DNA from: Synergistaceae bacterium
GTDB taxonomy: Bacteria; Synergistota; Synergistia; Synergistales; Aminobacteriaceae
Direction of reading: 5' to 3'
Assembly (NCBI GenBank): GCA_017439345.1
Contig: JAFSJJ010000016.1
Span: 1 to 64,000, forward strand
Length of the DNA: 64,000 nucleotides
The translations under genes and the position numbers were made by a program. Positions 1 to 64,000 of the stretch are shown here, one piece after another. The notes under the pieces were generated by a model. The model saw only the letters and a program-made list of their open reading frames with translations. It was not told the origin of the DNA and searched no databases. The stretch's first letter is position 1. The number at the start of each line of letters is the position of its first letter.

Positions 1-96
1 CTAGTGCCTGCTTGCGCAAGTCTATAGCTGCATACGATAAAAGAAGTCTAACACGAGGGAAAAGAAAAGACAACAATAATAATTTAATTAGGCTGT

Positions 97-439
97 CTAA
101 CTCATGATTAAAATCACGAGTGTGCGACAGCGGGTTATCAACATAACAGCAGTTAAATAGAACGCAAATACATTAAATCCAAGTTCACAGCCTCCCCTTC
201 TATCGCGATGATAAATATTATTTCCTGATTCAGATTCTGACTCTGACTCTGAGTCTAAATCCGAACCCGATAAATAAATTTCTACGTCCATATTCACGTC
301 ATCAAAGCCTGTTATATATTCATATTCTATAAGTGCCGGAGTCTTCTCGAATGTTGCAAGCCCTGAAGTTCTATCGTAAAATACTGCAAGCTCATTGTTA
401 TCTTTATCATAAGCGTGTATGTTTATTATGCTTTCTGTA
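97..439 (-). other. Out-of-frame C-terminal continuation of the surface protein, with Synerg-CTERM-like anchor
   Basis: Read on the minus strand in the frame beginning just after the G run, this stretch is open without a stop and continues the upstream surface protein. It runs through GTESIINIHAYDKDNNEL to an acidic Asp/Glu/Ser linker and ends in GGCELGF, a hydrophobic helix and RCR. The Gly-Gly-Cys, hydrophobic segment and basic tail fit the Synergistota C-terminal sorting signal known as Synerg-CTERM. A second protein in this window (27581-30145) has the same kind of ending. The frame is joined to the main ORF if the tract has 10 (or 7) G instead of 9. The eight residues after RCR are longer than usual for such a tail. 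Confidence 0.7.
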
Positions 440-3400
440 CCCCCCCCCTGTTTAAGTCAAAATGCTTACTGGATTCATATATAAATACTTTCTGATCTGA
501 GCAGCCGAATTCATTAAGCGAGTCCTGAGCATCGAAATACATGAAGTGATTTGAGCTTATATCAAGATATTCAAGATTTTCGCAGCCTTCGAGAATTAAG
601 CCTTCTGAGTCAAGTTCGCATGATGAGCAGTCGAGCTTTGCCAGATTTACGCAGTCAGTTAAATTCAGTGAGCTTATGCCGGTATTGCTGACGTTGAGTT
701 CATAAAGTGATGTGAGTCCCTGAGCATCGAGGCCTTCAAGATTTTCGCAGTCATTAGCGTTGATAATTTGCACATTGCTGCCAGTTAGAGTCAGTGAAGT
801 TATTGAAGTCCCCGATAAATTTACTTCTTTTACTGTATCAGGAAGTATGCTTAAGTCTGCTGTCTCGAGATTTTCGGCGTTAGATAAATCAAGTGTGATT
901 AAACTCGTGAAACCTGTAAAATCTATATCTGACAAATTAATTATATCTCCGTGAAGTTCCAGATATGTAACAGCGTTCTTTGCTTCAGGAGAGAGATTTA
1001 ATATTTCGTAGTAATCAGCAGTTACCCGCGAGTCGTATTCTTGAAGTGCGTAATTATCTTTGCTGTCGTCTTGGCCTTCAGGAGCTTTGACGGAAATATT
1101 GACAGTGATAGTGTCTTTTCCTGTTATATTCTTGATTGACATCTTGGCCGTGATTTTTATGCTGTAATTTCCCGGTTCAAGAGAGTCACTAAGAGTCAAC
1201 ACGCCTTTATCATTAATCGTGATACCTGAAATATTTTTATCAAGAGTCCATCTAAGAGAGCATTCACTTTCAGAGAGAGTCTTATTATTTCCATCAGAGT
1301 AACTTGCTTTGACTATGACAGAATATTTTGCAGTTGTATTATCTCCTGCGTTGAGTGTTATAGCTTCTGAGCCTGAAATATTTACGTTAAGAGCTTTTAA
1401 TGTTGGCGCACTAGCCTTGACAGAGATATTAACGCGCTTTGAAGCATTACCCTTTATGCCGTTATATGAAGCCTGAGCCGTGATTGTTATGCTGTAATTT
1501 CCTGACTTAAGAGAGTCACTAAGAGTCAACACGCCTTTATTGTTAATCGTGATACCTGAAATATTTTTATCAAGAGTCCATCTAAGAGAGCATTCACTTT
1601 CAGAGAGAGTCTTATTATTGCCGTCAGAGTAACTTGCTTTGACTATGACAGAATATTTTGCAGTTCGTGAAGTCCCTGCGTTGAGAGTGAGAGACTCCGA
1701 GCCTGAAAGAGTTACATTGAGAGCCTTTAATTCGGGAGTACTAGCCTTGACTGAGACATTAACGCGCTTTAATGCTGTACTCTTTATGCCGTTAAATGCT
1801 GCTTGAACAGTGATTGTTATGCTGTAATTTCCTGATTTAACGGAGTCACTAAGAGTCAATATGCCTTTATCGTTAATCGTGATACCTGAAATATTTTTAT
1901 CGAGAGTCCATTTGAGAGAGCAATCACCTTCAGAGAGAGTCTTATTATTTCCATCAGAGTAACTTGCTTTGACTGTAACAGAATATTTTGCAGTTCGTGA
2001 AGTCCCTGCGTTGAGAGTGAGAGCTTCTGAGCCGGTAATAGTTACATCAAGTGATTCAAGAATCGGTGCTTTGACATAAATAATTACATGCTTTGATGAT
2101 GTTCCCTTGATGTCATGACTCGATACCTGAGCAGTAATCGTTATATCATAGCTCTTAGCTTTAAGCTCATCACTGATTATTAATCTGCCGCCGTTATTAA
2201 TATATATTCCCGAAATATCTTCACTGAGTGCATATATTATCGAATAATCATCTTCAGAGAGAATTTTGCTCGTCCCATCTGAATAAAATGCATTGACAGT
2301 AACATAATAATCTGCTGAGCCTGAAGTCCCCTGATCAAGAGAGATAATCTCTAAGCCTGAAATCGTTACGCTAAGAGCTTCGAGAGCCGCTGCCTTGACG
2401 ATAATATTAACTTGCTTTGAGTTTGCTGCGTTTATATCATGACTTGCTGCCATTGCGTTAATTGCTATATTGTAAGTTCCGGATTCAAGAGAGTCAGGAA
2501 TTATTAAGACTCCGTTTTCATTAATAGATATTCCCGAAATATTTTCACTTAGAGTCCAAGTTAAAGAATATTCGCCTGCTGATAGAGTCCTAGTTGTGTC
2601 ATCGTAATAAGAAGCGTTTACCGCTGCAGAATAAATTTCAGAGTGTGAGCTTCCCTTCTCAAGCGTAATAGTGTCTGTACCTGAAATATTTACGTCAAGT
2701 GCTTTAAGATTCGCTTTGTAATTCGCCGTGTAAGTCCTTTCACCCGTTGAGCCTTTATTAATCGTTACAGTTTGAGTCAATTCCGTTAAGTCTGTACCTG
2801 TCCAGCCTGTGAACTCATAATTTGCCTTTGACGGGTTATTCAGGGTAAATGAATCAGTCTCGATATTATAACTTGCAGGATTATTCGCGCTGCCTCCGTC
2901 AAGATTATAATTTATCGAGTAAGTTATTATTTCCCATTGTGCATAGAGATTTATTACAGCGTTATTCTCTTCAGTGAGATTATTTATGCTTTGTCCGTCC
3001 GTGTAAGATGTTCCGCTGCCGTCAGGTTTAGTGCTCCAGTTCTTGAAAGTGTAGCCTGTTCGTGTGAAAGAGTTCGCCGTTAAATTCTGTGAAGCATTGT
3101 AAGTAAATTCTTGATTCTGCATAGAACCTGAGCTGTTATTAGCGTTATATTTTATGGTGTAATTGTTTGCAGTCCAATTTGCTTTGAAAGTCTTATTGCC
3201 CGTTGAGCCTTTTATGATTCCCGTTACAGCACTGCCGTCAAGAGTCCAGCCGTTGAACGTATAGCCTGCCCTTGAAGGTGATTTTAGCGTTATAGTGTCT
3301 GTGTTAATCGTGTAGCTATTCGGATTTTCTGAGTCATTAATACCGCCGTCAAGGTCGTAATTAATCGCGTAATCTATTATCTTCCATTGAGCATAGAGAG

Positions 3401-4319
3401 TCTTTTTATGAACGTCAGCAGGTGTTATTGAAGCCTTATCCTGATAGCTTGTGCCTTGAGCGTCTGAACGAGTGTTCCAGCCGTTGAACTCATAGCCTTT
3501 TAACGTGAAATTATTTGCCTTGAGCTGTGTTATATCAGGTTCCGTGAAATATTGAACATCTGCGGAGTCAGTGCCGTTGTTGGCATCGAAAGAAGTTCTC
3601 AGAGCAGTTACTAAAATTTTACCGTTGACTGCCCTAAAAAAGTCTTTATTAGTTCCGGACAGAGAGATATTTTGACCGTCATCGTCAAAGAATAAATTTT
3701 TGTTGTCAGCAATTTTTATATTACCACCTTCCGGCATATTATTATTAGTAGTATACGATATACACAAAGAGCCGTTATGAGTAGTCGTTTCTGCCAGAGT
3801 TAAATTTACGTTGTTCATAGCTTTCTCGGTGCCGCTGAATTCGATTATGCCTCCGTTAAGCCAAGCATTAAGATTAACCAGAGCCGCTGCAGCATTAGCT
3901 TTAAGAGAGACTCGGCCGCCGTATTGAACATAGTTAGCTGTATTGTTACTAATCGCACAAATAGAACTTAAGCCTGATGACGGAGAAATAATTAATTTTC
4001 CTGTACCTTCTTTTTGTGAGTAAATTCTTAGAGTTTTCCCGTTAGCAATTTGAATTCTGCCGTTTATAGTAAGTTCTTTCCCGTCGCAGAGTATAAGATT
4101 TAAATCTTGAGTTATTGTCTGGTTTGCTAGAGTCTTATTTTCATTTACAACTTCCCAAGTCCAAAGACCTAAAGAGTTACCTACAGCTCTTGTATTTGAA
4201 TTATCGCTAAGAACTTCATTGCCGTTTGCATCTATGTAACTATAACTGGCTGCCAGAGCTTCAGCACTATTAATTAACAACACAAGAATAATATATGCAG
4301 CTATAAAGAATTTCTTCAT
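426..4319 (-). CDS. Large repeat-rich exported surface protein (InlB-type repeats, Ig-like repeats, leucine-rich repeats)
   Basis: The product as read has 1297 residues and starts with a signal peptide (MKKFFIAAYIILVLLINSAEALA). Residues about 40-250 are a glycine/asparagine-rich beta-helix-like region. Residues about 250-535 hold several InlB B-type (Listeria-Bacteroides) repeats, recognisable by motifs such as GYTFNGW and LYAQW. Residues about 540-1080 are five Ig-like repeats of roughly 110 residues, and the rest is leucine-rich-repeat-like (LITLDLSN, LEYLDISSN). Such proteins usually act at the cell surface in adhesion. The reading frame ends 14 bases after a run of nine G, just before an open out-of-frame segment with a sorting signal, so the intact protein would be about 1400 residues. 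It is monocistronic, with the tRNA-Asn promoter region upstream. The ligand is unknown. Confidence 0.85.
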   Translation of the reverse strand: MKKFFIAAYIILVLLINSAEALAASYSYIDANGNEVLSDNSNTRAVGNSLGLWTWEVVNENKTLANQTITQDLNLILCDGKELTINGRIQIANGKTLRIYSQKEGTGKLIISPSSGLSSICAISNNTANYVQYGGRVSLKANAAAALVNLNAWLNGGIIEFSGTEKAMNNVNLTLAETTTHNGSLCISYTTNNNMPEGGNIKIADNKNLFFDDDGQNISLSGTNKDFFRAVNGKILVTALRTSFDANNGTDSADVQYFTEPDITQLKANNFTLKGYEFNGWNTRSDAQGTSYQDKASITPADVHKKTLYAQWKIIDYAINYDLDGGINDSENPNSYTINTDTITLKSPSRAGYTFNGWTLDGSAVTGIIKGSTGNKTFKANWTANNYTIKYNANNSSGSMQNQEFTYNASQNLTANSFTRTGYTFKNWSTKPDGSGTSYTDGQSINNLTEENNAVINLYAQWEIITYSINYNLDGGSANNPASYNIETDSFTLNNPSKANYEFTGWTGTDLTELTQTVTINKGSTGERTYTANYKANLKALDVNISGTDTITLEKGSSHSEIYSAAVNASYYDDTTRTLSAGEYSLTWTLSENISGISINENGVLIIPDSLESGTYNIAINAMAASHDINAANSKQVNIIVKAAALEALSVTISGLEIISLDQGTSGSADYYVTVNAFYSDGTSKILSEDDYSIIYALSEDISGIYINNGGRLIISDELKAKSYDITITAQVSSHDIKGTSSKHVIIYVKAPILESLDVTITGSEALTLNAGTSRTAKYSVTVKASYSDGNNKTLSEGDCSLKWTLDKNISGITINDKGILTLSDSVKSGNYSITITVQAAFNGIKSTALKRVNVSVKASTPELKALNVTLSGSESLTLNAGTSRTAKYSVIVKASYSDGNNKTLSESECSLRWTLDKNISGITINNKGVLTLSDSLKSGNYSITITAQASYNGIKGNASKRVNISVKASAPTLKALNVNISGSEAITLNAGDNTTAKYSVIVKASYSDGNNKTLSESECSLRWTLDKNISGITINDKGVLTLSDSLEPGNYSIKITAKMSIKNITGKDTITVNISVKAPEGQDDSKDNYALQEYDSRVTADYYEILNLSPEAKNAVTYLELHGDIINLSDIDFTGFTSLITLDLSNAENLETADLSILPDTVKEVNLSGTSITSLTLTGSNVQIINANDCENLEGLDAQGLTSLYELNVSNTGISSLNLTDCVNLAKLDCSSCELDSEGLILEGCENLEYLDISSNHFMYFDAQDSLNEFGCSDQKVFIYESSKHFDLNRGGVQKA
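440..448. repeat. Homopolymer run of nine C (G on the coding strand) inside the surface-protein gene
   Basis: Nine consecutive C on the plus strand lie inside the coding region of the surface protein. The current length puts the C-terminal anchor out of frame; a gain of one base or loss of two would restore it. This is the kind of tract that mutates by slipped-strand mispairing. It is also a common site of sequencing error. Confidence 0.9.
1085..2060 (-). repeat. Three near-identical 330-bp tandem repeats coding for Ig-like domains
   Basis: The stretch GAGAGTCACTAAGAGTCAAC recurs with the same flanks at about 1181 and 1511, and in slightly altered form at about 1841, which gives a period of 330 bp (110 residues). 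Neighbouring copies share long identical runs, including LTLSDS, LDKNISGI and ASYSDGNNKTLS. Two more diverged copies follow up to about 2706. Copies this similar can recombine and change the length of the surface protein. Confidence 0.85.
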
Positions 4320-4415
4320 GTTTCTAGTAACAGCACCTCTATAAAATCAATAAAAATTTTGGGATGAATTAATATTAAACACGATTTAAATTTTATGCAA
4401 GAATAATTTTTCGGG

Positions 4416-4444
4416 TTGACAAAATCGAAAGTGTCATTTAAAAT
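4416..4444 (+). promoter_or_regulatory. Sigma-70-type promoter of the tRNA-Asn gene
   Basis: A perfect TTGACA (-35, 4416-4421) is followed after 17 bases by TAAAAT (-10, 4439-4444). This places the start of transcription about 10 bases before the tRNA at 4461. Confidence 0.75.
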
Positions 4445-4460
4445 TTCCTTCGTTGTTCGT

Positions 4461-4536
4461 TCCACAATAGCGCAATCGGCAGCGCGGATGACTGTTAATC
4501 ATTAGGTTCCAGGTTCGAGTCCTGGTTGTGGAGCCA
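4461..4536 (+). tRNA. tRNA-Asn (anticodon GTT)
   Basis: The acceptor arm TCCACAA (4461-4467) pairs with TTGTGGA (4526-4532), followed by discriminator G and an encoded CCA (4534-4536). The anticodon loop CTGTTAA has GTT at 4494-4496 and is closed by GATGA/TCATT. The T arm carries GGTTCGAGTCC. A run of T follows at 4538-4544. The cloverleaf is complete, and GTT gives asparagine. Confidence 0.95.
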
Positions 4537-4566
4537 ATTTTTTTATTATGACGTATTGACATTAAC

Positions 4567-4597
4567 GAGTCTCTGAGAGTTAATCCTTCAGAGGCTC
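4567..4597 (+). terminator. Hairpin downstream of tRNA-Asn, possible terminator
   Basis: GAGTCTCTGA (4567-4576) pairs with TCAGAGGCTC (4588-4597), ten pairs with one G-T wobble. It is followed by a weak T-rich stretch (TTATTGTGTG). It could end the tRNA transcript or be a leader hairpin of the symporter gene. Confidence 0.4.
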
Positions 4598-4729
4598 TTA
4601 TTGTGTGTCTTGATATTCACGAACTCGATTCTATAGCATTTATGAGGCTTGATTTTATTTATTTCACGGCGTTAAATTTTCGCGATTTTATTTACACTTA
4701 CATATATAGTGAAAGAGTGAGATACAAAC

Positions 4730-6298
4730 ATGCTCATAAAATTTTTGCTGGTAATATTATTTTTCGGAGTCATGCTGGGAATAGGCTTATATTGCAGGCG
4801 GCATTCAGTCGATGTAAACGGCTTTGTTCTTGCTGATAGATCAGTAGGCCCTTGGCTCAGCGCGTTTGCTTACGGAACAAGTTATTTCTCTGCTGTCGTC
4901 TTCGTAGGTTATGCAGGGCAGTTCGGCTGGCGTTACGGAATCGCTGCAACGTGGGTAGGTCTTGGAAATGCTTTTATAGGCTCGTTGATGGCGTGGGCAG
5001 TTCTCGGCCGTCGTACTAGAATAATGAGCCAGTATTTATCAAGTGCTACAATGCCCGATTTCTTTGGCAAGAGATTCACAAGTGATGCTCTGAAAATTGC
5101 GGCTTCGTTAATATGCTTTATATTCTTAATTCCATATACTGCGAGTTTGTATAACGGCTTAAGCAGATTGTTCGGAATGGCATTTAATATAGATTATTCT
5201 GTCTGCGTTATCTTCATGGCTGTCTTAACAGGTATTTACGTCATTGCAGGCGGCTACATGGCCACGGCTATAAATGACTTTATACAGGGAATAATAATGC
5301 TTGCTGGAATCGTTGCAGTAATTATCGCAGTGTTAGAGAGCAAGGGCGGACTCTTTGCTTCACTGGCAGGAATTGCTCAGATTGCTGACCCTAAAGCAGC
5401 AAGTGAACTCGCAAAATCTCCCGGAATATTCGCTTCATTCTTCGGTCCTGACCCTGTGAACTTACTCGGAGTAATAATCTTAACGAGCTTGGGAACATGG
5501 GGCTTGCCTCAAATGGTTCAGAAATTTTACGCTATCAAGAACGAGGGCGATATTAACAAAGGCACAGTTATATCAACATTATTTGCTCTTGTCGTTGCGG
5601 GAGGCTGTTATTTTCTGGGAGGCTTCGGAAGATTATTCACTGCACAGCTTGACCCCTCAGGCGCAGGCGTTCCCGTTGAAGGCTATGACTCTGTTATTCC
5701 CGTAATGCTCTCGAGTTTGCCTGATATATTATTAGGAGTCGTAGTTATTTTAGTGTTATCGGCATCAATGTCGACTCTTTCGTCTTTAGTACTTGCATCA
5801 AGTTCGACTCTGACTCTTGATTTGCTCAAGGGACATATAATAAAGCAGATGGATGATAAGAAGCAGTTATTTATAATGAGAGTCTTAATCGTTATATTTA
5901 TAATAATTTCTGTAATTCTCGCGTTAATACAATATAAATCAAACGTTACGTTTATCGCGCAATTAATGGGAGTCTCATGGGGAGCACTGGCTGGAGCTTT
6001 CTTAGCACCGTTCATGTATAGCCTTTACTGGAAGGGAGTAACTAAATTGTCATGCTGGGTTAATTTTATTTTCTCAAGCGTCATCATGATTGCAAATATT
6101 TTCGTGAGACCTGATTTCCCCGTCATGCTGCAATCTCCCATTAATGCCGGAGCGTTTTGCATGTTAGCAGGTTTCGTGATTGTCCCTGTTATTAGCTTCA
6201 TAACGCCCAAACCTGATAAAAAATTCGTTGATGATGCGTTCTCGTGCTACACCAAGACAGTTACAGTCAGACAGTCAAGCGCGCTCGGTGATGAGTAG
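4730..6298 (+). CDS. Sodium:solute symporter (SSS family)
   Basis: The 522-residue product is an integral membrane protein with about 13 hydrophobic segments. The N-terminal part (GFVLADRSVGPWLSAFAYGT, then SYFSAVVFVGYAG) is typical of the sodium:solute symporter family (PutP, PanF, YidK relatives), whose members import sugars, amino acids or vitamins with Na+. GGYMATAINDFIQG in the middle is the family's conserved region. The substrate cannot be told from sequence. The last codons overlap the start of an amidohydrolase gene (ATGAGTAG), so the two are translationally coupled. The imported compound may be what that enzyme, or its pathway, acts on. Confidence 0.88.
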   Translation: MLIKFLLVILFFGVMLGIGLYCRRHSVDVNGFVLADRSVGPWLSAFAYGTSYFSAVVFVGYAGQFGWRYGIAATWVGLGNAFIGSLMAWAVLGRRTRIMSQYLSSATMPDFFGKRFTSDALKIAASLICFIFLIPYTASLYNGLSRLFGMAFNIDYSVCVIFMAVLTGIYVIAGGYMATAINDFIQGIIMLAGIVAVIIAVLESKGGLFASLAGIAQIADPKAASELAKSPGIFASFFGPDPVNLLGVIILTSLGTWGLPQMVQKFYAIKNEGDINKGTVISTLFALVVAGGCYFLGGFGRLFTAQLDPSGAGVPVEGYDSVIPVMLSSLPDILLGVVVILVLSASMSTLSSLVLASSSTLTLDLLKGHIIKQMDDKKQLFIMRVLIVIFIIISVILALIQYKSNVTFIAQLMGVSWGALAGAFLAPFMYSLYWKGVTKLSCWVNFIFSSVIMIANIFVRPDFPVMLQSPINAGAFCMLAGFVIVPVISFITPKPDKKFVDDAFSCYTKTVTVRQSSALGDE

Positions 6299-7148
6299 GG
6301 TAATTGATATTCACACGCATACTTTTCCGGATAAAATAGCTTCTCGTGCGTTAGAGAGTCTCAGCTCAAAGAGTCACACGAAATATTTTACTGACGGAAC
6401 TATAAAGGCTCTAAAAGAGTCAATGACAGCTGCAGGGGTTGATTACTCAGTCATACTCCCTGTGGCTACCAGACTTGAACAGGTCGAGAAGATAAATAAT
6501 TCTGCAATAGAGATTAATTCACGAGAGCGAAATCTAATCTCGTTCGGAGCAATGCACCCTGACTATGAAAATTATTCACGTGAACTTGAACGCATTTATA
6601 AATCAGGAATCAAAGGCATAAAGATTCACCCTGTTTATCAAGGCGTAAATATTAATGACGAAAGATACATAAGAATTCTGACTCAAGCTGCTGAACTTGG
6701 CCTCATCGTGTTAATTCATGCGGGGCGTGATATAGGCTTCCCTGATTCAGAGTGCGCAATGCCTGTGAAGATTCTTGACGCGTTAAAGAAATCTGACTCA
6801 GGGCGTATAATTCTTGCTCACATGGGCGGCTGGAGGTGCTGGGATGAAGTCTGTAATTTATTTGCAGGACGGGAAAATATTTATATCGATACAGCATTTT
6901 CACTCGGAGCGTTTATCCCTAATGATGATAGTTATTACAAGAGTCATGATGAGTGCAAAATGTTAAGCTCTCAGGAATTCACGAGAATAATAAGAACTTT
7001 CGGAGCTGAACGAGTCTTATTCGGAACTGACTCGCCGTGGAGTTCGCAACTTGATTCAGTGAAGGAATTTGAATCGCTTGAATTAACTGACTCAGAGAAA
7101 GAATTAATCTTGTTCGGAAATGCTGCAAGACTTCTCTGTATTCAATAA
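6291..7148 (+). CDS. Amidohydrolase-family metal-dependent hydrolase (ACMSD/amidohydrolase-2 type)
   Basis: From the chosen ATG the protein starts MSRVIDIHTHTFPDK, with the His-x-His metal motif right at the N-terminus as in the amidohydrolase-2 group. It continues with GIKIHPVYQG, a histidine in VLIHAGRD, ILAHMGGWRCWDE, and RVLFGTDSPWSS near the end (the conserved metal-binding aspartate). The length of about 285 residues fits the family. Starting at 6228 would add a non-conserved 21-residue extension lying fully within the symporter gene, so 6291 is preferred. The family includes decarboxylases and hydrolases of small carboxylates. The substrate is unknown but is probably tied to the coupled symporter. 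Confidence 0.85.
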   Translation: MSRVIDIHTHTFPDKIASRALESLSSKSHTKYFTDGTIKALKESMTAAGVDYSVILPVATRLEQVEKINNSAIEINSRERNLISFGAMHPDYENYSRELERIYKSGIKGIKIHPVYQGVNINDERYIRILTQAAELGLIVLIHAGRDIGFPDSECAMPVKILDALKKSDSGRIILAHMGGWRCWDEVCNLFAGRENIYIDTAFSLGAFIPNDDSYYKSHDECKMLSSQEFTRIIRTFGAERVLFGTDSPWSSQLDSVKEFESLELTDSEKELILFGNAARLLCIQ

Positions 7149-7177
7149 TAGTCAATATTTTCAGGAGGTTTATTTAT

Positions 7178-7579
7178 ATGGACAACAGAATCATTGAACT
7201 TGAACCGCAAGAAGTTACAAAAGAGTTATTCGATAGAGCGCAATTTTTCCATTGTGCAGGAAGCGGAGCAATGGGAGATGCAGGAGCAGTGGTGATTGTT
7301 ACAGATGACGGCAAAACATATTACTGCAATTATGTTCACGGTAAAGTAACAGCTGATCAAATTACTAAAGCATTTCCTGTGTGGTCTAAGAGTCTGGAAA
7401 AAATAGAAAAAGACTGTGTATTTTATTATCTGGGCATGGGAAACGAACTCTTAGTAAGAAAGAAACATCAAAAGGCTTTTGAAACACTTGCAAATGGCAA
7501 TCTGGATGATCTATATCTATACAAAAATTGGCATAAATTCGCCGTAGAGATTTGCAGCAAATCATGCTATAAAAAATAA
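7178..7579 (+). CDS. Small conserved-looking protein of unknown function
   Basis: This 133-residue soluble protein has no recognised domain. A good ribosome-binding site (AGGAGGT) sits about 8 bases before the ATG. The sequence has an alternating hydrophobic pattern (GAMGDAGAVVIVTDDGKTYY), suggesting a mixed alpha/beta fold, and a Cys/His-containing start (FFHCAGSGAM). It has no signal peptide or membrane segment. It follows the amidohydrolase by 29 bases, so it may belong to the same transcript. The function is not known. Confidence 0.65.
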   Translation: MDNRIIELEPQEVTKELFDRAQFFHCAGSGAMGDAGAVVIVTDDGKTYYCNYVHGKVTADQITKAFPVWSKSLEKIEKDCVFYYLGMGNELLVRKKHQKAFETLANGNLDDLYLYKNWHKFAVEICSKSCYKK

Positions 7580-7621
7580 TAAATAAAACCTCTCCCAGTT
7601 TCATGAAGATACAGAGAGAGG
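7575..7621 (-). terminator. Terminator of the iorA-paaK-ACT operon
   Basis: CCTCTC (7589-7594) pairs with GAGAGG (7616-7621). On the minus strand the hairpin is followed by a T-rich stretch (TTTTATTTATTATTTTTT), so it terminates the minus-strand operon that ends at 7635. The plus-strand side lacks a T run. Confidence 0.55.
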
Positions 7622-7634
7622 CAAAACTTGTTAT

Positions 7635-8081
7635 TTACAATTCTGCAAGTTCAGACTGACTCAAAATCTTTATTCCTGCCGCCTGAAGTATATACGCTGC
7701 TGTTTCGTTATCATTGAGCTTGAATATCATACAGACTTTATCAGAATTCTTGCAGCTCTGGACAGCATACATGTATTCTACATTAATTCCTGCTACATTC
7801 ATGACTTTCAAGATATTGATCAAGCCGCCAGGGACGTTAGGGACTTCCATTGCCATTACATCTGTGAAGCTTGAGGCCAACCCTGCGCGTTTCAGAATAG
7901 AAGCAGTCCATAAAACATTATCGACTATGATACGCACAGTTGTATAATTGCTGGCTTCTGCGAGTGTTATTGCCTTGATGTTTATATCATTCTCAGTAAG
8001 AACGCTGACTATATTCATTAAACGTCCGGGATGATTATCAAGATTATCAAGTAAGATAGAAATCTGCTTTACGTTTACCAT
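7635..8081 (-). CDS. Tandem ACT-domain amino-acid-binding protein (copy 1)
   Basis: The 148-residue protein consists of two ACT domains, one starting at VKQISILLDNLDNHPGRLMNIV and one at AMEVPNVPGGLINILKVM. Each has the conserved Pro/His-Gly-x-Leu ligand loop. It is one of three paralogues in a row (with 8189-8623 and 8670-9127). Stand-alone tandem ACT proteins sit next to phenylacetate-CoA ligase and indolepyruvate oxidoreductase genes in many anaerobes. They are thought to sense aromatic or branched amino acids, though the target is not established. No enzyme domain is present. Confidence 0.85.
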   Translation of the reverse strand: MVNVKQISILLDNLDNHPGRLMNIVSVLTENDINIKAITLAEASNYTTVRIIVDNVLWTASILKRAGLASSFTDVMAMEVPNVPGGLINILKVMNVAGINVEYMYAVQSCKNSDKVCMIFKLNDNETAAYILQAAGIKILSQSELAEL

Positions 8082-8188
8082 GTGAATTTATCACCTCGTA
8101 AAAATTCTATACTTGATTTTGTCGCAGTGAGTAAATCATTAATAAGCATTCACGAATTTTTTAGTCTTTTATGCACAAAATTTCTTTC

Positions 8189-8623
8189 TTACAGAGCCGA
8201 GAGTCCTTCTTTGTCCATGATCTTAATGCCTGAAGCCTTGAGCGAGTCCTCAGCCCTCTGAGTGTCATTAACCCTGAAGATCATATACGCTGTCTCTGAA
8301 GTCTTGTTGCCTAAGATTGCATACATGTATTCAACGTTAATATTTGCTCCGTGAAGTATCTCCAGAACTTTATTAAGGCCGCCGGGTACATTTGGAACTT
8401 CAACGGCTATAACGTCAGTCAAGCTAGCTACAAAACCTGACTCATTAAGAACCCGTGCAGTGCCTTCTACGTCATCAACTATGAGTCTTACGATTCCAAA
8501 GTCGCTGGTCTCTGCAAGTGAAAGACCCCGCAAATCTATATTCTTGTCAGCTAGTGCCTTCGTCATCTCGTGAAGACAGCCGGGACGGTTCTCAAGAAAC
8601 ACTGAAATTTGTTTAACGCTCAT
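8189..8623 (-). CDS. Tandem ACT-domain amino-acid-binding protein (copy 2)
   Basis: 144 residues with two ACT domains: MSVKQISVFLENRPGCLHEM with the ENRPG ligand loop, and VEVPNVPGGLNKVLEIL. It is highly similar to its two neighbours and begins with the same MSVKQIS as copy 3. It is separated from copy 1 by a 107-base gap without a gene, and is 46 bases from the restored end of copy 3. The likely role is amino-acid sensing linked to the PaaK/IOR pathway encoded just upstream. Confidence 0.85.
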   Translation of the reverse strand: MSVKQISVFLENRPGCLHEMTKALADKNIDLRGLSLAETSDFGIVRLIVDDVEGTARVLNESGFVASLTDVIAVEVPNVPGGLNKVLEILHGANINVEYMYAILGNKTSETAYMIFRVNDTQRAEDSLKASGIKIMDKEGLSAL

Positions 8624-8669
8624 AAATTTTCACACTCCTTAATAAAATTATATTATATTGATATTGCTG

Positions 8670-9127
8670 TTACAGAGCTGACAGTTCGCCCTGTTTGATA
8701 ATCTTAATGCCTGCTTCCTTGAGTGCATCAGAAGCCTTTGCAAAGTCGTCAACCTCAAAAACCATGTAGGCATCAATACCCCCCTCTCCACGTTATTAAG
8801 GGCGTTTTTACTGGTCATGATTGAGTACGTGTGTTCAATATTAATTTTTGCAGCGTACAACACTTCAAGAATATGATTTAAGCCTCCGGGGACATTTGAA
8901 ATCTTTGCGACAATTACATCGTTGAACGTTGCGTGATAGCCTGAATTCTTTAATAGTGAAGCAGTCCACAGGAAATTATCAACAAGGAGTCTTATTAAAG
9001 CCATATCTCCTGTTTCAGCGACAGTTAAAGCCCTGATATTAATATCGTTCTCAGCAAGAGTCATTGTCAAATCGTAAAGACTTCCCGGCTTATGTTCGAG
9101 GAAAATTGAAATTTGCTTTACGCTCAT
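8670..9127 (-). pseudogene. Tandem ACT-domain protein (copy 3), interrupted by a one-base frameshift
   Basis: The start MSVKQISIFLEHKPGSLYDL and second domain AKISNVPGGLNHILEVLYA match the other two copies. At a run of six C (8779-8784; G on the coding strand) the frame is lost. The annotated reading then drifts into unrelated residues until 8648. Adding one G restores GGIDAYMVFEVDDFAKASDA and an ending GELSAL with stop at 8670-8672, as in copies 1 and 2. The gene is therefore full length apart from a single homopolymer indel. It could be a sequencing error, a recent mutation, or a switch. Confidence 0.8.
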
Positions 9128-9149
9128 AAATTATCACACTCGCAATTAA

Positions 9150-10460
9150 TTAAATTTTTCTGTTGTCGATAACTCTAACTGCCTTGCCTTCACTGCGGGC
9201 TATAGTCTTGGGAGCTACGAGGGTAACTTTTGCCTTAAGTCCGAGCATTGAGCGCAGACCATCAACTAACATAGCCTGCATCTTGTTGATCTCGCCTAAA
9301 TTATCCGTGAACTTCTCCGGAGTCATTTCGACTCTTACGTCAAGGGTGTCGGTGTTATTGACCCTGTCGACTATGATTTGATAGTTCGCGCCGTAACCCT
9401 GATTAATTAATACCGTCTCAATCTGGCTTGGGAAGACATTAACGCCCCTGATAATTAACATGTCATCGCTGCGTCCTCTAAGTTTTGTCATTCTAACGTG
9501 AGTCCTTCCGCATGAGCATTTTTCATGAGTCAGAGTCGTAATATCTCTAGTTCTATATCGCAATAATGGGAAAGCTTCTTTGTCAAGAGTCGTAAATACA
9601 AGCTCGCCTAAGCTGCCCTCAGGTAAAACTTCGCCTGTTTTAGGATCTATAATCTCGGGAATAAAGTAATCTTCGTTGATGTGCATTCCCCTTTGTTCAG
9701 AGCATTCAAACGAAACGCCGGGTCCGCAAAGTTCTGTTAATCCGTAAATGTCGTAAGCCTTGATTCCCATCGTGGCCTCGATGTCCCTGCGCATTTCCTC
9801 GCTCCATGCTTCAGCACCGAATATGCCTGCTTTCAGGGGTATATCTTCCGGACTCATTCCCATTTCCTTCATGCGTTCACCGATAAAAGCCGCGTAACTT
9901 GGAGTACAGCAAAGTATTGTTGCATGTAAGTCCTTGATGAACATTATCTGCCTGTCAGTATTTCCTGATGAAGTCGGAATCGTCAGAGAGCCGAGCATAT
10001 GACTCCCGCCGTTGAGTCCGGGGCCTCCTGTGAAGAGTCCATAACCGTACGAGACTTGAACAACATCTTCATTAGTTCCACCTGCTGCAACGATTGCACG
10101 GGCGCACATTTTCTCCCAAATCTCTATATCATGAGGAGTGTAGAACGCTACGACTCTTTGTCCTGTTGTACCTGAAGTTGATTGAATTCTCACGCAGTCC
10201 TTAAGAGGCCGTCCCATTAGTCCATAGGGATATGCTTTGCGCAAGTCGTCTTTTGTCAAGAATGGCAGCTTGTAGAGATCATCAAGAGATTTAATATCAT
10301 CGGGAGTTAATCCCTTCTCCTGCATCTTGGCTTTATAATAGGGAACATTCTCCCAGACGTGGTGAACCTGCTTTAATAATTTCTCGTTTTGAAGTTCGCG
10401 GATCTTCTCATGAGGCATAGTCTCTATTTCGGGCTGAAAATATCTTTGTTGCGATTCCAT
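9150..10460 (-). CDS. paaK: Phenylacetate-CoA ligase family protein
   Basis: 436 residues, the normal length for PaaK. The adenylate-forming motifs are present: QSTSGTTGQRVVAFYT (P-loop), YGLTELCGPGVSFEC, and RTRDITTLTHEKCSCGRTH with the cysteines typical of this group. LRGRSDDMLIIRGVNVFPSQIE leads into the C-terminal domain. The enzyme makes aryl-acetyl-CoA from arylacetate, ATP and CoA, or runs in reverse. Its position beside indolepyruvate oxidoreductase suggests it works on the aryl-acetyl-CoA produced from aromatic amino acids, where the reverse direction would save ATP. It is in an operon with iorAB upstream and ACT genes downstream. Confidence 0.92.
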   Translation of the reverse strand: MESQQRYFQPEIETMPHEKIRELQNEKLLKQVHHVWENVPYYKAKMQEKGLTPDDIKSLDDLYKLPFLTKDDLRKAYPYGLMGRPLKDCVRIQSTSGTTGQRVVAFYTPHDIEIWEKMCARAIVAAGGTNEDVVQVSYGYGLFTGGPGLNGGSHMLGSLTIPTSSGNTDRQIMFIKDLHATILCCTPSYAAFIGERMKEMGMSPEDIPLKAGIFGAEAWSEEMRRDIEATMGIKAYDIYGLTELCGPGVSFECSEQRGMHINEDYFIPEIIDPKTGEVLPEGSLGELVFTTLDKEAFPLLRYRTRDITTLTHEKCSCGRTHVRMTKLRGRSDDMLIIRGVNVFPSQIETVLINQGYGANYQIIVDRVNNTDTLDVRVEMTPEKFTDNLGEINKMQAMLVDGLRSMLGLKAKVTLVAPKTIARSEGKAVRVIDNRKI

Positions 10461-10494
10461 GTGAATAAATTACCTTCTTTAACAAAAATTTATA

Positions 10495-11073
10495 TTATGC
10501 GTTCCTTCCGAGTTCAAACGCCTTAATATTCAAATCTAAAAATTTCGGAGGCACACACGCTTTAATTGACTCGTGCCATTTCTCAAGGGAAATTTCTTTA
10601 TCAAAGTAATGACTCAATCTTCCGAGTAACACAAGATTTACTGCTTTAACGCTTCCTGCTTCACGTGCGAGCTTCAAACAGTCAAGGGCATCAATCTTAA
10701 CGTTAAGAGCTTTCATCTTATCAATCAAGTTTTCGGGATAAGTCATAGCTCCTGTTAATACGGGCATTGGGTCGGTCTCCTGAGTTGACGTTACGATTTG
10801 GCCGTCGGGTTTAAGATACTCAAGATTTCTTGCTGCTTCGAGGACTTCAAACGAGACGATAAAATCAGCCTCTCCCTTGTCTATTACAGGTGAGTAAACT
10901 TTATCGCCGTATCTCACATATGTAACTACACTGCCCCCGCGCTGACTCATTCCGTGAACTTCTGAGACTTTGACATCGTAATTCATGGAAGTTAATAAAT
11001 GTCCGAGTAACTTGCTTGCTAAGACGCTTCCTTGACCTCCGACTCCGACTATCATAATATTTCTGGTAATCAT
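10495..11073 (-). CDS. iorB: Indolepyruvate:ferredoxin oxidoreductase, beta subunit
   Basis: 192 residues beginning MITRNIMIVGVGGQGSVLASKLLG, the glycine-rich signature of the gamma-type domain of 2-oxoacid:ferredoxin oxidoreductases. It includes the conserved SEVHGMSQRGGSVVTYVRYG. Length and order (right after the alpha subunit, two bases apart) match iorB. With IorA it oxidatively decarboxylates aryl-pyruvates, made by transamination of Phe/Tyr/Trp, to aryl-acetyl-CoA with reduction of ferredoxin. Confidence 0.94.
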   Translation of the reverse strand: MITRNIMIVGVGGQGSVLASKLLGHLLTSMNYDVKVSEVHGMSQRGGSVVTYVRYGDKVYSPVIDKGEADFIVSFEVLEAARNLEYLKPDGQIVTSTQETDPMPVLTGAMTYPENLIDKMKALNVKIDALDCLKLAREAGSVKAVNLVLLGRLSHYFDKEISLEKWHESIKACVPPKFLDLNIKAFELGRNA

Positions 11074-11075
11074 GA

Positions 11076-12824
11076 TTAATGCGCCTCGCTTTCTGACTCA
11101 AATGCATTGAATTTACATAACTGCTCACAGACTCCGCAGCCTACGCACAGAGTCGAATCAACGTTAGCTTTACCGTTCTTAATCGAGAGAGCAGGACAGC
11201 CTATTTTCATGCAGGATTTACAGCCGACGCACTTATTAATATTGACGTTCAGAGGTGCTTTATGTTTGACGTACTTCAACAGAGCGCAGGGTCTCCTGGA
11301 AATTATGACGCTTGACTCATCTGCTGCAAGTTCTTCTGTTAATACATCTTCACATTCTTTCAGGTTGTAGGGATCAACGACTCTGACTCTGTTAAAGCCC
11401 ATAGCCCTGCATAAGTTCTCAAGATTGATTTTGCCTGCCGGGTCGCCCTTAATGTTATATCCCGTTGTAGGGTTCTGCTGGTGTCCCGTCATTCCTGTTA
11501 TTGAGTTATCGAGAATAATTACTACTGATTTGCTTTGATTATATGCAATGTTAGCGAGTCCCGTCATTCCCGAGTGCATGAAAGTTGAATCGCCGATTAC
11601 TGCTACAGTCTTGCGGGTCTCTCCGGAACGTTCAAGGGCTTTATTAAATCCGTGAAGGGCACTGATTGAAGCTCCCATACATAGAGTCATCTCCATTGCT
11701 GACAACGGCGCGACAGCTCCCAGAGTGTAACAGCCTATATCACCCAGAACCGTGCATTTTAATTTGTTCAGAGTGAAAAATAATCCCCTGTGAGGACAGC
11801 CTGCACACATTACAGGAGGTCTTGGAGGTATGTTTTCATTGAGTTTGACACCGTGATTAGCTTTGAGTCCTAACTTCTCAGCGATGATATTTTGACTCAG
11901 TTCGCCTTCAAGTGAGAATAAAGACTTGCCCTCGCACTCAAGACCGAGAGATTTGCAATAAGACTCAATGAATGGGTCTAACTCTTCAACTATGATTAGA
12001 CGCTTGACACCCTTAGCAAAAGTTTTAATCTTCTCATCAGGTAAAGGCCAAATCATGCCGAGTTTTAACACAGGGAATAAATCTCCGCACGCTTCTTTCA
12101 CGTATTGATAGCAGGTTGATGAAGTTATTATTCCGATTGAAGAGTCTCTGCCGTTATCGACTCGATTAATATTTATAGTCTCCGCGAGTTCCTGAAGTCT
12201 GCGAATTCTCTCTTCTACGACAGGATGACGCTTGATAGCATTTCCGGGCATCATGACATACTTTGCTATATTCTTCTCGTAAGATTTTGCCGGAGCTTCG
12301 ACTCTCTCATTGATTTCTACAAGTGACTGTGAGTGAGCAATTCTAGTACACATCTTGACGATAACAGGAGAGTCAAATTGTTCTGACAAATCATAAGCGA
12401 GCTTGAAAAATTCTAGTGCTTCCTGAGAGTCAGCAGGTTCTAACATCGGGAGCTTGGCCGCCCTTGCATAGTGTCTTGAGTCCTGTTCGTTCTGTGATGA
12501 GTGCATACCGGGATCATCTGCGACACAAATAATCATTCCTGCATTGATTCCAGTATATGAGACAGTGAATAACGGATCAGCTGCAACGTTGAGTCCTACG
12601 TGTTTCATTCCGCAAAAGCTGCGTCTGCCTGCAAGAGATGCCCCGAAAGCCGTCTCCATAGCAACTTTTTCGTTCGGAGCCCATTCGCAGTAAATCGAAT
12701 CAAATTTTGCTGCTTCCTCCGTGATTTCAGTACTCGGTGTGCCGGGATAACTTGACGCAACACAACAGCCTGCTTCGTAGAGTCCTCGTGCTGCGGCGGT
12801 GTTACCCTGCATTAACTGCTTCAT
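11076..12824 (-). CDS. iorA: Indolepyruvate:ferredoxin oxidoreductase, alpha subunit
   Basis: The start chosen is MKQLMQGNTAAARGLYEAG, which has a GGGGGA ribosome-binding site 12 bases upstream. The longer reading to 12866 adds residues not seen in the family. The N-terminal pyrimidine-binding domain is followed by the thiamine-diphosphate domain (GDIGCYTLG, GDSTFMHSGMTGLANIAYN, LDNSITGMTGHQQNP). Two four-cysteine iron-sulphur clusters follow at the end (CVGCKSCMKIGC and CVGCGVCEQLC). The enzyme carries electrons from aryl-pyruvates to ferredoxin. It heads the operon iorA-iorB-paaK-ACT. Confidence 0.95.
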   Translation of the reverse strand: MKQLMQGNTAAARGLYEAGCCVASSYPGTPSTEITEEAAKFDSIYCEWAPNEKVAMETAFGASLAGRRSFCGMKHVGLNVAADPLFTVSYTGINAGMIICVADDPGMHSSQNEQDSRHYARAAKLPMLEPADSQEALEFFKLAYDLSEQFDSPVIVKMCTRIAHSQSLVEINERVEAPAKSYEKNIAKYVMMPGNAIKRHPVVEERIRRLQELAETININRVDNGRDSSIGIITSSTCYQYVKEACGDLFPVLKLGMIWPLPDEKIKTFAKGVKRLIIVEELDPFIESYCKSLGLECEGKSLFSLEGELSQNIIAEKLGLKANHGVKLNENIPPRPPVMCAGCPHRGLFFTLNKLKCTVLGDIGCYTLGAVAPLSAMEMTLCMGASISALHGFNKALERSGETRKTVAVIGDSTFMHSGMTGLANIAYNQSKSVVIILDNSITGMTGHQQNPTTGYNIKGDPAGKINLENLCRAMGFNRVRVVDPYNLKECEDVLTEELAADESSVIISRRPCALLKYVKHKAPLNVNINKCVGCKSCMKIGCPALSIKNGKANVDSTLCVGCGVCEQLCKFNAFESESEAH

Positions 12825-12928
12825 GAAAAAAATTTCCCCCTTTAAATTTGCAGTGCATTTTAACACTGAAAGCGAATTTCTAAATCAATCATTAATAAAC
12901 GATATTAACACAAACGCTCTATATGAGT

Positions 12929-12956
12929 ATATTATTGCAGTTAGTACCCATGTCAA
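12929..12956 (-). promoter_or_regulatory. Probable sigma-70 promoter of the iorA operon
   Basis: On the minus strand TTGACA (12956-12951) is followed by 16 bases and TAATAT (12934-12929); TATACT with a 19-base gap is an alternative -10. It lies about 105 bases before the iorA start. Confidence 0.5.
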
Positions 12957-13022
12957 ATTTAGAGTCATATATTAAAATATTCTGCACACTTTACACTTCA
13001 CATCACAGGAGATAAATTTTTC

Positions 13023-15401
13023 ATGAACAGCAAATTTGATTTTATGGCGGAAAGATTCCCCGAACTCGCTTCTATAGGCAAAAGGGCTGAAGAGTGCTTG
13101 TACTATGATTATAATTTATGTCTTCTGAATCTCGGCAGACTCGCTGAGACAATTATAGACTCGATATGCAGACACTATAACATTCAGGATAAGAATCTCA
13201 ATGAACTCTCACAAAGAAAAATAATCAGTGACGAGACTTCATGCAAGCTGAAAAATTTACTCGAGATAAAACACGATGCTTCAGATAAAGATTACAATTC
13301 CCCTATGGCCTGCCGGAGGTTAATGGACACTGCCTGCGATTTGTGCAAATGGTTTCTCGATAGATACGGACGCAGTAATTTTGATTTCCTCGAAGACCTC
13401 TTTCACCCGTCTGATAAGTCGTTCCCGTTGAGAATAATTTCAGAGGCAGGACGCGATGCAGAGAAAAATTTATACTCGAATTCCCGTTACTGCTTAATAT
13501 GTATCGGCGACATAGAGGAAATCGTATTAGATATTATTTTCACAAGGCTGCATTTAGAACAACCAGAAAATACTTTGGACAAGATTAAATTATTATACGA
13601 GCAGAAATATTTAGACCGTAAGAACAGCGATGTCCTTCACGATATAAGAATGACGAGAAATAAAGCAGTTCACTCAAGATACAGCTCCGAGTCAGACTGC
13701 AAAAAATTATTGGGCGATATTATGCCTTTGTGTGAATGGGTATTCAGTGCCTCGCTCTCTCCTGGCGATATTATCAGGGGAGTAATAACTTCGATTAATA
13801 ACGACGGCTTGACTATCTCAATAGGACGGCAATTAACGGGAATAGTTCAGACTTCAGAGCTTACGGAACATGAACGCAGCAGCTATGACTACATTGAAGG
13901 CAGAAAAGATATATTCAAGATAATACGCATATCACCTGATGACGGAAAAATATATTTAGGAATTAACGACTCACATAATAACCCGTGGGCAAAATCAAGC
14001 ATTCCTGCAAAAATAAATTCTATCGTGAAATTGAGCAAATCTGACTTCCTCAAATTATGCAGGACAGGAAGCAATTACGAGATTATCAAGGCAGTAAATG
14101 AAGGTGCAGACGTAAAATATTCTGACTCGAACGGCTTTAGCGTCTTAATGTGCGTCATTGAACGAGGCTTGAGTCCCGAACTCGTGAAGTTAATGCTTGA
14201 AAGGGGCTCAAACGTGAACTCAGCGGATAACAAGGGAAATACAGCCCTGATTATTGCGGCCAAGAACTGCGGCGAAGAGATAATTATGCTGCTGCTTGAC
14301 AACAAGGCTGATAAGAACGCCCTCAATAACAACGGGAAAAATGCTTACAGTTACGCCAGGGGCAATGCGAAACTCAAGAATTCTCAAGTAATAAATCTCC
14401 TGAAGCCTGAAGGAACAAAAGACTCATCAAGGAAAAAGAAATCTATAATCGCCAAGAAAAAGATTCACACTGACAAAGATAATAAAGCTAAAGACTCAAT
14501 CTCAATCAGTGAAAAAACTCCTGCAGCAGTGAAAGAAGTTAAACCGGAAATAAAGACAGTGCCGAAATATGATTATGAAGCAGTAAAATTAATTTGCAAA
14601 TATAAAAGCTCAGATGAACTTACCCAGGCCGTTAACTCAGGGGCTATTATTGACTTCAGCCACTTAATTGCAGCATGTGAGAATAACACTTCGGACGTGA
14701 TAAAGATACTGCTCGAGAAATTGCAGGGTAAAACGTTAATAGACAAAGACGGCAATACACCGCTTATGATTGCACTTGATAAAGATAATAATAATCCCGG
14801 AGTAATCGAGACTCTTATTGACTCTGCAAGTGATTTGAATGCTAAGAATAATTCAGGCCGGACAGCTTTAATCATAGCGTGTGATAAAAATAATCTTGAG
14901 GCAGTGAAGTTGCTTCTTGAACGCAAAGTTAATGCAAATATTCAGGATAATAAAAGCAATACTGCTTTGATGATCGCAGCGGGCAAAAATTATCAGGATA
15001 TTGCACTATTATTAATTCAGTACGGTGCAGATATTAACATTAAGAATAATAACGGCAATACAGCTCTTGATGTCGCAATGAAACGCATGAAAGGTTCTGA
15101 AGCAGTGAAGATGATGCTCAGGAAAAAATTTTTCGCTCTGTGCAAGTCAGGCAGTCCGGATAAAATCAGACAGGCAATTGAAGCCGGGATAAGCGTAAAC
15201 CTGCGCAGTACATTAGGCAATACGGCTTTGATGTATGCAGCGTGTTCTAACTCTCCTGAAGTGGTGAATATCCTGCTAGACTCCGGAGCTGACCCGAGAA
15301 TAAAGAATTCTGAAGGAGCATACGCAATCGATTTCGCAAAGAAGAATCAAAAACTTGCAGGCACTGAGGCATTAAGGAGACTCGAAAGTTCTCAATCTTG
15401 A
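13023..15401 (+). CDS. HEPN/DUF4145-like, S1-like and ankyrin-repeat multidomain protein
   Basis: The 792-residue product has no signal peptide, so it is probably cytoplasmic. Residues about 1-125 and 130-240 are two related helical domains resembling the DUF4145/HEPN group. The second carries RNKAVH at 212-217, matching the R-x4-H motif of HEPN ribonucleases; the first lacks it. Residues about 245-318 (SPGDIIRGVITSINND to KIYLGIND) look like an S1 RNA-binding barrel. Ankyrin repeats (GNTALMIAA, GADINIKNNNGNTALD) occupy about 344-455 and 525-790, with a lysine-rich linker between them. A plausible start follows a GGAG site. The combination suggests an RNA-acting effector with protein-binding repeats; this is inference. 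It stands alone between the divergent iorA promoter and the acyl-CoA synthetase. Confidence 0.72.
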   Translation: MNSKFDFMAERFPELASIGKRAEECLYYDYNLCLLNLGRLAETIIDSICRHYNIQDKNLNELSQRKIISDETSCKLKNLLEIKHDASDKDYNSPMACRRLMDTACDLCKWFLDRYGRSNFDFLEDLFHPSDKSFPLRIISEAGRDAEKNLYSNSRYCLICIGDIEEIVLDIIFTRLHLEQPENTLDKIKLLYEQKYLDRKNSDVLHDIRMTRNKAVHSRYSSESDCKKLLGDIMPLCEWVFSASLSPGDIIRGVITSINNDGLTISIGRQLTGIVQTSELTEHERSSYDYIEGRKDIFKIIRISPDDGKIYLGINDSHNNPWAKSSIPAKINSIVKLSKSDFLKLCRTGSNYEIIKAVNEGADVKYSDSNGFSVLMCVIERGLSPELVKLMLERGSNVNSADNKGNTALIIAAKNCGEEIIMLLLDNKADKNALNNNGKNAYSYARGNAKLKNSQVINLLKPEGTKDSSRKKKSIIAKKKIHTDKDNKAKDSISISEKTPAAVKEVKPEIKTVPKYDYEAVKLICKYKSSDELTQAVNSGAIIDFSHLIAACENNTSDVIKILLEKLQGKTLIDKDGNTPLMIALDKDNNNPGVIETLIDSASDLNAKNNSGRTALIIACDKNNLEAVKLLLERKVNANIQDNKSNTALMIAAGKNYQDIALLLIQYGADINIKNNNGNTALDVAMKRMKGSEAVKMMLRKKFFALCKSGSPDKIRQAIEAGISVNLRSTLGNTALMYAACSNSPEVVNILLDSGADPRIKNSEGAYAIDFAKKNQKLAGTEALRRLESSQS

Positions 15402-15474
15402 CATTCAAAAAAGTTTAGGGTATTTTTCGCGGTTGACATTTTATTTTTTTTACAGAAGGGAAAATTTTTATTTA

Positions 15475-17106
15475 ATGCCCATCACAGATTTACTTGAAAG
15501 AAACTCTAAACTATACGGCGATGAAGTTGCCTTAGTCGAGATTAACCCGGAGCAGCAGGAACCGGTCAGACTCACATGGAAAGAATACGCGTTGATTCAG
15601 CCTACGTCCTCGAAGCCCTACAGACGCGAAATAACCTGGTCAGTGTTCGATGAGAAAGCTAACAGGGTCGCAAATATGCTCTTATCACGTGGTGTAAAGA
15701 AAGGCCAGAAGGTCGGCATTCTCTTAATGAATTGTCTTGAATGGCTGCCGATTTATTTCGGAATTCTCAAGACCGGAGCTATTGCAGTTCCCCTTAACTT
15801 CAGGTACTCTTCAGAAGAGATCGAATACTGCGTTAAACTTGCTGACGTTGAAATATTATTTTTCGGTCCTGAGTTCATAGGCAGAGTCGAAAACACAGTG
15901 TTAGCTCTCGGTGAAACGTGCTTATTATTCTTTGTCGGCACTAACTGTCCTTCATTCGCAGAGAGTTATAACGAAGCCGTAAGCAACTGCTCTTCACAGG
16001 CTCCAAAAGTTTTAGTCGAGGACACTGACGAGGCAGCAATATATTTCTCATCAGGGACTACAGGATTCCCGAAGGCAATACTTCACAATCACTTAGCGTT
16101 AATGCAGTCCGCCCACATGGAAGCTGTTCACCATGAGACTACTCACGATGATATATTCTTATGCATTCCGCCGCTTTATCACACAGGAGCAAAAATGCAC
16201 TGGTTCGGGTCGCTTTACACTGGAAGCAGGGCAGTACTTCTCAAGGGAACTTCACCGAAAGCTATTCTTGATGTCATATCGCTTGAACTCTGCACTATAG
16301 TATGGCTCTTAGTTCCATGGTGCCAGGATATATTAACAGCTCTTGACAGGGGAGATATTAAGCTCGAGGGCAGACGCTTATCACAATTACGATTAATGCA
16401 TATAGGTGCTCAGCCTGTACCGCCTTCACTGATAAAACACTGGCTCGATTACTTCCCGAATCACAAATACGATACTAATTACGGACTTTCTGAGTCAACA
16501 GGGCCCGGATGTGTCCATTTGGGACTTGAGAACATTCACAAGGTCGGAGCTATAGGCATTCCCGGTTACGGCTGGAAGCTCAAAATCGTAGACAACGAAG
16601 GGAATAAAGTTCCTCAAGGCGAGACTGGCGAACTATGCGTTAAGGGTCCCGGAGTCATGCTTTGCTATTATCACAATCCCGAAGCTACGGCAGAGACGAT
16701 TAAAGACGGCTGGTTATTTACCGGAGACATGGCAATGATGGACTCGGACGGCTTTGTGTGGCTCGTTGACCGCAAGAAAGATGTAATTATCACAGGCGGT
16801 GAAAATCTCTATCCCGTTCAAATTGAAAATTTCTTAATGAAGCATCCTAAGATTCATGACGTTGCAGTTATAGGACTTCCTGAGCCGAGACTCGGCGAGA
16901 TTGCTGCGGCTATAATTCAAGTCAAACAGGGTATGGAATGCACTGAAGAAGAGATTGACAGATTTTGTCTTGACCTTCCCAGATACAAGAGACCGAGAAA
17001 AATTATCTTTGCTGATGTTCCTAGAAATCCTACGGGTAAGATCGAGAAGCCTAAATTACGCAAGATGTACGCTCAGGGAAGCAGCTTTTACTCTGAGAAT
17101 AAATAA
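15475..17106 (+). CDS. AMP-dependent acyl-CoA synthetase (class I adenylate-forming)
   Basis: The start is set at MPITDLLERNSKLYG; the longer reading from 15433 adds an unlikely TFYFFYRRENFYL. The product has about 543 residues. Motifs are AAIYFSSGTTGFPKAILHNH (P-loop), YDTNYGLSESTGPG, GWLFTGDMAMMD, and DRKKDVIITGGENLYP, with the catalytic lysine region PRNPTGKIEKPKLRK at the end. These identify an acyl-CoA ligase of the medium/long-chain type. The acid used is not clear. It lies 6 bases before a metallo-hydrolase, probably in one transcript. Substrates could be branched or aromatic acids from amino-acid fermentation. Confidence 0.88.
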   Translation: MPITDLLERNSKLYGDEVALVEINPEQQEPVRLTWKEYALIQPTSSKPYRREITWSVFDEKANRVANMLLSRGVKKGQKVGILLMNCLEWLPIYFGILKTGAIAVPLNFRYSSEEIEYCVKLADVEILFFGPEFIGRVENTVLALGETCLLFFVGTNCPSFAESYNEAVSNCSSQAPKVLVEDTDEAAIYFSSGTTGFPKAILHNHLALMQSAHMEAVHHETTHDDIFLCIPPLYHTGAKMHWFGSLYTGSRAVLLKGTSPKAILDVISLELCTIVWLLVPWCQDILTALDRGDIKLEGRRLSQLRLMHIGAQPVPPSLIKHWLDYFPNHKYDTNYGLSESTGPGCVHLGLENIHKVGAIGIPGYGWKLKIVDNEGNKVPQGETGELCVKGPGVMLCYYHNPEATAETIKDGWLFTGDMAMMDSDGFVWLVDRKKDVIITGGENLYPVQIENFLMKHPKIHDVAVIGLPEPRLGEIAAAIIQVKQGMECTEEEIDRFCLDLPRYKRPRKIIFADVPRNPTGKIEKPKLRKMYAQGSSFYSENK

Positions 17107-17112
17107 TAATTC

Positions 17113-17991
17113 ATGTACGAGTTAATTCACATAACCGGAGAGAGCTATTATATTCAGAGTCCTGCAAAAATAGGACTTGTGAAATTAGAGTCTGATAACG
17201 TGTGCTTAATCGACAGCGGAAATGACAAAGAAGCAGGGCGTAAAGTCAAGAAAGTTCTTGATAGTCATAATTGGAACCTGAAGGCAGTTTATAATACTCA
17301 CTCGCACGCGGATCACATAGGGGGCAACAAGTATCTTCAGAATAACACAGGCTGCAAGATATATGCTCCAGGAATCGAATGCGATTTCACTCGTCATACA
17401 CTGCTTGAAAGCGCGTTCTTGTTCGGAGGCTGCCCGGTTAATGAATTGCGTCATAAATTCTTAATGGCTCAGGAAAGCGGAGCAGAATATTTGACACCTG
17501 ATAACATACCTGAAGGCTTCGAGATTATAAATTTGCCGGGACATTCTTTTGACATGACGGGCTTTCGGACTCCTGATGATGTAATTTATCTTGCGGACTG
17601 CCTTGCGTCCCGTGAGACCCTGAATAAATATAGAATAATATATATCTATGACGTTGAAGCATATTTAGCAACTCTTGAGAAAGTGAAGACTCTTAACGCA
17701 AATTACTTCGTGCCTTCTCATGCAGATTTGACAGATAATATTTACGACTTAGCGCAATATAATATCAATCACGTAAATAATATAGCTCAAGACATAATCA
17801 CAATTTGCAGGGAGCCTCTTAACTTTGAGAGAATCTTGCAGAATTTATTCACGAAATATAATCTCACCATGAACTTCGAGCAGTATGCACTAACGGGAAG
17901 CACTGTTAAATCATTCTTGACACTGCTCAAGACTCAAGGCAGACTCAATGCATTCTTTAACAGCAATATTTTATTATGGGAGAGTAATTAA
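17113..17991 (+). CDS. Metallo-beta-lactamase-fold hydrolase
   Basis: 292 residues with the zinc-binding NTHSHADHIGGNKYLQ (His-x-His-x-Asp-His) at about 60-75, LPGHSFDMTGF, YLADCLAS and FVPSHADL, the ordered metal ligands of the MBL fold. It has no signal peptide. Relatives include glyoxalase II-like thioesterases. Its tight spacing to the acyl-CoA synthetase (6 bases) and to lgt (2 bases) suggests co-transcription. A thioesterase role is possible but not shown. Confidence 0.85.
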   Translation: MYELIHITGESYYIQSPAKIGLVKLESDNVCLIDSGNDKEAGRKVKKVLDSHNWNLKAVYNTHSHADHIGGNKYLQNNTGCKIYAPGIECDFTRHTLLESAFLFGGCPVNELRHKFLMAQESGAEYLTPDNIPEGFEIINLPGHSFDMTGFRTPDDVIYLADCLASRETLNKYRIIYIYDVEAYLATLEKVKTLNANYFVPSHADLTDNIYDLAQYNINHVNNIAQDIITICREPLNFERILQNLFTKYNLTMNFEQYALTGSTVKSFLTLLKTQGRLNAFFNSNILLWESN

Positions 17992-17993
17992 AC

Positions 17994-18764
17994 ATGTATC
18001 CGACTCTATTGCAAATAGGCAGCTTCAGAATTGACTCGTATAGTGTAATCTGGTTCATAGCTTTATCGCTTGCTATACTGTGGGCAGTCAAGAGACTCTC
18101 ACTCTATCAGCTTGACGAGGACGAGTCCAGGCGCATTATGGCAATATCATTTTTCTTTATGTTACTGGGGGCTCGTGTACCTGAATATTTCAAGAATTTT
18201 CGTGATTACGTCAATGACCCTTCACTATTGCTTGACTTGAATCACGGCGGTCTCGAAGAAGGAGGGGCAATACTCGGAGCATTTATATCTGCGATGATAT
18301 TATGTATCCGCAGTAAAAAAGTTTCGTTCATGAAATTATGTGAAGTCGCTGCGATACCTGCAATGCTTGCTATCTGTGTAGGACGCTGGGGATGTTTTCT
18401 CAACGGCTGCTGTTCCGGTCTTGAGTCAAAGTTCTGCACTGCTCTTCATTTTCCAGGTGATAAAGCAGGAATAACCCGCCACCCTGTGCAGATTTATTAT
18501 TCACTGTTTGCGTTTGTGAGTGTGCTGATATTAATTTATATCGAGAAAAAGATTATGCCGCTTCAACGCAAAAAATTTCATTCTGTAATAGCTCCTCTTG
18601 CGTTAATGCTCTATGCTGTAATGAGGCTCTCTATTGCGTTTCTCAGGGAACCTGACTCGATATTTAATTACTGGAATTACAACACTTTGATAATTTTATT
18701 TCCGTTGGAATGCTTATGGCTTGCGTTTAATTTACGTAAGATAAGTTCAGACAAACACGAATAG
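17994..18764 (+). CDS. lgt: Prolipoprotein diacylglyceryl transferase
   Basis: 256 residues with seven hydrophobic segments. It contains GRWGCFLNGCCSG, a form of the Lgt signature, preceded by HGGLEEGGAILGAF in the place of the usual HGGL motif and followed by HPVQIYYSLFAF and MRLSIAFLRE. Lgt transfers diacylglycerol from phosphatidylglycerol to the lipobox cysteine of prolipoproteins in the membrane. A client is visible in the window (34071-35252). Confidence 0.88.
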   Translation: MYPTLLQIGSFRIDSYSVIWFIALSLAILWAVKRLSLYQLDEDESRRIMAISFFFMLLGARVPEYFKNFRDYVNDPSLLLDLNHGGLEEGGAILGAFISAMILCIRSKKVSFMKLCEVAAIPAMLAICVGRWGCFLNGCCSGLESKFCTALHFPGDKAGITRHPVQIYYSLFAFVSVLILIYIEKKIMPLQRKKFHSVIAPLALMLYAVMRLSIAFLREPDSIFNYWNYNTLIILFPLECLWLAFNLRKISSDKHE

Positions 18765-18861
18765 TTAAGATAAGTAAAAAAGAGCATGAAGTTATTTACT
18801 CTCACAGCTAAAATACATGACTGAAAAATTTATTAATCAATTCGGAGGTAAATATATTATC

Positions 18862-20340
18862 ATGAAGAAAGTTTTATCATTGACTCTTACTCTTGCATTA
18901 ATTCTTGTCAGTGTGAGTACGTCTATGGCAGCGATACCTTTTGCGGGAAGTAATAATAATCCCATAGTCCCGATTGTAAAGCGCGCTTCAGTTGCAGTAG
19001 TTAATATTGACGTTGAGAAGATTGCCCCTAGACGTCAAGCAGGTGCATTCCCTTTCGATGATGATCCCATATTTAAGCACTTTTTCGGGGACTCGTTCAA
19101 AGAATTCACGCGTTCAGTTCCAATGAAGGGCAGAGGTTCGGGCTTCATAGTGTCAAAGGACGGTCTCATACTCACGAATAATCACGTTGTCGATAATGTC
19201 GATAAAATCACAGTGAGTGTCTTATTACCGGACGGCAGCAAGAAGACTTATTCGGCATCGATTAAAGGCAAAGACCCTACTTATGATTTAGCAGTAATCA
19301 AGATAGAACCTGAGTCAGATTTGCAATTCTTAGAACTGGGAGACTCTGACAAAGTTGAAGTCGGTGAATTCGTTGTAGCAATAGGCAACCCCTACGGCTT
19401 CGAGCAGACTGTTACAGCAGGAGTTATCTCGGCCAAGAACAGAAGTATACATACTCAGGACGTAAACTTTGATGACTTTATCCAGACTGACGCGGCGATA
19501 AATCCCGGAAATTCAGGCGGACCGCTGTTGAACATGGACGGCAAGGTTATAGCTATCAACACTGCTATTATTCCATATGCTCAGGGTATGGGCTTCGCTG
19601 TTCCTGTTAATAAAGCAAAAGAAATCATGGACGATCTTGTCTCGTACGGACATGCAAGAAGGGGCTGGCTCGGTGTCAGCGTTCGTGATATTGATGCTCA
19701 GATAGCGAAAGTCTACGGAGTCAAAGGCACTCAGGGCGTAATGATTAATGACGTTTTCAGGGGCGACCCGGCGGACAAGGCAGGACTCAAGCGCGGTGAT
19801 GTAGTAATCGAACTCAACGGAGTCAAAATCAAGAACTCAAATGAATTTGTCCAGAAGGTCAGGACTCTTGCTCCTAATTCTACGGCAAGGCTTGTTATCG
19901 TAAGAAAGGGCAGGGAAATGAATTTCAGCGTCAAACTTGGCGAACGTGCCAATTCAGTCGACGGCAGACCGGATAATTCAGGCAAAAATAATAATAACGA
20001 TAATACGCTCTCAAACGGACGCAGTGAAAGAAACAGCGGAGATGTCCTCAGAGAATACGGAATCAGCGGAGTCTCAAGCGTCAATGACTCTTTACGCAGA
20101 AGATATGATATAGAGTCAAAATCAGAAGGACTTGTGATTATAGACATGGATCAGAATTCGCCTGCATATTACGAAGCAGGAGTCAGGGAAGGCGATTTAA
20201 TCCTTGAAGTCAATGCTCAGGAAGTCAGGACTCCTTCAGATGCAAAGAGGGCAGCGGGCAATGAAGAGTCAATTATCCTTATGATAGAACGCAGGGGATC
20301 AACGTATATTATTCAAGTGAGCAGACAGAACAGCAAATAA
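18862..20340 (+). CDS. HtrA/Deg family periplasmic serine protease with two PDZ domains
   Basis: The start MKKVLSLTLTLALILVS has a CGGAGG site 12 bases upstream and gives a normal signal peptide; the longer form from 18817 does not. The trypsin-like domain has the catalytic triad in NNHVVDN (His), TYDLAVIKI (Asp) and NPGNSGGPLL (Ser). PDZ1 (RRGWLGVSVRDI, then GDPADKAGLKRGDVV) and PDZ2 (YYEAGVREGDLILEVN) follow, joined by an Asn-rich linker. The family degrades or refolds damaged envelope proteins. The length of about 490 residues is that of DegP/DegQ. Confidence 0.93.
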   Translation: MKKVLSLTLTLALILVSVSTSMAAIPFAGSNNNPIVPIVKRASVAVVNIDVEKIAPRRQAGAFPFDDDPIFKHFFGDSFKEFTRSVPMKGRGSGFIVSKDGLILTNNHVVDNVDKITVSVLLPDGSKKTYSASIKGKDPTYDLAVIKIEPESDLQFLELGDSDKVEVGEFVVAIGNPYGFEQTVTAGVISAKNRSIHTQDVNFDDFIQTDAAINPGNSGGPLLNMDGKVIAINTAIIPYAQGMGFAVPVNKAKEIMDDLVSYGHARRGWLGVSVRDIDAQIAKVYGVKGTQGVMINDVFRGDPADKAGLKRGDVVIELNGVKIKNSNEFVQKVRTLAPNSTARLVIVRKGREMNFSVKLGERANSVDGRPDNSGKNNNNDNTLSNGRSERNSGDVLREYGISGVSSVNDSLRRRYDIESKSEGLVIIDMDQNSPAYYEAGVREGDLILEVNAQEVRTPSDAKRAAGNEESIILMIERRGSTYIIQVSRQNSK

Positions 20341-20365
20341 TATTTAATGCTATAATAACAGTGCG

Positions 20366-20406
20366 GGCAGTTCCTGATTTAAAATTTCATCGGGAGCTGC
20401 CTTTAT
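20366..20406 (+). terminator. Rho-independent terminator of the htrA transcript
   Basis: GGCAGTTCCTGA (20366-20377) pairs with TCGGGAGCTGCC (20390-20401), twelve pairs including three G-T wobbles, followed by TTTATT. Confidence 0.85.
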
Positions 20407-20408
20407 TA

Positions 20409-20432
20409 ATTACTAATACAATTACTAATACA
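20409..20432 (+). repeat. Dispersed intergenic repeat, two tandem 12-mers
   Basis: Two copies in tandem of ATTACTAATACA lie just after the htrA terminator. The same 24 bases occur in reverse complement at 48612-48635. Confidence 0.8.
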
Positions 20433-20495
20433 GACACGCGAAAATTTCTCGGTTATACTAAACTTCCGCAAAGTTAAATCATGAATTATTTTTTT

Positions 20496-21314
20496 TCAAA
20501 TAGTTATGCCTGTGATCTCAGCAGCTTTTTTCTGACTCATTCCTTCAGCTATGAGTTTCTCGAATATAGAACGTAGTGCCTGAGTCCTGCCCTGTTCTCT
20601 GCCTTCAGCGATGCCCTGCTCTCTGCCTTCAGCAAATTTTTCCTGCTCCCTAGATAATAACAGCATGAGTTCCCGCCTCCAAATTGAATTTTGCTTAGAT
20701 TCATATAACGACTGCTCTAACTTCGCAATAAATGCATCGTCATTAGATTTTCGGCCTGCTGTGAAATCAAGAAACGCTTTCAGTTCCGGACTCACGTCAT
20801 CAAGAGTCCCTTCTGTGTTCAGAAATATCGTGAAAGTTCCATCGTTTAACTTCAGGTCTGAATCTTCTTCGCATACATTGCTGAAGCTGTATATGTGCCT
20901 TCCTTGTCTGAACGGGTCAAACGTGCATATAAATATTACGAATATATCAGGCAGATCGTTATATTTTCCTGATCTCTTAACAGTGTTCTTGTTCAATGCG
21001 TCAAGACCATTGATAATATGATACGCCCTTGTTCGTCTGGGTAAATCCTTCTTGTCTGTCGTCTGAATTTCTACGCTGAAGATTTTCTTGTTACTGGACT
21101 TCGCATACACGTCAAAGCGTACTCCTCTGGTGTCTAATGTCTGCTTTGAGGCTTTCTGAGTCTGAGTAAATTTTATTCTGCCGATTTTTATCTTGGGTAA
21201 AATCCTCCGTATCATCTCAGTGCAAAGCTCTTCATTGCTCATAATTTTCCCAAAGAGAAAATCATTTGCAAGCGTCAAACTCTCCCACAGTGCATCAAAA
21301 TTATTATTATTCAT
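20496..21314 (-). CDS. Rpn-family PD-(D/E)XK nuclease / putative transposase-like protein
   Basis: 272 residues. The start NDFLFGKIMSNEELC is typical of the Rpn/PDDEXK_2 family. The nuclease core is seen at about 68-85, with RFDVYA (Asp) and IFSVEIQ (Glu-x-Gln variant). RTRAYHIINGLDAL and a long helical tail with tandem EGREQG repeats end in MSQKKAAEITGI, as in many Rpn proteins. Family members cut DNA and have been linked to recombination and phage defence. The ATG of this gene overlaps the stop of the upstream AAA/cNMP gene, so they are translated together. Confidence 0.85.
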   Translation of the reverse strand: MNNNNFDALWESLTLANDFLFGKIMSNEELCTEMIRRILPKIKIGRIKFTQTQKASKQTLDTRGVRFDVYAKSSNKKIFSVEIQTTDKKDLPRRTRAYHIINGLDALNKNTVKRSGKYNDLPDIFVIFICTFDPFRQGRHIYSFSNVCEEDSDLKLNDGTFTIFLNTEGTLDDVSPELKAFLDFTAGRKSNDDAFIAKLEQSLYESKQNSIWRRELMLLLSREQEKFAEGREQGIAEGREQGRTQALRSIFEKLIAEGMSQKKAAEITGITI

Positions 21315-22252
21315 TCATTGCGTACCAAGTCAATATTCAGTGCCATAACATTAAGCATTCTAGCCATGTTGTGCATAATGTCAATCGCGTTCTTTGCATT
21401 CATAGCTATGAACGTGTCAAAGTCTTCTTTAGTGATCTTCATGATAAGCATATCAGTGAAAGCTGTAACCGTGTAAATTCCGGGTTTGCCTGTCAAGAGC
21501 GAATATTCACCGAAGCAGCTGCCTTCTTTGAGACTCGCTAGCAGATACTCATCTTCAGTATCATGCTTGAAATAACATAATGCCTTGCCCGAAATTATTT
21601 TATACATGTCGTTATTGATTTCGCCCTTACGCAATATTACTTCATCAGCCGAAACTTTTTGCATCTTGAGCCTTACGTTAGATATTCCCTTCTCAGTCTC
21701 AACTGCATTGTCCTGCAAGAGCCTTACTGAATTATCATCAAGGACAAAGCGTTCAAGATATATTTTTCCTGTTACTCTGCGGTTTAAAGGTGCTGTTGAC
21801 TCAAAGAAAGTTTCCTGCATGAATTTTGTATCACTGTCAGTTATTATCATGAAAATTTCTGATGTCTTGAATCGCTGCTCTATTAAATTCTGAAATATGC
21901 TCATGAAAATTGCATTATGCTCTACAATTTCGTTGAAGTCATCGAGAACAAGAATTAACCGGTTATCCTGCGACTTCTCTACAATATATTCAAATGCTTC
22001 CTTCCAGAACATAAAAGGCTTCGTGTAATTGTCCCTGTAATGAGAAAGCACTATATTTGAAAATCTAGTAAGATTTATCTGATTATTTTTGTGTACTGCC
22101 GAGAAAAATATTACGTCCTTGTTCTTGCAGAATTCATGAAGTATAGTAGTCTTTCCTGAGCCTTCCACTCCGCAGACTGTGAAAATCTGAAAGCCTCCCT
22201 TATTATATGCGCGTTCAAGTTCAGCAAGTTCTTTAGTCCTTCCGATAAACAT
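21311..22252 (-). CDS. AAA ATPase fused to a cyclic-nucleotide-binding-like domain
   Basis: 313 residues. The N-terminal half resembles archaeal-type/STAND ATPases: MFIGRTKELAELERAY, Walker A GVEGSGKTT at about 28-36, and Walker B LILVLDDFNEI. The C-terminal half (about 195-300) is a cNMP-binding beta-barrel with DMYKIISGKALCYF and CFGEYSLLTGKPGIYTVTA. The arginine that normally contacts the cyclic phosphate is replaced in that cassette, so canonical cAMP binding is doubtful. Stop and start overlap with the Rpn nuclease downstream. The pair looks like a sensor/ATPase controlling a nuclease; this is inference. Confidence 0.75.
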   Translation of the reverse strand: MFIGRTKELAELERAYNKGGFQIFTVCGVEGSGKTTILHEFCKNKDVIFFSAVHKNNQINLTRFSNIVLSHYRDNYTKPFMFWKEAFEYIVEKSQDNRLILVLDDFNEIVEHNAIFMSIFQNLIEQRFKTSEIFMIITDSDTKFMQETFFESTAPLNRRVTGKIYLERFVLDDNSVRLLQDNAVETEKGISNVRLKMQKVSADEVILRKGEINNDMYKIISGKALCYFKHDTEDEYLLASLKEGSCFGEYSLLTGKPGIYTVTAFTDMLIMKITKEDFDTFIAMNAKNAIDIMHNMARMLNVMALNIDLVRNE

Positions 22253-22303
22253 AATAATTTACTCCTTTTCAAATTCGAAGCCGTGAGATTTAATGCTGTT
22301 CGT

Positions 22304-22348
22304 AAAAAAAAAAAAATTGCCCCCCTGAGTAAATTTATTCAGAGAGGC
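22304..22348 (-). terminator. Terminator of the dap-lysC operon
   Basis: On the minus strand an imperfect 14-bp hairpin (22348-22320, core CTGAATAAA/TTTACTCAG) is followed by a run of 13 T (22316-22304). It lies 13 bases after lysC. Confidence 0.85.
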
Positions 22349-22360
22349 TTAAATTATATA

Positions 22361-23683
22361 TTATGCTAACATTGCATCATATAGCGCGTTGATTGCCTTC
22401 ACGTAGTCCGACTCATCGACTCCGACTATGATATTTAACTCATCAGAGCCTTGATCTATCATTCTGACGTTAATATTTGCGTCCGCCAGAGCCTTGAAGA
22501 CTTTTGCCGCTATACCCTTAACGCTGACCATTCCCTCGCCGACGATTGCAATAGCTGATAAATTCTTCTCTATCGTAATGAAATCCGGTTCAAGCTCGTT
22601 CTTAATTTCACGTAAGACAGTCTCACGCTGGGCATCAAATAAATCTGAGCTTACTATAACAGAAATTGTATCTATACCAGTGGGACAATGCTCAAATGGA
22701 ATGCCGTTCTTTGCAAATATAGATAACAGGTGAACGCAAAAACCTGTCTCGCCGTTCATCATGCTCTTTTCGACTCGGACACTGGTGAAGCCCTTACGTC
22801 CTGCTATTCCTGTAACTGCTTTGCGCTTGGCTCTTGCTTCAGGAGGTAACGAGGCCGCTATTAACGTCCCGTGATCTTCAGGTTTATTAGTGTTGCGAAT
22901 ATTAATAGGGATACCTGCTTTTCTGACAGGGAACACTGCATCTTCATGAAGGACACTCGCACCCATGTAGCTTAACTCTCTAAGTTCAGTATATGTTATA
23001 TTCTCGATTACTTTGGGAGATTTAACGACTCTGGGATCTGCGCTTAACATTCCTGATACATCCGTCCAGTTCTCGTATAAATCTGCATTGACCGAGCGCG
23101 CTACTATTGAGCCTGTAACGTCAGAGCCTCCCCTTGAGAAAGTCTTAATGCTGCCATCAGGTAAAGAGCCGTAGAAGCCGGGTATAACTGCATAGTCAAG
23201 AGCTGCTAATCTTTCGCCCATTGCCTTAAAAGTTTTCTTCTCGTTCAGGTGTCCATTATCCTTAAAGAAAATTACTTCTGAAGCGTCAACGAACTCCCAG
23301 CCAAGAAACTTAGCAATTATCTTAGAGTTAATATATTCGCCCCTGCTCGCAGGATAATCAGCAGAAGCTCCGGCAATAATATTTTTCTGTATAGCGTCAA
23401 GTTCTGAGTCAATGTCGAACTCGATTCCCAGTTCACTAATTATTTCGCTGTAACGCTGAGAGATTTTATCAAGAGTCCCTGAGAAGTCCTCGCCGTTAGT
23501 GAATTGCGCATGTAATTTATAAAGCAGGTCAGTAATCTTTATATCATCACTGAATCTTTTTCCCGGTGCAGAAGCTACAACGTAACGCCTGTCAGGATTA
23601 GCGCGGATTATGTCTGCAACTTTCTTAATCTGTGAAGCACTTGCTAGGGAAGTACCTCCGAATTTCGCTGTAATAATACTCAA
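22361..23683 (-). CDS. lysC: Aspartate kinase
   Basis: 440 residues. KFGGTSLASASQIKKVADII at the start is the aspartokinase signature. GGSDVTGSIVARSVNADLYENWTDV and the downstream DPRVVKSPKVI belong to the kinase domain. Two C-terminal ACT domains (GFTSVRVEKS, then IAIVGEGMVSVKGIAAKVF) allow feedback control by lysine or threonine. It phosphorylates aspartate, the first step to lysine, methionine and threonine. It is last in the dap operon, which suggests this copy serves lysine/diaminopimelate synthesis. Confidence 0.95.
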   Translation of the reverse strand: MSIITAKFGGTSLASASQIKKVADIIRANPDRRYVVASAPGKRFSDDIKITDLLYKLHAQFTNGEDFSGTLDKISQRYSEIISELGIEFDIDSELDAIQKNIIAGASADYPASRGEYINSKIIAKFLGWEFVDASEVIFFKDNGHLNEKKTFKAMGERLAALDYAVIPGFYGSLPDGSIKTFSRGGSDVTGSIVARSVNADLYENWTDVSGMLSADPRVVKSPKVIENITYTELRELSYMGASVLHEDAVFPVRKAGIPINIRNTNKPEDHGTLIAASLPPEARAKRKAVTGIAGRKGFTSVRVEKSMMNGETGFCVHLLSIFAKNGIPFEHCPTGIDTISVIVSSDLFDAQRETVLREIKNELEPDFITIEKNLSAIAIVGEGMVSVKGIAAKVFKALADANINVRMIDQGSDELNIIVGVDESDYVKAINALYDAMLA

Positions 23684-23685
23684 GT

Positions 23686-24831
23686 TTAAATCATTCCCCT
23701 GTTAAAATTGCTCACGACAGCAGCATGAACAGCCGAAGCCGTGATTATTGAATCATCATCAGGCAGAAATTTATCACTATGTAAAGGCCATTCACACCCT
23801 GCCCCGATGTGATAAAAGCTGCCCGGTTTATTCATGATAAAGTAGCCGAAGTCCTCAGTTGTCATTAAGGGCTTCTCTATAATCTTCACGTGTTCAGGGC
23901 CTAAAATTTCACATGCTGACTTCTCAACAAGTTTATTCATGTCATCATGATTATTAATTATTCCCGGATAGCTCGTATTAATAAAGCATTCTGACTTTGC
24001 CCCGAACTTGGCCGGTATTTCTTGAGTTAATTTTTCGAGTCTCCTGCACATTTCGGCGCGCTTGTCGACTCCGTAAGTTCTCATAATGCCTCCGAGTTCT
24101 GCACTGCCTGCGATAATATTATTTGCCCTCCCTGAGTGAAATTTTCCAACAGTAACGACTCCGCCGGGAATATTCAGAATTTCAGGTACAAGAGCTGCCC
24201 CTGCCTGAAGTGAGTCGATCCCCTTATCTCTCATAGCTCCGTGTGAAGTCCTGCCGATAATTTTTATATTAAACTCTCCTGAAGCCGCGTAGAAATCTCC
24301 GTACTTAATGCCTACATCTCCTGCCTTAATATTTGGGTCAACATGAGCACCGAATACGGCATCAACACCGTCAAGAGCTCCTGCTTCAATCATTCTGAGT
24401 GCTCCGCCGTCGCCCTCCTCGTCAGGTTGAAATAATAGAGTTACAGAACCGCAAAGGTCTTCGCGATGAGAAGCTAGAATCATTGCAGCCCCTAACACTC
24501 CCGACATGTGGACATCATGACCGCAGGCGTGCATAAAGCCGGGATTCTGGGAAGCGAACTCACAGCCCGTAGACTCGTTTACCGGCAGAGCGTCAATGTC
24601 TGAGCGTAAAGCAGAATTCTTACCCGGTTTAGAGCCTTCGAGCCTTGCAATTATCGCAGTGTCAAGAATTCTTTTATGATCCGTAATTCCTGCATCGTCT
24701 AAAAATTTTTCGAGTAACTCAGCTGTCTTGAATTCGTGATTGCCTATCTCCGGGACTCTGTGAAGCGATTTGCGGATCTCTAGTAATCTCTCACGTAAAG
24801 AATTAGCCTCGTTTAGAAAATCGATTACCAT
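23686..24831 (-). CDS. M20 amidohydrolase, probable N-acetyl-diaminopimelate deacetylase
   Basis: The start MVIDFLNEANSLRERLLEIRK lies directly after the dapH stop (3 bases). Starting further upstream would overlap dapH by 80 bases. The roughly 381-residue protein has the M20 metal motifs ACGHDVHMSG and FQPDEEGDGGA, with HSDKFLPDDDSI near the end. Its place in the operon with dapH fits the acetylase variant of the DAP pathway, where it removes the acetyl group from N-acetyl-LL-DAP. The M20 family also includes hippurate and aminoacyl hydrolases, so the assignment leans on context. Confidence 0.85.
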   Translation of the reverse strand: MVIDFLNEANSLRERLLEIRKSLHRVPEIGNHEFKTAELLEKFLDDAGITDHKRILDTAIIARLEGSKPGKNSALRSDIDALPVNESTGCEFASQNPGFMHACGHDVHMSGVLGAAMILASHREDLCGSVTLLFQPDEEGDGGALRMIEAGALDGVDAVFGAHVDPNIKAGDVGIKYGDFYAASGEFNIKIIGRTSHGAMRDKGIDSLQAGAALVPEILNIPGGVVTVGKFHSGRANNIIAGSAELGGIMRTYGVDKRAEMCRRLEKLTQEIPAKFGAKSECFINTSYPGIINNHDDMNKLVEKSACEILGPEHVKIIEKPLMTTEDFGYFIMNKPGSFYHIGAGCEWPLHSDKFLPDDDSIITASAVHAAVVSNFNRGMI

Positions 24832-24833
24832 AC

Positions 24834-25538
24834 TTATATTTTCCTGAGCGACTGCTCTAACGCTGTCTTGAGTGTAGTATTTGCGTCCTTGTCCTTGATA
24901 ACTTTTGCCGGACACCCTGCTGCGACTTTACCGGCCGGAACGTCTTCGATTACTACTGCTCCTGCTGCTACGACAGAATTTTCACCGATATGAACGCCTT
25001 CAATCACCACAGCATTTGCACCGATCAACACATTATCTTCAACTATGACGGGCTTTGCGCTGGCCGGTTCGATTACTCCTGCTAACACTGCACCTGCTCC
25101 GACGTGGCAGTTTTTACCGACAGTGGCACGGCCTCCGAGAATTGCTCCCATGTCTATCATAGTTCCTTCACCGATGACAGCTCCGATATTTATTACTGCT
25201 CCCATCATGATAACTGCGTTCTTTCCGATTGAGACGTTATCGCGGATTATTGCGCCGGGTTCGATTCTGGCTTGAATATTTTTCAGGTCAAGTAAAGGAA
25301 TTGCGCTGTTACGTGCCGAGTTCTCGATGACTATATCTTGAATCTTGTCCGAGTTAGCTTTGATTACCGGCTCAAGCTCTGACCAGTCTCCGAATATAAT
25401 TTTGCTGCTGCCTGAACCGAAAATTTTTGCGTTAGTCCCTAAGAAGTCAATCTCTTCGCGTTCATTGAGATATATTTTTACGGGAGTAACTTTCTTTGAG
25501 TCAGCGATAAACTTTATAATTTCCTGAGCGTCCATCAT
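24834..25538 (-). CDS. dapH: Tetrahydrodipicolinate N-acetyltransferase
   Basis: 234 residues with a left-handed beta-helix of hexapeptide repeats in the middle ([20 protein letters not shown], then [12 protein letters not shown]). The N-terminal DapH domain is [20 protein letters not shown]. It transfers acetyl from acetyl-CoA to tetrahydrodipicolinate. It sits between dapB and the M20 deacetylase. Either of the two first Met codons could be the start. Confidence 0.93.
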
Positions 25539-25544
25539 GATAAA

Positions 25545-26276
25545 TTACTCACCTGCTATAAAGTCTTTCATGTTATAAAAGCCCGCACTTTGTTTAACGA
25601 GCCACCTTGCAGCCTCCAAAGCTCCCTTTGCGAATAAAGCCCTGTTCTTAGCGTCATGCTTGATCGTTATAGTTTCGAGACCGTTAGAGAAAATTATTTC
25701 ATGAGTCCCTACTTCAGAACCGTAACGCAGTGAATGAATGCCTATTTCTGACGGTGAACGCTTCCCGTTTTCGTGCCTGCCGATGTTGAAACTTGTACCT
25801 TCTCTAGCGTCCTTGATCTCTTCAGCTAACATTAATGCTGTCCCGCTGGGAACGTCTAATTTCTGGTTATGATGAGCTTCGATTAACTCAATATCGCACT
25901 CACCGAATAATTTCGTGACTCTCTTGGCCAAGTCTGCAACCAGAGCTACACCGATTGACATATTGGGGGACTTGAACACGGGAATTTTCTTAGCTGCCTC
26001 GTGAATCTCGTTTAACTCTTCTTGAGTCTGTCCTGTTGAAGCAATTAATACGGGTAAATTTTTCTTGATGCAGTACGTTAATAATTCGTGAGTCGCTTTG
26101 TGATTCGAGAAGTCAATAACGCAGTCAGCTTCACCGGTGAAATCTTCAAGCCTTGAGTATTCGGGAGCAGTAAAAGTTACGTCAACGCGGGCAATAACTT
26201 CCTCGCCCTGAGACTCTGCCATCTCAGAGAGAATATGACCCATTTTACCCCCTGCACCGTTAATTATTATCTTCAT
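25545..26276 (-). CDS. dapB: 4-hydroxy-tetrahydrodipicolinate reductase
   Basis: 243 residues. The N-terminal MKIIINGAGGKMGHIL is the dinucleotide-binding motif. IELIEAHHNQKLDVPSGTAL carries the DapB signature, with catalytic His and Lys. It reduces the DapA product with NAD(P)H. It starts one base after the dapA stop codon, in the operon dapA-dapB-dapH. Confidence 0.96.
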   Translation of the reverse strand: MKIIINGAGGKMGHILSEMAESQGEEVIARVDVTFTAPEYSRLEDFTGEADCVIDFSNHKATHELLTYCIKKNLPVLIASTGQTQEELNEIHEAAKKIPVFKSPNMSIGVALVADLAKRVTKLFGECDIELIEAHHNQKLDVPSGTALMLAEEIKDAREGTSFNIGRHENGKRSPSEIGIHSLRYGSEVGTHEIIFSNGLETITIKHDAKNRALFAKGALEAARWLVKQSAGFYNMKDFIAGE

Positions 26277-26277
26277 G

Positions 26278-27165
26278 CTAGATTAACCCCTGTTCCTGCA
26301 TTAGTGCTTTCAACTTGAGCCAGTGAGCTTCTTCCATAGGAACAAGAGGCATTCTCACATAGTTTTCACAGAAGCCCATTGCTGCCATAGCTGCTTTGAC
26401 GGGAATGGGATTCACTTCGCAGAACAACGCGTTAATCAACGGGAGCATTTTGCATTGAAGAGCCGCCGCGCCCTCGACATCGCCAGCCCAGAATTTATTG
26501 CAGATTTCCATTGTGAGCTTTGGTGCAGGATTCGACAGAACAGAAATAACGCCTTTGCCTCCCATTGAGAGAATCGGGACAATCTGGTCATCATTTCCTG
26601 AGTAAATATCGAGCTTATCACCTACAAGCTGCGCAGTCTTTACGATTTTGCTTATATTTCCGTTAGCTTCCTTAATACCTGCTATGTTTGGGTGATCTGC
26701 AAGTTTCGCGTAAGTTTCGGGTTCGATATTAATTCCTGTTCGTGAAGGGACGTTGTAGAGAATCACGGGCTTTGTTGCAGCGTCTGCTATTGCCGAGTAC
26801 ATTTTGACGAGTCCGTTCTGAGTCGATTTATTATAGTAAGGCGTAACGAGTAAGAGAGCGTCTGCCCCGGCATCACAGCAATATTTCGAGAGCTGTATTG
26901 AGTAACTCGTATCGTTTGAACCTGTTGCAGCGATAATCGGACATCTTCCGGCGACTCTGTCAACTGCAAATTTTACAACTGCTTTGTGGTCTGCGTCATC
27001 AAGAGTCGAGCCTTCACCAGTAGTGCCAGCGATAACAAGAGCGTTAATGCCCTGTTCAACCTGCCAATCGAGAACTTTTGCGAAAGAGTCATAATCAACG
27101 CCCTGAGCATTCATAGGGGTAATCAGTGCCGTAGCAACACCTTTGAAAACTGGTTTACTTATCAT
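26278..27165 (-). CDS. dapA: 4-hydroxy-tetrahydrodipicolinate synthase
   Basis: 295 residues. GVATALITPM, VIAGTTGEGSTLDDADH, VILYNVPSRTGINI (catalytic Tyr) and IAGIKEANGN (Schiff-base Lys) are the expected positions of a DapA TIM barrel. It condenses pyruvate and aspartate semialdehyde. It is the first structural gene of the operon, behind a 34-codon leader and a terminator hairpin. This suggests its transcription is attenuated. Confidence 0.96.
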   Translation of the reverse strand: MISKPVFKGVATALITPMNAQGVDYDSFAKVLDWQVEQGINALVIAGTTGEGSTLDDADHKAVVKFAVDRVAGRCPIIAATGSNDTSYSIQLSKYCCDAGADALLLVTPYYNKSTQNGLVKMYSAIADAATKPVILYNVPSRTGINIEPETYAKLADHPNIAGIKEANGNISKIVKTAQLVGDKLDIYSGNDDQIVPILSMGGKGVISVLSNPAPKLTMEICNKFWAGDVEGAAALQCKMLPLINALFCEVNPIPVKAAMAAMGFCENYVRMPLVPMEEAHWLKLKALMQEQGLI

Positions 27166-27205
27166 GAGTAACGTATCTCCTTAATAAAAAATTTTTTCTA
27201 CACAC

Positions 27206-27233
27206 AAAAAAACCGCCCCTGTGAATGAGCGGT
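27206..27233 (-). terminator. Attenuator terminator upstream of dapA
   Basis: On the minus strand ACCGC (27233-27229) pairs with GCGGT (27216-27212), followed by a run of seven T. It lies 40 bases before dapA and after the leader-peptide stop. Its loop carries TCATTCACA (27228-27220), a perfect complement of a sequence in the leader gene. Confidence 0.75.
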
Positions 27234-27275
27234 CATTACGTGCATTTAATTATAAATTCTCCGTCATCATTCACA
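27220..27275 (-). promoter_or_regulatory. Predicted antiterminator pairing of the dapA attenuator
   Basis: TGTGAATGA (27275-27267), the last codons and stop of the leader peptide, is an exact complement of TCATTCACA in the loop of the terminator (27228-27220), nine pairs plus one G-T. The two structures compete for the same bases. A ribosome at the leader stop would free the terminator. A ribosome stalled upstream at Lys codons would allow the antiterminator. Confidence 0.6.
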
Positions 27276-27371
27276 AGAATATAATAAATAATCACGCTTT
27301 ATCTTGAGAACTTTGACAGACGCGCAGGAAAAGAAATTAACATTACGTTCAAGATTAAGATTGCTTAACAT
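27267..27371 (-). CDS. Predicted leader peptide of the dap operon (34 codons)
   Basis: ATG at 27371 is preceded by AGGAGGAG, a strong ribosome-binding site, about 10 bases away. The 34-codon frame begins MLSNLNLERN and ends YSCE, with two stops in a row (TGATGA). Lys codons 20, 23 and 25 are clustered (VKVLKIKR). The promoter is 50-80 bases upstream, and a terminator follows 33 bases after the stop codon. The layout is that of a transcription-attenuation leader controlled by charged tRNA-Lys. Three Lys codons of 34 is modest compared with classic leaders, so the sensed amino acid remains a hypothesis. Confidence 0.6.
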   Translation of the reverse strand: MLSNLNLERNVNFFSCASVKVLKIKRDYLLYSCE

Positions 27372-27421
27372 AAAAATTTTCTCCTCCTGTATTAATATTT
27401 ACTTAACAAAATTTGCGAGAA

Positions 27422-27450
27422 ATAATAAACGTGAATTTCTATTCTGTCAA
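27422..27450 (-). promoter_or_regulatory. Sigma-70 promoter of the dap operon
   Basis: Minus-strand TTGACA (27450-27445), a 17-base spacer and TATTAT (27427-27422). Transcription would start near 27414 and yield a leader of about 250 nucleotides before dapA. Confidence 0.75.
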
Positions 27451-27474
27451 TAAAATAAACTGACACAGTGATTT

Positions 27475-27503
27475 ATGACTCACAAAATTTTTCGTGATAT
27501 AAT
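27475..27503 (+). promoter_or_regulatory. Probable promoter of the Synerg-CTERM surface protein
   Basis: TATAAT at 27498-27503 has an extended -10 (TGA directly before it). The -35 region, ATGACT at 27475-27480, is weak. It is 78 bases before the start codon. The 27372-27580 gap holds this promoter and the divergent dap promoter; nothing else was seen there. Confidence 0.5.
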
Positions 27504-27580
27504 CTTTCGTGTTTTATGCATAAAACTTTTATTCATGTTCGTGAAATTAAAATTTGAACTTGAAAGGAGATTTTATCATC

Positions 27581-30145
27581 ATGAACACAGCTAAAAAATT
27601 TGCGTTAATTCTTGCTCTAGTAATGCTCTTGAGTTTGGCTGATAGTGCTTATTCTGAAGACTCGTATCACTACGCAGTTACTAATATGACGTGGGCAGAA
27701 TTTTACTCCGGCGAAATCGGCAGCAACTTTAATTCAAGCGAATATGATGCAGTAAGTACGGCTACACAAAGATTCAGCTCAAGACTTAATCAGCTAGTAT
27801 CAGAAAATACTGACTCAGGCGGTACGGTTTATTCAGGTGTCAAAGCTGTTCAAGTCCGAATGACTCAGGACGTTTATAATATTCTGAGCAGTGATACCCG
27901 TTATTCTTCATGGGACGTTACAGAGTTTGACGAGTATAAAGACGTTGACGCTTCAGGCTCATTCGGTGCAATGGTAACTGAGACTAAAAAAGTCAGCGGA
28001 GTCACAGCAGAACTTGCAAGCGGGCCTTCGACTCATCACACTCAATACGCTGTTGAACTTTCGGGGCTTGATTTAGCTTCACTTGGCCTCAAACTCGGCG
28101 AGGGTTCAGGGAGAACATCAACGTTTGATTATTACTTAGGAGGACTCTTAGAGACCAGCGACGGCAAGAAATACGGATTAAAGCACCTCGATAATTTATG
28201 GGTCAATACAAGTGAAGTAGGCTTCTGCGTTGAGGCATACACTGACAACGGCGACAAGGGCTATCTTCACACAGCGGACTTGACGGGAAAGACTATCACA
28301 AAAATTACATTCATGCTTAAGAATCAGGCTGATCCATATATTGACGGCTTGAATGTCTACGTAAGACAAAAGACTACTGCAGCAGTTGCTCCGGTATATA
28401 AAGACGGTTTCAAGGCATATGAAGCAGGTATGTCTGTAGAAGCAAAATTTGAGTTCACTAATGCGCCCTCAGATTCAAATTATGATGAAGTTGTCTCGCT
28501 CGCTTACGATGACCCTAACGGACATCACGGATGGAGTACAGCAGCTGAAGATTCATACACGTATTCAGACGGAGTGCTTACTATAACAGATATGACCCTT
28601 GCAAGCGCAACTCATTCATATAATATAGTGTTCGGCGACTCGGCAGGAAAATATATTAACATAGGGACATCGTTTAAAGTCTTCTCGGTTAATGCGAACG
28701 ATAAAATAATGTCTCAGGAAAATAACGCAGCTTATCTCAATTTTTTACTAACTCCGGCTGGTGCAGTCGATGCAGTTGATAAAGAATTAGAAGATAACAA
28801 TTTTGTCAACGCTTCGGATTACACTGATCCTGCAAAAAATTTTTCTGTCGTGTACTCGGACGGCGAAAACGAAATTGCAGGCTCGGGCTTCAGCTTTGAT
28901 ATAACACTTAATGAGGTCCCTGAAGGCAAAATAGGAATCGTGGGCTTCGGGAAAATATTTTACTTGACTCCTGACAACTGCGGAATCATGTACGGCTATC
29001 TTTATAATAAAATTAGTGCCATGCCCGTTGGTGAAAGCGGTTATATCGAGATAGGCGACGGCAGCAAACTCGCGGCAATGGGTCTGAAAGTTAATGCCAT
29101 TCAGGAAGACGGAACAATACGCGACGTTACAGAATATACAGGTGCAGGGCTTCAAGTCAGCGATGATAAAAATATTCTGGTTTATTACGGTGTCATGCTG
29201 GCGGACTGCGATAACGGCAAAATAACGGAAGGTGAATACGCTCTCTCAACAGAGGGCGAAACCCTTTTATCTGACGGCAAGGCAGACGGTCATATAAAAT
29301 CAGCGTGGTATATTGAACTCGTCCCTCAGACTGAAGCAGCAATAATTAACGACAGCGATAATAAAGGCAGCGTAACGTTTCAGACGATGCGAAAGGGAAT
29401 GAATGAATCCTCAGATGAAATTGCAGAAGCAAGAAAATTTGTATGGCTCTACGAAGATAATATTGACGATGCAGAGTGTGAAGCATTGACCGGCAAAGAA
29501 AATCAAGTTTCGGGAGGAGGATTCACTTTCTCAATCACAGCAGATGAAGACGCAATCACTGAAGGCTATACACCTGTTATAGGCTTTGAGAGAAATTTTA
29601 TTTTCACGGCAGATAATCTCGGAAGCAAGGACTTCAACGCCCTTAGAGAAAGCATTAAATCTCTTCCGTCGTCATTACCTGAAGAATACATAAAGATTTA
29701 CGGTGATTGGAAAATGCCCGAAGACGGTTTTGTATTGAATTCAGCAGGTGTAAAAGTTATGGCTTCATATCCATCAAACGCATCAAGAGCAGGAGTTTCC
29801 GCAATGACTTCCTCAATCGAAGACCAGGAAGTTACGGGGCTTATGTCTCACGGTTTCCTTCTGAGCGGTGATGATGCAATTCTCATGACTTACGGCGGAG
29901 TAGCTGTAGACCGCGAACTAACCAGCAATGAAGGCGAAAGGATTGACACAGGCGGCGAAGAGAATCCCCTCATGAGTGACGGTGTCAAAGATAATGTTAT
30001 AAATATTTCATGGTATATTACGCACTCTGAATCAGATAATAACGGCGATATTCTTAAATCTTCATCAGGAGGCTGTGACTCTATTAATATAATTGCTCCG
30101 GCTTTAATGCTGAGCGTTTTGTTACTGGCAAAGTACAAGAAGTAA
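27581..30145 (+). CDS. Exported surface protein with Synerg-CTERM-like C-terminal sorting signal
   Basis: The start ATG has GAAAGGAG about 10 bases upstream and gives the signal peptide MNTAKKFALILALVMLLSL. The 854-residue protein begins with YHYAVTNMTWAEFYSGE. This resembles the N-terminus of proteins annotated as Tp47 domain C-like, but that match is from memory and not certain. Two related C-terminal blocks share the pattern xFxFxxxADEx (GFSFDITLNEVPEGKIGIVGF and GFTFSITADEDAITEGY). It ends SSSGGCDSINIIAPA, a hydrophobic helix and KYKK, which fits the Synerg-CTERM anchor. It is probably attached to the outer surface. The ligand is unknown. Confidence 0.82.
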   Translation: MNTAKKFALILALVMLLSLADSAYSEDSYHYAVTNMTWAEFYSGEIGSNFNSSEYDAVSTATQRFSSRLNQLVSENTDSGGTVYSGVKAVQVRMTQDVYNILSSDTRYSSWDVTEFDEYKDVDASGSFGAMVTETKKVSGVTAELASGPSTHHTQYAVELSGLDLASLGLKLGEGSGRTSTFDYYLGGLLETSDGKKYGLKHLDNLWVNTSEVGFCVEAYTDNGDKGYLHTADLTGKTITKITFMLKNQADPYIDGLNVYVRQKTTAAVAPVYKDGFKAYEAGMSVEAKFEFTNAPSDSNYDEVVSLAYDDPNGHHGWSTAAEDSYTYSDGVLTITDMTLASATHSYNIVFGDSAGKYINIGTSFKVFSVNANDKIMSQENNAAYLNFLLTPAGAVDAVDKELEDNNFVNASDYTDPAKNFSVVYSDGENEIAGSGFSFDITLNEVPEGKIGIVGFGKIFYLTPDNCGIMYGYLYNKISAMPVGESGYIEIGDGSKLAAMGLKVNAIQEDGTIRDVTEYTGAGLQVSDDKNILVYYGVMLADCDNGKITEGEYALSTEGETLLSDGKADGHIKSAWYIELVPQTEAAIINDSDNKGSVTFQTMRKGMNESSDEIAEARKFVWLYEDNIDDAECEALTGKENQVSGGGFTFSITADEDAITEGYTPVIGFERNFIFTADNLGSKDFNALRESIKSLPSSLPEEYIKIYGDWKMPEDGFVLNSAGVKVMASYPSNASRAGVSAMTSSIEDQEVTGLMSHGFLLSGDDAILMTYGGVAVDRELTSNEGERIDTGGEENPLMSDGVKDNVINISWYITHSESDNNGDILKSSSGGCDSINIIAPALMLSVLLLAKYKK

Positions 30146-30167
30146 ACATCAAATTAATTAATCACAT

Positions 30168-30199
30168 GCTCTCCGGCTGAATAAAACGGGGAGCTTTTT
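30168..30199 (+). terminator. Rho-independent terminator after the surface protein gene
   Basis: GCTCTCCG (30168-30175) pairs with CGGGGAGC (30187-30194), then TTTTT. Confidence 0.85.
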
Positions 30200-30258
30200 A
30201 TTTACCCTGATATAATCATGAAAAATTATATTTCGTTTATTTCAGGAGGTAAATTTTT

Positions 30259-31743
30259 TTGCTTCAGACTATAAATCCTTTTCTTGTTGCAGGCTTGTTG
30301 TTTTTCTTGAGTCTCGTTGCTGGTACTCTCTCAGAGAAGATCAAAGTTCCTGCGTTGATATTATTTCTGGGAATTGGAATGCTTGCAGGTGTTGACGGTC
30401 CAGGAGGTCTTGATTTCAGTGATGCAAATGCTGCCAATCAAGTCGGAACGTTTGCCCTTGCATTTATATTATTCTCAGGAGGCTTTATGACAAAATGGAG
30501 CGACATCAAGCCTATAGTTACTCAAGGTGTAGTGTTATCGACTCTGGGAGTGTTATTAACTTCAGTGGCTGCTGCCGTGCCTATTGCAATGATGCCTCAG
30601 TTCACGTATAAAGACGCGTTTTTACTCGGCTCAATCATATCATCAACTGATGCTGCTGCGGTGTTCTCGATATTGCGGACTCAGAAAGTCGGCGTTAAAG
30701 GTGCGTTGAAACCGTTATTAGAGTTCGAGTCAGGAAGCAATGACCCTATGGCAGTATTCTTGACTCTTACAGCAATAACGTGGCTGGCGACTCCTGATGT
30801 TCCGTTGAGCGAGCTTGCCGTTAAATTCGTTGTCCAAATGATAGCAGGGGGCTTAATGGGCTTCGTCATGGGCAGATTTGCATGTTACATGATTCAAAGG
30901 CTAAAAGTTTCTAATGAAGCGTTATATCCTGTCTGGGGAATTTCTATAGTAATGATGACATTCGGACTCACTGAGAGCGTTTACGGCAACGGTTATCTTG
31001 CTGTTTACGTCTGCGGTATCGTCATGGGAGGCGGAGACTTTCTCTATAAATATAGTCTTCAAAGATTTCATGAAGGCTTTGCGTGGCTGATGCAGATAAT
31101 TATGTTCTTGGTGTTAGGCCTGCTCGTTAATCCCGGAGAGATAATTAATCTTTCTGTTATAAGCGTAGGTTTGTTAATATCATGTGCCTTGATGTTTATC
31201 GCTAGACCTTTTGCGGTGTTTATATGCACGTTCTTCAGCAAATTTAATTTCCGTGAAAAGTTATTCGTCTCATGGACAGGACTCAGGGGCGCAGTGCCTA
31301 TTATTCTTGCGACATATCCATTGACAGAAGGACACCCTCAGGCAAAGTACATGTTTAACGTTATATTCTTCGTCGTGTTGACATCAGTAATGCTTCAGGG
31401 CAAAACTTTAGCATGGGCAGCAAAATTCTTGAAACTTGATGCAGTTGTCCGTGAAGCTAAGACATATCCCCTTGCATTTGATATTACTCCCGGCAGCGGA
31501 AGTCAGGAGACTCGAGAAGTAGATTTAATGCCTGATTATGCGATTATAGGCCGTCAAGTCAAAGAGCTTAGATTCCCTGAAGGAGTTACTATATTATTAA
31601 TCAACAGAGGCGCAGAGTTCTTAATTCCCAAAGGCGGGACTGTCTTAGAGAGCGGGGACACTTTATTATTATTCGGTGAACGTGAAAAATTATCAGAAGT
31701 TGAGAAAAATTTATCGAGGCGTGCTGATAATAATAACAAGTAA
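30259..31743 (+). CDS. Potassium/proton (CPA1-type cation:proton) antiporter with TrkA-C domain
   Basis: 494 residues starting from TTG, with AGGAGGT 11 bases upstream and no better ATG. Twelve or so membrane segments hold the CPA motifs SIISSTDAAAVFSIL, LEFESGSNDPMAVFLTL and WTGLRGAVPIIL. The C-terminal residues about 405-490 form a TrkA-C regulatory domain (DYAIIGRQVKELRFPEGVTI). The arrangement matches NhaP2/CvrA-type K+/H+ antiporters. It exchanges cations for protons to control pH and K+. Confidence 0.9.
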   Translation: MLQTINPFLVAGLLFFLSLVAGTLSEKIKVPALILFLGIGMLAGVDGPGGLDFSDANAANQVGTFALAFILFSGGFMTKWSDIKPIVTQGVVLSTLGVLLTSVAAAVPIAMMPQFTYKDAFLLGSIISSTDAAAVFSILRTQKVGVKGALKPLLEFESGSNDPMAVFLTLTAITWLATPDVPLSELAVKFVVQMIAGGLMGFVMGRFACYMIQRLKVSNEALYPVWGISIVMMTFGLTESVYGNGYLAVYVCGIVMGGGDFLYKYSLQRFHEGFAWLMQIIMFLVLGLLVNPGEIINLSVISVGLLISCALMFIARPFAVFICTFFSKFNFREKLFVSWTGLRGAVPIILATYPLTEGHPQAKYMFNVIFFVVLTSVMLQGKTLAWAAKFLKLDAVVREAKTYPLAFDITPGSGSQETREVDLMPDYAIIGRQVKELRFPEGVTILLINRGAEFLIPKGGTVLESGDTLLLFGEREKLSEVEKNLSRRADNNNK

Positions 31744-31836
31744 CATTAAATTTCTCATTGATTTTTTGTGTTCATGCGCTATCATTCATGTTTAGTCATG
31801 TAATTTTATATAGAATAATAAGAGAGGTAATCAATC

Positions 31837-32802
31837 ATGCAGGATTTTCGCAGCTTCCTGAAGGAAATAATAACATTAAAGACTGTCTGGATAGATAAAG
31901 GCGAGGGCAGATGGGTCGTCAAGAAGCGTATGCATCCGTTCTTAAAGGGCGTTATAGGTGTTACTGTCTTAATTGCCGGAGCCAGTGTGTATATGAACTT
32001 CCCTGAACTCAAGAAGTTATTCTCAAGCCAGAAGGCCGAAGCTGAACCTGGAGTCAAAATATCGCGCTTAATCGACTATGAACCCGACAAGTTAAGAGCT
32101 TCTCTGCCGACTATAAATATTCCGGAGTCAAATCCAAAGCCTGAACCTGTTCTAATGAAACGAGAGAGCCTGACACTGCCTTTAAATGATGCGTCAAATT
32201 CATTTACTTCAAGCGTTGTAAATCCTGCTAAGACCAATGCTAATAACAGCAATAAGAATAACAAGAACAATAAAAGCGGCATGATAATTACTGCTGAGCC
32301 TGATAAAATATTCGGCCCCGCACCTTCAGCCAGACCAAGAAGAAATAATGATAATGATAATGATAATAATGACAGGTACAGTTATAACGATGATAAATAC
32401 AGGATCATAATCAGCAAGTCTAGATTCAAACTTTCTCTGTTACGAGGCAATAGAGTCATAAGGGAATACCCAATTGCAATAGGCAGGAATCCCGGCGATA
32501 AACAGAGAGTCGGCGATCACAGGACTCCAGTAGGAAATTTCAAGATCGTGTCAATAGAACCTGCTTCGAGCTGGAAACATGATTTCGGAGACGGCAAAGG
32601 CAAAATAGCTGGAGCTTACGGCCCATGGTTCTTGAGGCTCGATGCTAAGGGCTGGAAGGGTATCGGCATTCACGGAACTCATGATCCTAAATCAATTGGA
32701 ACTAGGGCGACTGAAGGCTGCATCAGGCTTAATAATAAAGACATTGCAGAATTAAGACGCTATGCTTCTAAGAATATGCCTGTTATTATTACTGAGAATT
32801 AG
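31837..32802 (+). CDS. L,D-transpeptidase (YkuD domain) with membrane anchor
   Basis: 321 residues. A single N-terminal membrane segment (about 30-50) is followed by a low-complexity Asn/Lys/Asp linker (about 125-185). The YkuD domain then runs from YRIIISKSRFKLSLLRGN to the end. Catalytic motif: IGIHGTHDP followed by ATEGCIRLNNKDI with the active cysteine (usually SHGCIRL). It cross-links or modifies peptidoglycan at meso-DAP residues outside the membrane. It has its own ribosome-binding site (AGAGAGG). Confidence 0.9.
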   Translation: MQDFRSFLKEIITLKTVWIDKGEGRWVVKKRMHPFLKGVIGVTVLIAGASVYMNFPELKKLFSSQKAEAEPGVKISRLIDYEPDKLRASLPTINIPESNPKPEPVLMKRESLTLPLNDASNSFTSSVVNPAKTNANNSNKNNKNNKSGMIITAEPDKIFGPAPSARPRRNNDNDNDNNDRYSYNDDKYRIIISKSRFKLSLLRGNRVIREYPIAIGRNPGDKQRVGDHRTPVGNFKIVSIEPASSWKHDFGDGKGKIAGAYGPWFLRLDAKGWKGIGIHGTHDPKSIGTRATEGCIRLNNKDIAELRRYASKNMPVIITEN

Positions 32803-32821
32803 GGATCAGGAGTGAATTAAC

Positions 32822-33922
32822 ATGCTTAAATGCGGAATAGTCGGACTGCCTCTTTCAGGTAAATCTACAATATTTAACGTTATAACAAGAGCAGGTGCTG
32901 AAGTCAAACCATATGCAGGAGGCAAGACAGAACCTAACAGGGCTTTAGTGAGCGTTCCGGACTCAAGATTCGATAAGCTCGTAGAAATTTTCGTGCCTAA
33001 GAGCGTTAAACCTGCTGACGTTGAATTTGTTGACTTAGCTGGACTTTCACGTAACGCGGGCAAGGGAGCAGGACTCGGAAATTCTTTCTTATCGTTCGTG
33101 TCTGAGTCAGAAGCGTTATTGCACGTTGTCAGAGTCTTCAAGAATAATTCAGTGCCTCACCCTGAGAATTCAATTGATCCGTTAAGAGATTGGAAGATCG
33201 TAGAAGCTGAGTTAATATATCGCGACTTGGGAGTCATCGGGGGAAGGTTGTCGCGTCTTGATGAGAAGAAGGCCAAGAAGAAATTGACTCCTGCTGAAAT
33301 CTCAGAATTAGAATTACTCAAGCAGCTTGAAGAACACTTAATGAATGAGCTTCCGTTGAGAGAGTTTGCTTTGACTGACGAACAGAAAAGATCTCTTGCA
33401 GGATTCGCGTTTCTCACCCTTAAGCCTGAACTTGTAGTATTAAATCTCGATGACACTCAAACAGGCAGTAATATTACCGAACTTGCAGGACTTGAGTCAG
33501 AACTTGCAAAACGTAATATGAAGTCAATCAAAGTTTACGGAGCTACTGAAATGGAACTCGAACAGCTTGACCCGGACGACAGAGCCGAATTCATGAAAGA
33601 TTTATCAATCACAGAGCCGGGACGGGACAGACTCATTCACGAGGCTTATAAATTACTTGGTCTGATTTCATTCTTTACGTCAGGAGCTGATGAAGTGAGG
33701 GCATGGACTCTCAAGGCAGGTTCTAATGCAGTTGACGCTGCCGGAACGATTCACTCGGACTTAGCAAGGGGCTTCATCAGGGCGCAGGTTGTTGCATATA
33801 ATGACTTTATTGCTAATAATGCCAGTATTGCCCAGTGCAGAGAAAAAGGAGTCTTGAGGCTCGAGGGCAAAGATTATATAGTGAAAGACGGCGACATGAT
33901 AGAAATCAGGTTTAACGTATAG
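32822..33922 (+). CDS. ychF: YchF-family redox-regulated ATPase/GTPase
   Basis: 366 residues. GIVGLPLSGKSTIFNVIT (P-loop), VEFVDLAGLSRNAGKGAGLGN (G3 region) and LNLDDTQTG belong to the Obg/YchF G domain. The C-terminal TGS-like part (LARGFIRAQVVAYNDF, then DGDMIEIRFNV) is typical of YchF/OLA1. Family members bind ribosomes and hydrolyse ATP. The NxxE position in the G4 loop is NLDD here. Confidence 0.93.
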   Translation: MLKCGIVGLPLSGKSTIFNVITRAGAEVKPYAGGKTEPNRALVSVPDSRFDKLVEIFVPKSVKPADVEFVDLAGLSRNAGKGAGLGNSFLSFVSESEALLHVVRVFKNNSVPHPENSIDPLRDWKIVEAELIYRDLGVIGGRLSRLDEKKAKKKLTPAEISELELLKQLEEHLMNELPLREFALTDEQKRSLAGFAFLTLKPELVVLNLDDTQTGSNITELAGLESELAKRNMKSIKVYGATEMELEQLDPDDRAEFMKDLSITEPGRDRLIHEAYKLLGLISFFTSGADEVRAWTLKAGSNAVDAAGTIHSDLARGFIRAQVVAYNDFIANNASIAQCREKGVLRLEGKDYIVKDGDMIEIRFNV

Positions 33923-33936
33923 TGAAAAATATAAAG

Positions 33937-33976
33937 ATTCCTCCTGTGAGTCAACCGGGGGAATTTTTTTTTTTTT
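33937..33976 (+). terminator. Rho-independent terminator after ychF
   Basis: ATTCCTCC (33937-33944) pairs with GGGGGAAT (33957-33964), followed by a run of 13 T ending at 33976. Confidence 0.92.
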
Positions 33977-34070
33977 GCATTGATTCATGTATTTCACGCT
34001 TTATTTTTTCGTGAATCAGCATAATATTTACTCACTCAATAATTTTTATTAAACAGGAGGCTTTCTTATC

Positions 34071-35252
34071 ATGAAGAAATTTTTTATCACTCTTCTTGTT
34101 ATCTCTCTCGTTATGAGTCTCGTTTCATGTTCACTTGCACTTGATTACGAGATCAAGATTTACTCTAACTCAAACTCAAGCGAGCGCGTTACATGGCTCA
34201 AGAACGAGGCTAAACAGGCAGGCTTCATTATCAACATGGATGACTCAACAGTATACAAGGGCGACACTAGCGCAATTCAGTTAGCCAACGAGAACAAAGA
34301 CGGCGATGTTATATTCGGCTTGAATGAAGTCCGCTGGTCTCAGTTAGTCAACGGCGATTACGAAAATATTCGGGTTCTTGACTGGACTCCCTCATGGGCT
34401 GACAAGGTCGGCGAATATAAATACCCCGGTAAGGCTTACGGAATAGTCATTCAGAATATATTAATGCTCTACAGAAAAGATGACTTAGGCACTAAGGGCA
34501 AAGAGCTTCACTTCAAACACTGGGCTGACATCGTGAACTGCGGCTATAAATGGTATCGTCAGGGCAGAGTCGGAGGAACTACTAACATGAATATTAATAA
34601 CGCAATGTTGTACGCTTTCACTGATCCTAAATCACCTGCGGGCGGAATCACTGTCGAGGGCTGGAAAACTCTCTGGGCTTACTGCGCTAAAGGAAATTTC
34701 ACAGGAGACAGTTACGGATTTGACGCACTGAATCGCGGCGATGTTCAAGTTTCAACGTTCTACTCATCTTCACTTTATGGCAACATTGACGCAGCAGCAG
34801 ACTCATCAAAGAATCCGTTAAAGGGTACTGTTGAGCCTGAAAACTGGGCATTAGTCGACATCGAGGACGGAACTTATTATATAGCCGAGTATATCGGAGT
34901 CCTTGACAATCCTAACAGGACTAAAGAACAGACTGAACACGTAAAGAAATTCGCTGAATGGTTCGGATCTGCTGAAGTCCAGAAGGCTTGGAGCGAAGAA
35001 TTTGACTCTTATCCCTGCAACGTTGACGCTGTTGACTCAGTTCCCCCGATTTACGCGTTGAAGAACTGCGCACTGACTAAAGTCCCCGGCACCGATATGA
35101 CTTACGCCGAATACGTAGGAGCACACGCTTCACAGTGGACTAACATAATGACAAATTTGGGCTTCTACTGGGCAGACAACGCAAACGCCCCTGCCGAACC
35201 TGACTGGGAAAATCTTGACTGGGCAACACTGACTCAGAAAAAGGCGAAATAA
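34071..35252 (+). CDS. Lipoprotein extracellular solute-binding protein (ABC-type)
   Basis: 393 residues. A signal peptide ends in the lipobox LVSC (residues 18-21 of MKKFFITLLVISLVMSLVSC), so it should be lipidated by Lgt. The body resembles periplasmic binding proteins of the iron/thiamine/putrescine class (IKIYSNSNSSERVTWLKNEA, AYGIVIQNILMLYRKDD, then AEWFGSAEVQKAWSEEFDSY). No permease or ATPase gene lies nearby, so its transporter is elsewhere or it has another role. A strong AGGAGG site precedes the start. Confidence 0.82.
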   Translation: MKKFFITLLVISLVMSLVSCSLALDYEIKIYSNSNSSERVTWLKNEAKQAGFIINMDDSTVYKGDTSAIQLANENKDGDVIFGLNEVRWSQLVNGDYENIRVLDWTPSWADKVGEYKYPGKAYGIVIQNILMLYRKDDLGTKGKELHFKHWADIVNCGYKWYRQGRVGGTTNMNINNAMLYAFTDPKSPAGGITVEGWKTLWAYCAKGNFTGDSYGFDALNRGDVQVSTFYSSSLYGNIDAAADSSKNPLKGTVEPENWALVDIEDGTYYIAEYIGVLDNPNRTKEQTEHVKKFAEWFGSAEVQKAWSEEFDSYPCNVDAVDSVPPIYALKNCALTKVPGTDMTYAEYVGAHASQWTNIMTNLGFYWADNANAPAEPDWENLDWATLTQKKAK

Positions 35253-35255
35253 ATA

Positions 35256-35993
35256 ATGTCCGACATTTGCAGAGGACGCAAGCCCGTTATTGACCTGCTC
35301 ACTAAGAGTCCTGAGAAATGCGCGAAGTTATTTATCGCTAATAACGTCAGACCCCCTTTTCTCGATGAGTTATTAGAGGCTGCGAAAGTTTCCGGAGTCA
35401 TTTATCAGATTGTTGACCCCCGCGCGCTCGATAAACTTTCAGAAGGAGACAAACATCAAGGAGTCATTTGCACACTGAATCCAGTTAAGCAAGTTGATCT
35501 TGACGAGTTCCTGAAAAATATTCCTGAAGGCCCGGCGTTAATCGTAGTGCTTGACCATCTTGAAGACCCTCATAATCTTGGAGCCGTCATCAGGTCAGCT
35601 GAGGCAGGAGGAGCTTTGTGCGTCATTCATGCTAAGAGACGTGCGGCAATTCCAAATGATACAGTCATCAAGACCAGCGCAGGCGCAGCGTTAAGACTTC
35701 CTGTTATTCAGGTGGTGAATATCACAAGGACTCTTGAAGCACTGAAAGCAAAAAATTTCTGGACTATAGGACTCGACTCAGAAGCAAAAATTTCAATCTG
35801 GAGCGACAAATTACCGGAGAGAACGGCTCTTGTAATCGGTGCTGAAGGCTTCGGACTGTCAAGGCTAGTGAGTGAAAGCTGTGATATGTTAATGAAGATT
35901 CCGATTAAGAAAGATTCTGCAGGTTCATTGAATGCTTCGGTAGCTGCTGCTCTGGGTGTGTTCGAGTGGTCGAGAAGTTATGCCTCCTGTTAA
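35256..35993 (+). CDS. rlmB: 23S rRNA (guanosine-2'-O)-methyltransferase, SpoU/TrmH family
   Basis: 245 residues. The N-terminal substrate-binding domain (GRKPVIDLLTKSPEKCAKLF) is followed by the SPOUT domain. Its motifs are LDHLEDPHNLGAVIRSAEAG, VIGAEGFGLSRLVSESCD and IPIKKDSAGSLNASVAAAL. It methylates a ribose in 23S rRNA using SAM; the exact site is taken from family knowledge. It starts 3 bases after the binding-protein gene. Confidence 0.9.
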   Translation: MSDICRGRKPVIDLLTKSPEKCAKLFIANNVRPPFLDELLEAAKVSGVIYQIVDPRALDKLSEGDKHQGVICTLNPVKQVDLDEFLKNIPEGPALIVVLDHLEDPHNLGAVIRSAEAGGALCVIHAKRRAAIPNDTVIKTSAGAALRLPVIQVVNITRTLEALKAKNFWTIGLDSEAKISIWSDKLPERTALVIGAEGFGLSRLVSESCDMLMKIPIKKDSAGSLNASVAAALGVFEWSRSYASC

Positions 35994-36008
35994 AAGCAGG
36001 AGGTTTTT
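35983..36008 (+). terminator. Terminator hairpin overlapping the end of rlmB
   Basis: CCTCCTG (35983-35989) pairs with CAGGAGG (35997-36003), then TTTTT. The rlmB stop codon (35991-35993) lies in the loop. Confidence 0.9.
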
Positions 36009-36012
36009 ATTA

Positions 36013-37888
36013 TTACTGCAAAAGACTTAGGACATTTTGAGGCAGCTGGTTAGCCTGATCAAGAAGCGTTATAGAACGTGAAGCACTCTCGCGGGTCAAG
36101 AGATTAACGCCTTCTATTCCGAGTGCAAGGCTTGAAGTGTCTCCTAACTGAATAATAAAATCTTCGCCGTTATTCGCTCCTGTCTGAAAAGTTATAGAGT
36201 TGTCCTTCAGGTGAATCATTGCGCTGTAAGTATCGCCCTTAGCAAGCATGAAGCGTTTTGTGTTATCGTCCCACGTAGATTGCAGGCCGGCCATTGAGTC
36301 AACTCTAATATCTATTTCGGGAGGAATGAGACTCTTGAATTCCGATTCTCCGGCTTTAACGTTTTGAGCTATCGTACGTCCTGAATGTGCCTCGTAAACT
36401 GAGCCGTGTAAGTACTCTCTCTTGACTCCTGAATTGTATTGAGTCCCAGAGCGTTTAATAAATCCTCACCGCCTGAAAAAAGTAAGTTCGCCTGCCCTGC
36501 CTGGTATCACTGAGCGAACTAACATAGTAGAATAAATCTCATAGCCTGTTAAATTGCCGTCAGCGTCATAAATTGGATTGCGTGAATAAACTGACTCTGA
36601 AGTGTTCTCCGTGCCGTCTGAGAGCGTGCAGAATTTATTAGGGTTATCAGCATATGCGTCCTGACCGAGTGAATTTGCTATTGCGTCATTAATTTTCTTT
36701 GCTGCACCGTTCATTGTGTCGGTCTCGTAAAGAGTGATTGAAGCTGTCTGACCATTGCCCTGAGTGATTGTGAGGGTCTGAGGCTTGCTTAAGAGAAACG
36801 TCCCGGCTTCGTTATAAAGACCTTTTTGTATTTTTACAGTACCGCTGGTTCCGTTAATGCCTCCGCCTATACCTGCACTCCAGCTCCCACTACACCGAGC
36901 AGTTAATTTTCCGTTTTCTGAACTGTAACCCTCGGAACTATTAATTGTAAGTTCAGCTTCATCAGGGACGCTTATTCCTGCAAATCTGCCAATGCTTATT
37001 AAAGAGTTTTCACCGCTTATGTATAAATCTACTTTTGCTCCTGTACAGTTAAACGCAGCTTCATTATATATATTGTGCTGATATTAACATTTTCAAGCAA
37101 AATATCAGCTTCAACGCCTGATGAAATAGCAACACGGTTTGCAGTCTGCGTGTTAGTACCGTAAATATGGTTGAACCGTTTTTTGAAACTGTCAGGAGTC
37201 CGTTTTCAAAGCTCCAGCCGTTACCTGATATAGTACCGCTCAACTCCTCGATATTAATATCAATGTCATTATAGTTGTGAGTAGGGTCTTGAATTTCATC
37301 AATTTCATCTGAAGGATAAATGAGCTTTATAGTGGACATGTTCATAATATTGCTCTTCTGAACCTGACACTCCCCGGCTTCTGCGCTGACTTCGATTCGA
37401 TAATTCCCTTCAGAGCTGACCTTCTGGCCGAACTCGTCTATATAACTCAATCCTCCGTTAATCCGCGCCTTGAGATTCAAATCACTGCTTGACCACATTG
37501 CTCCGGAGCTGCCGTCAAGAATTCGCTTTTTGTTAAATTGCGTTGTCCCTGCGATCCTGTTAATCTGATCTCGTAACTTATTAATCTCAAGCTGTGTATA
37601 ATTTCTGTCATTCGATGTCAAAGATTCATTACTTGCCTGGACAGCTAACTCTCTCATTCTCTGAAGCATTGAGTTTGTCTCACCCAGCGCACCTTCAGCA
37701 GTCTGCAATAAAGATATTCCGTCCTGTGAATTTCGAATGCTATATCAAGCCCGGAAATTTGAGAACGCATTCTCTCACTGACAGCAAAGCCTGCAGCATC
37801 GTCTGAATCAGAGTTGATTCTAAGTCCTGTTGGTGTTATTCAGCGCGTTGAAAGCAGTTAAGGCAGGAAGATTATTAGCGATTCTCAT
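36013..37888 (-). pseudogene. Degraded flagellin gene with adhesin-like central insert
   Basis: The minus-strand start MRIANNLPALTAFNALN and the end LLDQANQLPQNVLSLLQ are flagellin D0 ends. SDDAAGFAVSERMRSQISGLD and QTAEGALGETNSMLQRMREL are D1 sequence. At least six indels break it: a deletion near 37822, then single-base or short shifts near 37738, 37160, 37073, 36478 (T run) and 36402. About 20 residues of the first helix are missing. The centre (residue pairs such as NEAAFNCTGAKVDLYISGEN and SAGIGGGINGTSGTVKI) is not normal flagellin; it resembles beta-helical surface/adhesin modules. The neighbouring genes are intact, so this is decay rather than poor sequence. A run of ten C lies about 80 bases upstream. 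Confidence 0.88.
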
Positions 37889-37966
37889 GACTGTCCGGCC
37901 TCCTGAGTTATTATTAAACGGCAATCATGAAGCATAAGGGGCGATAATTTTATGCGGCTGAATTTA

Positions 37967-37976
37967 CCCCCCCCCC
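37967..37976. repeat. Homopolymer run of ten C upstream of the flagellin pseudogene
   Basis: Ten consecutive C, 79-88 bases upstream of the flagellin ATG. Runs of this kind are rare in an AT-rich genome. No clear -35/-10 pair was found flanking it. Confidence 0.9.
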
Positions 37977-38141
37977 ATAATCTAGTACAAATTACGTAAT
38001 TAATCTTGTGAAAATAGCGAACGTTCATTAAAGAAGAAGCCTCCATTCTTGCTTTAATAAAATTTTTATTAGTGTCGGTGCGTTGGCGTGAATGCTTTAA
38101 TGTTTGCAGCGTGTTCATGTGTTCAAGAAGTTATTCAAGTG

Positions 38142-38164
38142 TATAATCTTTGAGTGTATATAAT
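38142..38164 (+). promoter_or_regulatory. Possible gltX promoter -10 boxes
   Basis: Two exact TATAAT hexamers (38142-38147 and 38159-38164) lie 49 and 32 bases before the gltX start. Neither has a good -35, so which one is used is unclear. Confidence 0.35.
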
Positions 38165-38195
38165 CATGAATTCATAAAGGAGAATAAAATTTTTT

Positions 38196-39533
38196 ATGAC
38201 AGAGAAAAGCGATAACGTCCGAGTCAGATTTGCCCCCAGTCCGACCGGAGCACTTCACATAGGGGGCGGCCACACTGCGTTATTTAACTGGCTATGGGCT
38301 AGACACAACAACGGCAAATTTATATTACGAATCGAAGACACAGATCTTGTGCGCTCAACGAAAGAATACGAGCAGACTATCATGTCCGGGATGGTCTGGC
38401 TTGGACTTGACTGGGACGAGGGCCCGGACATCGGCGGAAACTATGGACCTTACAGGCAGTCAGAGAGACTCGATATTTACCGGGAGTACGCAAATAAACT
38501 CGTTGATGAAGGCAAGGCTTATCGAGACGGTGAAGCAATAATATTCAGAGTTGAACCCGGTCATGATATTTCGTTCAAAGATATAGTTTACGGTCAAATT
38601 GATGTCATGAGCGACGGCTTACGGGAAAAAGATTCGGACAAGCTCAAAGACTTAGTGCTGATTAAGAGCGACGGAATGCCGACATATAATTATGCTGTTG
38701 TCGTTGATGATCACTTAATGAGAATAACTCACGTAATCAGGGGCGAAGATCATATTTCTAACACTCCCAAGCAGATATTAATTTACAGGGCTTTAGGGTG
38801 GGACGTTCCGGAGTTCGCGCATCTTCCTATGATACTTGGCCGTGATAAAAAGAAACTCAGCAAGAGACACGGAGCAACGAGCATTTACGAATATAGAGAC
38901 ATGGGTTACATGCCTGACTCAATGTTTAATTTTCTTGCGTTGTTAGGGTGGTCGGCGGGCGATGACAAAGAGATCTTCACACGTCCTCAGGCTGCGGAAT
39001 GGTTCGAGCTTTCACGGGTTACAAGAAAAGCAGCAGTGTTTGACTTCGACAAGTTAAATTATATCAATCAGGAACACTTGAAGGCTTTAGATCCTTTCGT
39101 GAGACTTTCAATGGTAAAACCTTTCTGGATTGAAGCAGGTCTCGCAGTGAATGAACACGATGATAAATATTTAGCAGACGCACTGACTCTCATGGCCGGA
39201 CGAGGTCGAACAGCTAAGGAAATGGCAGAGTTCTCTGACTATTTCGTGTCGTTTGAACCGGTAAAAGCTCGCTGGGACGCTGAAGGAATCGACAAGGAAA
39301 AGTTAAAGCCCTTCTTCGCAGAGTTATTCTCTCATGACTGGAAGGCTTCAGAACTTGAACAGGCTGCAAGGGACTGGATAGGCAATCAGGAAGGCGCAAA
39401 GATGAAAGATTACGCAATGCCCTTGAGATTTGCATTAACAGGAATGAAGGTCAGCCCAGGTATATTTGAAGTCGCTGAACTCATGGGACGCTCTGAATGT
39501 GAGAAGAGACTTAAATATTACGGATTGATGTAA
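38196..39533 (+). CDS. gltX: Glutamyl-tRNA synthetase
   Basis: 445 residues. The class I signature HIGG (SPTGALHIGGGHTALFNW) and the KLSKR motif (DKKKLSKRHGATS) are both present. RIEDTDLVRSTKEYEQ is characteristic of GltX. The zinc-binding cysteines of some GltX are absent. It charges tRNA-Glu; discrimination between Glu and Gln forms cannot be decided by eye. It has a GGAG ribosome-binding site. Confidence 0.94.
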   Translation: MTEKSDNVRVRFAPSPTGALHIGGGHTALFNWLWARHNNGKFILRIEDTDLVRSTKEYEQTIMSGMVWLGLDWDEGPDIGGNYGPYRQSERLDIYREYANKLVDEGKAYRDGEAIIFRVEPGHDISFKDIVYGQIDVMSDGLREKDSDKLKDLVLIKSDGMPTYNYAVVVDDHLMRITHVIRGEDHISNTPKQILIYRALGWDVPEFAHLPMILGRDKKKLSKRHGATSIYEYRDMGYMPDSMFNFLALLGWSAGDDKEIFTRPQAAEWFELSRVTRKAAVFDFDKLNYINQEHLKALDPFVRLSMVKPFWIEAGLAVNEHDDKYLADALTLMAGRGRTAKEMAEFSDYFVSFEPVKARWDAEGIDKEKLKPFFAELFSHDWKASELEQAARDWIGNQEGAKMKDYAMPLRFALTGMKVSPGIFEVAELMGRSECEKRLKYYGLM

Positions 39534-39541
39534 AAAACTTT

Positions 39542-39576
39542 TCCCCCTGTGATTCATGAGTCATTAGGGGGATTTA
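39542..39576 (+). terminator. Hairpin terminator between gltX and the convergent YbjQ gene
   Basis: TCCCCCT (39542-39548) pairs with AGGGGGA (39566-39572). T residues follow, but the tract is weak. Confidence 0.55.
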
Positions 39577-39582
39577 CTTTCT

Positions 39583-39909
39583 TTACACGTAATTGAACGC
39601 AGTCCCGTACATGATAATTTCTGCTGCTCCTGTAGTAATTTGAGGCGTTGCAATCTTCACAGCGTAGACTCCATCAGCATTGAGTCTCATTGCTTCGTCT
39701 CTGAGTCTCTCTTCTGCCTTTGATATGCCTTCTTTGAGCATTGCTGAATAACTCGTTAATTCGCCGCCTATCGTAATATTCTTTACTGAAGCTAACGTGT
39801 CGCGAATAAAGTTCGTGCTGATACAGCTGACACCGTAGATGATTCCCAGATCTCGCGAACCTGAAGGCGGAAAAGTACTCGTGCTTAAGATTAAGTCTTT
39901 ACTCTGCAT
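39583..39909 (-). CDS. YbjQ/UPF0145-family protein
   Basis: 108 residues, the usual length. The pattern GIIYGVSCISTNFIRDTLASVK then LRDEAMRLNADGVYAVKIAT and YGTAFNYV fits the YbjQ (UPF0145, also called heavy-metal-binding DUF74) family. Its function is not established. Its start overlaps the end of the 657-residue exported protein by 11 bases. Confidence 0.8.
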   Translation of the reverse strand: MQSKDLILSTSTFPPSGSRDLGIIYGVSCISTNFIRDTLASVKNITIGGELTSYSAMLKEGISKAEERLRDEAMRLNADGVYAVKIATPQITTGAAEIIMYGTAFNYV

Positions 39910-41872
39910 GTGAGTCTCCTGACTTTGACTCTGACTCTGAGTCTGAGTCTGCGATTAACTTTATTAGCTCTTCAGGCTGTAAGACCTGAATATTTTCTCT
40001 ATGCTTCATTACCCAGCGTTTTATATCATCAAGGGAGTCAAGCCTCACGTAAAGAATTCTTGCGTTGTCATCGTCATCATCTGGAGTCAATGTCTGCGAA
40101 ACGTCCCAGGTTATGCGCCTCACGTCATCGATTAAAGCCGGCAGAATCTTCAGCTTGACCTCAAATTTTTTAGAGTCAGAGTCAATTTCATGTTTCGAGT
40201 CATTATTAGTGTTGTTGTATATAACGACTTGATTAGAGTCTTTATCTGCTTTATCAGATCTCCAGAACGGCCGGAGAATTCTCGCAAATACAGCAAGCAG
40301 TAAAGCAGCAATCACGAAATATATATACACGCTGTACTTTGACCATCTGAATTCCCAAACACTCTGCCAAGGTCTTCTTGACTCTTTGCCGCTAAGTTCT
40401 GATAATCTCATGATCTCATAGTGAATCATGTCTGAGTCCCTCGTCCTGTCTCCGAATAACTGAGGGACGAATCTTTCAGGAAGCTCGTTAATTATCCAGT
40501 TCAAGTCCTGAAATGAAAGTTTCGATGCAGTGAAGCGCGCTCCAGGTGTTAATTTCTTTGACATCCATTCGAGGACTTCAAGCGAGTTTGTATCAGGTGA
40601 AAATTTCTGCCATATATCACGCGGAAATATCGAATATAAATCATAATATCTTCGTCCGGCCAAGTTGAGCCATTCTCTAGCCTGATCATGTTTCTCGCTG
40701 TGCAAAATTCTTGTCAGAGTCCTGAAGTCCTGCGGTGAAGTGTTCCGTATATCTTCGCCGAAGTTCTCGAGTATATAATCAAATTTATCACGTCCGAGAC
40801 TCCCGACTATAATAGAAATTCTCTCAGCGGTCTGCATTGTCTCTGTCTCATTGAGTCCCTCGCATAACTTTATAATTCTTGAGTCATTCGCGAACTCCTG
40901 AGCCTGCTTCTTGGTGTTTAACAGAGTCCCATACGATGAGATTAACACTTCGGTAACGTAAGGCTCCATGACTTCCCAGTAAACTTCAGGCATTTCACGG
41001 ACATACATAGAGTTATTGCGCTCGTTTAATATCTTCTGAACGTCTGACTCTGCGTTCCATGCAATAGAAGCAACATCGTAGACGCTCCATGCGACCATTG
41101 CCCAGCCTATGATGGGTGCTGCACCTGCTGCTAGTTTCCCGGCCGAACTTGCTGCGAGTTTCTGATATATAACTGAACTCCCGAATTTCTTAGCGAGATA
41201 ACCTGCAATCTTGCTCCGGAATATCATGAAGACTCCTCCTGCTGCTGTAGCTCCTGTTAGCTTCAAGTCCGGATATTTGCCCTGTAATTTGCTCAATGCT
41301 TCGGAGACTACTTTTATGCCCCTGTCCTGCGCTGAAGTGTTTTGACGAATATATGCCCTGCTCATTGGGTTTTTGTCTGAGGCAAGAATGACTATGCTGC
41401 CGAGCTTGTAAAAATTTTCGATCTCTTTCTGTAATGAGTCCGCCCATTTCTCTTCTAAGTCGCGTAAAAAGTCGTCGTAATATCCCGTGAAGTTAAATGC
41501 TATTGTCTCCTGAATGCTGCTTATTATATCGCCGTAGTTCGTGCCTAACTGCAAGCCTCGAGTCCCCCATGTTAATTCGCCCGTCTTCTCAGCTATTGAG
41601 TCATTTACTACTTTTTCGAGCTTCTCTGACATTCCCATAGCCTTCCATTGAGAACGGTAGAGTCTCAAGAAATTATTACGGCTCTTTCTGACTGCATCAC
41701 GAAAATTGATTCGTTCTAAATCTGAAAGCGGCTCTCCGAGTTCAGCAAGGGCAGCATTGAAATCTTGTTCGCGTTCTGACTCTGTCTTGTGGACGTTGAT
41801 TTGTTCAGAGCAATATGCTTCACCGGCAGCTAACAGCATAATAATTGACATCAGCAGCAATAATTTTCTCAT
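39899..41872 (-). CDS. Large exported membrane-anchored protein of unknown function (paralogue A)
   Basis: 657 residues. A signal peptide (MRKLLLLMSIIMLLAAGEAY) is followed by a helical domain of about 500 residues with an internal hydrophobic hairpin (AGKLAAGAAPIIGWAMVAW). A transmembrane segment at about 520-545 leads to a C-terminal tail of about 110 residues with a beta-alpha pattern, ending in an Asp/Glu/Ser run. The extracytoplasmic domain is homologous along its length to the neighbour (41895-43328): RGLQLGTNY, NPMSRAYIR, NELPERFVP and KESRRPWQ are shared. No known family was recognised. It forms an operon with that neighbour and the YbjQ gene. Confidence 0.75.
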   Translation of the reverse strand: MRKLLLLMSIIMLLAAGEAYCSEQINVHKTESEREQDFNAALAELGEPLSDLERINFRDAVRKSRNNFLRLYRSQWKAMGMSEKLEKVVNDSIAEKTGELTWGTRGLQLGTNYGDIISSIQETIAFNFTGYYDDFLRDLEEKWADSLQKEIENFYKLGSIVILASDKNPMSRAYIRQNTSAQDRGIKVVSEALSKLQGKYPDLKLTGATAAGGVFMIFRSKIAGYLAKKFGSSVIYQKLAASSAGKLAAGAAPIIGWAMVAWSVYDVASIAWNAESDVQKILNERNNSMYVREMPEVYWEVMEPYVTEVLISSYGTLLNTKKQAQEFANDSRIIKLCEGLNETETMQTAERISIIVGSLGRDKFDYILENFGEDIRNTSPQDFRTLTRILHSEKHDQAREWLNLAGRRYYDLYSIFPRDIWQKFSPDTNSLEVLEWMSKKLTPGARFTASKLSFQDLNWIINELPERFVPQLFGDRTRDSDMIHYEIMRLSELSGKESRRPWQSVWEFRWSKYSVYIYFVIAALLLAVFARILRPFWRSDKADKDSNQVVIYNNTNNDSKHEIDSDSKKFEVKLKILPALIDDVRRITWDVSQTLTPDDDDDNARILYVRLDSLDDIKRWVMKHRENIQVLQPEELIKLIADSDSESESKSGDSHAE

Positions 41873-41894
41873 AGTCTATTAATCTCCTTAGTGT

Positions 41895-43328
41895 TTAGAA
41901 TTGCCAGGGCTTTCTTGACTCTTTATCTTGAATTCCTGACAGCCTCGAAATTTCCTGCTCGATATAAAATTTATCATAATTATCAGTGAATAAATCATAC
42001 ATAAATTTTTCGGGAAGCTCATCTATTACCCAGAGTAATTTTTCTTTCCTGAGTTCACATGCTTTCTTGCACTGTTGAGGCGTTAAATTCTTTGCGAGTG
42101 ATAAAAATATTCTCAGCGAGTCTTCATCCTGATTGAATTTCGTCCATGCAGACAACGGCAGAGAGTCATAGAGTCTGTAACATTCTTTATCACCTGCGAG
42201 CTTCAGCCACCCCAGCAAAGTATTTAACCCTAACTCACGCAGCATTATAACGAGTTTGTCGAATTCCTGAATATCTGCTGACTTGATATATTTTCCCAGG
42301 TTTATGATTATCTCGCTGAGTGCATAATTATCTTCTTCAGTCATTAACTGAATCAAAGCGACTCTATCACTATAGAATCTCTGTTCAAGCGGTGAGAGTC
42401 CATATTTGAAATCTCTAATTGCAGGAGTGTTCTCTAATTCGATGCCTTTGTTGACGTTCAGAATCAATTTGTCATAGGCGAATATAAATGCGTCCCTAAC
42501 ATATGCTTCGATGCCTTCCCAGTAAATCAACGGGACTTCTTGATAATACATCGAGTGATTTAGATCGTAGAATTTCTCTCTCAGGACTCCTTCAGCCTCG
42601 TTAGCCATTGAGTAAATATCCCATGCGCTCCAGAGGATCATAGCAAGCCCTGTAATAGGGACGATACTTGAAGCGAGTTTGCCTGCCGCACTGCCTGTAA
42701 ATTTCCGCATTAATAATTTCGTAACATATGACTCTAAATATTTTCGTGCTAGTAAAATCATTCCTCCGCCGATAAACTTTGCTCCCGTGAATCTTATATC
42801 AGGATATTTCGCAGCTAGTTCACCTGATATGCTCTTCATGATGTCTGAGCCTTTATCTTCTGTAACTGAGTCATAGTCTCGTCTCAAGTACGCCTGAGTC
42901 ATAGGATTATTTTCAAGCTCGAAAGATAATTCATAATTATTGCGCTGATAGAAAATTAATATCTCGTTTCGTAACTGCTCTGACCATACAAGCTCTAACT
43001 CTTGCAGAAACTGTTCATATTGACTCGAAAAGTTAAACTCTATTGAGCGTTGAATCTTGGTGATTATGCTGTTGAAGTTCAGTCCCAGCTGAAGGCCTTT
43101 AGTTCCGCGCATTAAGTTCTTAGTGTTCTCGTTGAATGCTTTATCAATTGCTTGTCTTAATTTACCGTCAGCACCGAAAATTTCCCAGCGGGTTTTATAC
43201 AGCTTCATGAAGTTAGTTTTCACGTTCTCAAGCGGTATCTTGTTCATGTCGTCAATATTAAATTGAGCAGCACTGCACGTTACGCACGAGATAAGAGCAA
43301 TAATGACAGAGATAATAATTTTTCGCAT
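41895..43328 (-). CDS. Exported protein of unknown function (paralogue B, without the membrane tail)
   Basis: The start MRKIIISVIIALISCVTCSA gives a clear signal peptide; the reading from 43367 adds an upstream extension without support. About 477 residues. It matches paralogue A over the extracytoplasmic part: RGTKGLQLGLNF, NPMTQAYLRR, YWEGIEAYV, VIDELPEKF. It stops at KESRKPWQF, exactly where A enters its transmembrane segment, so it lacks the anchor and tail. It is upstream of A by 22 bases. It may be a secreted or periplasmic partner of A, or a truncated duplicate. Confidence 0.75.
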   Translation of the reverse strand: MRKIIISVIIALISCVTCSAAQFNIDDMNKIPLENVKTNFMKLYKTRWEIFGADGKLRQAIDKAFNENTKNLMRGTKGLQLGLNFNSIITKIQRSIEFNFSSQYEQFLQELELVWSEQLRNEILIFYQRNNYELSFELENNPMTQAYLRRDYDSVTEDKGSDIMKSISGELAAKYPDIRFTGAKFIGGGMILLARKYLESYVTKLLMRKFTGSAAGKLASSIVPITGLAMILWSAWDIYSMANEAEGVLREKFYDLNHSMYYQEVPLIYWEGIEAYVRDAFIFAYDKLILNVNKGIELENTPAIRDFKYGLSPLEQRFYSDRVALIQLMTEEDNYALSEIIINLGKYIKSADIQEFDKLVIMLRELGLNTLLGWLKLAGDKECYRLYDSLPLSAWTKFNQDEDSLRIFLSLAKNLTPQQCKKACELRKEKLLWVIDELPEKFMYDLFTDNYDKFYIEQEISRLSGIQDKESRKPWQF

Positions 43329-43394
43329 GGACTCACGCTCCTTAATTAGATGCCTGAATTTTCCCATTTAGAAGCGTCAATGTAAAGAGTAAAG

Positions 43395-43430
43395 AACAGG
43401 GCAGACTCTGATACTCTAAAGCCTGTCCCT
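43395..43430 (-). terminator. Possible terminator of the rhodanese/membrane protein transcript
   Basis: On the minus strand CAGGGACAGG pairs imperfectly with the TCTGCCCTG region after the end of the 129-residue membrane protein. T-rich sequence follows. The stem is imperfect, so this is tentative. Confidence 0.35.
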
Positions 43431-43437
43431 GAAATTT

Positions 43438-43827
43438 TTATTTGCGGGTTAATATGCTCAAGACCCAGAAAGCTCCAGACAGAATAATAATCACTGCGAA
43501 CCACGGAGCAGCCTTCAATGACTGATTAGTGAAATTCATGAAGATATAAGCACTCAAAGCTAAGAGAATGAGTCCGTAAAGTCTCCATAAAAATTTAACG
43601 CGTCTCATGAAAGCAAAGACTAACGCAGCGAAAATAATAATTATCGTCCCGTACGAGATATAGGGCATTAATTCAGGAGTTAATATATTATTCGTTATCT
43701 TGGTGTTATAGAGAACTACGAATCTATACATGCCCATTTTGAGTCCTGAATAATACTCAACGACACAGCACGCAGGCAGGGCAATAACTGATAAAAACAG
43801 CGAAATCAAACAAGATAAGACATACAT
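43438..43827 (-). CDS. Small integral membrane protein
   Basis: 129 residues with four hydrophobic segments (YVLSCLISLFLSVIALPACC at the start, then TIIIIFAALVFAFM, LYGLILLALSAYIFM and WFAVIIILSGAFWVL). It was not recognised as a known family. It lies 6 bases after the exported rhodanese gene, probably in one transcript with it. The function is unknown. Confidence 0.6.
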   Translation of the reverse strand: MYVLSCLISLFLSVIALPACCVVEYYSGLKMGMYRFVVLYNTKITNNILTPELMPYISYGTIIIIFAALVFAFMRRVKFLWRLYGLILLALSAYIFMNFTNQSLKAAPWFAVIIILSGAFWVLSILTRK

Positions 43828-43833
43828 GATGAT

Positions 43834-45177
43834 TTATTTGAATCTGGGTTTGTCATCACCGAACCCAACGGGATTATTTGGATCATTTGACCACTCGCAC
43901 CAGCCTCCGTCATAGAGAGTTATATTCGGCCAGCCAAGCACTATAAATTCAATATTGACTTCAGCAGCCCTCCAGCCTGTCCCGCAGAATGTTGCAATGT
44001 TATTCTCAGGGTGAATGCCCCACTCGTCCCACATTGCCGTTAATTCCTGAGCGTTTCTCATAGTGCCGTCTATGTTTTCGAAGTCCGGCAAAGTCTGAGA
44101 GTCAGGTCCTGAATGTCCCCACACATCGCCGGGAATTCTGCCTTTGCGTTCGAGCCAGCCGTAACCCGAAGTGTTGCCCAAATGCTCCTCCCATGAGCGA
44201 ATGCTTACGAGTCTGCCGTTGGGATCAGCTAAAATTTTCTTGGCCTGTTCAGTGTTGATTACGAGTTCTTTGCGTCCGGGAAATTCTCCGCCGAAATCTT
44301 TTACTGGACTCTTAGGCGTCGACTCTGTTGATACTTCATAGCCTGCATTTTTCCAAGCGTTGAAGCCTCCATCAAGAAGCCTGACATCTTCAACTCCGCA
44401 ATACATGAGAATCCATGCTATCCTAGCCGCTGCCATGTTCGCCGTTGTACTGTAGAGAATAACGAGGGTGTCTTTTGTGATTCCGTTAGCTTCGACCGCC
44501 GCTTTTAATCTGTCATCGGGTAATTGATTCCAGATTGGCCCCTCTTCGAATTCGTCAGTGTTAATATGCACCGAGCCCGGAATATGACCGTTGAGATATG
44601 AAACTTTCTCTTCGCCCCAGCTTGCCTCGAAAACTATAAACTTTCTGCCGTCGTAGTGTTCAGGTTTGCCGCCGTCAAGTAAAGTCTTGAGCCACTCAGG
44701 ATAAATCAAATATTTATAATTCGGGTAGCTGTATAACGGTATCGTGTTATCTTTAGTCCACTCTGAAGCATTAAGAGTGAATAACACAACGCGCTTAACT
44801 TTTTTTGACTCGAGAGCTGTTAATAACTTTCTGCCGTCATCGTTATCAAGAGAGCTGACACCGTAAAGAATTACAGTTTTGCCTTCGGAGACTCCCTTTT
44901 GTGAGAGAACTTCATCAAGTTTCGCAGAGTCCATCATCGAGAGCCAAGACAACGGAAAGTCTAAAGCTCCTGCGACATGTCCGCCCCTCGCAGCGTTGTC
45001 GATCTTCCAGCCCATGTAGGCAGCTTCAGGACGTAAATCAAGCATAACTGAATTCTTGTTGTCAATATAACTTCTGAAGACTTCAGGCGAGTCAGTGAGA
45101 GTTAATGAGAGTTCATCAGCAAAGCACGGAGTCAGAATCAAAGCTGACAGGATAAGAGCGCACAATAATTTTTTCAT
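43834..45177 (-). CDS. Exported sulfurtransferase with three rhodanese-like domains
   Basis: 447 residues with a signal peptide (MKKLLCALILSALILTPCFA). Three rhodanese domains are seen at about 25-140, 165-285 and 300-440. Their loops are LYGVSSLD and LYSTTANMA, without the catalytic cysteine, and FCGTGWRA, with the cysteine in the last. GGFNAWKNAGYEV and DGGWCEWSNDPNNPVG are rhodanese signatures. Thiosulfate or persulfide sulphur would be handled at the last domain, in the periplasm. Downstream is a small membrane protein. Confidence 0.85.
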   Translation of the reverse strand: MKKLLCALILSALILTPCFADELSLTLTDSPEVFRSYIDNKNSVMLDLRPEAAYMGWKIDNAARGGHVAGALDFPLSWLSMMDSAKLDEVLSQKGVSEGKTVILYGVSSLDNDDGRKLLTALESKKVKRVVLFTLNASEWTKDNTIPLYSYPNYKYLIYPEWLKTLLDGGKPEHYDGRKFIVFEASWGEEKVSYLNGHIPGSVHINTDEFEEGPIWNQLPDDRLKAAVEANGITKDTLVILYSTTANMAAARIAWILMYCGVEDVRLLDGGFNAWKNAGYEVSTESTPKSPVKDFGGEFPGRKELVINTEQAKKILADPNGRLVSIRSWEEHLGNTSGYGWLERKGRIPGDVWGHSGPDSQTLPDFENIDGTMRNAQELTAMWDEWGIHPENNIATFCGTGWRAAEVNIEFIVLGWPNITLYDGGWCEWSNDPNNPVGFGDDKPRFK

Positions 45178-45262
45178 GTAAATAATCCTCCTGAAAATAA
45201 AATATTTTGCAAGTACATGCGATTATGACAAAGATTTATTTACATTGCTATAACTCGTTTAA

Positions 45263-46258
45263 TTATGCGTCCTTGAGTTCGTTAATTAGTCCTTCCATGA
45301 GTGCAATAATTTTCGAGTCGTTGATGCCTTCTGCCTGTCTGAACAGCAAATATAATTTATCCTTCTGAGAGCGCGTTAAATTAGCTTCGAGTTCAATAAT
45401 TTCTGATTTAAGCTCTCTTAATCTCTGTAAATTTTCATCGTGATTATGTCTGTTATTCTCTGACTCTGACTCGTAATATTCTTTTGCCTTGAGTGCTGCA
45501 CCTTTGGCAATTAAGTCTGCGTTGATCTCCGGTGAAACGTTTAGTGCCTCGGTGAACAATCTGCGAATTAAAGGGACGCTGCTCATTCCTCCTGATAATA
45601 TGAACTTGTCAGGCTTGTAAATTCTCATGAACTTTCTTGCGTGATGAGTGATACTCTTGACCGGAAAATATATTAATCTCTCGAAGTCTTCCCGTAAAAT
45701 ATCAATGCCCCTCCATGTAAGTGAATCGCTGACTCCTAACGTGAACTTTATCTGTTCTGCGCGCTGTCTTAATAACTTTTCGTCAATGAGATTCAGGATA
45801 AATCTTTCACTCAGCCACGAAGCAAAATATTTGTCGCACTCATTGCCGCCGAAGTCTGAAATTACTTCGCTGTCGATTAACTCATCACTGCCGATAACAG
45901 CAAGATTGACTCTCGAAGCTCCGAAATCGCAAATCAACGCGCATGTTTCTGACTCTAAATCAATTGCCCAGTTCATGGCCTCATATTCGCTGATTAAGTC
46001 TATATTCTCGAAGCCTGAACGTTTCGCAGTGTTTAATATATCTTCATGCTGTCTTTTATTATAGTCGTCAGGAAGGGCAATAACGCACGAAGTTATAATG
46101 TCGTCAAGTTTTATTTCAGATTCCTCACGCAATACATTAACGTCAAAGCCCTCAAGCCTCGCAATAATCCTTGTCCCGTTTGAGTCAGAGTACGCTGCCT
46201 TTGAAGTCTTTGATCCTGCGTCAATTCCTATTGAGATAAATACATTTGAGTCTGCCAT
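45263..46258 (-). CDS. Truncated Hsp70-like protein (nucleotide-binding domain only)
   Basis: 331 residues. ISIGIDAGSKTSKAAYS, ALICDFGASRVNLAVIG, DFGGNECDKYFASWL and FILSGGMSSVPLIRRLF are the phosphate and adenosine-binding motifs of the Hsp70/actin fold. After about residue 265 there is only a charged coiled-coil (about 280-331) instead of a substrate-binding domain. It overlaps the end of mtaB by 38 bases. It is probably an ATPase regulator or degenerate chaperone; its partner is unknown. Confidence 0.75.
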   Translation of the reverse strand: MADSNVFISIGIDAGSKTSKAAYSDSNGTRIIARLEGFDVNVLREESEIKLDDIITSCVIALPDDYNKRQHEDILNTAKRSGFENIDLISEYEAMNWAIDLESETCALICDFGASRVNLAVIGSDELIDSEVISDFGGNECDKYFASWLSERFILNLIDEKLLRQRAEQIKFTLGVSDSLTWRGIDILREDFERLIYFPVKSITHHARKFMRIYKPDKFILSGGMSSVPLIRRLFTEALNVSPEINADLIAKGAALKAKEYYESESENNRHNHDENLQRLRELKSEIIELEANLTRSQKDKLYLLFRQAEGINDSKIIALMEGLINELKDA

Positions 46259-47555
46259 TTAATTCACTTACTGCCTTTGCAATAATTATTTGGTTCGGTG
46301 AAAACTTTTTATCAAGTATATCAGCTTCGACAAAATGTTTCGTATGACCTTTAGAGCCGCTTTCTTCGATTAAGATTTCGACATCATGATTAATGAATCT
46401 CTTCACGTAATCTTGATATAATTCACGGCCAAGAGTTATAGCCATTGAGACCCGCAAAATTTTTTCCTGATGAGAGATTTTGCCCCTCATTTTCTCTGCT
46501 AGAGTCCCTTTACGTTCTGAAAACGGAAACACATGAACACGGCCGAGTTTTGACTCTCTCATGACATTTAGTGTATTGTTGAAGGCAGAGTCGCTCTCAG
46601 TTGGGAAGCCTGTTAATATATCGCTTGAAATGTGCAGGTCATCACCCAGAAATTTGCGGGCATCATCACAGACTCTAATAAACTCTTCAGCAGTGTAGCC
46701 GCGTCTCATTAATGCAAGAATATTATTATCTCCGCTTTGTAAAGGCAAGTGCAGATGATGACAGAATGACTCGCATTCACTCAAAGCAGCTAGTAATCTC
46801 TCATCAAGTGAGAAGGGTTCAAGAGAGCCGAGTCTAAGACGCTTCAAGCCCTGAATTTTCGAGACCGAGTTAATTAATTTCGCAAGTGATGAGTCTATAT
46901 CTCTCCCGTAGAGTCCTAAGTGAATGCCTGTAAAAATTATTTCCTGAGTCTCGTTGTCTATGAGCCTGTGAATCTCGTCAAGAATATTTTTCTCAGGTCT
47001 GCTGACTGGATGACCCCTTAAGAAAGGAATTATGCAATATGAACAAAAGTGATCACAGCCGTCCTGAATCTTAATGAAAGCTCTTGAATGCATTACCGGT
47101 GAAGAGATTTCGAGCTCCTCCCATGATAAGGCACTCGAGAATATATTTTGAGTCCTCAAGTCCTGAAAGCGTGTATCATGATTCGTAATTGCAGACTCGA
47201 TTATTTCAGGCAGGATATTTTTACCTCGTGAACCTGCAAGAATATTTATGCCCAGTTCCATAGCTGACTCTGAGTCTAAAGCCTGCGACCAGCACCCGCA
47301 CACAGCAAGAATTTTTTCACGTCCCAAAATTTTTCGCGCACGTCTGACAATCTGCCTGCATTTCCTGTCAGCTTCCTGAGTCACTGAGCAAGTAACTATA
47401 ACAGCAGCATTAATATTTTCGCCAAGTTCTTCCGTGATCAGCGCGCCTCTTGACTTGAGAGAACCTGCAATGTATTCGCCCTCGCAGAGACTCGACCGGC
47501 AGCCCAAGACGTGAATATATACTAACCCCAAGCCTTGATTGCCCTGCATCCCCAC
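46221..47555 (-). CDS. mtaB: tRNA (t6A37) methylthiotransferase, MtaB/radical SAM family
   Basis: 444 residues. The N-terminal UPF0004 domain has CRSSLCEGE and CSVTQEADRKCR plus CGCWSQAL, three cysteines for an iron-sulphur cluster. The radical SAM motif is GCDHFCSYC. A TRAM-like end follows. MtaB adds a methylthio group to t6A37 of tRNA-Lys. The start used is a GTG at 47555, overlapping prmA by 34 bases; an ATG two codons later is also possible. It is downstream of prmA and overlaps the Hsp70 gene. Confidence 0.88.
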   Translation of the reverse strand: MGMQGNQGLGLVYIHVLGCRSSLCEGEYIAGSLKSRGALITEELGENINAAVIVTCSVTQEADRKCRQIVRRARKILGREKILAVCGCWSQALDSESAMELGINILAGSRGKNILPEIIESAITNHDTRFQDLRTQNIFSSALSWEELEISSPVMHSRAFIKIQDGCDHFCSYCIIPFLRGHPVSRPEKNILDEIHRLIDNETQEIIFTGIHLGLYGRDIDSSLAKLINSVSKIQGLKRLRLGSLEPFSLDERLLAALSECESFCHHLHLPLQSGDNNILALMRRGYTAEEFIRVCDDARKFLGDDLHISSDILTGFPTESDSAFNNTLNVMRESKLGRVHVFPFSERKGTLAEKMRGKISHQEKILRVSMAITLGRELYQDYVKRFINHDVEILIEESGSKGHTKHFVEADILDKKFSPNQIIIAKAVSELNGRLKCIYLNRN

Positions 47556-48472
47556 CAGTCTCCGAATTTGAGTTCTTTGTCTATCGTCATTCCTGAAGAG
47601 TTCAAGACTGAAGTAAATGTGTAGCTCTCTACGTTCGTCATTCCTGAGAATATCGCGCAGCCTTTAGGTTTAAGAACGTTCTTAACGTCCGGAAGCATTG
47701 CCAAATTAGGATTCAATAATATATTTGCAGTGAGAATATTAACTTGACCCTTGAAGCCTTTGAGCAGGTCTCCTTCTGTCAACTGGCAGACTTTGGGATT
47801 AATTCCGTTGAGATTCATATTGCGTTTGGCCTCATCTAGTGTCGTAGGGTCAATGTCTCGCGCTATAGCTTTACTTGCTCCCATCTTAAGAGCAGCGATA
47901 AATAAAATTCCTGTGCCTGTGCCAATATCAAGAATGACATCACCGGATTTAACAACGTCTTCAAGAAGTGCAAGAGCTATTCTTGTGCTTTCGTGATAGC
48001 CTGTACCGAATGCGCTCGCAGGGAATATGTAAATAGGCTTTCTGCCCTGTTGAATCTTTTCTTTAGCGTGCCACGGTGCCATGACGACTAAACTTTTGCC
48101 GACGTTCAGGGGCGGGAATGCGTCAAAGTGCTGTGTCTCCCAAGGCTGGCTGCTTGTCTTGTAACAGCGTGATAAATCTATGCCTTCGAATTCATGTCTG
48201 CTTAATAAATTTTTTGCGTTCGAGCATAACTTATCGATATTAATTGCTTCGTCATAGTCTGCCCTCATGAATAATTTTTGAGTCCCATTTGAAGCGTCCC
48301 CTTCAGTGAAGAAATATGATCCCAGAGCCTGAGTCAATTCTGCAATCGTGCTGAGTCTCTCTTCATTAAAATTAATATTGCTTCGTGATACAGGTACGCT
48401 GTATTCGATTGTCCACCAGTAAATATTTTTCTCGTCCTGATGTTTTGTGTAGCTTTCTAATTCGTCGAGCAT
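47522..48472 (-). CDS. prmA: Ribosomal protein L11 methyltransferase
   Basis: 316 residues. The SAM motif DVILDIGTGTGILFIAALKM is followed by ARDIDPTTLDEAKRNMNLNG and TANILLNPN. The N-terminal domain (IYWWTIEYSVPVSRSNINF) matches PrmA. It trimethylates ribosomal protein L11. It precedes mtaB with a 34-base overlap, which suggests coupled translation. Confidence 0.88.
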   Translation of the reverse strand: MLDELESYTKHQDEKNIYWWTIEYSVPVSRSNINFNEERLSTIAELTQALGSYFFTEGDASNGTQKLFMRADYDEAINIDKLCSNAKNLLSRHEFEGIDLSRCYKTSSQPWETQHFDAFPPLNVGKSLVVMAPWHAKEKIQQGRKPIYIFPASAFGTGYHESTRIALALLEDVVKSGDVILDIGTGTGILFIAALKMGASKAIARDIDPTTLDEAKRNMNLNGINPKVCQLTEGDLLKGFKGQVNILTANILLNPNLAMLPDVKNVLKPKGCAIFSGMTNVESYTFTSVLNSSGMTIDKELKFGDWWGCRAIKAWG

Positions 48473-48611
48473 TTAAATTATTCATGTCCTTTGTAAAAAA
48501 ATTTTATGTGAGTGATTATATATCAGCGCGGCGACTCATTCAAAATTGATGAGTTAATGAATCGTTCGCGTGTTAAAGAATTATTTGCTGTCTTGATTAA
48601 TGCGTTGAATT

Positions 48612-48635
48612 TGTATTAGTAATTGTATTAGTAAT
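48612..48635 (-). repeat. Dispersed intergenic repeat, second copy
   Basis: Reverse complement of the 24 bases at 20409-20432, again two tandem copies of the 12-mer ATTACTAATACA read on the minus strand. It lies in the 256-base gap between prmA and the CapA-like gene. Nothing else was identified in that gap except AT-rich promoter-like sequence near 48660-48700. Confidence 0.8.
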
Positions 48636-48728
48636 TGACTCGTCAGCTTTGAATTCATGAAGTGAGAATATAATTATTAAATGATATTATACTCTCAAAA
48701 AATTTTCACGGAGGATTTATTTTTACTC

Positions 48729-49931
48729 ATGAAGGCAAAATTATTTATCTCTCTGTTAATTCTGTTAATTTCGTCAGCTTTGGCCTCAGGACTTCACGCA
48801 GAGACTCGGGCGCGCTTCTTGTTCATAGGCGACATAATGGCACATCAGCAGCAGTTAGACGCAGCACGTTATAAAGGCAAAAACAAAGCACTACGCAATA
48901 CATATGATTTTTCACCGCAATTCAGAAGGGTCAAGCCGTTGTTAATTAATTCGTTCTTAGTAGGCAATCTTGAGACGGTCTTCGCAGGGACTGTTCAGGG
49001 CAAAAGGAAAATAAATTATTCAGGTTATCCGATGTTCAACACTCCTGACTCGTTGATTAATGCTTTGAGCGATGACTTAGAAGTTGACTTGCTGACTCTC
49101 GCGAATAATCACATATTCGATAAAGGCTCAGAGGGTGCAAGACGTACTGCGGAGGTTCTTGACTCGGCTGACTTGCACTGGACGGGACTGGGACTCGATG
49201 ACGTGCCTTCAAATGACGCGTATATTCTCGATAACAACGGGATAACAGCAGCATTTGTTAATTACACTTACGGGAGCAACTTGTGGCCAAAAGATAATAA
49301 AGACGTTCACCTGAACACTATTAGCGATAAAAATATTATTGCAGGTCTCGAACGCGCAAAGAGCTTCAAACCTGATGTAATAATAGCGTGCTTTCACTGG
49401 GGCAACGAGTATCACTACAAGCCTAATTCACACCAGATTAGAGCAGCGGACACAGCATTTGATAACGGAGCAAGTTTATTAGTCGGGACTCATCCTCATG
49501 TATTGCAGCCTGTTGAAGTCAGAGTCTCAAGCAATGACGTTAAGGCCGTAGCGTGGTCGTTAGGTAATTTCGTATCGTTTCAGAGGACTTTACCCAGAGA
49601 ACGAAGCTATATATTATCAGCAGAATTTGTGAAAGATGACTCGGGAGCAACGAGACTCGCGAAGTTAGGGGCAGCTCCTTTGTATGTCGTAGCACCTGGT
49701 CAAAAGCGCACCGAAGTTACTTATTCAGGGACGGACGAGAACACGATTAATAAGCTCGATTTCAAAGGGTTGTCAAAGTCAATGCTTGCTAAGATAAGAA
49801 GGACAGGGCGGGCAGTTCTTGATTTTCTCGGAGCAGGCGATGACGTTGACGAATATGGCTTTTATACGCTCTGGACTGAAGACGAACCTGACAAATTACC
49901 AGTGAGCAGGAGAAAGAGTCCGAAGGATTAA
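48729..49931 (+). CDS. CapA family metallophosphatase-like protein
   Basis: The ATG preceded by GGAGG gives a signal peptide (MKAKLFISLLILLISSALAS). The longer reading from 48681 was rejected for lack of a ribosome site. About 400 residues. FIGDIMAHQQQLDAARYKG, LANNHIFDKGSEGARRTAEV, CFHWGNEYHYKPNSHQIRAA and LVGTHPHVLQPVEV are the metal and active-site motifs of the PGA_cap family. The family includes the poly-gamma-glutamate synthesis protein CapA, but no capB or capC is near. The substrate is uncertain. Confidence 0.87.
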   Translation: MKAKLFISLLILLISSALASGLHAETRARFLFIGDIMAHQQQLDAARYKGKNKALRNTYDFSPQFRRVKPLLINSFLVGNLETVFAGTVQGKRKINYSGYPMFNTPDSLINALSDDLEVDLLTLANNHIFDKGSEGARRTAEVLDSADLHWTGLGLDDVPSNDAYILDNNGITAAFVNYTYGSNLWPKDNKDVHLNTISDKNIIAGLERAKSFKPDVIIACFHWGNEYHYKPNSHQIRAADTAFDNGASLLVGTHPHVLQPVEVRVSSNDVKAVAWSLGNFVSFQRTLPRERSYILSAEFVKDDSGATRLAKLGAAPLYVVAPGQKRTEVTYSGTDENTINKLDFKGLSKSMLAKIRRTGRAVLDFLGAGDDVDEYGFYTLWTEDEPDKLPVSRRKSPKD

Positions 49932-49964
49932 GCTATAATAACGCAAAAAATCTCTTACTCATTT

Positions 49965-49989
49965 ACCCTCGCTACGTAGTAGTGAGGGT
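49965..49989. repeat. Inverted repeat in the capA-mazG gap
   Basis: ACCCTCGCTAC (49965-49975) pairs with GTAGTGAGGGT (49979-49989), eleven pairs with one G-T, loop GTA. It overlaps the G-rich run and lacks a T tract, so it is not an ordinary terminator. Confidence 0.7.
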
Positions 49990-50002
49990 GGGTGGGCGGG
50001 GG
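49986..50002 (+). other. G-quadruplex-forming motif upstream of mazG
   Basis: Four G tracts, GGGTGGGTGGGCGGGGG, are separated by single-base loops, the layout that favours very stable quadruplexes. It is 48 bases before the mazG start, so it would lie in the leader or the promoter region. Confidence 0.75.
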
Positions 50003-50049
50003 TAAATGACAGATGCACTTTACATCTTGTAACGCACGTAGTTAATATC

Positions 50050-50874
50050 ATGAAAGAAGGAATTATTATAGAGAACTCGCACTACTTTGACGAAATAGTT
50101 AATATCATAGAGAGATTACGCGCTCCGGGGGGCTGTCCTTGGGATCGCAAGCAGACTCTCGAGACAATAAGGACTCCGATAACTGAAGAGGCATACGAAC
50201 TCGCAGACGCAATAACGAAACACGATATGCAGGCAATTCGTGAAGAAGCAGGAGATTTGTTATTACAGGTTGTATTTGTAGCTTCACTAGCAAAAGAGTC
50301 AGACTCAGGAGCATTTGACATGAAGGACGTTGTCAGAACTATTTGCGATAAGTTGATTCGCAGACATCCTCATGTGTTCGGTGAAATCAAGGCTAAGGAC
50401 AGCGATGAAGTCTTGCGTAACTGGGAGAAGATAAAGACTCAAGAGAGACTCGAGAAGCACGAGGACACTTCAATTCTTGCGGGAGTTCCTGACAATTTAC
50501 CGCCGTTATTGAAAGCTAACAGGATTCAAGGTAAGGCAGCACACGTTGGCTTTGACTGGCCTGCGGGGAGTCCTGAGCCTTTATTCGCGAAACTTGACGA
50601 GGAAATTAATGAACTCAAGGAAGCTGCAAATAATCCCGATGATTTATCGCACATTGAGGACGAGTTAGGCGACGTGTTATTTATGACGGTGAATATAGCG
50701 CGAAGACTCAAAGTTGACCCTGACGCAGCGTTGAATAAAGTCTGTGAGAAGTTCAGGAAGAGATTCGCCCTCATGGAGGAATTTGCACAGTCAGAAGGAA
50801 AGACTCTCAGCGATTATACACTCAGTGAGCTTGACTCGTTCTGGGATAAAGCAAAAGAAATATTAAAGAAATAA
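50050..50874 (+). CDS. mazG: Nucleoside triphosphate pyrophosphohydrolase
   Basis: 274 residues with two MazG domains. LRAPGGCPWDRKQTLETIR and TEEAYELADAI (first EExxE site) are followed by EEAGDLLLQVVFVASL, and in the second domain LDEEINELKEAANN and EDELGDVLFMTVNIARRL. It hydrolyses canonical and damaged NTPs to monophosphates. It has no neighbours in the same operon, and a G-rich motif lies just upstream. Confidence 0.93.
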   Translation: MKEGIIIENSHYFDEIVNIIERLRAPGGCPWDRKQTLETIRTPITEEAYELADAITKHDMQAIREEAGDLLLQVVFVASLAKESDSGAFDMKDVVRTICDKLIRRHPHVFGEIKAKDSDEVLRNWEKIKTQERLEKHEDTSILAGVPDNLPPLLKANRIQGKAAHVGFDWPAGSPEPLFAKLDEEINELKEAANNPDDLSHIEDELGDVLFMTVNIARRLKVDPDAALNKVCEKFRKRFALMEEFAQSEGKTLSDYTLSELDSFWDKAKEILKK

Positions 50875-50938
50875 AGTATAATACTAAGCTAAATTCGCAC
50901 ATAAAATAAAATATATAAAACAGGAGGAAAATTTTTAC

Positions 50939-52336
50939 ATGGCAGGAGAAAAGAAAGTCAGAATCACCGAGACTGCTTTACGAGATGCCCACCAGTCATT
51001 AATAGCAACGAGAATGCGAACTGATGACATGCTCCCGGTACTCGAATACATGGACAATGCAGGCTACTGGGCTTTAGAGATGTGGGGCGGCGCAACGTTT
51101 GACTCTGCAATGCGTTTTCTTGATGAAGACCCTTGGGAGAGATTGAGATTAATTCGCGCAAGAATCAAGAATGCTAAGCTCCAGATGTTATTACGAGGTC
51201 AAAATTTAGTCGGCTATCGTCATTACGCTGATGATGTAGTTAGAGAATTCGTGAAGAAAGCTGTAGGCAACGGAATAGATATAGTACGCTGCTTTGATGC
51301 TCTTAATGACTTGAGAAACGTTGAAGTCGCTGCTGATCAGGTCAAGAAGGAAGGCGCACACTTACAGCTTTGCATGAGTTATACTCTTTCGCCGGTTCAT
51401 ACCCTTGATACGTTTGCAAATATGGCTAAACAAATGCAGGACATGGGAGCAGACTCAATCGCTATTAAGGACATGGCAGGCTTAATTGGGCCGATGGACT
51501 GCGCTAAACTCGTTAAGGCAATCAAAGAGAAGGTTGACATTCCCGTAGAACTTCACAGCCACTACACGACAGGACTTGCGAGCATGGCATATCTTGCAGG
51601 TATCGAGGCAGGAGCAGAAATAGTTGATACAGCAATATCACCCTTTGCACTTGGAACGAGCCAGCCCCCGACTGAATCACTTGTTGCAGCCCTTGCAGGT
51701 TCTGAATACGATACAGGGATTAAGATGGATGACTTGCTGCCGATTTGTATGCACTTTAAGAAGTTACGCGAGAAATATAAGGCTTTACTTCCTGAGATTG
51801 CAGGCGTTGATATTAATATTCTGCGCTATCAGATTCCCGGTGGTATGTATTCTAATATGGTCAACCAGTTACGTGAAATGAATGCACTTGACAAGCTCGA
51901 AGACGTTCTTAATGAAGTCCCTGTTGTCCGCAAGGCAATGGGTTATCCTCCGTTAGTTACGCCGTCGAGTCAAATGGTAGGAACTCAAGCAACGGTGAAC
52001 GTGTTAAGAGGACGCTGGAAGAGTTTCCCGAAAGAGATTCGCCAGTACTTCTTAGGCTATTACGGTCAGCCCCCTGCACCTGTAGACCCTGAAGTTCAGA
52101 AAATGGCAATAGGTAACGAAGAGCCTATCACATGCAGACCCGGTGAGAAGATCGCCCCCGAAATGGAGCAGGCACGCAAAGACTGTCAGCCGTGGAGTCT
52201 TCAGCCCGAAGACGCTTTAACGTGGATAATGTTCCCTCAGGTTGCTAAGGACTTCCTGCCAAAGAAATACGCTAAGGCAAATAAACGTGACGTAGGACTC
52301 CAGTCTCAGGCAGCTCCGGAGGCTTACCCGGCATAA
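50939..52336 (+). CDS. Biotin-dependent carboxyltransferase subunit (OadA/PycB-like), lacking a biotinyl domain
   Basis: 465 residues. ITETALRDAHQSLIATRMRT and YWALEMWGGATFDSAMRFL are the carboxyltransferase start. IVRCFDALNDLRN and LHSHYTTGLASMAYLAGIEA (metal-binding His) follow, then FALGTSQPPTES. No biotin lysine motif (MKM) is seen, so the carrier domain must be on another protein. It may be oxaloacetate decarboxylase alpha, pyruvate carboxylase B, or a related subunit. It is probably separate from mazG; a strong AGGAGG site precedes it. Confidence 0.88.
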   Translation: MAGEKKVRITETALRDAHQSLIATRMRTDDMLPVLEYMDNAGYWALEMWGGATFDSAMRFLDEDPWERLRLIRARIKNAKLQMLLRGQNLVGYRHYADDVVREFVKKAVGNGIDIVRCFDALNDLRNVEVAADQVKKEGAHLQLCMSYTLSPVHTLDTFANMAKQMQDMGADSIAIKDMAGLIGPMDCAKLVKAIKEKVDIPVELHSHYTTGLASMAYLAGIEAGAEIVDTAISPFALGTSQPPTESLVAALAGSEYDTGIKMDDLLPICMHFKKLREKYKALLPEIAGVDINILRYQIPGGMYSNMVNQLREMNALDKLEDVLNEVPVVRKAMGYPPLVTPSSQMVGTQATVNVLRGRWKSFPKEIRQYFLGYYGQPPAPVDPEVQKMAIGNEEPITCRPGEKIAPEMEQARKDCQPWSLQPEDALTWIMFPQVAKDFLPKKYAKANKRDVGLQSQAAPEAYPA

Positions 52337-52354
52337 GAAATAAATAATACAGCT

Positions 52355-53323
52355 ATGGAAATTCCTTTATCAGGCGACGGGTTCGTTCAGGCAAGATTAC
52401 TAGGTCAGAACGATGAAAATTTCAAGGCAATTGAAGCCCGTTACCCTGTTACACTTTCGATTAATAACGGGATCGTTAAAGTCAGCGGTCCCGATTCTGA
52501 ACCTGTAAGGCTCGCAGCGCATTTAATCCGCGAATTAATTTCAGTTGCAGAGAAGGGCCACGAGATTCGAGAAGCAGATGTCAGGGCAGCAATGGACTCA
52601 TTAGCAGAGGGCAGAGAGTTAAGACTCAATGAGCTTTACTCCGAGATAGTATGCACTACGGCAAGGGGAAAGCCTATCAGGGCAAAGACTCCGGGGCAAC
52701 GCGCGTATATCAAGGCAATTCGTGATAACTTCATATTATTTGCAACAGGTCCTGCGGGAACGGGAAAAACTTATCTTGCAGTGTGTGAAGCTGTCTCGAT
52801 GTTGAAAGCCGGTAAAGTGAATCGAGTCGTCTTAGTTCGTCCTGCTGTTGAAGCCGGCGAGAGTCTGGGCTATCTTCCCGGAGATTTGCGCGAGAAAGTT
52901 GAGCCTTATGTGAGACCGTTATACGATGCGTTTTATGATTTGCTTTCACCTGAAAAATTTTTGCGCTATGCAGATAAAGGCGTTATTGAGATCGTCCCGT
53001 TAGCTTACATGAGGGGGCGGACTCTGAACGAGAGTTTTATTATTCTTGACGAAGCACAGAATACGACTCCGCGTCAAATGAAGATGTTCTTGACTCGATT
53101 AGGCTTTGGCTCTAAAGCAGTAGTTACGGGTGATATTACTCAGATAGATTTGCCCGGCAATTCTGTATCAGGCTTGAGGAGTGTCCGTGATATTCTTGCA
53201 GGCATTAAGGGAATAGGCTTTATTGACTTGACTGACGCGGACGTTGTCAGACATGAAATAGTGCAAAAGATAGTTCAGGCATATTCACGATACGAAAACG
53301 AACAGGGAAATAAATTATCATGA
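52355..53323 (+). CDS. phoH: PhoH family ATPase
   Basis: 322 residues. An N-terminal KH-like domain is followed by the P-loop FATGPAGTGKTYLAVCEAV and Walker B FIILDEAQNTTPRQMKMFL. It probably acts on RNA; the exact role is unproven. It opens the conserved cluster with pgpH, ybeY, CNNM, cdd and era. Its stop codon overlaps the pgpH start (ATGA). Confidence 0.92.
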   Translation: MEIPLSGDGFVQARLLGQNDENFKAIEARYPVTLSINNGIVKVSGPDSEPVRLAAHLIRELISVAEKGHEIREADVRAAMDSLAEGRELRLNELYSEIVCTTARGKPIRAKTPGQRAYIKAIRDNFILFATGPAGTGKTYLAVCEAVSMLKAGKVNRVVLVRPAVEAGESLGYLPGDLREKVEPYVRPLYDAFYDLLSPEKFLRYADKGVIEIVPLAYMRGRTLNESFIILDEAQNTTPRQMKMFLTRLGFGSKAVVTGDITQIDLPGNSVSGLRSVRDILAGIKGIGFIDLTDADVVRHEIVQKIVQAYSRYENEQGNKLS

Positions 53324-55509
53324 GTTACAAACAGCCTACACCGCCCGTCCTGCCTCATAAGAGCAATAAGACAAAGCAGAGGGTATTACTCAAGTCAGAA
53401 TTAAATTTTTTAGAGAGATTACAGCAGACTGACTTCAGTTTTATATATAAATATATCGGTCCTGTAATATTTTTATTAACTGCTGGAGTCTTGATAGTCC
53501 TTGCTCAATGGTCGGTCTTAACTCGCAGGGGAGACAGTTTTACAATAGGCAAGGCAGCTCCTGAGACTTATAGAGTTATATCGCACATGAGATATGATGA
53601 TCAGGCTTCGGCGGAAAAATTGCGCTCAATGGTCAGAGAAAGCATTGTCGGTGTAACAGTCCGTGATGTGTCTGCAAAGTCAAGATTACAGAGAAGGCTT
53701 GAGGCATTGAGAGACATAAAAGATGCTGTCAGCGCAAAGAATTCTGTTTATTTATCATATTTGCCGGATGCTTTGTTAAATGCCATTTACAGACTCAAAA
53801 CTGAAGACAGGGCAAGACTCGTAAATCTCGCTTATCACGCAGGCAGCGCATTTATTGACAGGTTAGAGTCCGAGAAGGTCTACAGGGGAAATAATGCCTT
53901 AATAACAGAAATTTTGTGGCAGGAGATAAACAAAGCCGTTAAATCAGTGAGCGACGCTAATTTTATTTACCAGATATTAGCAGGACTAGGCAATTTAAAT
54001 TTCAGATTTGATGAAGACTTGACGGAACTTGCAAGACAATCCGCAGTCGATGATGTTCCGGTTCTAGACAGAAGGCTTGAGCCGGGAGACGTTATAGTCA
54101 ATCGCGGTGAAATAGTAACTGAACAGACAGCTATGTTATTACGGCTTCAGGGCTACACTGAGGACGTTTTCCCGTTTTATCAGTTATGTGCAGTGTTTAT
54201 ATGTGTCCTTGCTCTTCCGTTCTGGCTTGATATTCTCAAACGAGGTGCAGGCGAACATAAACCGTCATGGATCTGCGCAGTGTTCATAATAGTAACGTCA
54301 TGGATTTGCGAGTCAATTGCTTCAATGGCAGGCATTAACGGGGCGGGGACTTTAACGGCAATAACAGCTTCGTTCTTGTGTATTTCTGATTATATGGCGT
54401 TCTATATTGCACTAATTGCGACACTCTCAGGAATATTTATCATAGCAGGACTCACTGTGTCGAATTTAATTCTGCTCGCTTCAATGGCTGTATTTGCTGC
54501 TACTGTAAGTTTTTATCTTATGAGAAATCTAGAGTCAAGACGGCAGGTCTACAAGCGGGTATTTATTACAGCGTTTATAATGCTCATTCTACGTATGATA
54601 ATGCGTTATATTCAGGGGCCTCCGCTGGTTCAGGATAACTTCAGGCTCTTTATCCCTTTAGGAGAGTTCTGGCAGGAGTCAATTTCTTTCTTTGTGTTCG
54701 AAGTCTTCAACACGCATATAATTATACTCATGCTGCCATTCTTTGAAGATTACTTAGGAACGCTTTCGATATTAACCCTTCGTGAAGTCAGCTACCCTTC
54801 AAGCCCGTTGTTAAGAGACATGCAGAGGAACGCCCCCGGTACTTATCAGCATTGCTTGACAATAGCGACCCTAATCGAAGCAGTAGGCATAGAGTTAGGC
54901 ATGGACGTTAATTTACTCAGGGCAGGAGCATATTATCATGATATAGGCAAGCTCAGGAAGCCCCATTTCTTTGTCGAGAATCAAGGCGGAGGAGTCAATG
55001 CTCATGACGAAATGTCCCCGGAGTTAAGCTCAATGACTATAATCTCTCACGTAAGAGACGGCCTCGAACTTGCATGGGAAGCCAAATTACCCAAGAGAAT
55101 ACGGGATTTCATAAGCGAACATCACGGAACTACATGCACCAGATATTTTTATAACAAGGCAGCAGCTATGAATAAAAAAGTTGAATGGAATGATTTCTGT
55201 TATCCAGGTCCTAAGCCCCAGTCAAGAGAGACAGCTTTATTAATGATCACGGATTCAGTTGAAGCAGCTGTCAGAGCCGCAAATATCAGGGAGCTTGAAG
55301 CAGATGATTCAAACAGGGTTCAGGGTAAATCGGCCAAGACCATAAGAAATATAGTTCAGCAGGTCATTCAAAGCAAAATGAATGAACACCAGTTCGATGA
55401 CGTAAATTTCACGATGAAAGATTTTGCACGTATAAGAGAGACGCTCATAAACGTTTTAATTTCCATGTATCACACCCGAAAAGTTAAGAAGATCGAGCGT
55501 AAGAATTAA
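53320..55509 (+). CDS. pgpH: Seven-transmembrane HD phosphohydrolase (PgpH-type c-di-AMP phosphodiesterase)
   Basis: 729 residues. One membrane segment at about 45-65, an extracytoplasmic 7TMR-HDED domain up to about 285, then seven membrane segments (about 285-500) and a cytoplasmic HD domain. HD motifs: GTYQHCLTIATLIEAVG and AGAYYHDIGKLRKPHF, with ISEHHGT and ITDSVEAAVRAAN further on. The family degrades c-di-AMP; that role is from family knowledge. It overlaps phoH by four bases. Confidence 0.92.
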   Translation: MSYKQPTPPVLPHKSNKTKQRVLLKSELNFLERLQQTDFSFIYKYIGPVIFLLTAGVLIVLAQWSVLTRRGDSFTIGKAAPETYRVISHMRYDDQASAEKLRSMVRESIVGVTVRDVSAKSRLQRRLEALRDIKDAVSAKNSVYLSYLPDALLNAIYRLKTEDRARLVNLAYHAGSAFIDRLESEKVYRGNNALITEILWQEINKAVKSVSDANFIYQILAGLGNLNFRFDEDLTELARQSAVDDVPVLDRRLEPGDVIVNRGEIVTEQTAMLLRLQGYTEDVFPFYQLCAVFICVLALPFWLDILKRGAGEHKPSWICAVFIIVTSWICESIASMAGINGAGTLTAITASFLCISDYMAFYIALIATLSGIFIIAGLTVSNLILLASMAVFAATVSFYLMRNLESRRQVYKRVFITAFIMLILRMIMRYIQGPPLVQDNFRLFIPLGEFWQESISFFVFEVFNTHIIILMLPFFEDYLGTLSILTLREVSYPSSPLLRDMQRNAPGTYQHCLTIATLIEAVGIELGMDVNLLRAGAYYHDIGKLRKPHFFVENQGGGVNAHDEMSPELSSMTIISHVRDGLELAWEAKLPKRIRDFISEHHGTTCTRYFYNKAAAMNKKVEWNDFCYPGPKPQSRETALLMITDSVEAAVRAANIRELEADDSNRVQGKSAKTIRNIVQQVIQSKMNEHQFDDVNFTMKDFARIRETLINVLISMYHTRKVKKIERKN

Positions 55510-55542
55510 TATTATTTATTCACGAAAGAGGTATATCAAATT

Positions 55543-56058
55543 TTGAAGTTATCTTTGCGCATTAATTTTGCAGATGATAATGATAATCAAGAAGAGTCAT
55601 GCAGTAATAATAATGACAGCGGTAATGATTTCAGGCGTTATAACTTTGACTCACTCGCAGAAGTCCTTGAAGGTGAATTGCTCAAGATTTACCCGGACTC
55701 GAAAAATTACGAGTTCGCAGAGATTTCGATTACATTCACTGACTCAGAAGGCATAAAAGAACTGAATAATAATTACAGGAATATAAACGAAGCTACTGAT
55801 GTGTTATCGTTCCCGTTACTCGATGACGAACCTGTAGGAATTCCCGAGCTTCCGGTATTGGCACTCGGCGATATAGTGATTTGTCCTGAAGAAGTAAAGC
55901 GTCTTCACGGTGAATTAAGTGAATCAGAAGGCTTGTGCTTAATGATTGCTCATTCGTTCCTGCATTTACTGGGCTTTGACCATGACACTGACGAGAAAGA
56001 AAATATCATGTTCAAGCGTCAGGACGAGATAAAAGCTAAACTGCTGGAGGTAATCTAG
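55543..56058 (+). CDS. ybeY: Endoribonuclease YbeY
   Basis: 171 residues from a TTG start with AAGAGG upstream. The catalytic zinc motif is HSFLHLLGFDHD (His-x3-His-x5-His). NNYRNINEATDVLSFPL and LGDIVICPEEVKR are typical. Residues 10-32 are a low-complexity Asp/Asn/Ser insert not usual in YbeY. It takes part in 16S rRNA processing and ribosome quality control. It lies 33 bases after pgpH and 3 bases before the CNNM gene. Confidence 0.93.
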   Translation: MKLSLRINFADDNDNQEESCSNNNDSGNDFRRYNFDSLAEVLEGELLKIYPDSKNYEFAEISITFTDSEGIKELNNNYRNINEATDVLSFPLLDDEPVGIPELPVLALGDIVICPEEVKRLHGELSESEGLCLMIAHSFLHLLGFDHDTDEKENIMFKRQDEIKAKLLEVI

Positions 56059-56061
56059 TTC

Positions 56062-57357
56062 ATGACCGGAACAATTTCAGGCTTGGCAGTCTTGATTATT
56101 CTCTCAGCATTTTTCAGCGGTGCGGAGACTTCGATAACTGCATCAGGCAAGGGCAAATTGCGAACTCTTCAGGAACAGGGCAGATATAAATTTCTGAACT
56201 CAACGTTTCAATGGCTGATAGATGACGCTCAAGAGGCTTTGACTGTGTGCTTAATCGCAAATAACGTTGTGAATATATCGGCAAGTGCATTAGCTTCAAG
56301 TGCAGTTCTTGAAATATTCGGTGCAGGTGCATTAGTTATAGTTGTTCCTGTTATGACTGTCTTGATAGTTATATTCGGTGAAATTCTGCCTAAGTCCGCT
56401 GCAATGATTTACTCTGAGAATGTATTGCTCTTTGCTGCGCCTATATTGAGAATCCTTGCGTTCTTGATAAGTCCTATAGCCTGGACAATGAAAAAATGTG
56501 TTACTGCGATTGGCTTTGTCCTGCATCTTGACTTAGGGACTCAACAGGTCTTTGTTACCCGTGATGAGATTGAACAGGTCGTAAAAATTGCAACTGAGTC
56601 AGGAGCTCTTGAGGCAAATGAACGGCGCATGATTGACGGAATAATTGACTTTGACGAGACTAAAGTTCATGAGATCATGATCCCCCGAACTGACATGATA
56701 GCTCTTGAAGCAGATGATACACTCGGAGAAGCTGTGAAGTTATTCATTGATGAAGGACATTCACGCATTCCCGTTTATGAAGAGAGTCCTGATAATATAA
56801 TAGGCATCCTGTATGTGAAAGATACTTTAAAGAATTTGCTTGACTCTGATTTAAGCTGCGAAGTAAGGACTCTGCTGCGAAAGCCCATATTTGTACCTGA
56901 GACGATAAAGACATCAGAAGTCCTTGAAGCAATGAGGCGCGAACATATTCACATCGCTATTATAGTCGACGAATACGGCGGAGTTGCAGGTCTCGTAACT
57001 ATGGAAGATATTCTTGAACAGATAGTAGGCGAGATCCAGGACGAATATGATCAAGAAGTCCCCGAAGTCCAGAAGATTGACGATAATACATACTCAGTGC
57101 AGGGCAGCATAAGTCTTGAAAACTTGAGTGAAGCTCTGGGCAGTGAATTTGAAAGCGAAGATGCAGAGAGTCTCGGCGGCTTAGTTCTTACTATGTCGGG
57201 AGGCTTTCCTGAAGAGGGCGAAGAGTTCGAGTACAAGCACTGGCTAATCAGAGTCGAAGCACTTGAAGAGCATAGAATAACGCTTTTGACTCTCAAGAAA
57301 ATAAATCCTGATAACAAGCTCGATGATAATAATAAAGAAGTAAATAATATAGTGTAA
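56062..57357 (+). CDS. CNNM/CorC-type transporter (hemolysin family: DUF21, CBS pair, CorC_HlyC domain)
   Basis: 431 residues. The DUF21 membrane domain (residues 1-about 180) begins with FSGAETSITASGKGKLRTLQ. Two CBS domains follow (VHEIMIPRTDMIALEADDTL, then RREHIHIAIIVDEYGGVAGL), and a CorC_HlyC domain at the end. Members move Mg2+ or Co2+ across the membrane. It is in the ybeY-era cluster. Confidence 0.92.
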   Translation: MTGTISGLAVLIILSAFFSGAETSITASGKGKLRTLQEQGRYKFLNSTFQWLIDDAQEALTVCLIANNVVNISASALASSAVLEIFGAGALVIVVPVMTVLIVIFGEILPKSAAMIYSENVLLFAAPILRILAFLISPIAWTMKKCVTAIGFVLHLDLGTQQVFVTRDEIEQVVKIATESGALEANERRMIDGIIDFDETKVHEIMIPRTDMIALEADDTLGEAVKLFIDEGHSRIPVYEESPDNIIGILYVKDTLKNLLDSDLSCEVRTLLRKPIFVPETIKTSEVLEAMRREHIHIAIIVDEYGGVAGLVTMEDILEQIVGEIQDEYDQEVPEVQKIDDNTYSVQGSISLENLSEALGSEFESEDAESLGGLVLTMSGGFPEEGEEFEYKHWLIRVEALEEHRITLLTLKKINPDNKLDDNNKEVNNIV

Positions 57358-57406
57358 AATATTTCGCGTTACCCAAAAATTTTTTAAGGCAGGTTAAATA
57401 CATTCA

Positions 57407-57847
57407 ATGTCAGCAAAAGAGAACTGGCCTTCAGAAAAAATTACTCCTGAAGACTTACTGAATAAAGCCCGTGAAGCTGCAAAGAGAGCTTATGTCCCGT
57501 ATTCGCGCTTTCATGTCGGAGCAGCAATGTTATTCGCAGATGATGAGATAATTCAATCTTGCAACGTAGAGAACGCCTCGTACGGTGTAACTATATGTGC
57601 AGAACGTGCAGGAGTCGTTATCATGGTATCTCAGGGCAAACGCAATCCCCTTGCAGTAGCCGTAGCAGGTTCGCATGAAGACAGAGATGATTATTTGAAG
57701 GTGTCATGTCCTCCGTGCGGTGCATGTCGTCAGGCTCTCATGGAATTTAATACGAATATGCTTGTTGTGTTAGCTTCAAAAGACGGCGCGAAGATTTACG
57801 AGTTAAAGAAATTGCTGCCTCATAATTTCACTCTTGACCCGGATTAA
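57407..57847 (+). CDS. cdd: Cytidine deaminase
   Basis: 146 residues. VENASYGVTICAERAGVVIMV carries the catalytic Glu and first Cys, and CPPCGACRQALMEF the two other zinc cysteines. YVPYSRFHVGAAML is the substrate-binding start. It salvages pyrimidines by deaminating cytidine to uridine. It lies 49 bases after the CNNM gene and 6 before era. Confidence 0.95.
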   Translation: MSAKENWPSEKITPEDLLNKAREAAKRAYVPYSRFHVGAAMLFADDEIIQSCNVENASYGVTICAERAGVVIMVSQGKRNPLAVAVAGSHEDRDDYLKVSCPPCGACRQALMEFNTNMLVVLASKDGAKIYELKKLLPHNFTLDPD

Positions 57848-57853
57848 TTTTTC

Positions 57854-58738
57854 ATGAAGTGCGGAATTGCTGCCATAACAGGCCGTCCGAACGTGGGCAA
57901 GTCATCGCTGATTAATGCACTGCTGAAGACCCATGCTGTGATAAGTTCGCCCAAGCCTCAGACTACGAGAAATTTAATACGGTGCATATATAATGATGAT
58001 AATGCTCAAATAATTTTCACTGATACGCCTGGATTCTTAAATCCTGATGATAAGGACAAGTTAAATACGTTCTTGAAAGATGAGATTCTGAACGCCCTTG
58101 ATGAGTGTGATTTAGTATTATGGCTTATTGATTCGGGAGTGCGCAAATTGACTCCTGAAGATTATCAGACAGCGGAGTTAATAAAGTCATATCCTGTAAT
58201 TCTTGCGGCTAACAAGTGCGATAAATATAATTCTGACTATGCATTGAGTCTCTATGAAAAAATTTGTCCGTGCGTTGCAAAAATTTCTGTCTCAGCGAGA
58301 AATAAAACCGGTCTTGACGAGTTAATAAAGCTCATCACGAAATATTTACCAGAAGGCGAGCCTGTTTATGACCCTGAAATTTTGATGGACACGACCGAAA
58401 AATTCATGGCAGGTGAAATTATCCGCGAGAAAGTATTATTATTCTTAAGAGATGAAGTTCCTCACTGTGTCGCAATAGAAATTGACGAGTACAAGAGTCC
58501 CGAAGAGTACCCGGACAGGAAAAAATTATATATTAGAGCTTCGTTAATCACAGAGACTGAAGGCCAGAAGAAAATATTAATAGGCTCAGGAGGCAGCATG
58601 ATTAAGAAGATCGGAGCCTCAGCGCGTCAGGCAATAGAACAGGCTACAGGTCTCCCCGTGTATCTTGATTTGTGGGCTAAAGTCATTCCGGGCTGGAGAA
58701 AGAATAATCTTGCGTTAAAGCGTTTGGGTTACTCGTGA
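57854..58738 (+). CDS. era: GTPase Era
   Basis: 294 residues. GRPNVGKSSLINALL, FTDTPGFLNPDDKDKL and AANKCDKY are G1, G3 and G4. The KH domain motif is ILIGSGGSMIKKIGASARQA. It binds the 3' end of 16S rRNA in 30S assembly. It is the last gene of the phoH cluster; right after it begins the poly-C promoter region. Confidence 0.95.
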   Translation: MKCGIAAITGRPNVGKSSLINALLKTHAVISSPKPQTTRNLIRCIYNDDNAQIIFTDTPGFLNPDDKDKLNTFLKDEILNALDECDLVLWLIDSGVRKLTPEDYQTAELIKSYPVILAANKCDKYNSDYALSLYEKICPCVAKISVSARNKTGLDELIKLITKYLPEGEPVYDPEILMDTTEKFMAGEIIREKVLLFLRDEVPHCVAIEIDEYKSPEEYPDRKKLYIRASLITETEGQKKILIGSGGSMIKKIGASARQAIEQATGLPVYLDLWAKVIPGWRKNNLALKRLGYS

Positions 58739-58739
58739 T

Positions 58740-58770
58740 TTGATCCCCCCCCCCCCGTTTCTGATAGAAT
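58740..58770 (+). promoter_or_regulatory. Putative promoter with a poly-C spacer, upstream of the GTPase pair
   Basis: TTGATC (58740-58745) as -35 and TAGAAT (58765-58770) as -10 are separated by 19 bases, eleven of them C. A change of the C run by one or two bases would change spacing around the 17-base optimum. The boxes match the consensus only partly. Confidence 0.45.
58745..58756. repeat. Homopolymer run of twelve C
   Basis: Twelve consecutive C between era and the first GTPase, the longest G/C run in the window. Confidence 0.9.
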
Positions 58771-58813
58771 TACTGAGTTTTATTTATTTTATTCATAACA
58801 GGGGGCATAGCAG

Positions 58814-59807
58814 TTGCAGGAACACGAGCAGGATATTTTTCAGGAACTCAACGAAAGTTTTCAGAATCTTAATATTCCCGAGAGTCAAAAGCGAATAGTC
58901 TACGAAAATTTATTAAGACTCCAGAAGCAGAAAATCAATATCATGATAACCGGAGCGACAGGCAGCGGCAAAAGTTCGACGATAAACGCAATGTTCAGGC
59001 ATGAAGTTGCAAAAGTCGGCGTAGGCGTTGATCCTGAAACTATGGACATCAAGCAATATAATTTTCAAAATATGATTCTCTGGGACAGTCCCGGACTCGG
59101 AGACGGCAGAGAAGCAGATACCAGGCACGCTAAAAATATTATTACCAAGCTCAACGAACGGGACGCAGAAGGCAATGCTCTTATTGATTTAGTGCTTGTT
59201 ATTCTCGATGGAGGCACGCGGGACTTGGGAACATCATATGAATTAATCAATTCCGTAATAATTCCGAACTTGGGCGGTAACAAAGAACAGCGCATACTCG
59301 TAGCTATAAACCAGTGCGATATGGCAATGAAGGGCAAGCATTGGGACGGCGTGAATAACAAACCTGATGAAGTTCTCACGAAATTTCTTGACGAGAAGGC
59401 AGAGTCCAGTCAGGCGCAGAATAAAAGAAGGCACAGGAGTCGACGTTCAGCCGGTGTACTACTCGGCAGGCTACAAGGACGAATACGAACAGCAGAACCC
59501 CTATAACCTGAGCAAGTTATTATATCTCATCATTCAGCACACTCCTAAAAAGAAAAGACTTGTATATGCTCAGAATATTTCACGTGATGCCGAAGTCTGG
59601 AAGGATAACGATGATCTCAAGAATTACGGCGAAGAGATAAGAAAATCTTTCATTGATACTGTTGTTGACTGTGCATCAGAAGGAGCTGACATAGGCGGCG
59701 AACTCGGAAGCATATTTGGTAAAGCCGGTGAAGCTGTCGGGAAAGCTGCGGGTGCTGTTGTTGGTACTGTTGTGGGTGTTGTGAAAGCCATTTTCAGCTG
59801 GTTGTAA
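58814..59807 (+). pseudogene. Immunity-like/MMR_HSR1-type GTPase with glycine-zipper tail, interrupted by one frameshift
   Basis: A TTG start with a GGGGG site. The G domain has GATGSGKSSTINAMF (G1), LWDSPGLGDG (G3) and AINQCDMAM (G4 variant). After about residue 198 one extra C (near 59406-59408) moves the frame. Without it the protein continues RRRIKEGTGVDVQPVYYSAG and so on to 59807, for about 330 residues. The alignment with the next gene (RRRVREAAGINIIRPVCYSG-like) supports this. The tail GADIGGELGSIFGKAGEAVG, then GAVVGTVVGVV is a glycine-zipper hydrophobic helix that could insert in membranes. Its paralogue downstream lacks the tail. The indel is not in a long homopolymer, so it may be a real mutation. 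Confidence 0.75.
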
Positions 59808-59810
59808 GTC

Positions 59811-60494
59811 ATGATTTCTCTTGCGGACTACAGGGAACGGGACATTTACCGCAAACTTGATGTTATGGGAGCCTGGCCTCTTGACGTAATGCTCTTAGGA
59901 GGAACGGGCTCCGGGAAATCTACGACACTTAACAGCATACTTCAGAAAAAAGCTGCAAAGGTCGGCGAAAGTTACGAACCTGAGACAATGCAAATTTCAG
60001 ATCATAAACTCAATCGCTTATTAAGGCTCTGGGACACTCCTGGACTGGGAGACAGCGTTGACAGGGACAAGGAACACTCACGTAATATAATTGACAAACT
60101 TCACGCAGCGTTTGACAAGAAAGGCACTAAATACGGGCTTATTGATTTAGTTCTTGTTATCGTTGACGGCAGCTCTAGAGACATGGGAACGACTTACGAA
60201 CTTTTGAGCCGTGTAATAGTTCCTAATATCGACAAGAGCAGAATACTCACAGCAATTAATCAGGCAGATATGGCAATGAGCGGCAGACACTGGGATGACT
60301 TCAGCAACTCGCCGGACAGAGAATTAACAGCATTCCTGAATGATAAGGCAGACTCAATTCAGCGCAGAGTCAGAGAGGCAGCCGGGATAAATATAATACG
60401 TCCTGTGTGTTATTCCGGTGAAAAGAACTGGAACATAACGCAGTTACTAGATCTAATAATCGATAATATACCTTCTAAGCTCAGAGTAATATAA
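59811..60494 (+). CDS. Second GTPase of the same family, without tail
   Basis: 227 residues, starting 3 bases after the first GTPase. Motifs: LGGTGSGKSTTLNSILQKKA (G1), LWDTPGLGDSV (G3), NQADMAM (G4 variant). The C-terminal INIIRPVCYSGEKNW then QLLDLIIDNIP is collinear with the first protein. Such GTPases (YfjP/IRG-like) often act in pairs on membranes. The role here is unknown. It was probably made by duplication with the tail lost or gained. Confidence 0.8.
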   Translation: MISLADYRERDIYRKLDVMGAWPLDVMLLGGTGSGKSTTLNSILQKKAAKVGESYEPETMQISDHKLNRLLRLWDTPGLGDSVDRDKEHSRNIIDKLHAAFDKKGTKYGLIDLVLVIVDGSSRDMGTTYELLSRVIVPNIDKSRILTAINQADMAMSGRHWDDFSNSPDRELTAFLNDKADSIQRRVREAAGINIIRPVCYSGEKNWNITQLLDLIIDNIPSKLRVI

Positions 60495-60499
60495 TCATA

Positions 60500-60554
60500 A
60501 AACAAAAGCTCCCGGCCTTGTGAATTGATTTACTTAAACCGGAAGCTCTTGTTT
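60500..60554. terminator. Long hairpin between convergent transcripts
   Basis: AAACAAAAGCTCCCGG (60500-60515) pairs with CCGGAAGCTCTTGTTT (60539-60554) with two mismatches. A-rich and T-rich flanks allow it to end the GTPase transcript and, on the other strand, the response-regulator gene. Confidence 0.7.
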
Positions 60555-60597
60555 GAGAAAGGAGTGTTTTGTAATGATGAGAGCAGTTTTTCAAGTG

Positions 60598-61476
60598 TTA
60601 CCGTTTCATTCTGAAAAATTCGTCTATGCTGTCAAGAATATCTTTCGGAAGCATCGTCTTCAATAAATACTTCTCAGGCTTGAATCTCAACACTTCCATG
60701 ATACTGCGCTTATCGCCTTTTGCTGTCAGGAACATAACAGGAATATTTGACGAGTTAGGGTCAGAGCGAATCATCTCAAGGACTTTAGGGCCGTTGATAA
60801 TTGGCATCTCGAAATCTAATAATATCAAGTCAACGTGATTCTTTGCAAGAATAGTTATCGCGTTCATTCCTGAGTTTGCAACGAGAATTTTATAGTGCGA
60901 TGACAATAAGCTCTTCATACTCCGTAGTGCCGTTGCGTCATCATCAACTATTAATATGCTCTTGAACTCCTTGAGCTTATCGACTGCCTCGCCTTCTTTC
61001 TGGAGACGCTTTATTAACTCCTGAAGGTCAACGGGACGAGTGTACATCTCTGCAATGTAATCTGACTTCTTCTTGCCGATAACGGTGTCAAGTTCTTCCT
61101 GAGTGCCTATGACAAAGAATCTGATTCCCCTGTCTTCAACAAGATCGCGAATGTAGCCTAATACGTCAATCATCAAGTTGTCTTCGCCCTGAAGATATAA
61201 AATAAATATTCGGGGAATGTCGTCCTTCTTCTCTGATGAGCCTCCTGAAGACCCGCCAGACTCCGAGCCTTCTTCGCCCTCTTGAGTTAACAGAGCAGCA
61301 ACTTCGGGATCGATAGCTCCTTCTTCGTCTTTAGAGTTATCCTCCTTGAGAAAGTTAGATATTGCCGTAACGTCAGGTTTTACAGTCAGAACTTTGAAAT
61401 CTTGAGCCTTCAGGTGATTGATTATACCTTCTGAGATAAAGCTCACTTTTTCTGTGATAAATAATACTTTGCTCAT
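60598..61476 (-). CDS. Response regulator with degenerate N-terminal receiver-like domain
   Basis: 292 residues. The C-terminal REC domain (about 172-290) has SILIVDDDATALRSMKSL, the phosphorylation Asp in LILLDFEMPIINGP (about 222), FLTAKGDK and KYLLKTMLP. The first about 150 residues have a REC-like alternating pattern but no Asp triad, and are split by a Gly/Ser/Glu-rich insert (about 60-85). There is no DNA-binding output domain. It probably receives phosphate from the kinase encoded 31 bases upstream. Confidence 0.87.
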   Translation of the reverse strand: MSKVLFITEKVSFISEGIINHLKAQDFKVLTVKPDVTAISNFLKEDNSKDEEGAIDPEVAALLTQEGEEGSESGGSSGGSSEKKDDIPRIFILYLQGEDNLMIDVLGYIRDLVEDRGIRFFVIGTQEELDTVIGKKKSDYIAEMYTRPVDLQELIKRLQKEGEAVDKLKEFKSILIVDDDATALRSMKSLLSSHYKILVANSGMNAITILAKNHVDLILLDFEMPIINGPKVLEMIRSDPNSSNIPVMFLTAKGDKRSIMEVLRFKPEKYLLKTMLPKDILDSIDEFFRMKR

Positions 61477-61507
61477 TAATTCTCAGCCTTTCTTGAACTT
61501 AAAAATT

Positions 61508-63997
61508 TTATTGTAACAGCTCTTCAAGTTTGCCCCAGTCAGCATTTGTTACGCATTCTTTGACCTGCTCGAATCTTTCGCGTTCTGATTCGGGGACTCT
61601 GAAGTTCTTTGCTTCCTCTATCATTCTGTCGATGTTGTCTAAATCGAAGTCAGCCGCAAAGCCTTTTATCAGCGAGTACATTTCGTGAAGATCAGCAATC
61701 GATATTTCAGGCAGAGACATATCAGGTTCGTCTTTTGACCCGAAAACTTTTGCGAGAACTTCTTTATAGCTCCTGTACTGTGCCAATAAAGCCGGAGTCT
61801 TGGCCTCGATCTCTTCAATGTCATTCTTATCACCGCAGGCTTCGAGATACTTTGCATTCTCTGACAGGTCTAACGCTCCCACTAAACGCGCAGCACTCTT
61901 GAGGGCATGAACCAGAACAGTATAATTCTTGATGTCCTTCTCCCGCTCGAATTTTTCTATATCGCCGGATTTCTTATCAAGACTGTTATAGAAAATTTCT
62001 AGTGCCTGGACAAACGTCTCTTCTGAGCCGCAGTTAGTAACAGCAGCGTCGTAATCAATTCCGGGAATATTTTTATACGGCGAGTCTGCTTCCTGATTCT
62101 CTTCTGATTCGTATTCGTCCTCTGCAAATTCAAGACTCAAGTCTCTGCGTATATTAACGTCATTAACAGGTTTATTACTCGAGTCATCATCGGTCATGTC
62201 GTCGCCTCTGATTATCAAGTCATCAGGTAAGTATTGCAGTAAAATCTGTTCGAGTCTCACGGTATCTACAGGCTTTGAAATATAATCGCTGAAGCCTTCG
62301 TCTATATATAACTGTCTTGCACCTAACACAGCATTTGCAGTTAATGCTACAACGGGGGTATTATAATTCAGTCCGTCAGTCATCTTCTTCATGTTGTGAA
62401 AGGCTTCAATACCGTCCATGCCTGGCATCCTGTGATCTAAGAAAATCATATCATAGTGATTCATTCTGACCATCTGGAGCATTTCGACTCCGCTTGAGGC
62501 TGTATCTATTTTAATCTTAGTCTTCTTGAGCAAGTTAGCGAACACCAGCAAATTAACATCAGCGTCATCAACAACAAGAACCCTTGCTTCAGGTGCCTGG
62601 AATGTCTGAGTAAATTTCGCAGTCTGTCTTGTCGTAGCTATCGAGAATGCCCGCTCATAGTCCCCTATAGGCTCCCATTTAATGACAGTCTGCCGGACTT
62701 CAAACGAGAATGTAGAGCCTTTGTGAAATACGCTTTCAACCTGGAGTTCAGAACCCATTAACTGCAATAATTTCTGCACTATAGAGAGTCCCAAGCCTGA
62801 ACCGTCTGCGCTGAATTTGCGGGCTGCTTCAACGTGTTCAAACGGCTGGAAGATATATTCAAGGTCTTCTGTCTTGATTCCTATTCCTGTATCAGTGATC
62901 GCACACTTCAATAATATCGTGTAGTTGTCTATTGTCTCATAGCCTACATTAACAGTAACTCCGCCGCGTTCGGTGTATTTGATTGCGTTGTTGAGAATAT
63001 TCATCATAACCTGCCTGAGGTGATATTCGTCGCCGTCAAGTATTCGGGGAATCTCTTTATCAACGTTGACTGTGAATGTTAATGACTTCTTCTTTGCCTG
63101 TTCAGCTGCCATGTTGATTAAGTCGTTAATCAGGGAGCTTAAATCATATCGAACGGGAACTATATCCATCTTCTTATCTTGAAGTTTCGAGAAGTCAAGA
63201 ATATCGTTAATGATTCCTAATAAAGCACGTCCGCTTCTCTGAATCACAAGAGCGTATTCTTTAATTTCGGGCCTGTCTTCCTCGCGTAAAATCATCTCGT
63301 TCATTCCAAGAATCGAATTCATAGGAGTCCTTATTTCATGAGACATATTATCAAGGAAAGAGCTTTTTGCTTCGTTCGCAGAGTTCGCTTCAGAAATTGC
63401 CTTGTCGAGTCTCTCCTGCTGATGTCTATATGAATACGTGTAAAGCAGACATAACACACCAAGAGTACATGACACTATAACGACCGGGATAAAAGCAGAT
63501 TCAGGAATCGCGAGTCTTGAGTCAATCGATGCAGGATATATCGATACAAAAATTGCGTTAGACACGTAAGCAAGTATCTCAAGGCAGACCATTATAATCG
63601 CTTCAGGCAGCTTCAAAAAGAACGGAGTCGCAACTACAGCAAGTATAAAGAATATCGGAACGCCTCCCATTTTACCGCCGTCAAGGAAGAACAAAGCCGT
63701 CAACCCAAATATAAAGCCTCCTGCCGTCAATGGATATGATAACTTTTTCAGGGGTTCAACGTCTCCGGTCTTAATCTTTCTGAACGAGTAAATAAACAAC
63801 GAAGCCGATAATACAGCAGCAATGAAATACGAACCCGCAGGGACATAGAAGCCTCTCCAGAGTCTCACGCAGCCTATGACAGCCATAGCAAACGATACGA
63901 CTAAACTAAATGCGCCGTAACACAACGCAGTTATATTCATTCCTGTACTGTCAGGAGCAAAAATAAATTCTTTGAGTTTGATTGATTGTGTGTTCAT
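61508..63997 (-). CDS. Hybrid sensor histidine kinase with receiver and Hpt domains
   Basis: 829 residues. The N-terminal part (about 15-190) has six or seven membrane segments. HisKA follows with NMSHEIRTPMNSILGMNE (His near 219), then HATPase_c (about 330-440, GLGLSIVQKLLQLMGSELQV). A REC domain (about 470-595, MIFLDHRMPGMDGIEAF) and an Hpt domain (about 660-760, LVHALKSAARLVGA, His near 697) complete a phosphorelay. The start ATG is 3 bases from the window edge, and a further upstream extension cannot be excluded. It signals to the response regulator downstream. The stimulus is unknown. Confidence 0.92.
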   Translation of the reverse strand: MNTQSIKLKEFIFAPDSTGMNITALCYGAFSLVVSFAMAVIGCVRLWRGFYVPAGSYFIAAVLSASLFIYSFRKIKTGDVEPLKKLSYPLTAGGFIFGLTALFFLDGGKMGGVPIFFILAVVATPFFLKLPEAIIMVCLEILAYVSNAIFVSIYPASIDSRLAIPESAFIPVVIVSCTLGVLCLLYTYSYRHQQERLDKAISEANSANEAKSSFLDNMSHEIRTPMNSILGMNEMILREEDRPEIKEYALVIQRSGRALLGIINDILDFSKLQDKKMDIVPVRYDLSSLINDLINMAAEQAKKKSLTFTVNVDKEIPRILDGDEYHLRQVMMNILNNAIKYTERGGVTVNVGYETIDNYTILLKCAITDTGIGIKTEDLEYIFQPFEHVEAARKFSADGSGLGLSIVQKLLQLMGSELQVESVFHKGSTFSFEVRQTVIKWEPIGDYERAFSIATTRQTAKFTQTFQAPEARVLVVDDADVNLLVFANLLKKTKIKIDTASSGVEMLQMVRMNHYDMIFLDHRMPGMDGIEAFHNMKKMTDGLNYNTPVVALTANAVLGARQLYIDEGFSDYISKPVDTVRLEQILLQYLPDDLIIRGDDMTDDDSSNKPVNDVNIRRDLSLEFAEDEYESEENQEADSPYKNIPGIDYDAAVTNCGSEETFVQALEIFYNSLDKKSGDIEKFEREKDIKNYTVLVHALKSAARLVGALDLSENAKYLEACGDKNDIEEIEAKTPALLAQYRSYKEVLAKVFGSKDEPDMSLPEISIADLHEMYSLIKGFAADFDLDNIDRMIEEAKNFRVPESERERFEQVKECVTNADWGKLEELLQ

Positions 63998-64000
63998 GCC

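Follow-up and report, generated by a model that had tools for sequence, protein, structure and literature searches.

A leader upstream of dapA

The window, by which we mean the whole 64,000-nucleotide stretch that we analyzed, comes from a 2.5 Mb genome (G000) whose nearest named relatives are rumen Synergistaceae ("Fretibacterium"-like MAGs). Its minus strand encodes dapA, dapB, dapH, an amidohydrolase, and aspartate kinase, in that order and with little space between the genes. The products make diaminopimelate and lysine, and the amidohydrolase is probably N-acetyl-diaminopimelate deacetylase. Judging from their spacing and orientation, the genes from dapA to aspartate kinase are likely to be co-transcribed as a single operon. 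Just 5' of dapA, at 27450-27206, is a leader; its features and the genes behind it are:

26278..27165, minus strand: dapA, 4-hydroxy-tetrahydrodipicolinate synthase (TIGR00674 equivalog, 329.7 bits, cut-off 206), the first gene of the putative operon
22361..26276, minus strand: the rest of the putative operon, namely dapB (TIGR00036), dapH (TIGR03532), amidohydrolase (TIGR01891), and aspartate kinase (PRK09034)
27422..27450, minus strand: sigma-70-type promoter, TTGACA-17-TATTAT (11/12 consensus matches)
27381..27388, minus strand: ribosome binding site of the leader peptide, AGGAGGAG
27267..27371, minus strand: leader peptide frame, MLSNLNLERNVNFFSCASVKVLKIKRDYLLYSCE, 34 codons plus TGA
27303..27321, minus strand: segment 1, the codons up to the first control lysine, which pairs with segment 2 (the protector, 1:2; duplex -19.4 kcal/mol)
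27297..27305, minus strand: control codons Lys23 (27305-27303), Ile24, and Lys25 (27299-27297)
27260..27279, minus strand: segment 2, the end of the leader frame including its stop, which pairs with segments 3 and 1; its core is TGTGAATGA
27219..27233, minus strand: segment 3, the 5' arm and loop of the terminator, ACCGCTCATTCACAG (duplex with segment 2, -20.1 kcal/mol)
27206..27234, minus strand: intrinsic terminator (segments 3:4) with a run of seven T (-11.7 kcal/mol, z = -4.4)

The promoter consists of TTGACA at 27450-27445, a 17-base spacer, and TATTAT at 27427-27422, and it is the top promoter-like site of the stretch. The relatives that we inspected have a TTGACA-like -35 box and an A/T-rich -10 box at the equivalent place, and nearly all relatives have a similar ribosome binding site 5' of the start codon. 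The leader frame runs from an ATG at 27371 to a TGA at 27269-27267, and its lysine codons 20, 23, and 25 start at 27314, 27305, and 27299. The terminator has a stem of 8 bp (27234-27211), and none of 200 shuffled sequences was as stable. The first two of the seven T (27212-27206) belong to this stem. Near the end of the frame, TGTGAATGA (27275-27267) is the exact complement of TCATTCACA (27228-27220).

The promoter, the ribosome binding site, the frame with its three lysine codons and its stop, and the hairpin with seven T had all been listed in the original prediction, and all are present. It had also described the complement as matching the loop of the terminator. The match is indeed exact, but it takes in only 7 of the 8 bases in the loop and also reaches the final two of the 5' arm, so it is not confined to the loop.

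Distribution of the leader

To examine the distribution of the leader, we built a covariance model from 28 regions upstream of dapA from the same genus. The model found the leader before dapA in 34 of the 43 genomes from the genus, with one copy per genome, and in no other genus among 188 Synergistota genomes. Five of the genomes with the leader (G061, G062, G063, G065, and G066) were not used to build the model, and these keep the same arrangement; for instance, CCTTAGAGAATGA is matched by TCATTTTCTCTAAGG in G065. (G063 is nearly identical to G008.) A 35th match, in G034, is weak (E = 0.002) and falls at the 3' end of a gene resembling aspartyl-tRNA synthetase; we disregarded it as a chance hit. 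When we searched the DNA of 60 relatives with the leader sequence, many weak matches to AT-rich stretches came up by chance, so we used the regions upstream of dapA instead.

G015, G025, and G036 do not have the leader, and some other genomes without a match do not have a close homolog of dapA in their assemblies. In G007, the match to the model is split in two by an insertion. This insertion (at L039) is about 105 bases long and lies between segments 2 and 3; both pairing arms are intact. Its last bases, CCCCCGACTTCAGTCGTGGGGAGTATGTCAAG, resemble the terminus of an IS200/IS605-type element. Upstream of dapA in G011 (L043 / L191), GTGAATGACGG and a remnant, GGCCGCCCG, come immediately after the promoter. 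This genome has apparently lost the leader peptide and the greater part of the terminator by deletion, which would make it a natural experiment: dapA should be constitutive there.

Conservation of the leader peptide

All 34 leaders contain a homologous, intact short frame. All of them have K-[I/M]-K at 7-14 codons before the stop, except for G003, which has G-I-K-R-K. The first control lysine is present in 33 of the 34 leaders (encoded by AAG in 28 and AAA in 5), and the second is invariant (AAG in 22 and AAA in 12). In G003, which lacks the first lysine, a lysine codon comes after the arginine. The frame and its lysine codons are thus conserved in relatives, as the original prediction expected, with the exception of Lys20, which leaves Lys23 and Lys25 as the control codons. 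The second lysine is 21-42 bases from the stop.

Within the K-I-K-R codons, the third positions vary the most (entropy of 0.05, 0.14, and 0.56 at positions 1, 2, and 3), as expected for coding DNA. Across the nine codons that precede K-I-K-R, the difference is small (1.15, 1.19, and 1.33), which fits with these codons also being held by RNA pairing or being weakly constrained. Upstream of the motif, the peptide varies in sequence and in length (about 11 to 28 residues). In G002 (L061), an insertion has brought further lysine codons (KIKHDKREKRYTVILP) into the leader, along with a small hairpin that lies after the control codons and before the stop.

Covariation of the pairings

To check if the pairings are conserved, we compared the stability of each genome's own duplex to that of duplexes swapped between genomes, with 20,000 permutations. 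For segments 2:3, the mean was -18.0 kcal/mol for own pairs and -15.2 kcal/mol for swapped pairs. None of the 20,000 permutations was as good, which is not a strict probability because the genomes are related. A run with 28 sequences had the same outcome. Arms that drifted independently should pair just as stably after swapping, which is not what we see. Most genomes have GTGAA/TTCAC, while G030 and G002 have GCGGA/TCCGC, G003 has GAGGA/TCCTC, and G005 has an altered arm, GTGTTCT/AGAACAC. Counting pairs by column in a MAFFT alignment understates the covariation of 2:3 because the loops slide.

In the terminator (3:4), 95% of cells are paired across 28 sequences, and two pairs have changed on both sides. 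Both of the pairings that were originally predicted, the antiterminator and the terminator, are therefore kept in relatives with compensatory changes. Just 5' of segment 3, alignment columns 110-112 lie in a conserved GCATA, which is often matched by ATGC or GTGC directly behind the T run. This is possibly an outer extension of the terminator.

The protector pairing was missing from the original prediction. It joins the codons around the first control lysine to segment 2 (for example, GTCAGCACTCAAG with CTTGAGTGTTGAC in G024). The evidence for covariation is weaker than for 2:3: own duplexes average -15.2 kcal/mol, swapped duplexes average -13.9 kcal/mol, and 19 of 20,000 permutations were as good. 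The protector's z score was below -1.64 in 20 of 33 leaders, and in roughly one genome in three the pairing is weak. We also considered a different protector, between the codons after the lysines and the stretch after segment 2 (own -10.5 kcal/mol, swapped -8.6 kcal/mol, 1/20,000). We set this candidate aside because its z score against shuffled sequences was only -1.0 and 1:2 was better, but this pairing may add to the protector.

A putative lysine attenuator

We propose that the leader is a ribosome-mediated transcription attenuator that couples the expression of the operon, from dapA to aspartate kinase, to the supply of lysyl-tRNA. We consider this very probable. When lysine is short, the ribosome would stall at K-I-K and cover segment 1, which would leave segment 2 free to pair with segment 3; this would block the terminator, and RNA polymerase would read into dapA. 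With ample lysine, the ribosome would reach the stop codon and cover segment 2, and the terminator (3:4) would form. If the leader is not translated, then 1:2 could form, and 3:4 would terminate transcription in this case as well. The comparison of genomes shows a conserved frame with conserved lysine codons, covariation of 2:3, 3:4, and (more weakly) 1:2, and a conserved geometry. We infer that the leader frame is translated, that the leader responds to lysine, and that the response has the direction described above. Having just two conserved control codons, which are not in a run, counts against this proposal, as this is few for an attenuator; the weakness of 1:2 in some genomes and the near-invariance of the arginine codon behind the second lysine also count against it.

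To model the switch, we folded the part of the RNA that precedes segment 4 while holding the bases covered by a ribosome unpaired, in each of 33 leaders. The mean probability that segment 3 is in the antiterminator was 0.91 with the ribosome at the second lysine, 0.05 with the ribosome at the stop, and 0.67 without a ribosome. In the window's leader, the values were 0.99 with the ribosome at lysine and 0.00 at the stop. This agrees with the original suggestion that stalling at the lysine codons allows an antiterminator to form. When we shuffled the spacer, the antiterminator value fell from 0.90 to 0.30, and 35 of 1320 shuffles were as high. That a ribosome at the stop masks segment 2 follows from the geometry; the finding is that this geometry is kept in all of the leaders.

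For the complete RNA, the probability of the terminator was 1.0 in 33 of 33 leaders with the ribosome at the stop, and averaged 0.50 with the ribosome at lysine and 0.86 without a ribosome. In some genomes, the complete RNA at equilibrium keeps the terminator even with the ribosome at lysine, so the switch would depend on timing in those genomes.

Alternative explanations

Instead of the codons, the nascent peptide could be the sensor: an arrest peptide, like TnaC or SpeFL, might stall at LKIKR or at Leu-Pro-stop in response to free lysine. In favor of this, the L-K-I-K-R motif shows strong conservation, and the peptides of many relatives terminate in Leu-Pro-stop. However, the residues upstream of the motif vary in both length and sequence, and the window's peptide does not end with Leu-Pro-stop. 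Also, the conserved residues of the peptide overlap the pairing segments: SCAS and LP-stop coincide with segments 1 and 2, and they are replaced where their pairing partner is replaced (G005, G022, and G027, which have FYGE or FCGE ends). We think that an arrest peptide on its own is improbable. A codon-based attenuator that is combined with a lysine-sensing arrest peptide, via LKIKR and, in many relatives, Leu-Pro-stop, seems similarly hard to credit.

The attenuator might sense another amino acid, such as arginine, or the general rate of translation. The arginine after the second lysine is nearly as conserved as the lysines (32/34). Still, lysine is conserved more strictly, the operon serves to make diaminopimelate and lysine, and the arginine codon may be kept by its pairing with the conserved GCA stretch. 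Overall, sensing of arginine or of translation rate is very doubtful. Chance alone can produce a short frame or a 9-base complement, but a chance frame before an ordinary terminator would not recur with covariation and a consistent geometry in 34 genomes, and we consider this explanation to be refuted for practical purposes. It is just as implausible that the leader is a lysine riboswitch or a T-box that we failed to recognize. Lysine genes are regulated by both of these in other organisms, and many other Synergistota have a T-box in front of dapA, but neither the lysine riboswitch (RF00168) nor the T-box (RF00230) matches anywhere in the genome, and the short leader is made up of the frame and the terminator. 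The lysine attenuator is our preferred explanation, and the comparison supports the original prediction, which read the leader in this way.

Relationship to known attenuators

The well-known attenuators (trp, his, thr, ilv, leu, and phe) are from Proteobacteria, with some from Actinobacteria and Firmicutes. Like the leader described here, they have a leader peptide whose control codons match what the operon makes, segments 1:2, 2:3, and 3:4, and an intrinsic terminator before the first gene; our leader would work like a classical attenuator of the trp/his type. What differs is that lysine would be read, that the organism belongs to the Synergistota, and that the two control codons form K-x-K rather than a run.

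Among Rfam attenuators, one survey names his, leu, thr, and trp, and it adds ile/val and phe (PMC3766115). In Actinobacteria, no conserved RNA structure was seen before lysine operons (PMC1262725). In Firmicutes, a his leader peptide (hisZ/hisS) replaces the T-box of relatives (PMC2965389); the leader in the window is also found where relatives have a T-box, but it would read lysine rather than histidine, and it is in Synergistota. In open-access full texts, which include little from subscription journals, we have so far found no report of a leader-peptide attenuator for lysine (a provisional absence), and no report of any leader-peptide attenuator in Synergistota.

If our proposal is correct, then an attenuator that is found across a genus adds lysine to the amino acids that are read by leader peptides. 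Synergistota would also join the phyla that use leader-peptide attenuation, as far as open-access papers show. It would suggest how little is needed: two lysine codons, one residue apart.

We looked for further leader peptides in G000 at ilvB and hisG and found none. Nor did G000, whose completeness is estimated at 98%, give any trpE-family match, so it may lack tryptophan synthesis.

Lysine riboswitches and T-boxes in Synergistota

Lysine is a textbook amino acid for both riboswitches and T-boxes. The lysine riboswitch (L box) resembles the leader in that it places lysine genes under RNA switching, often by premature termination, but it binds lysine directly. Its covariance model has no match in the window or elsewhere in G000, consistent with the original report that no lysine riboswitch was recognized, and is over the cut-off in just 7 of 188 Synergistota genomes.

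The T-box model also has no match in G000, yet it does find T-boxes before dapA in other Synergistota. These matches are full length (E = 5e-15 to 7e-8) and are spread across many further genera in the family and the order (loci L147-L149, L151-L153, L210-L212, L214, L216-L219, L221, and L224). That many related genera have a T-box at the same place was not part of the original prediction. As proposed for the leader, these T-boxes probably control dapA and sense the charging of a tRNA; by eye, there is AAA or AAG near the putative specifier position. Unlike the leader, a T-box binds uncharged tRNA directly, without a leader peptide.

The DapA proteins that are encoded behind T-boxes are about 42-47% identical to the window's DapA, while some clostridial proteins are about 72% identical to it. 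Because the T-box-linked dapA is divergent and some clostridial dapA are closer, the genus has a different dapA as well as a different putative sensor. The genus adjoins genera with T-boxes before dapA, and it includes members without the leader as well as one apparent deletion, so it could be a tractable case for studying the replacement of one sensor of tRNA charging by another.

With scores of 47-75 bits, the T-boxes of these other genera fall short of Rfam's gathering score (93 bits), so the standard threshold misses them.
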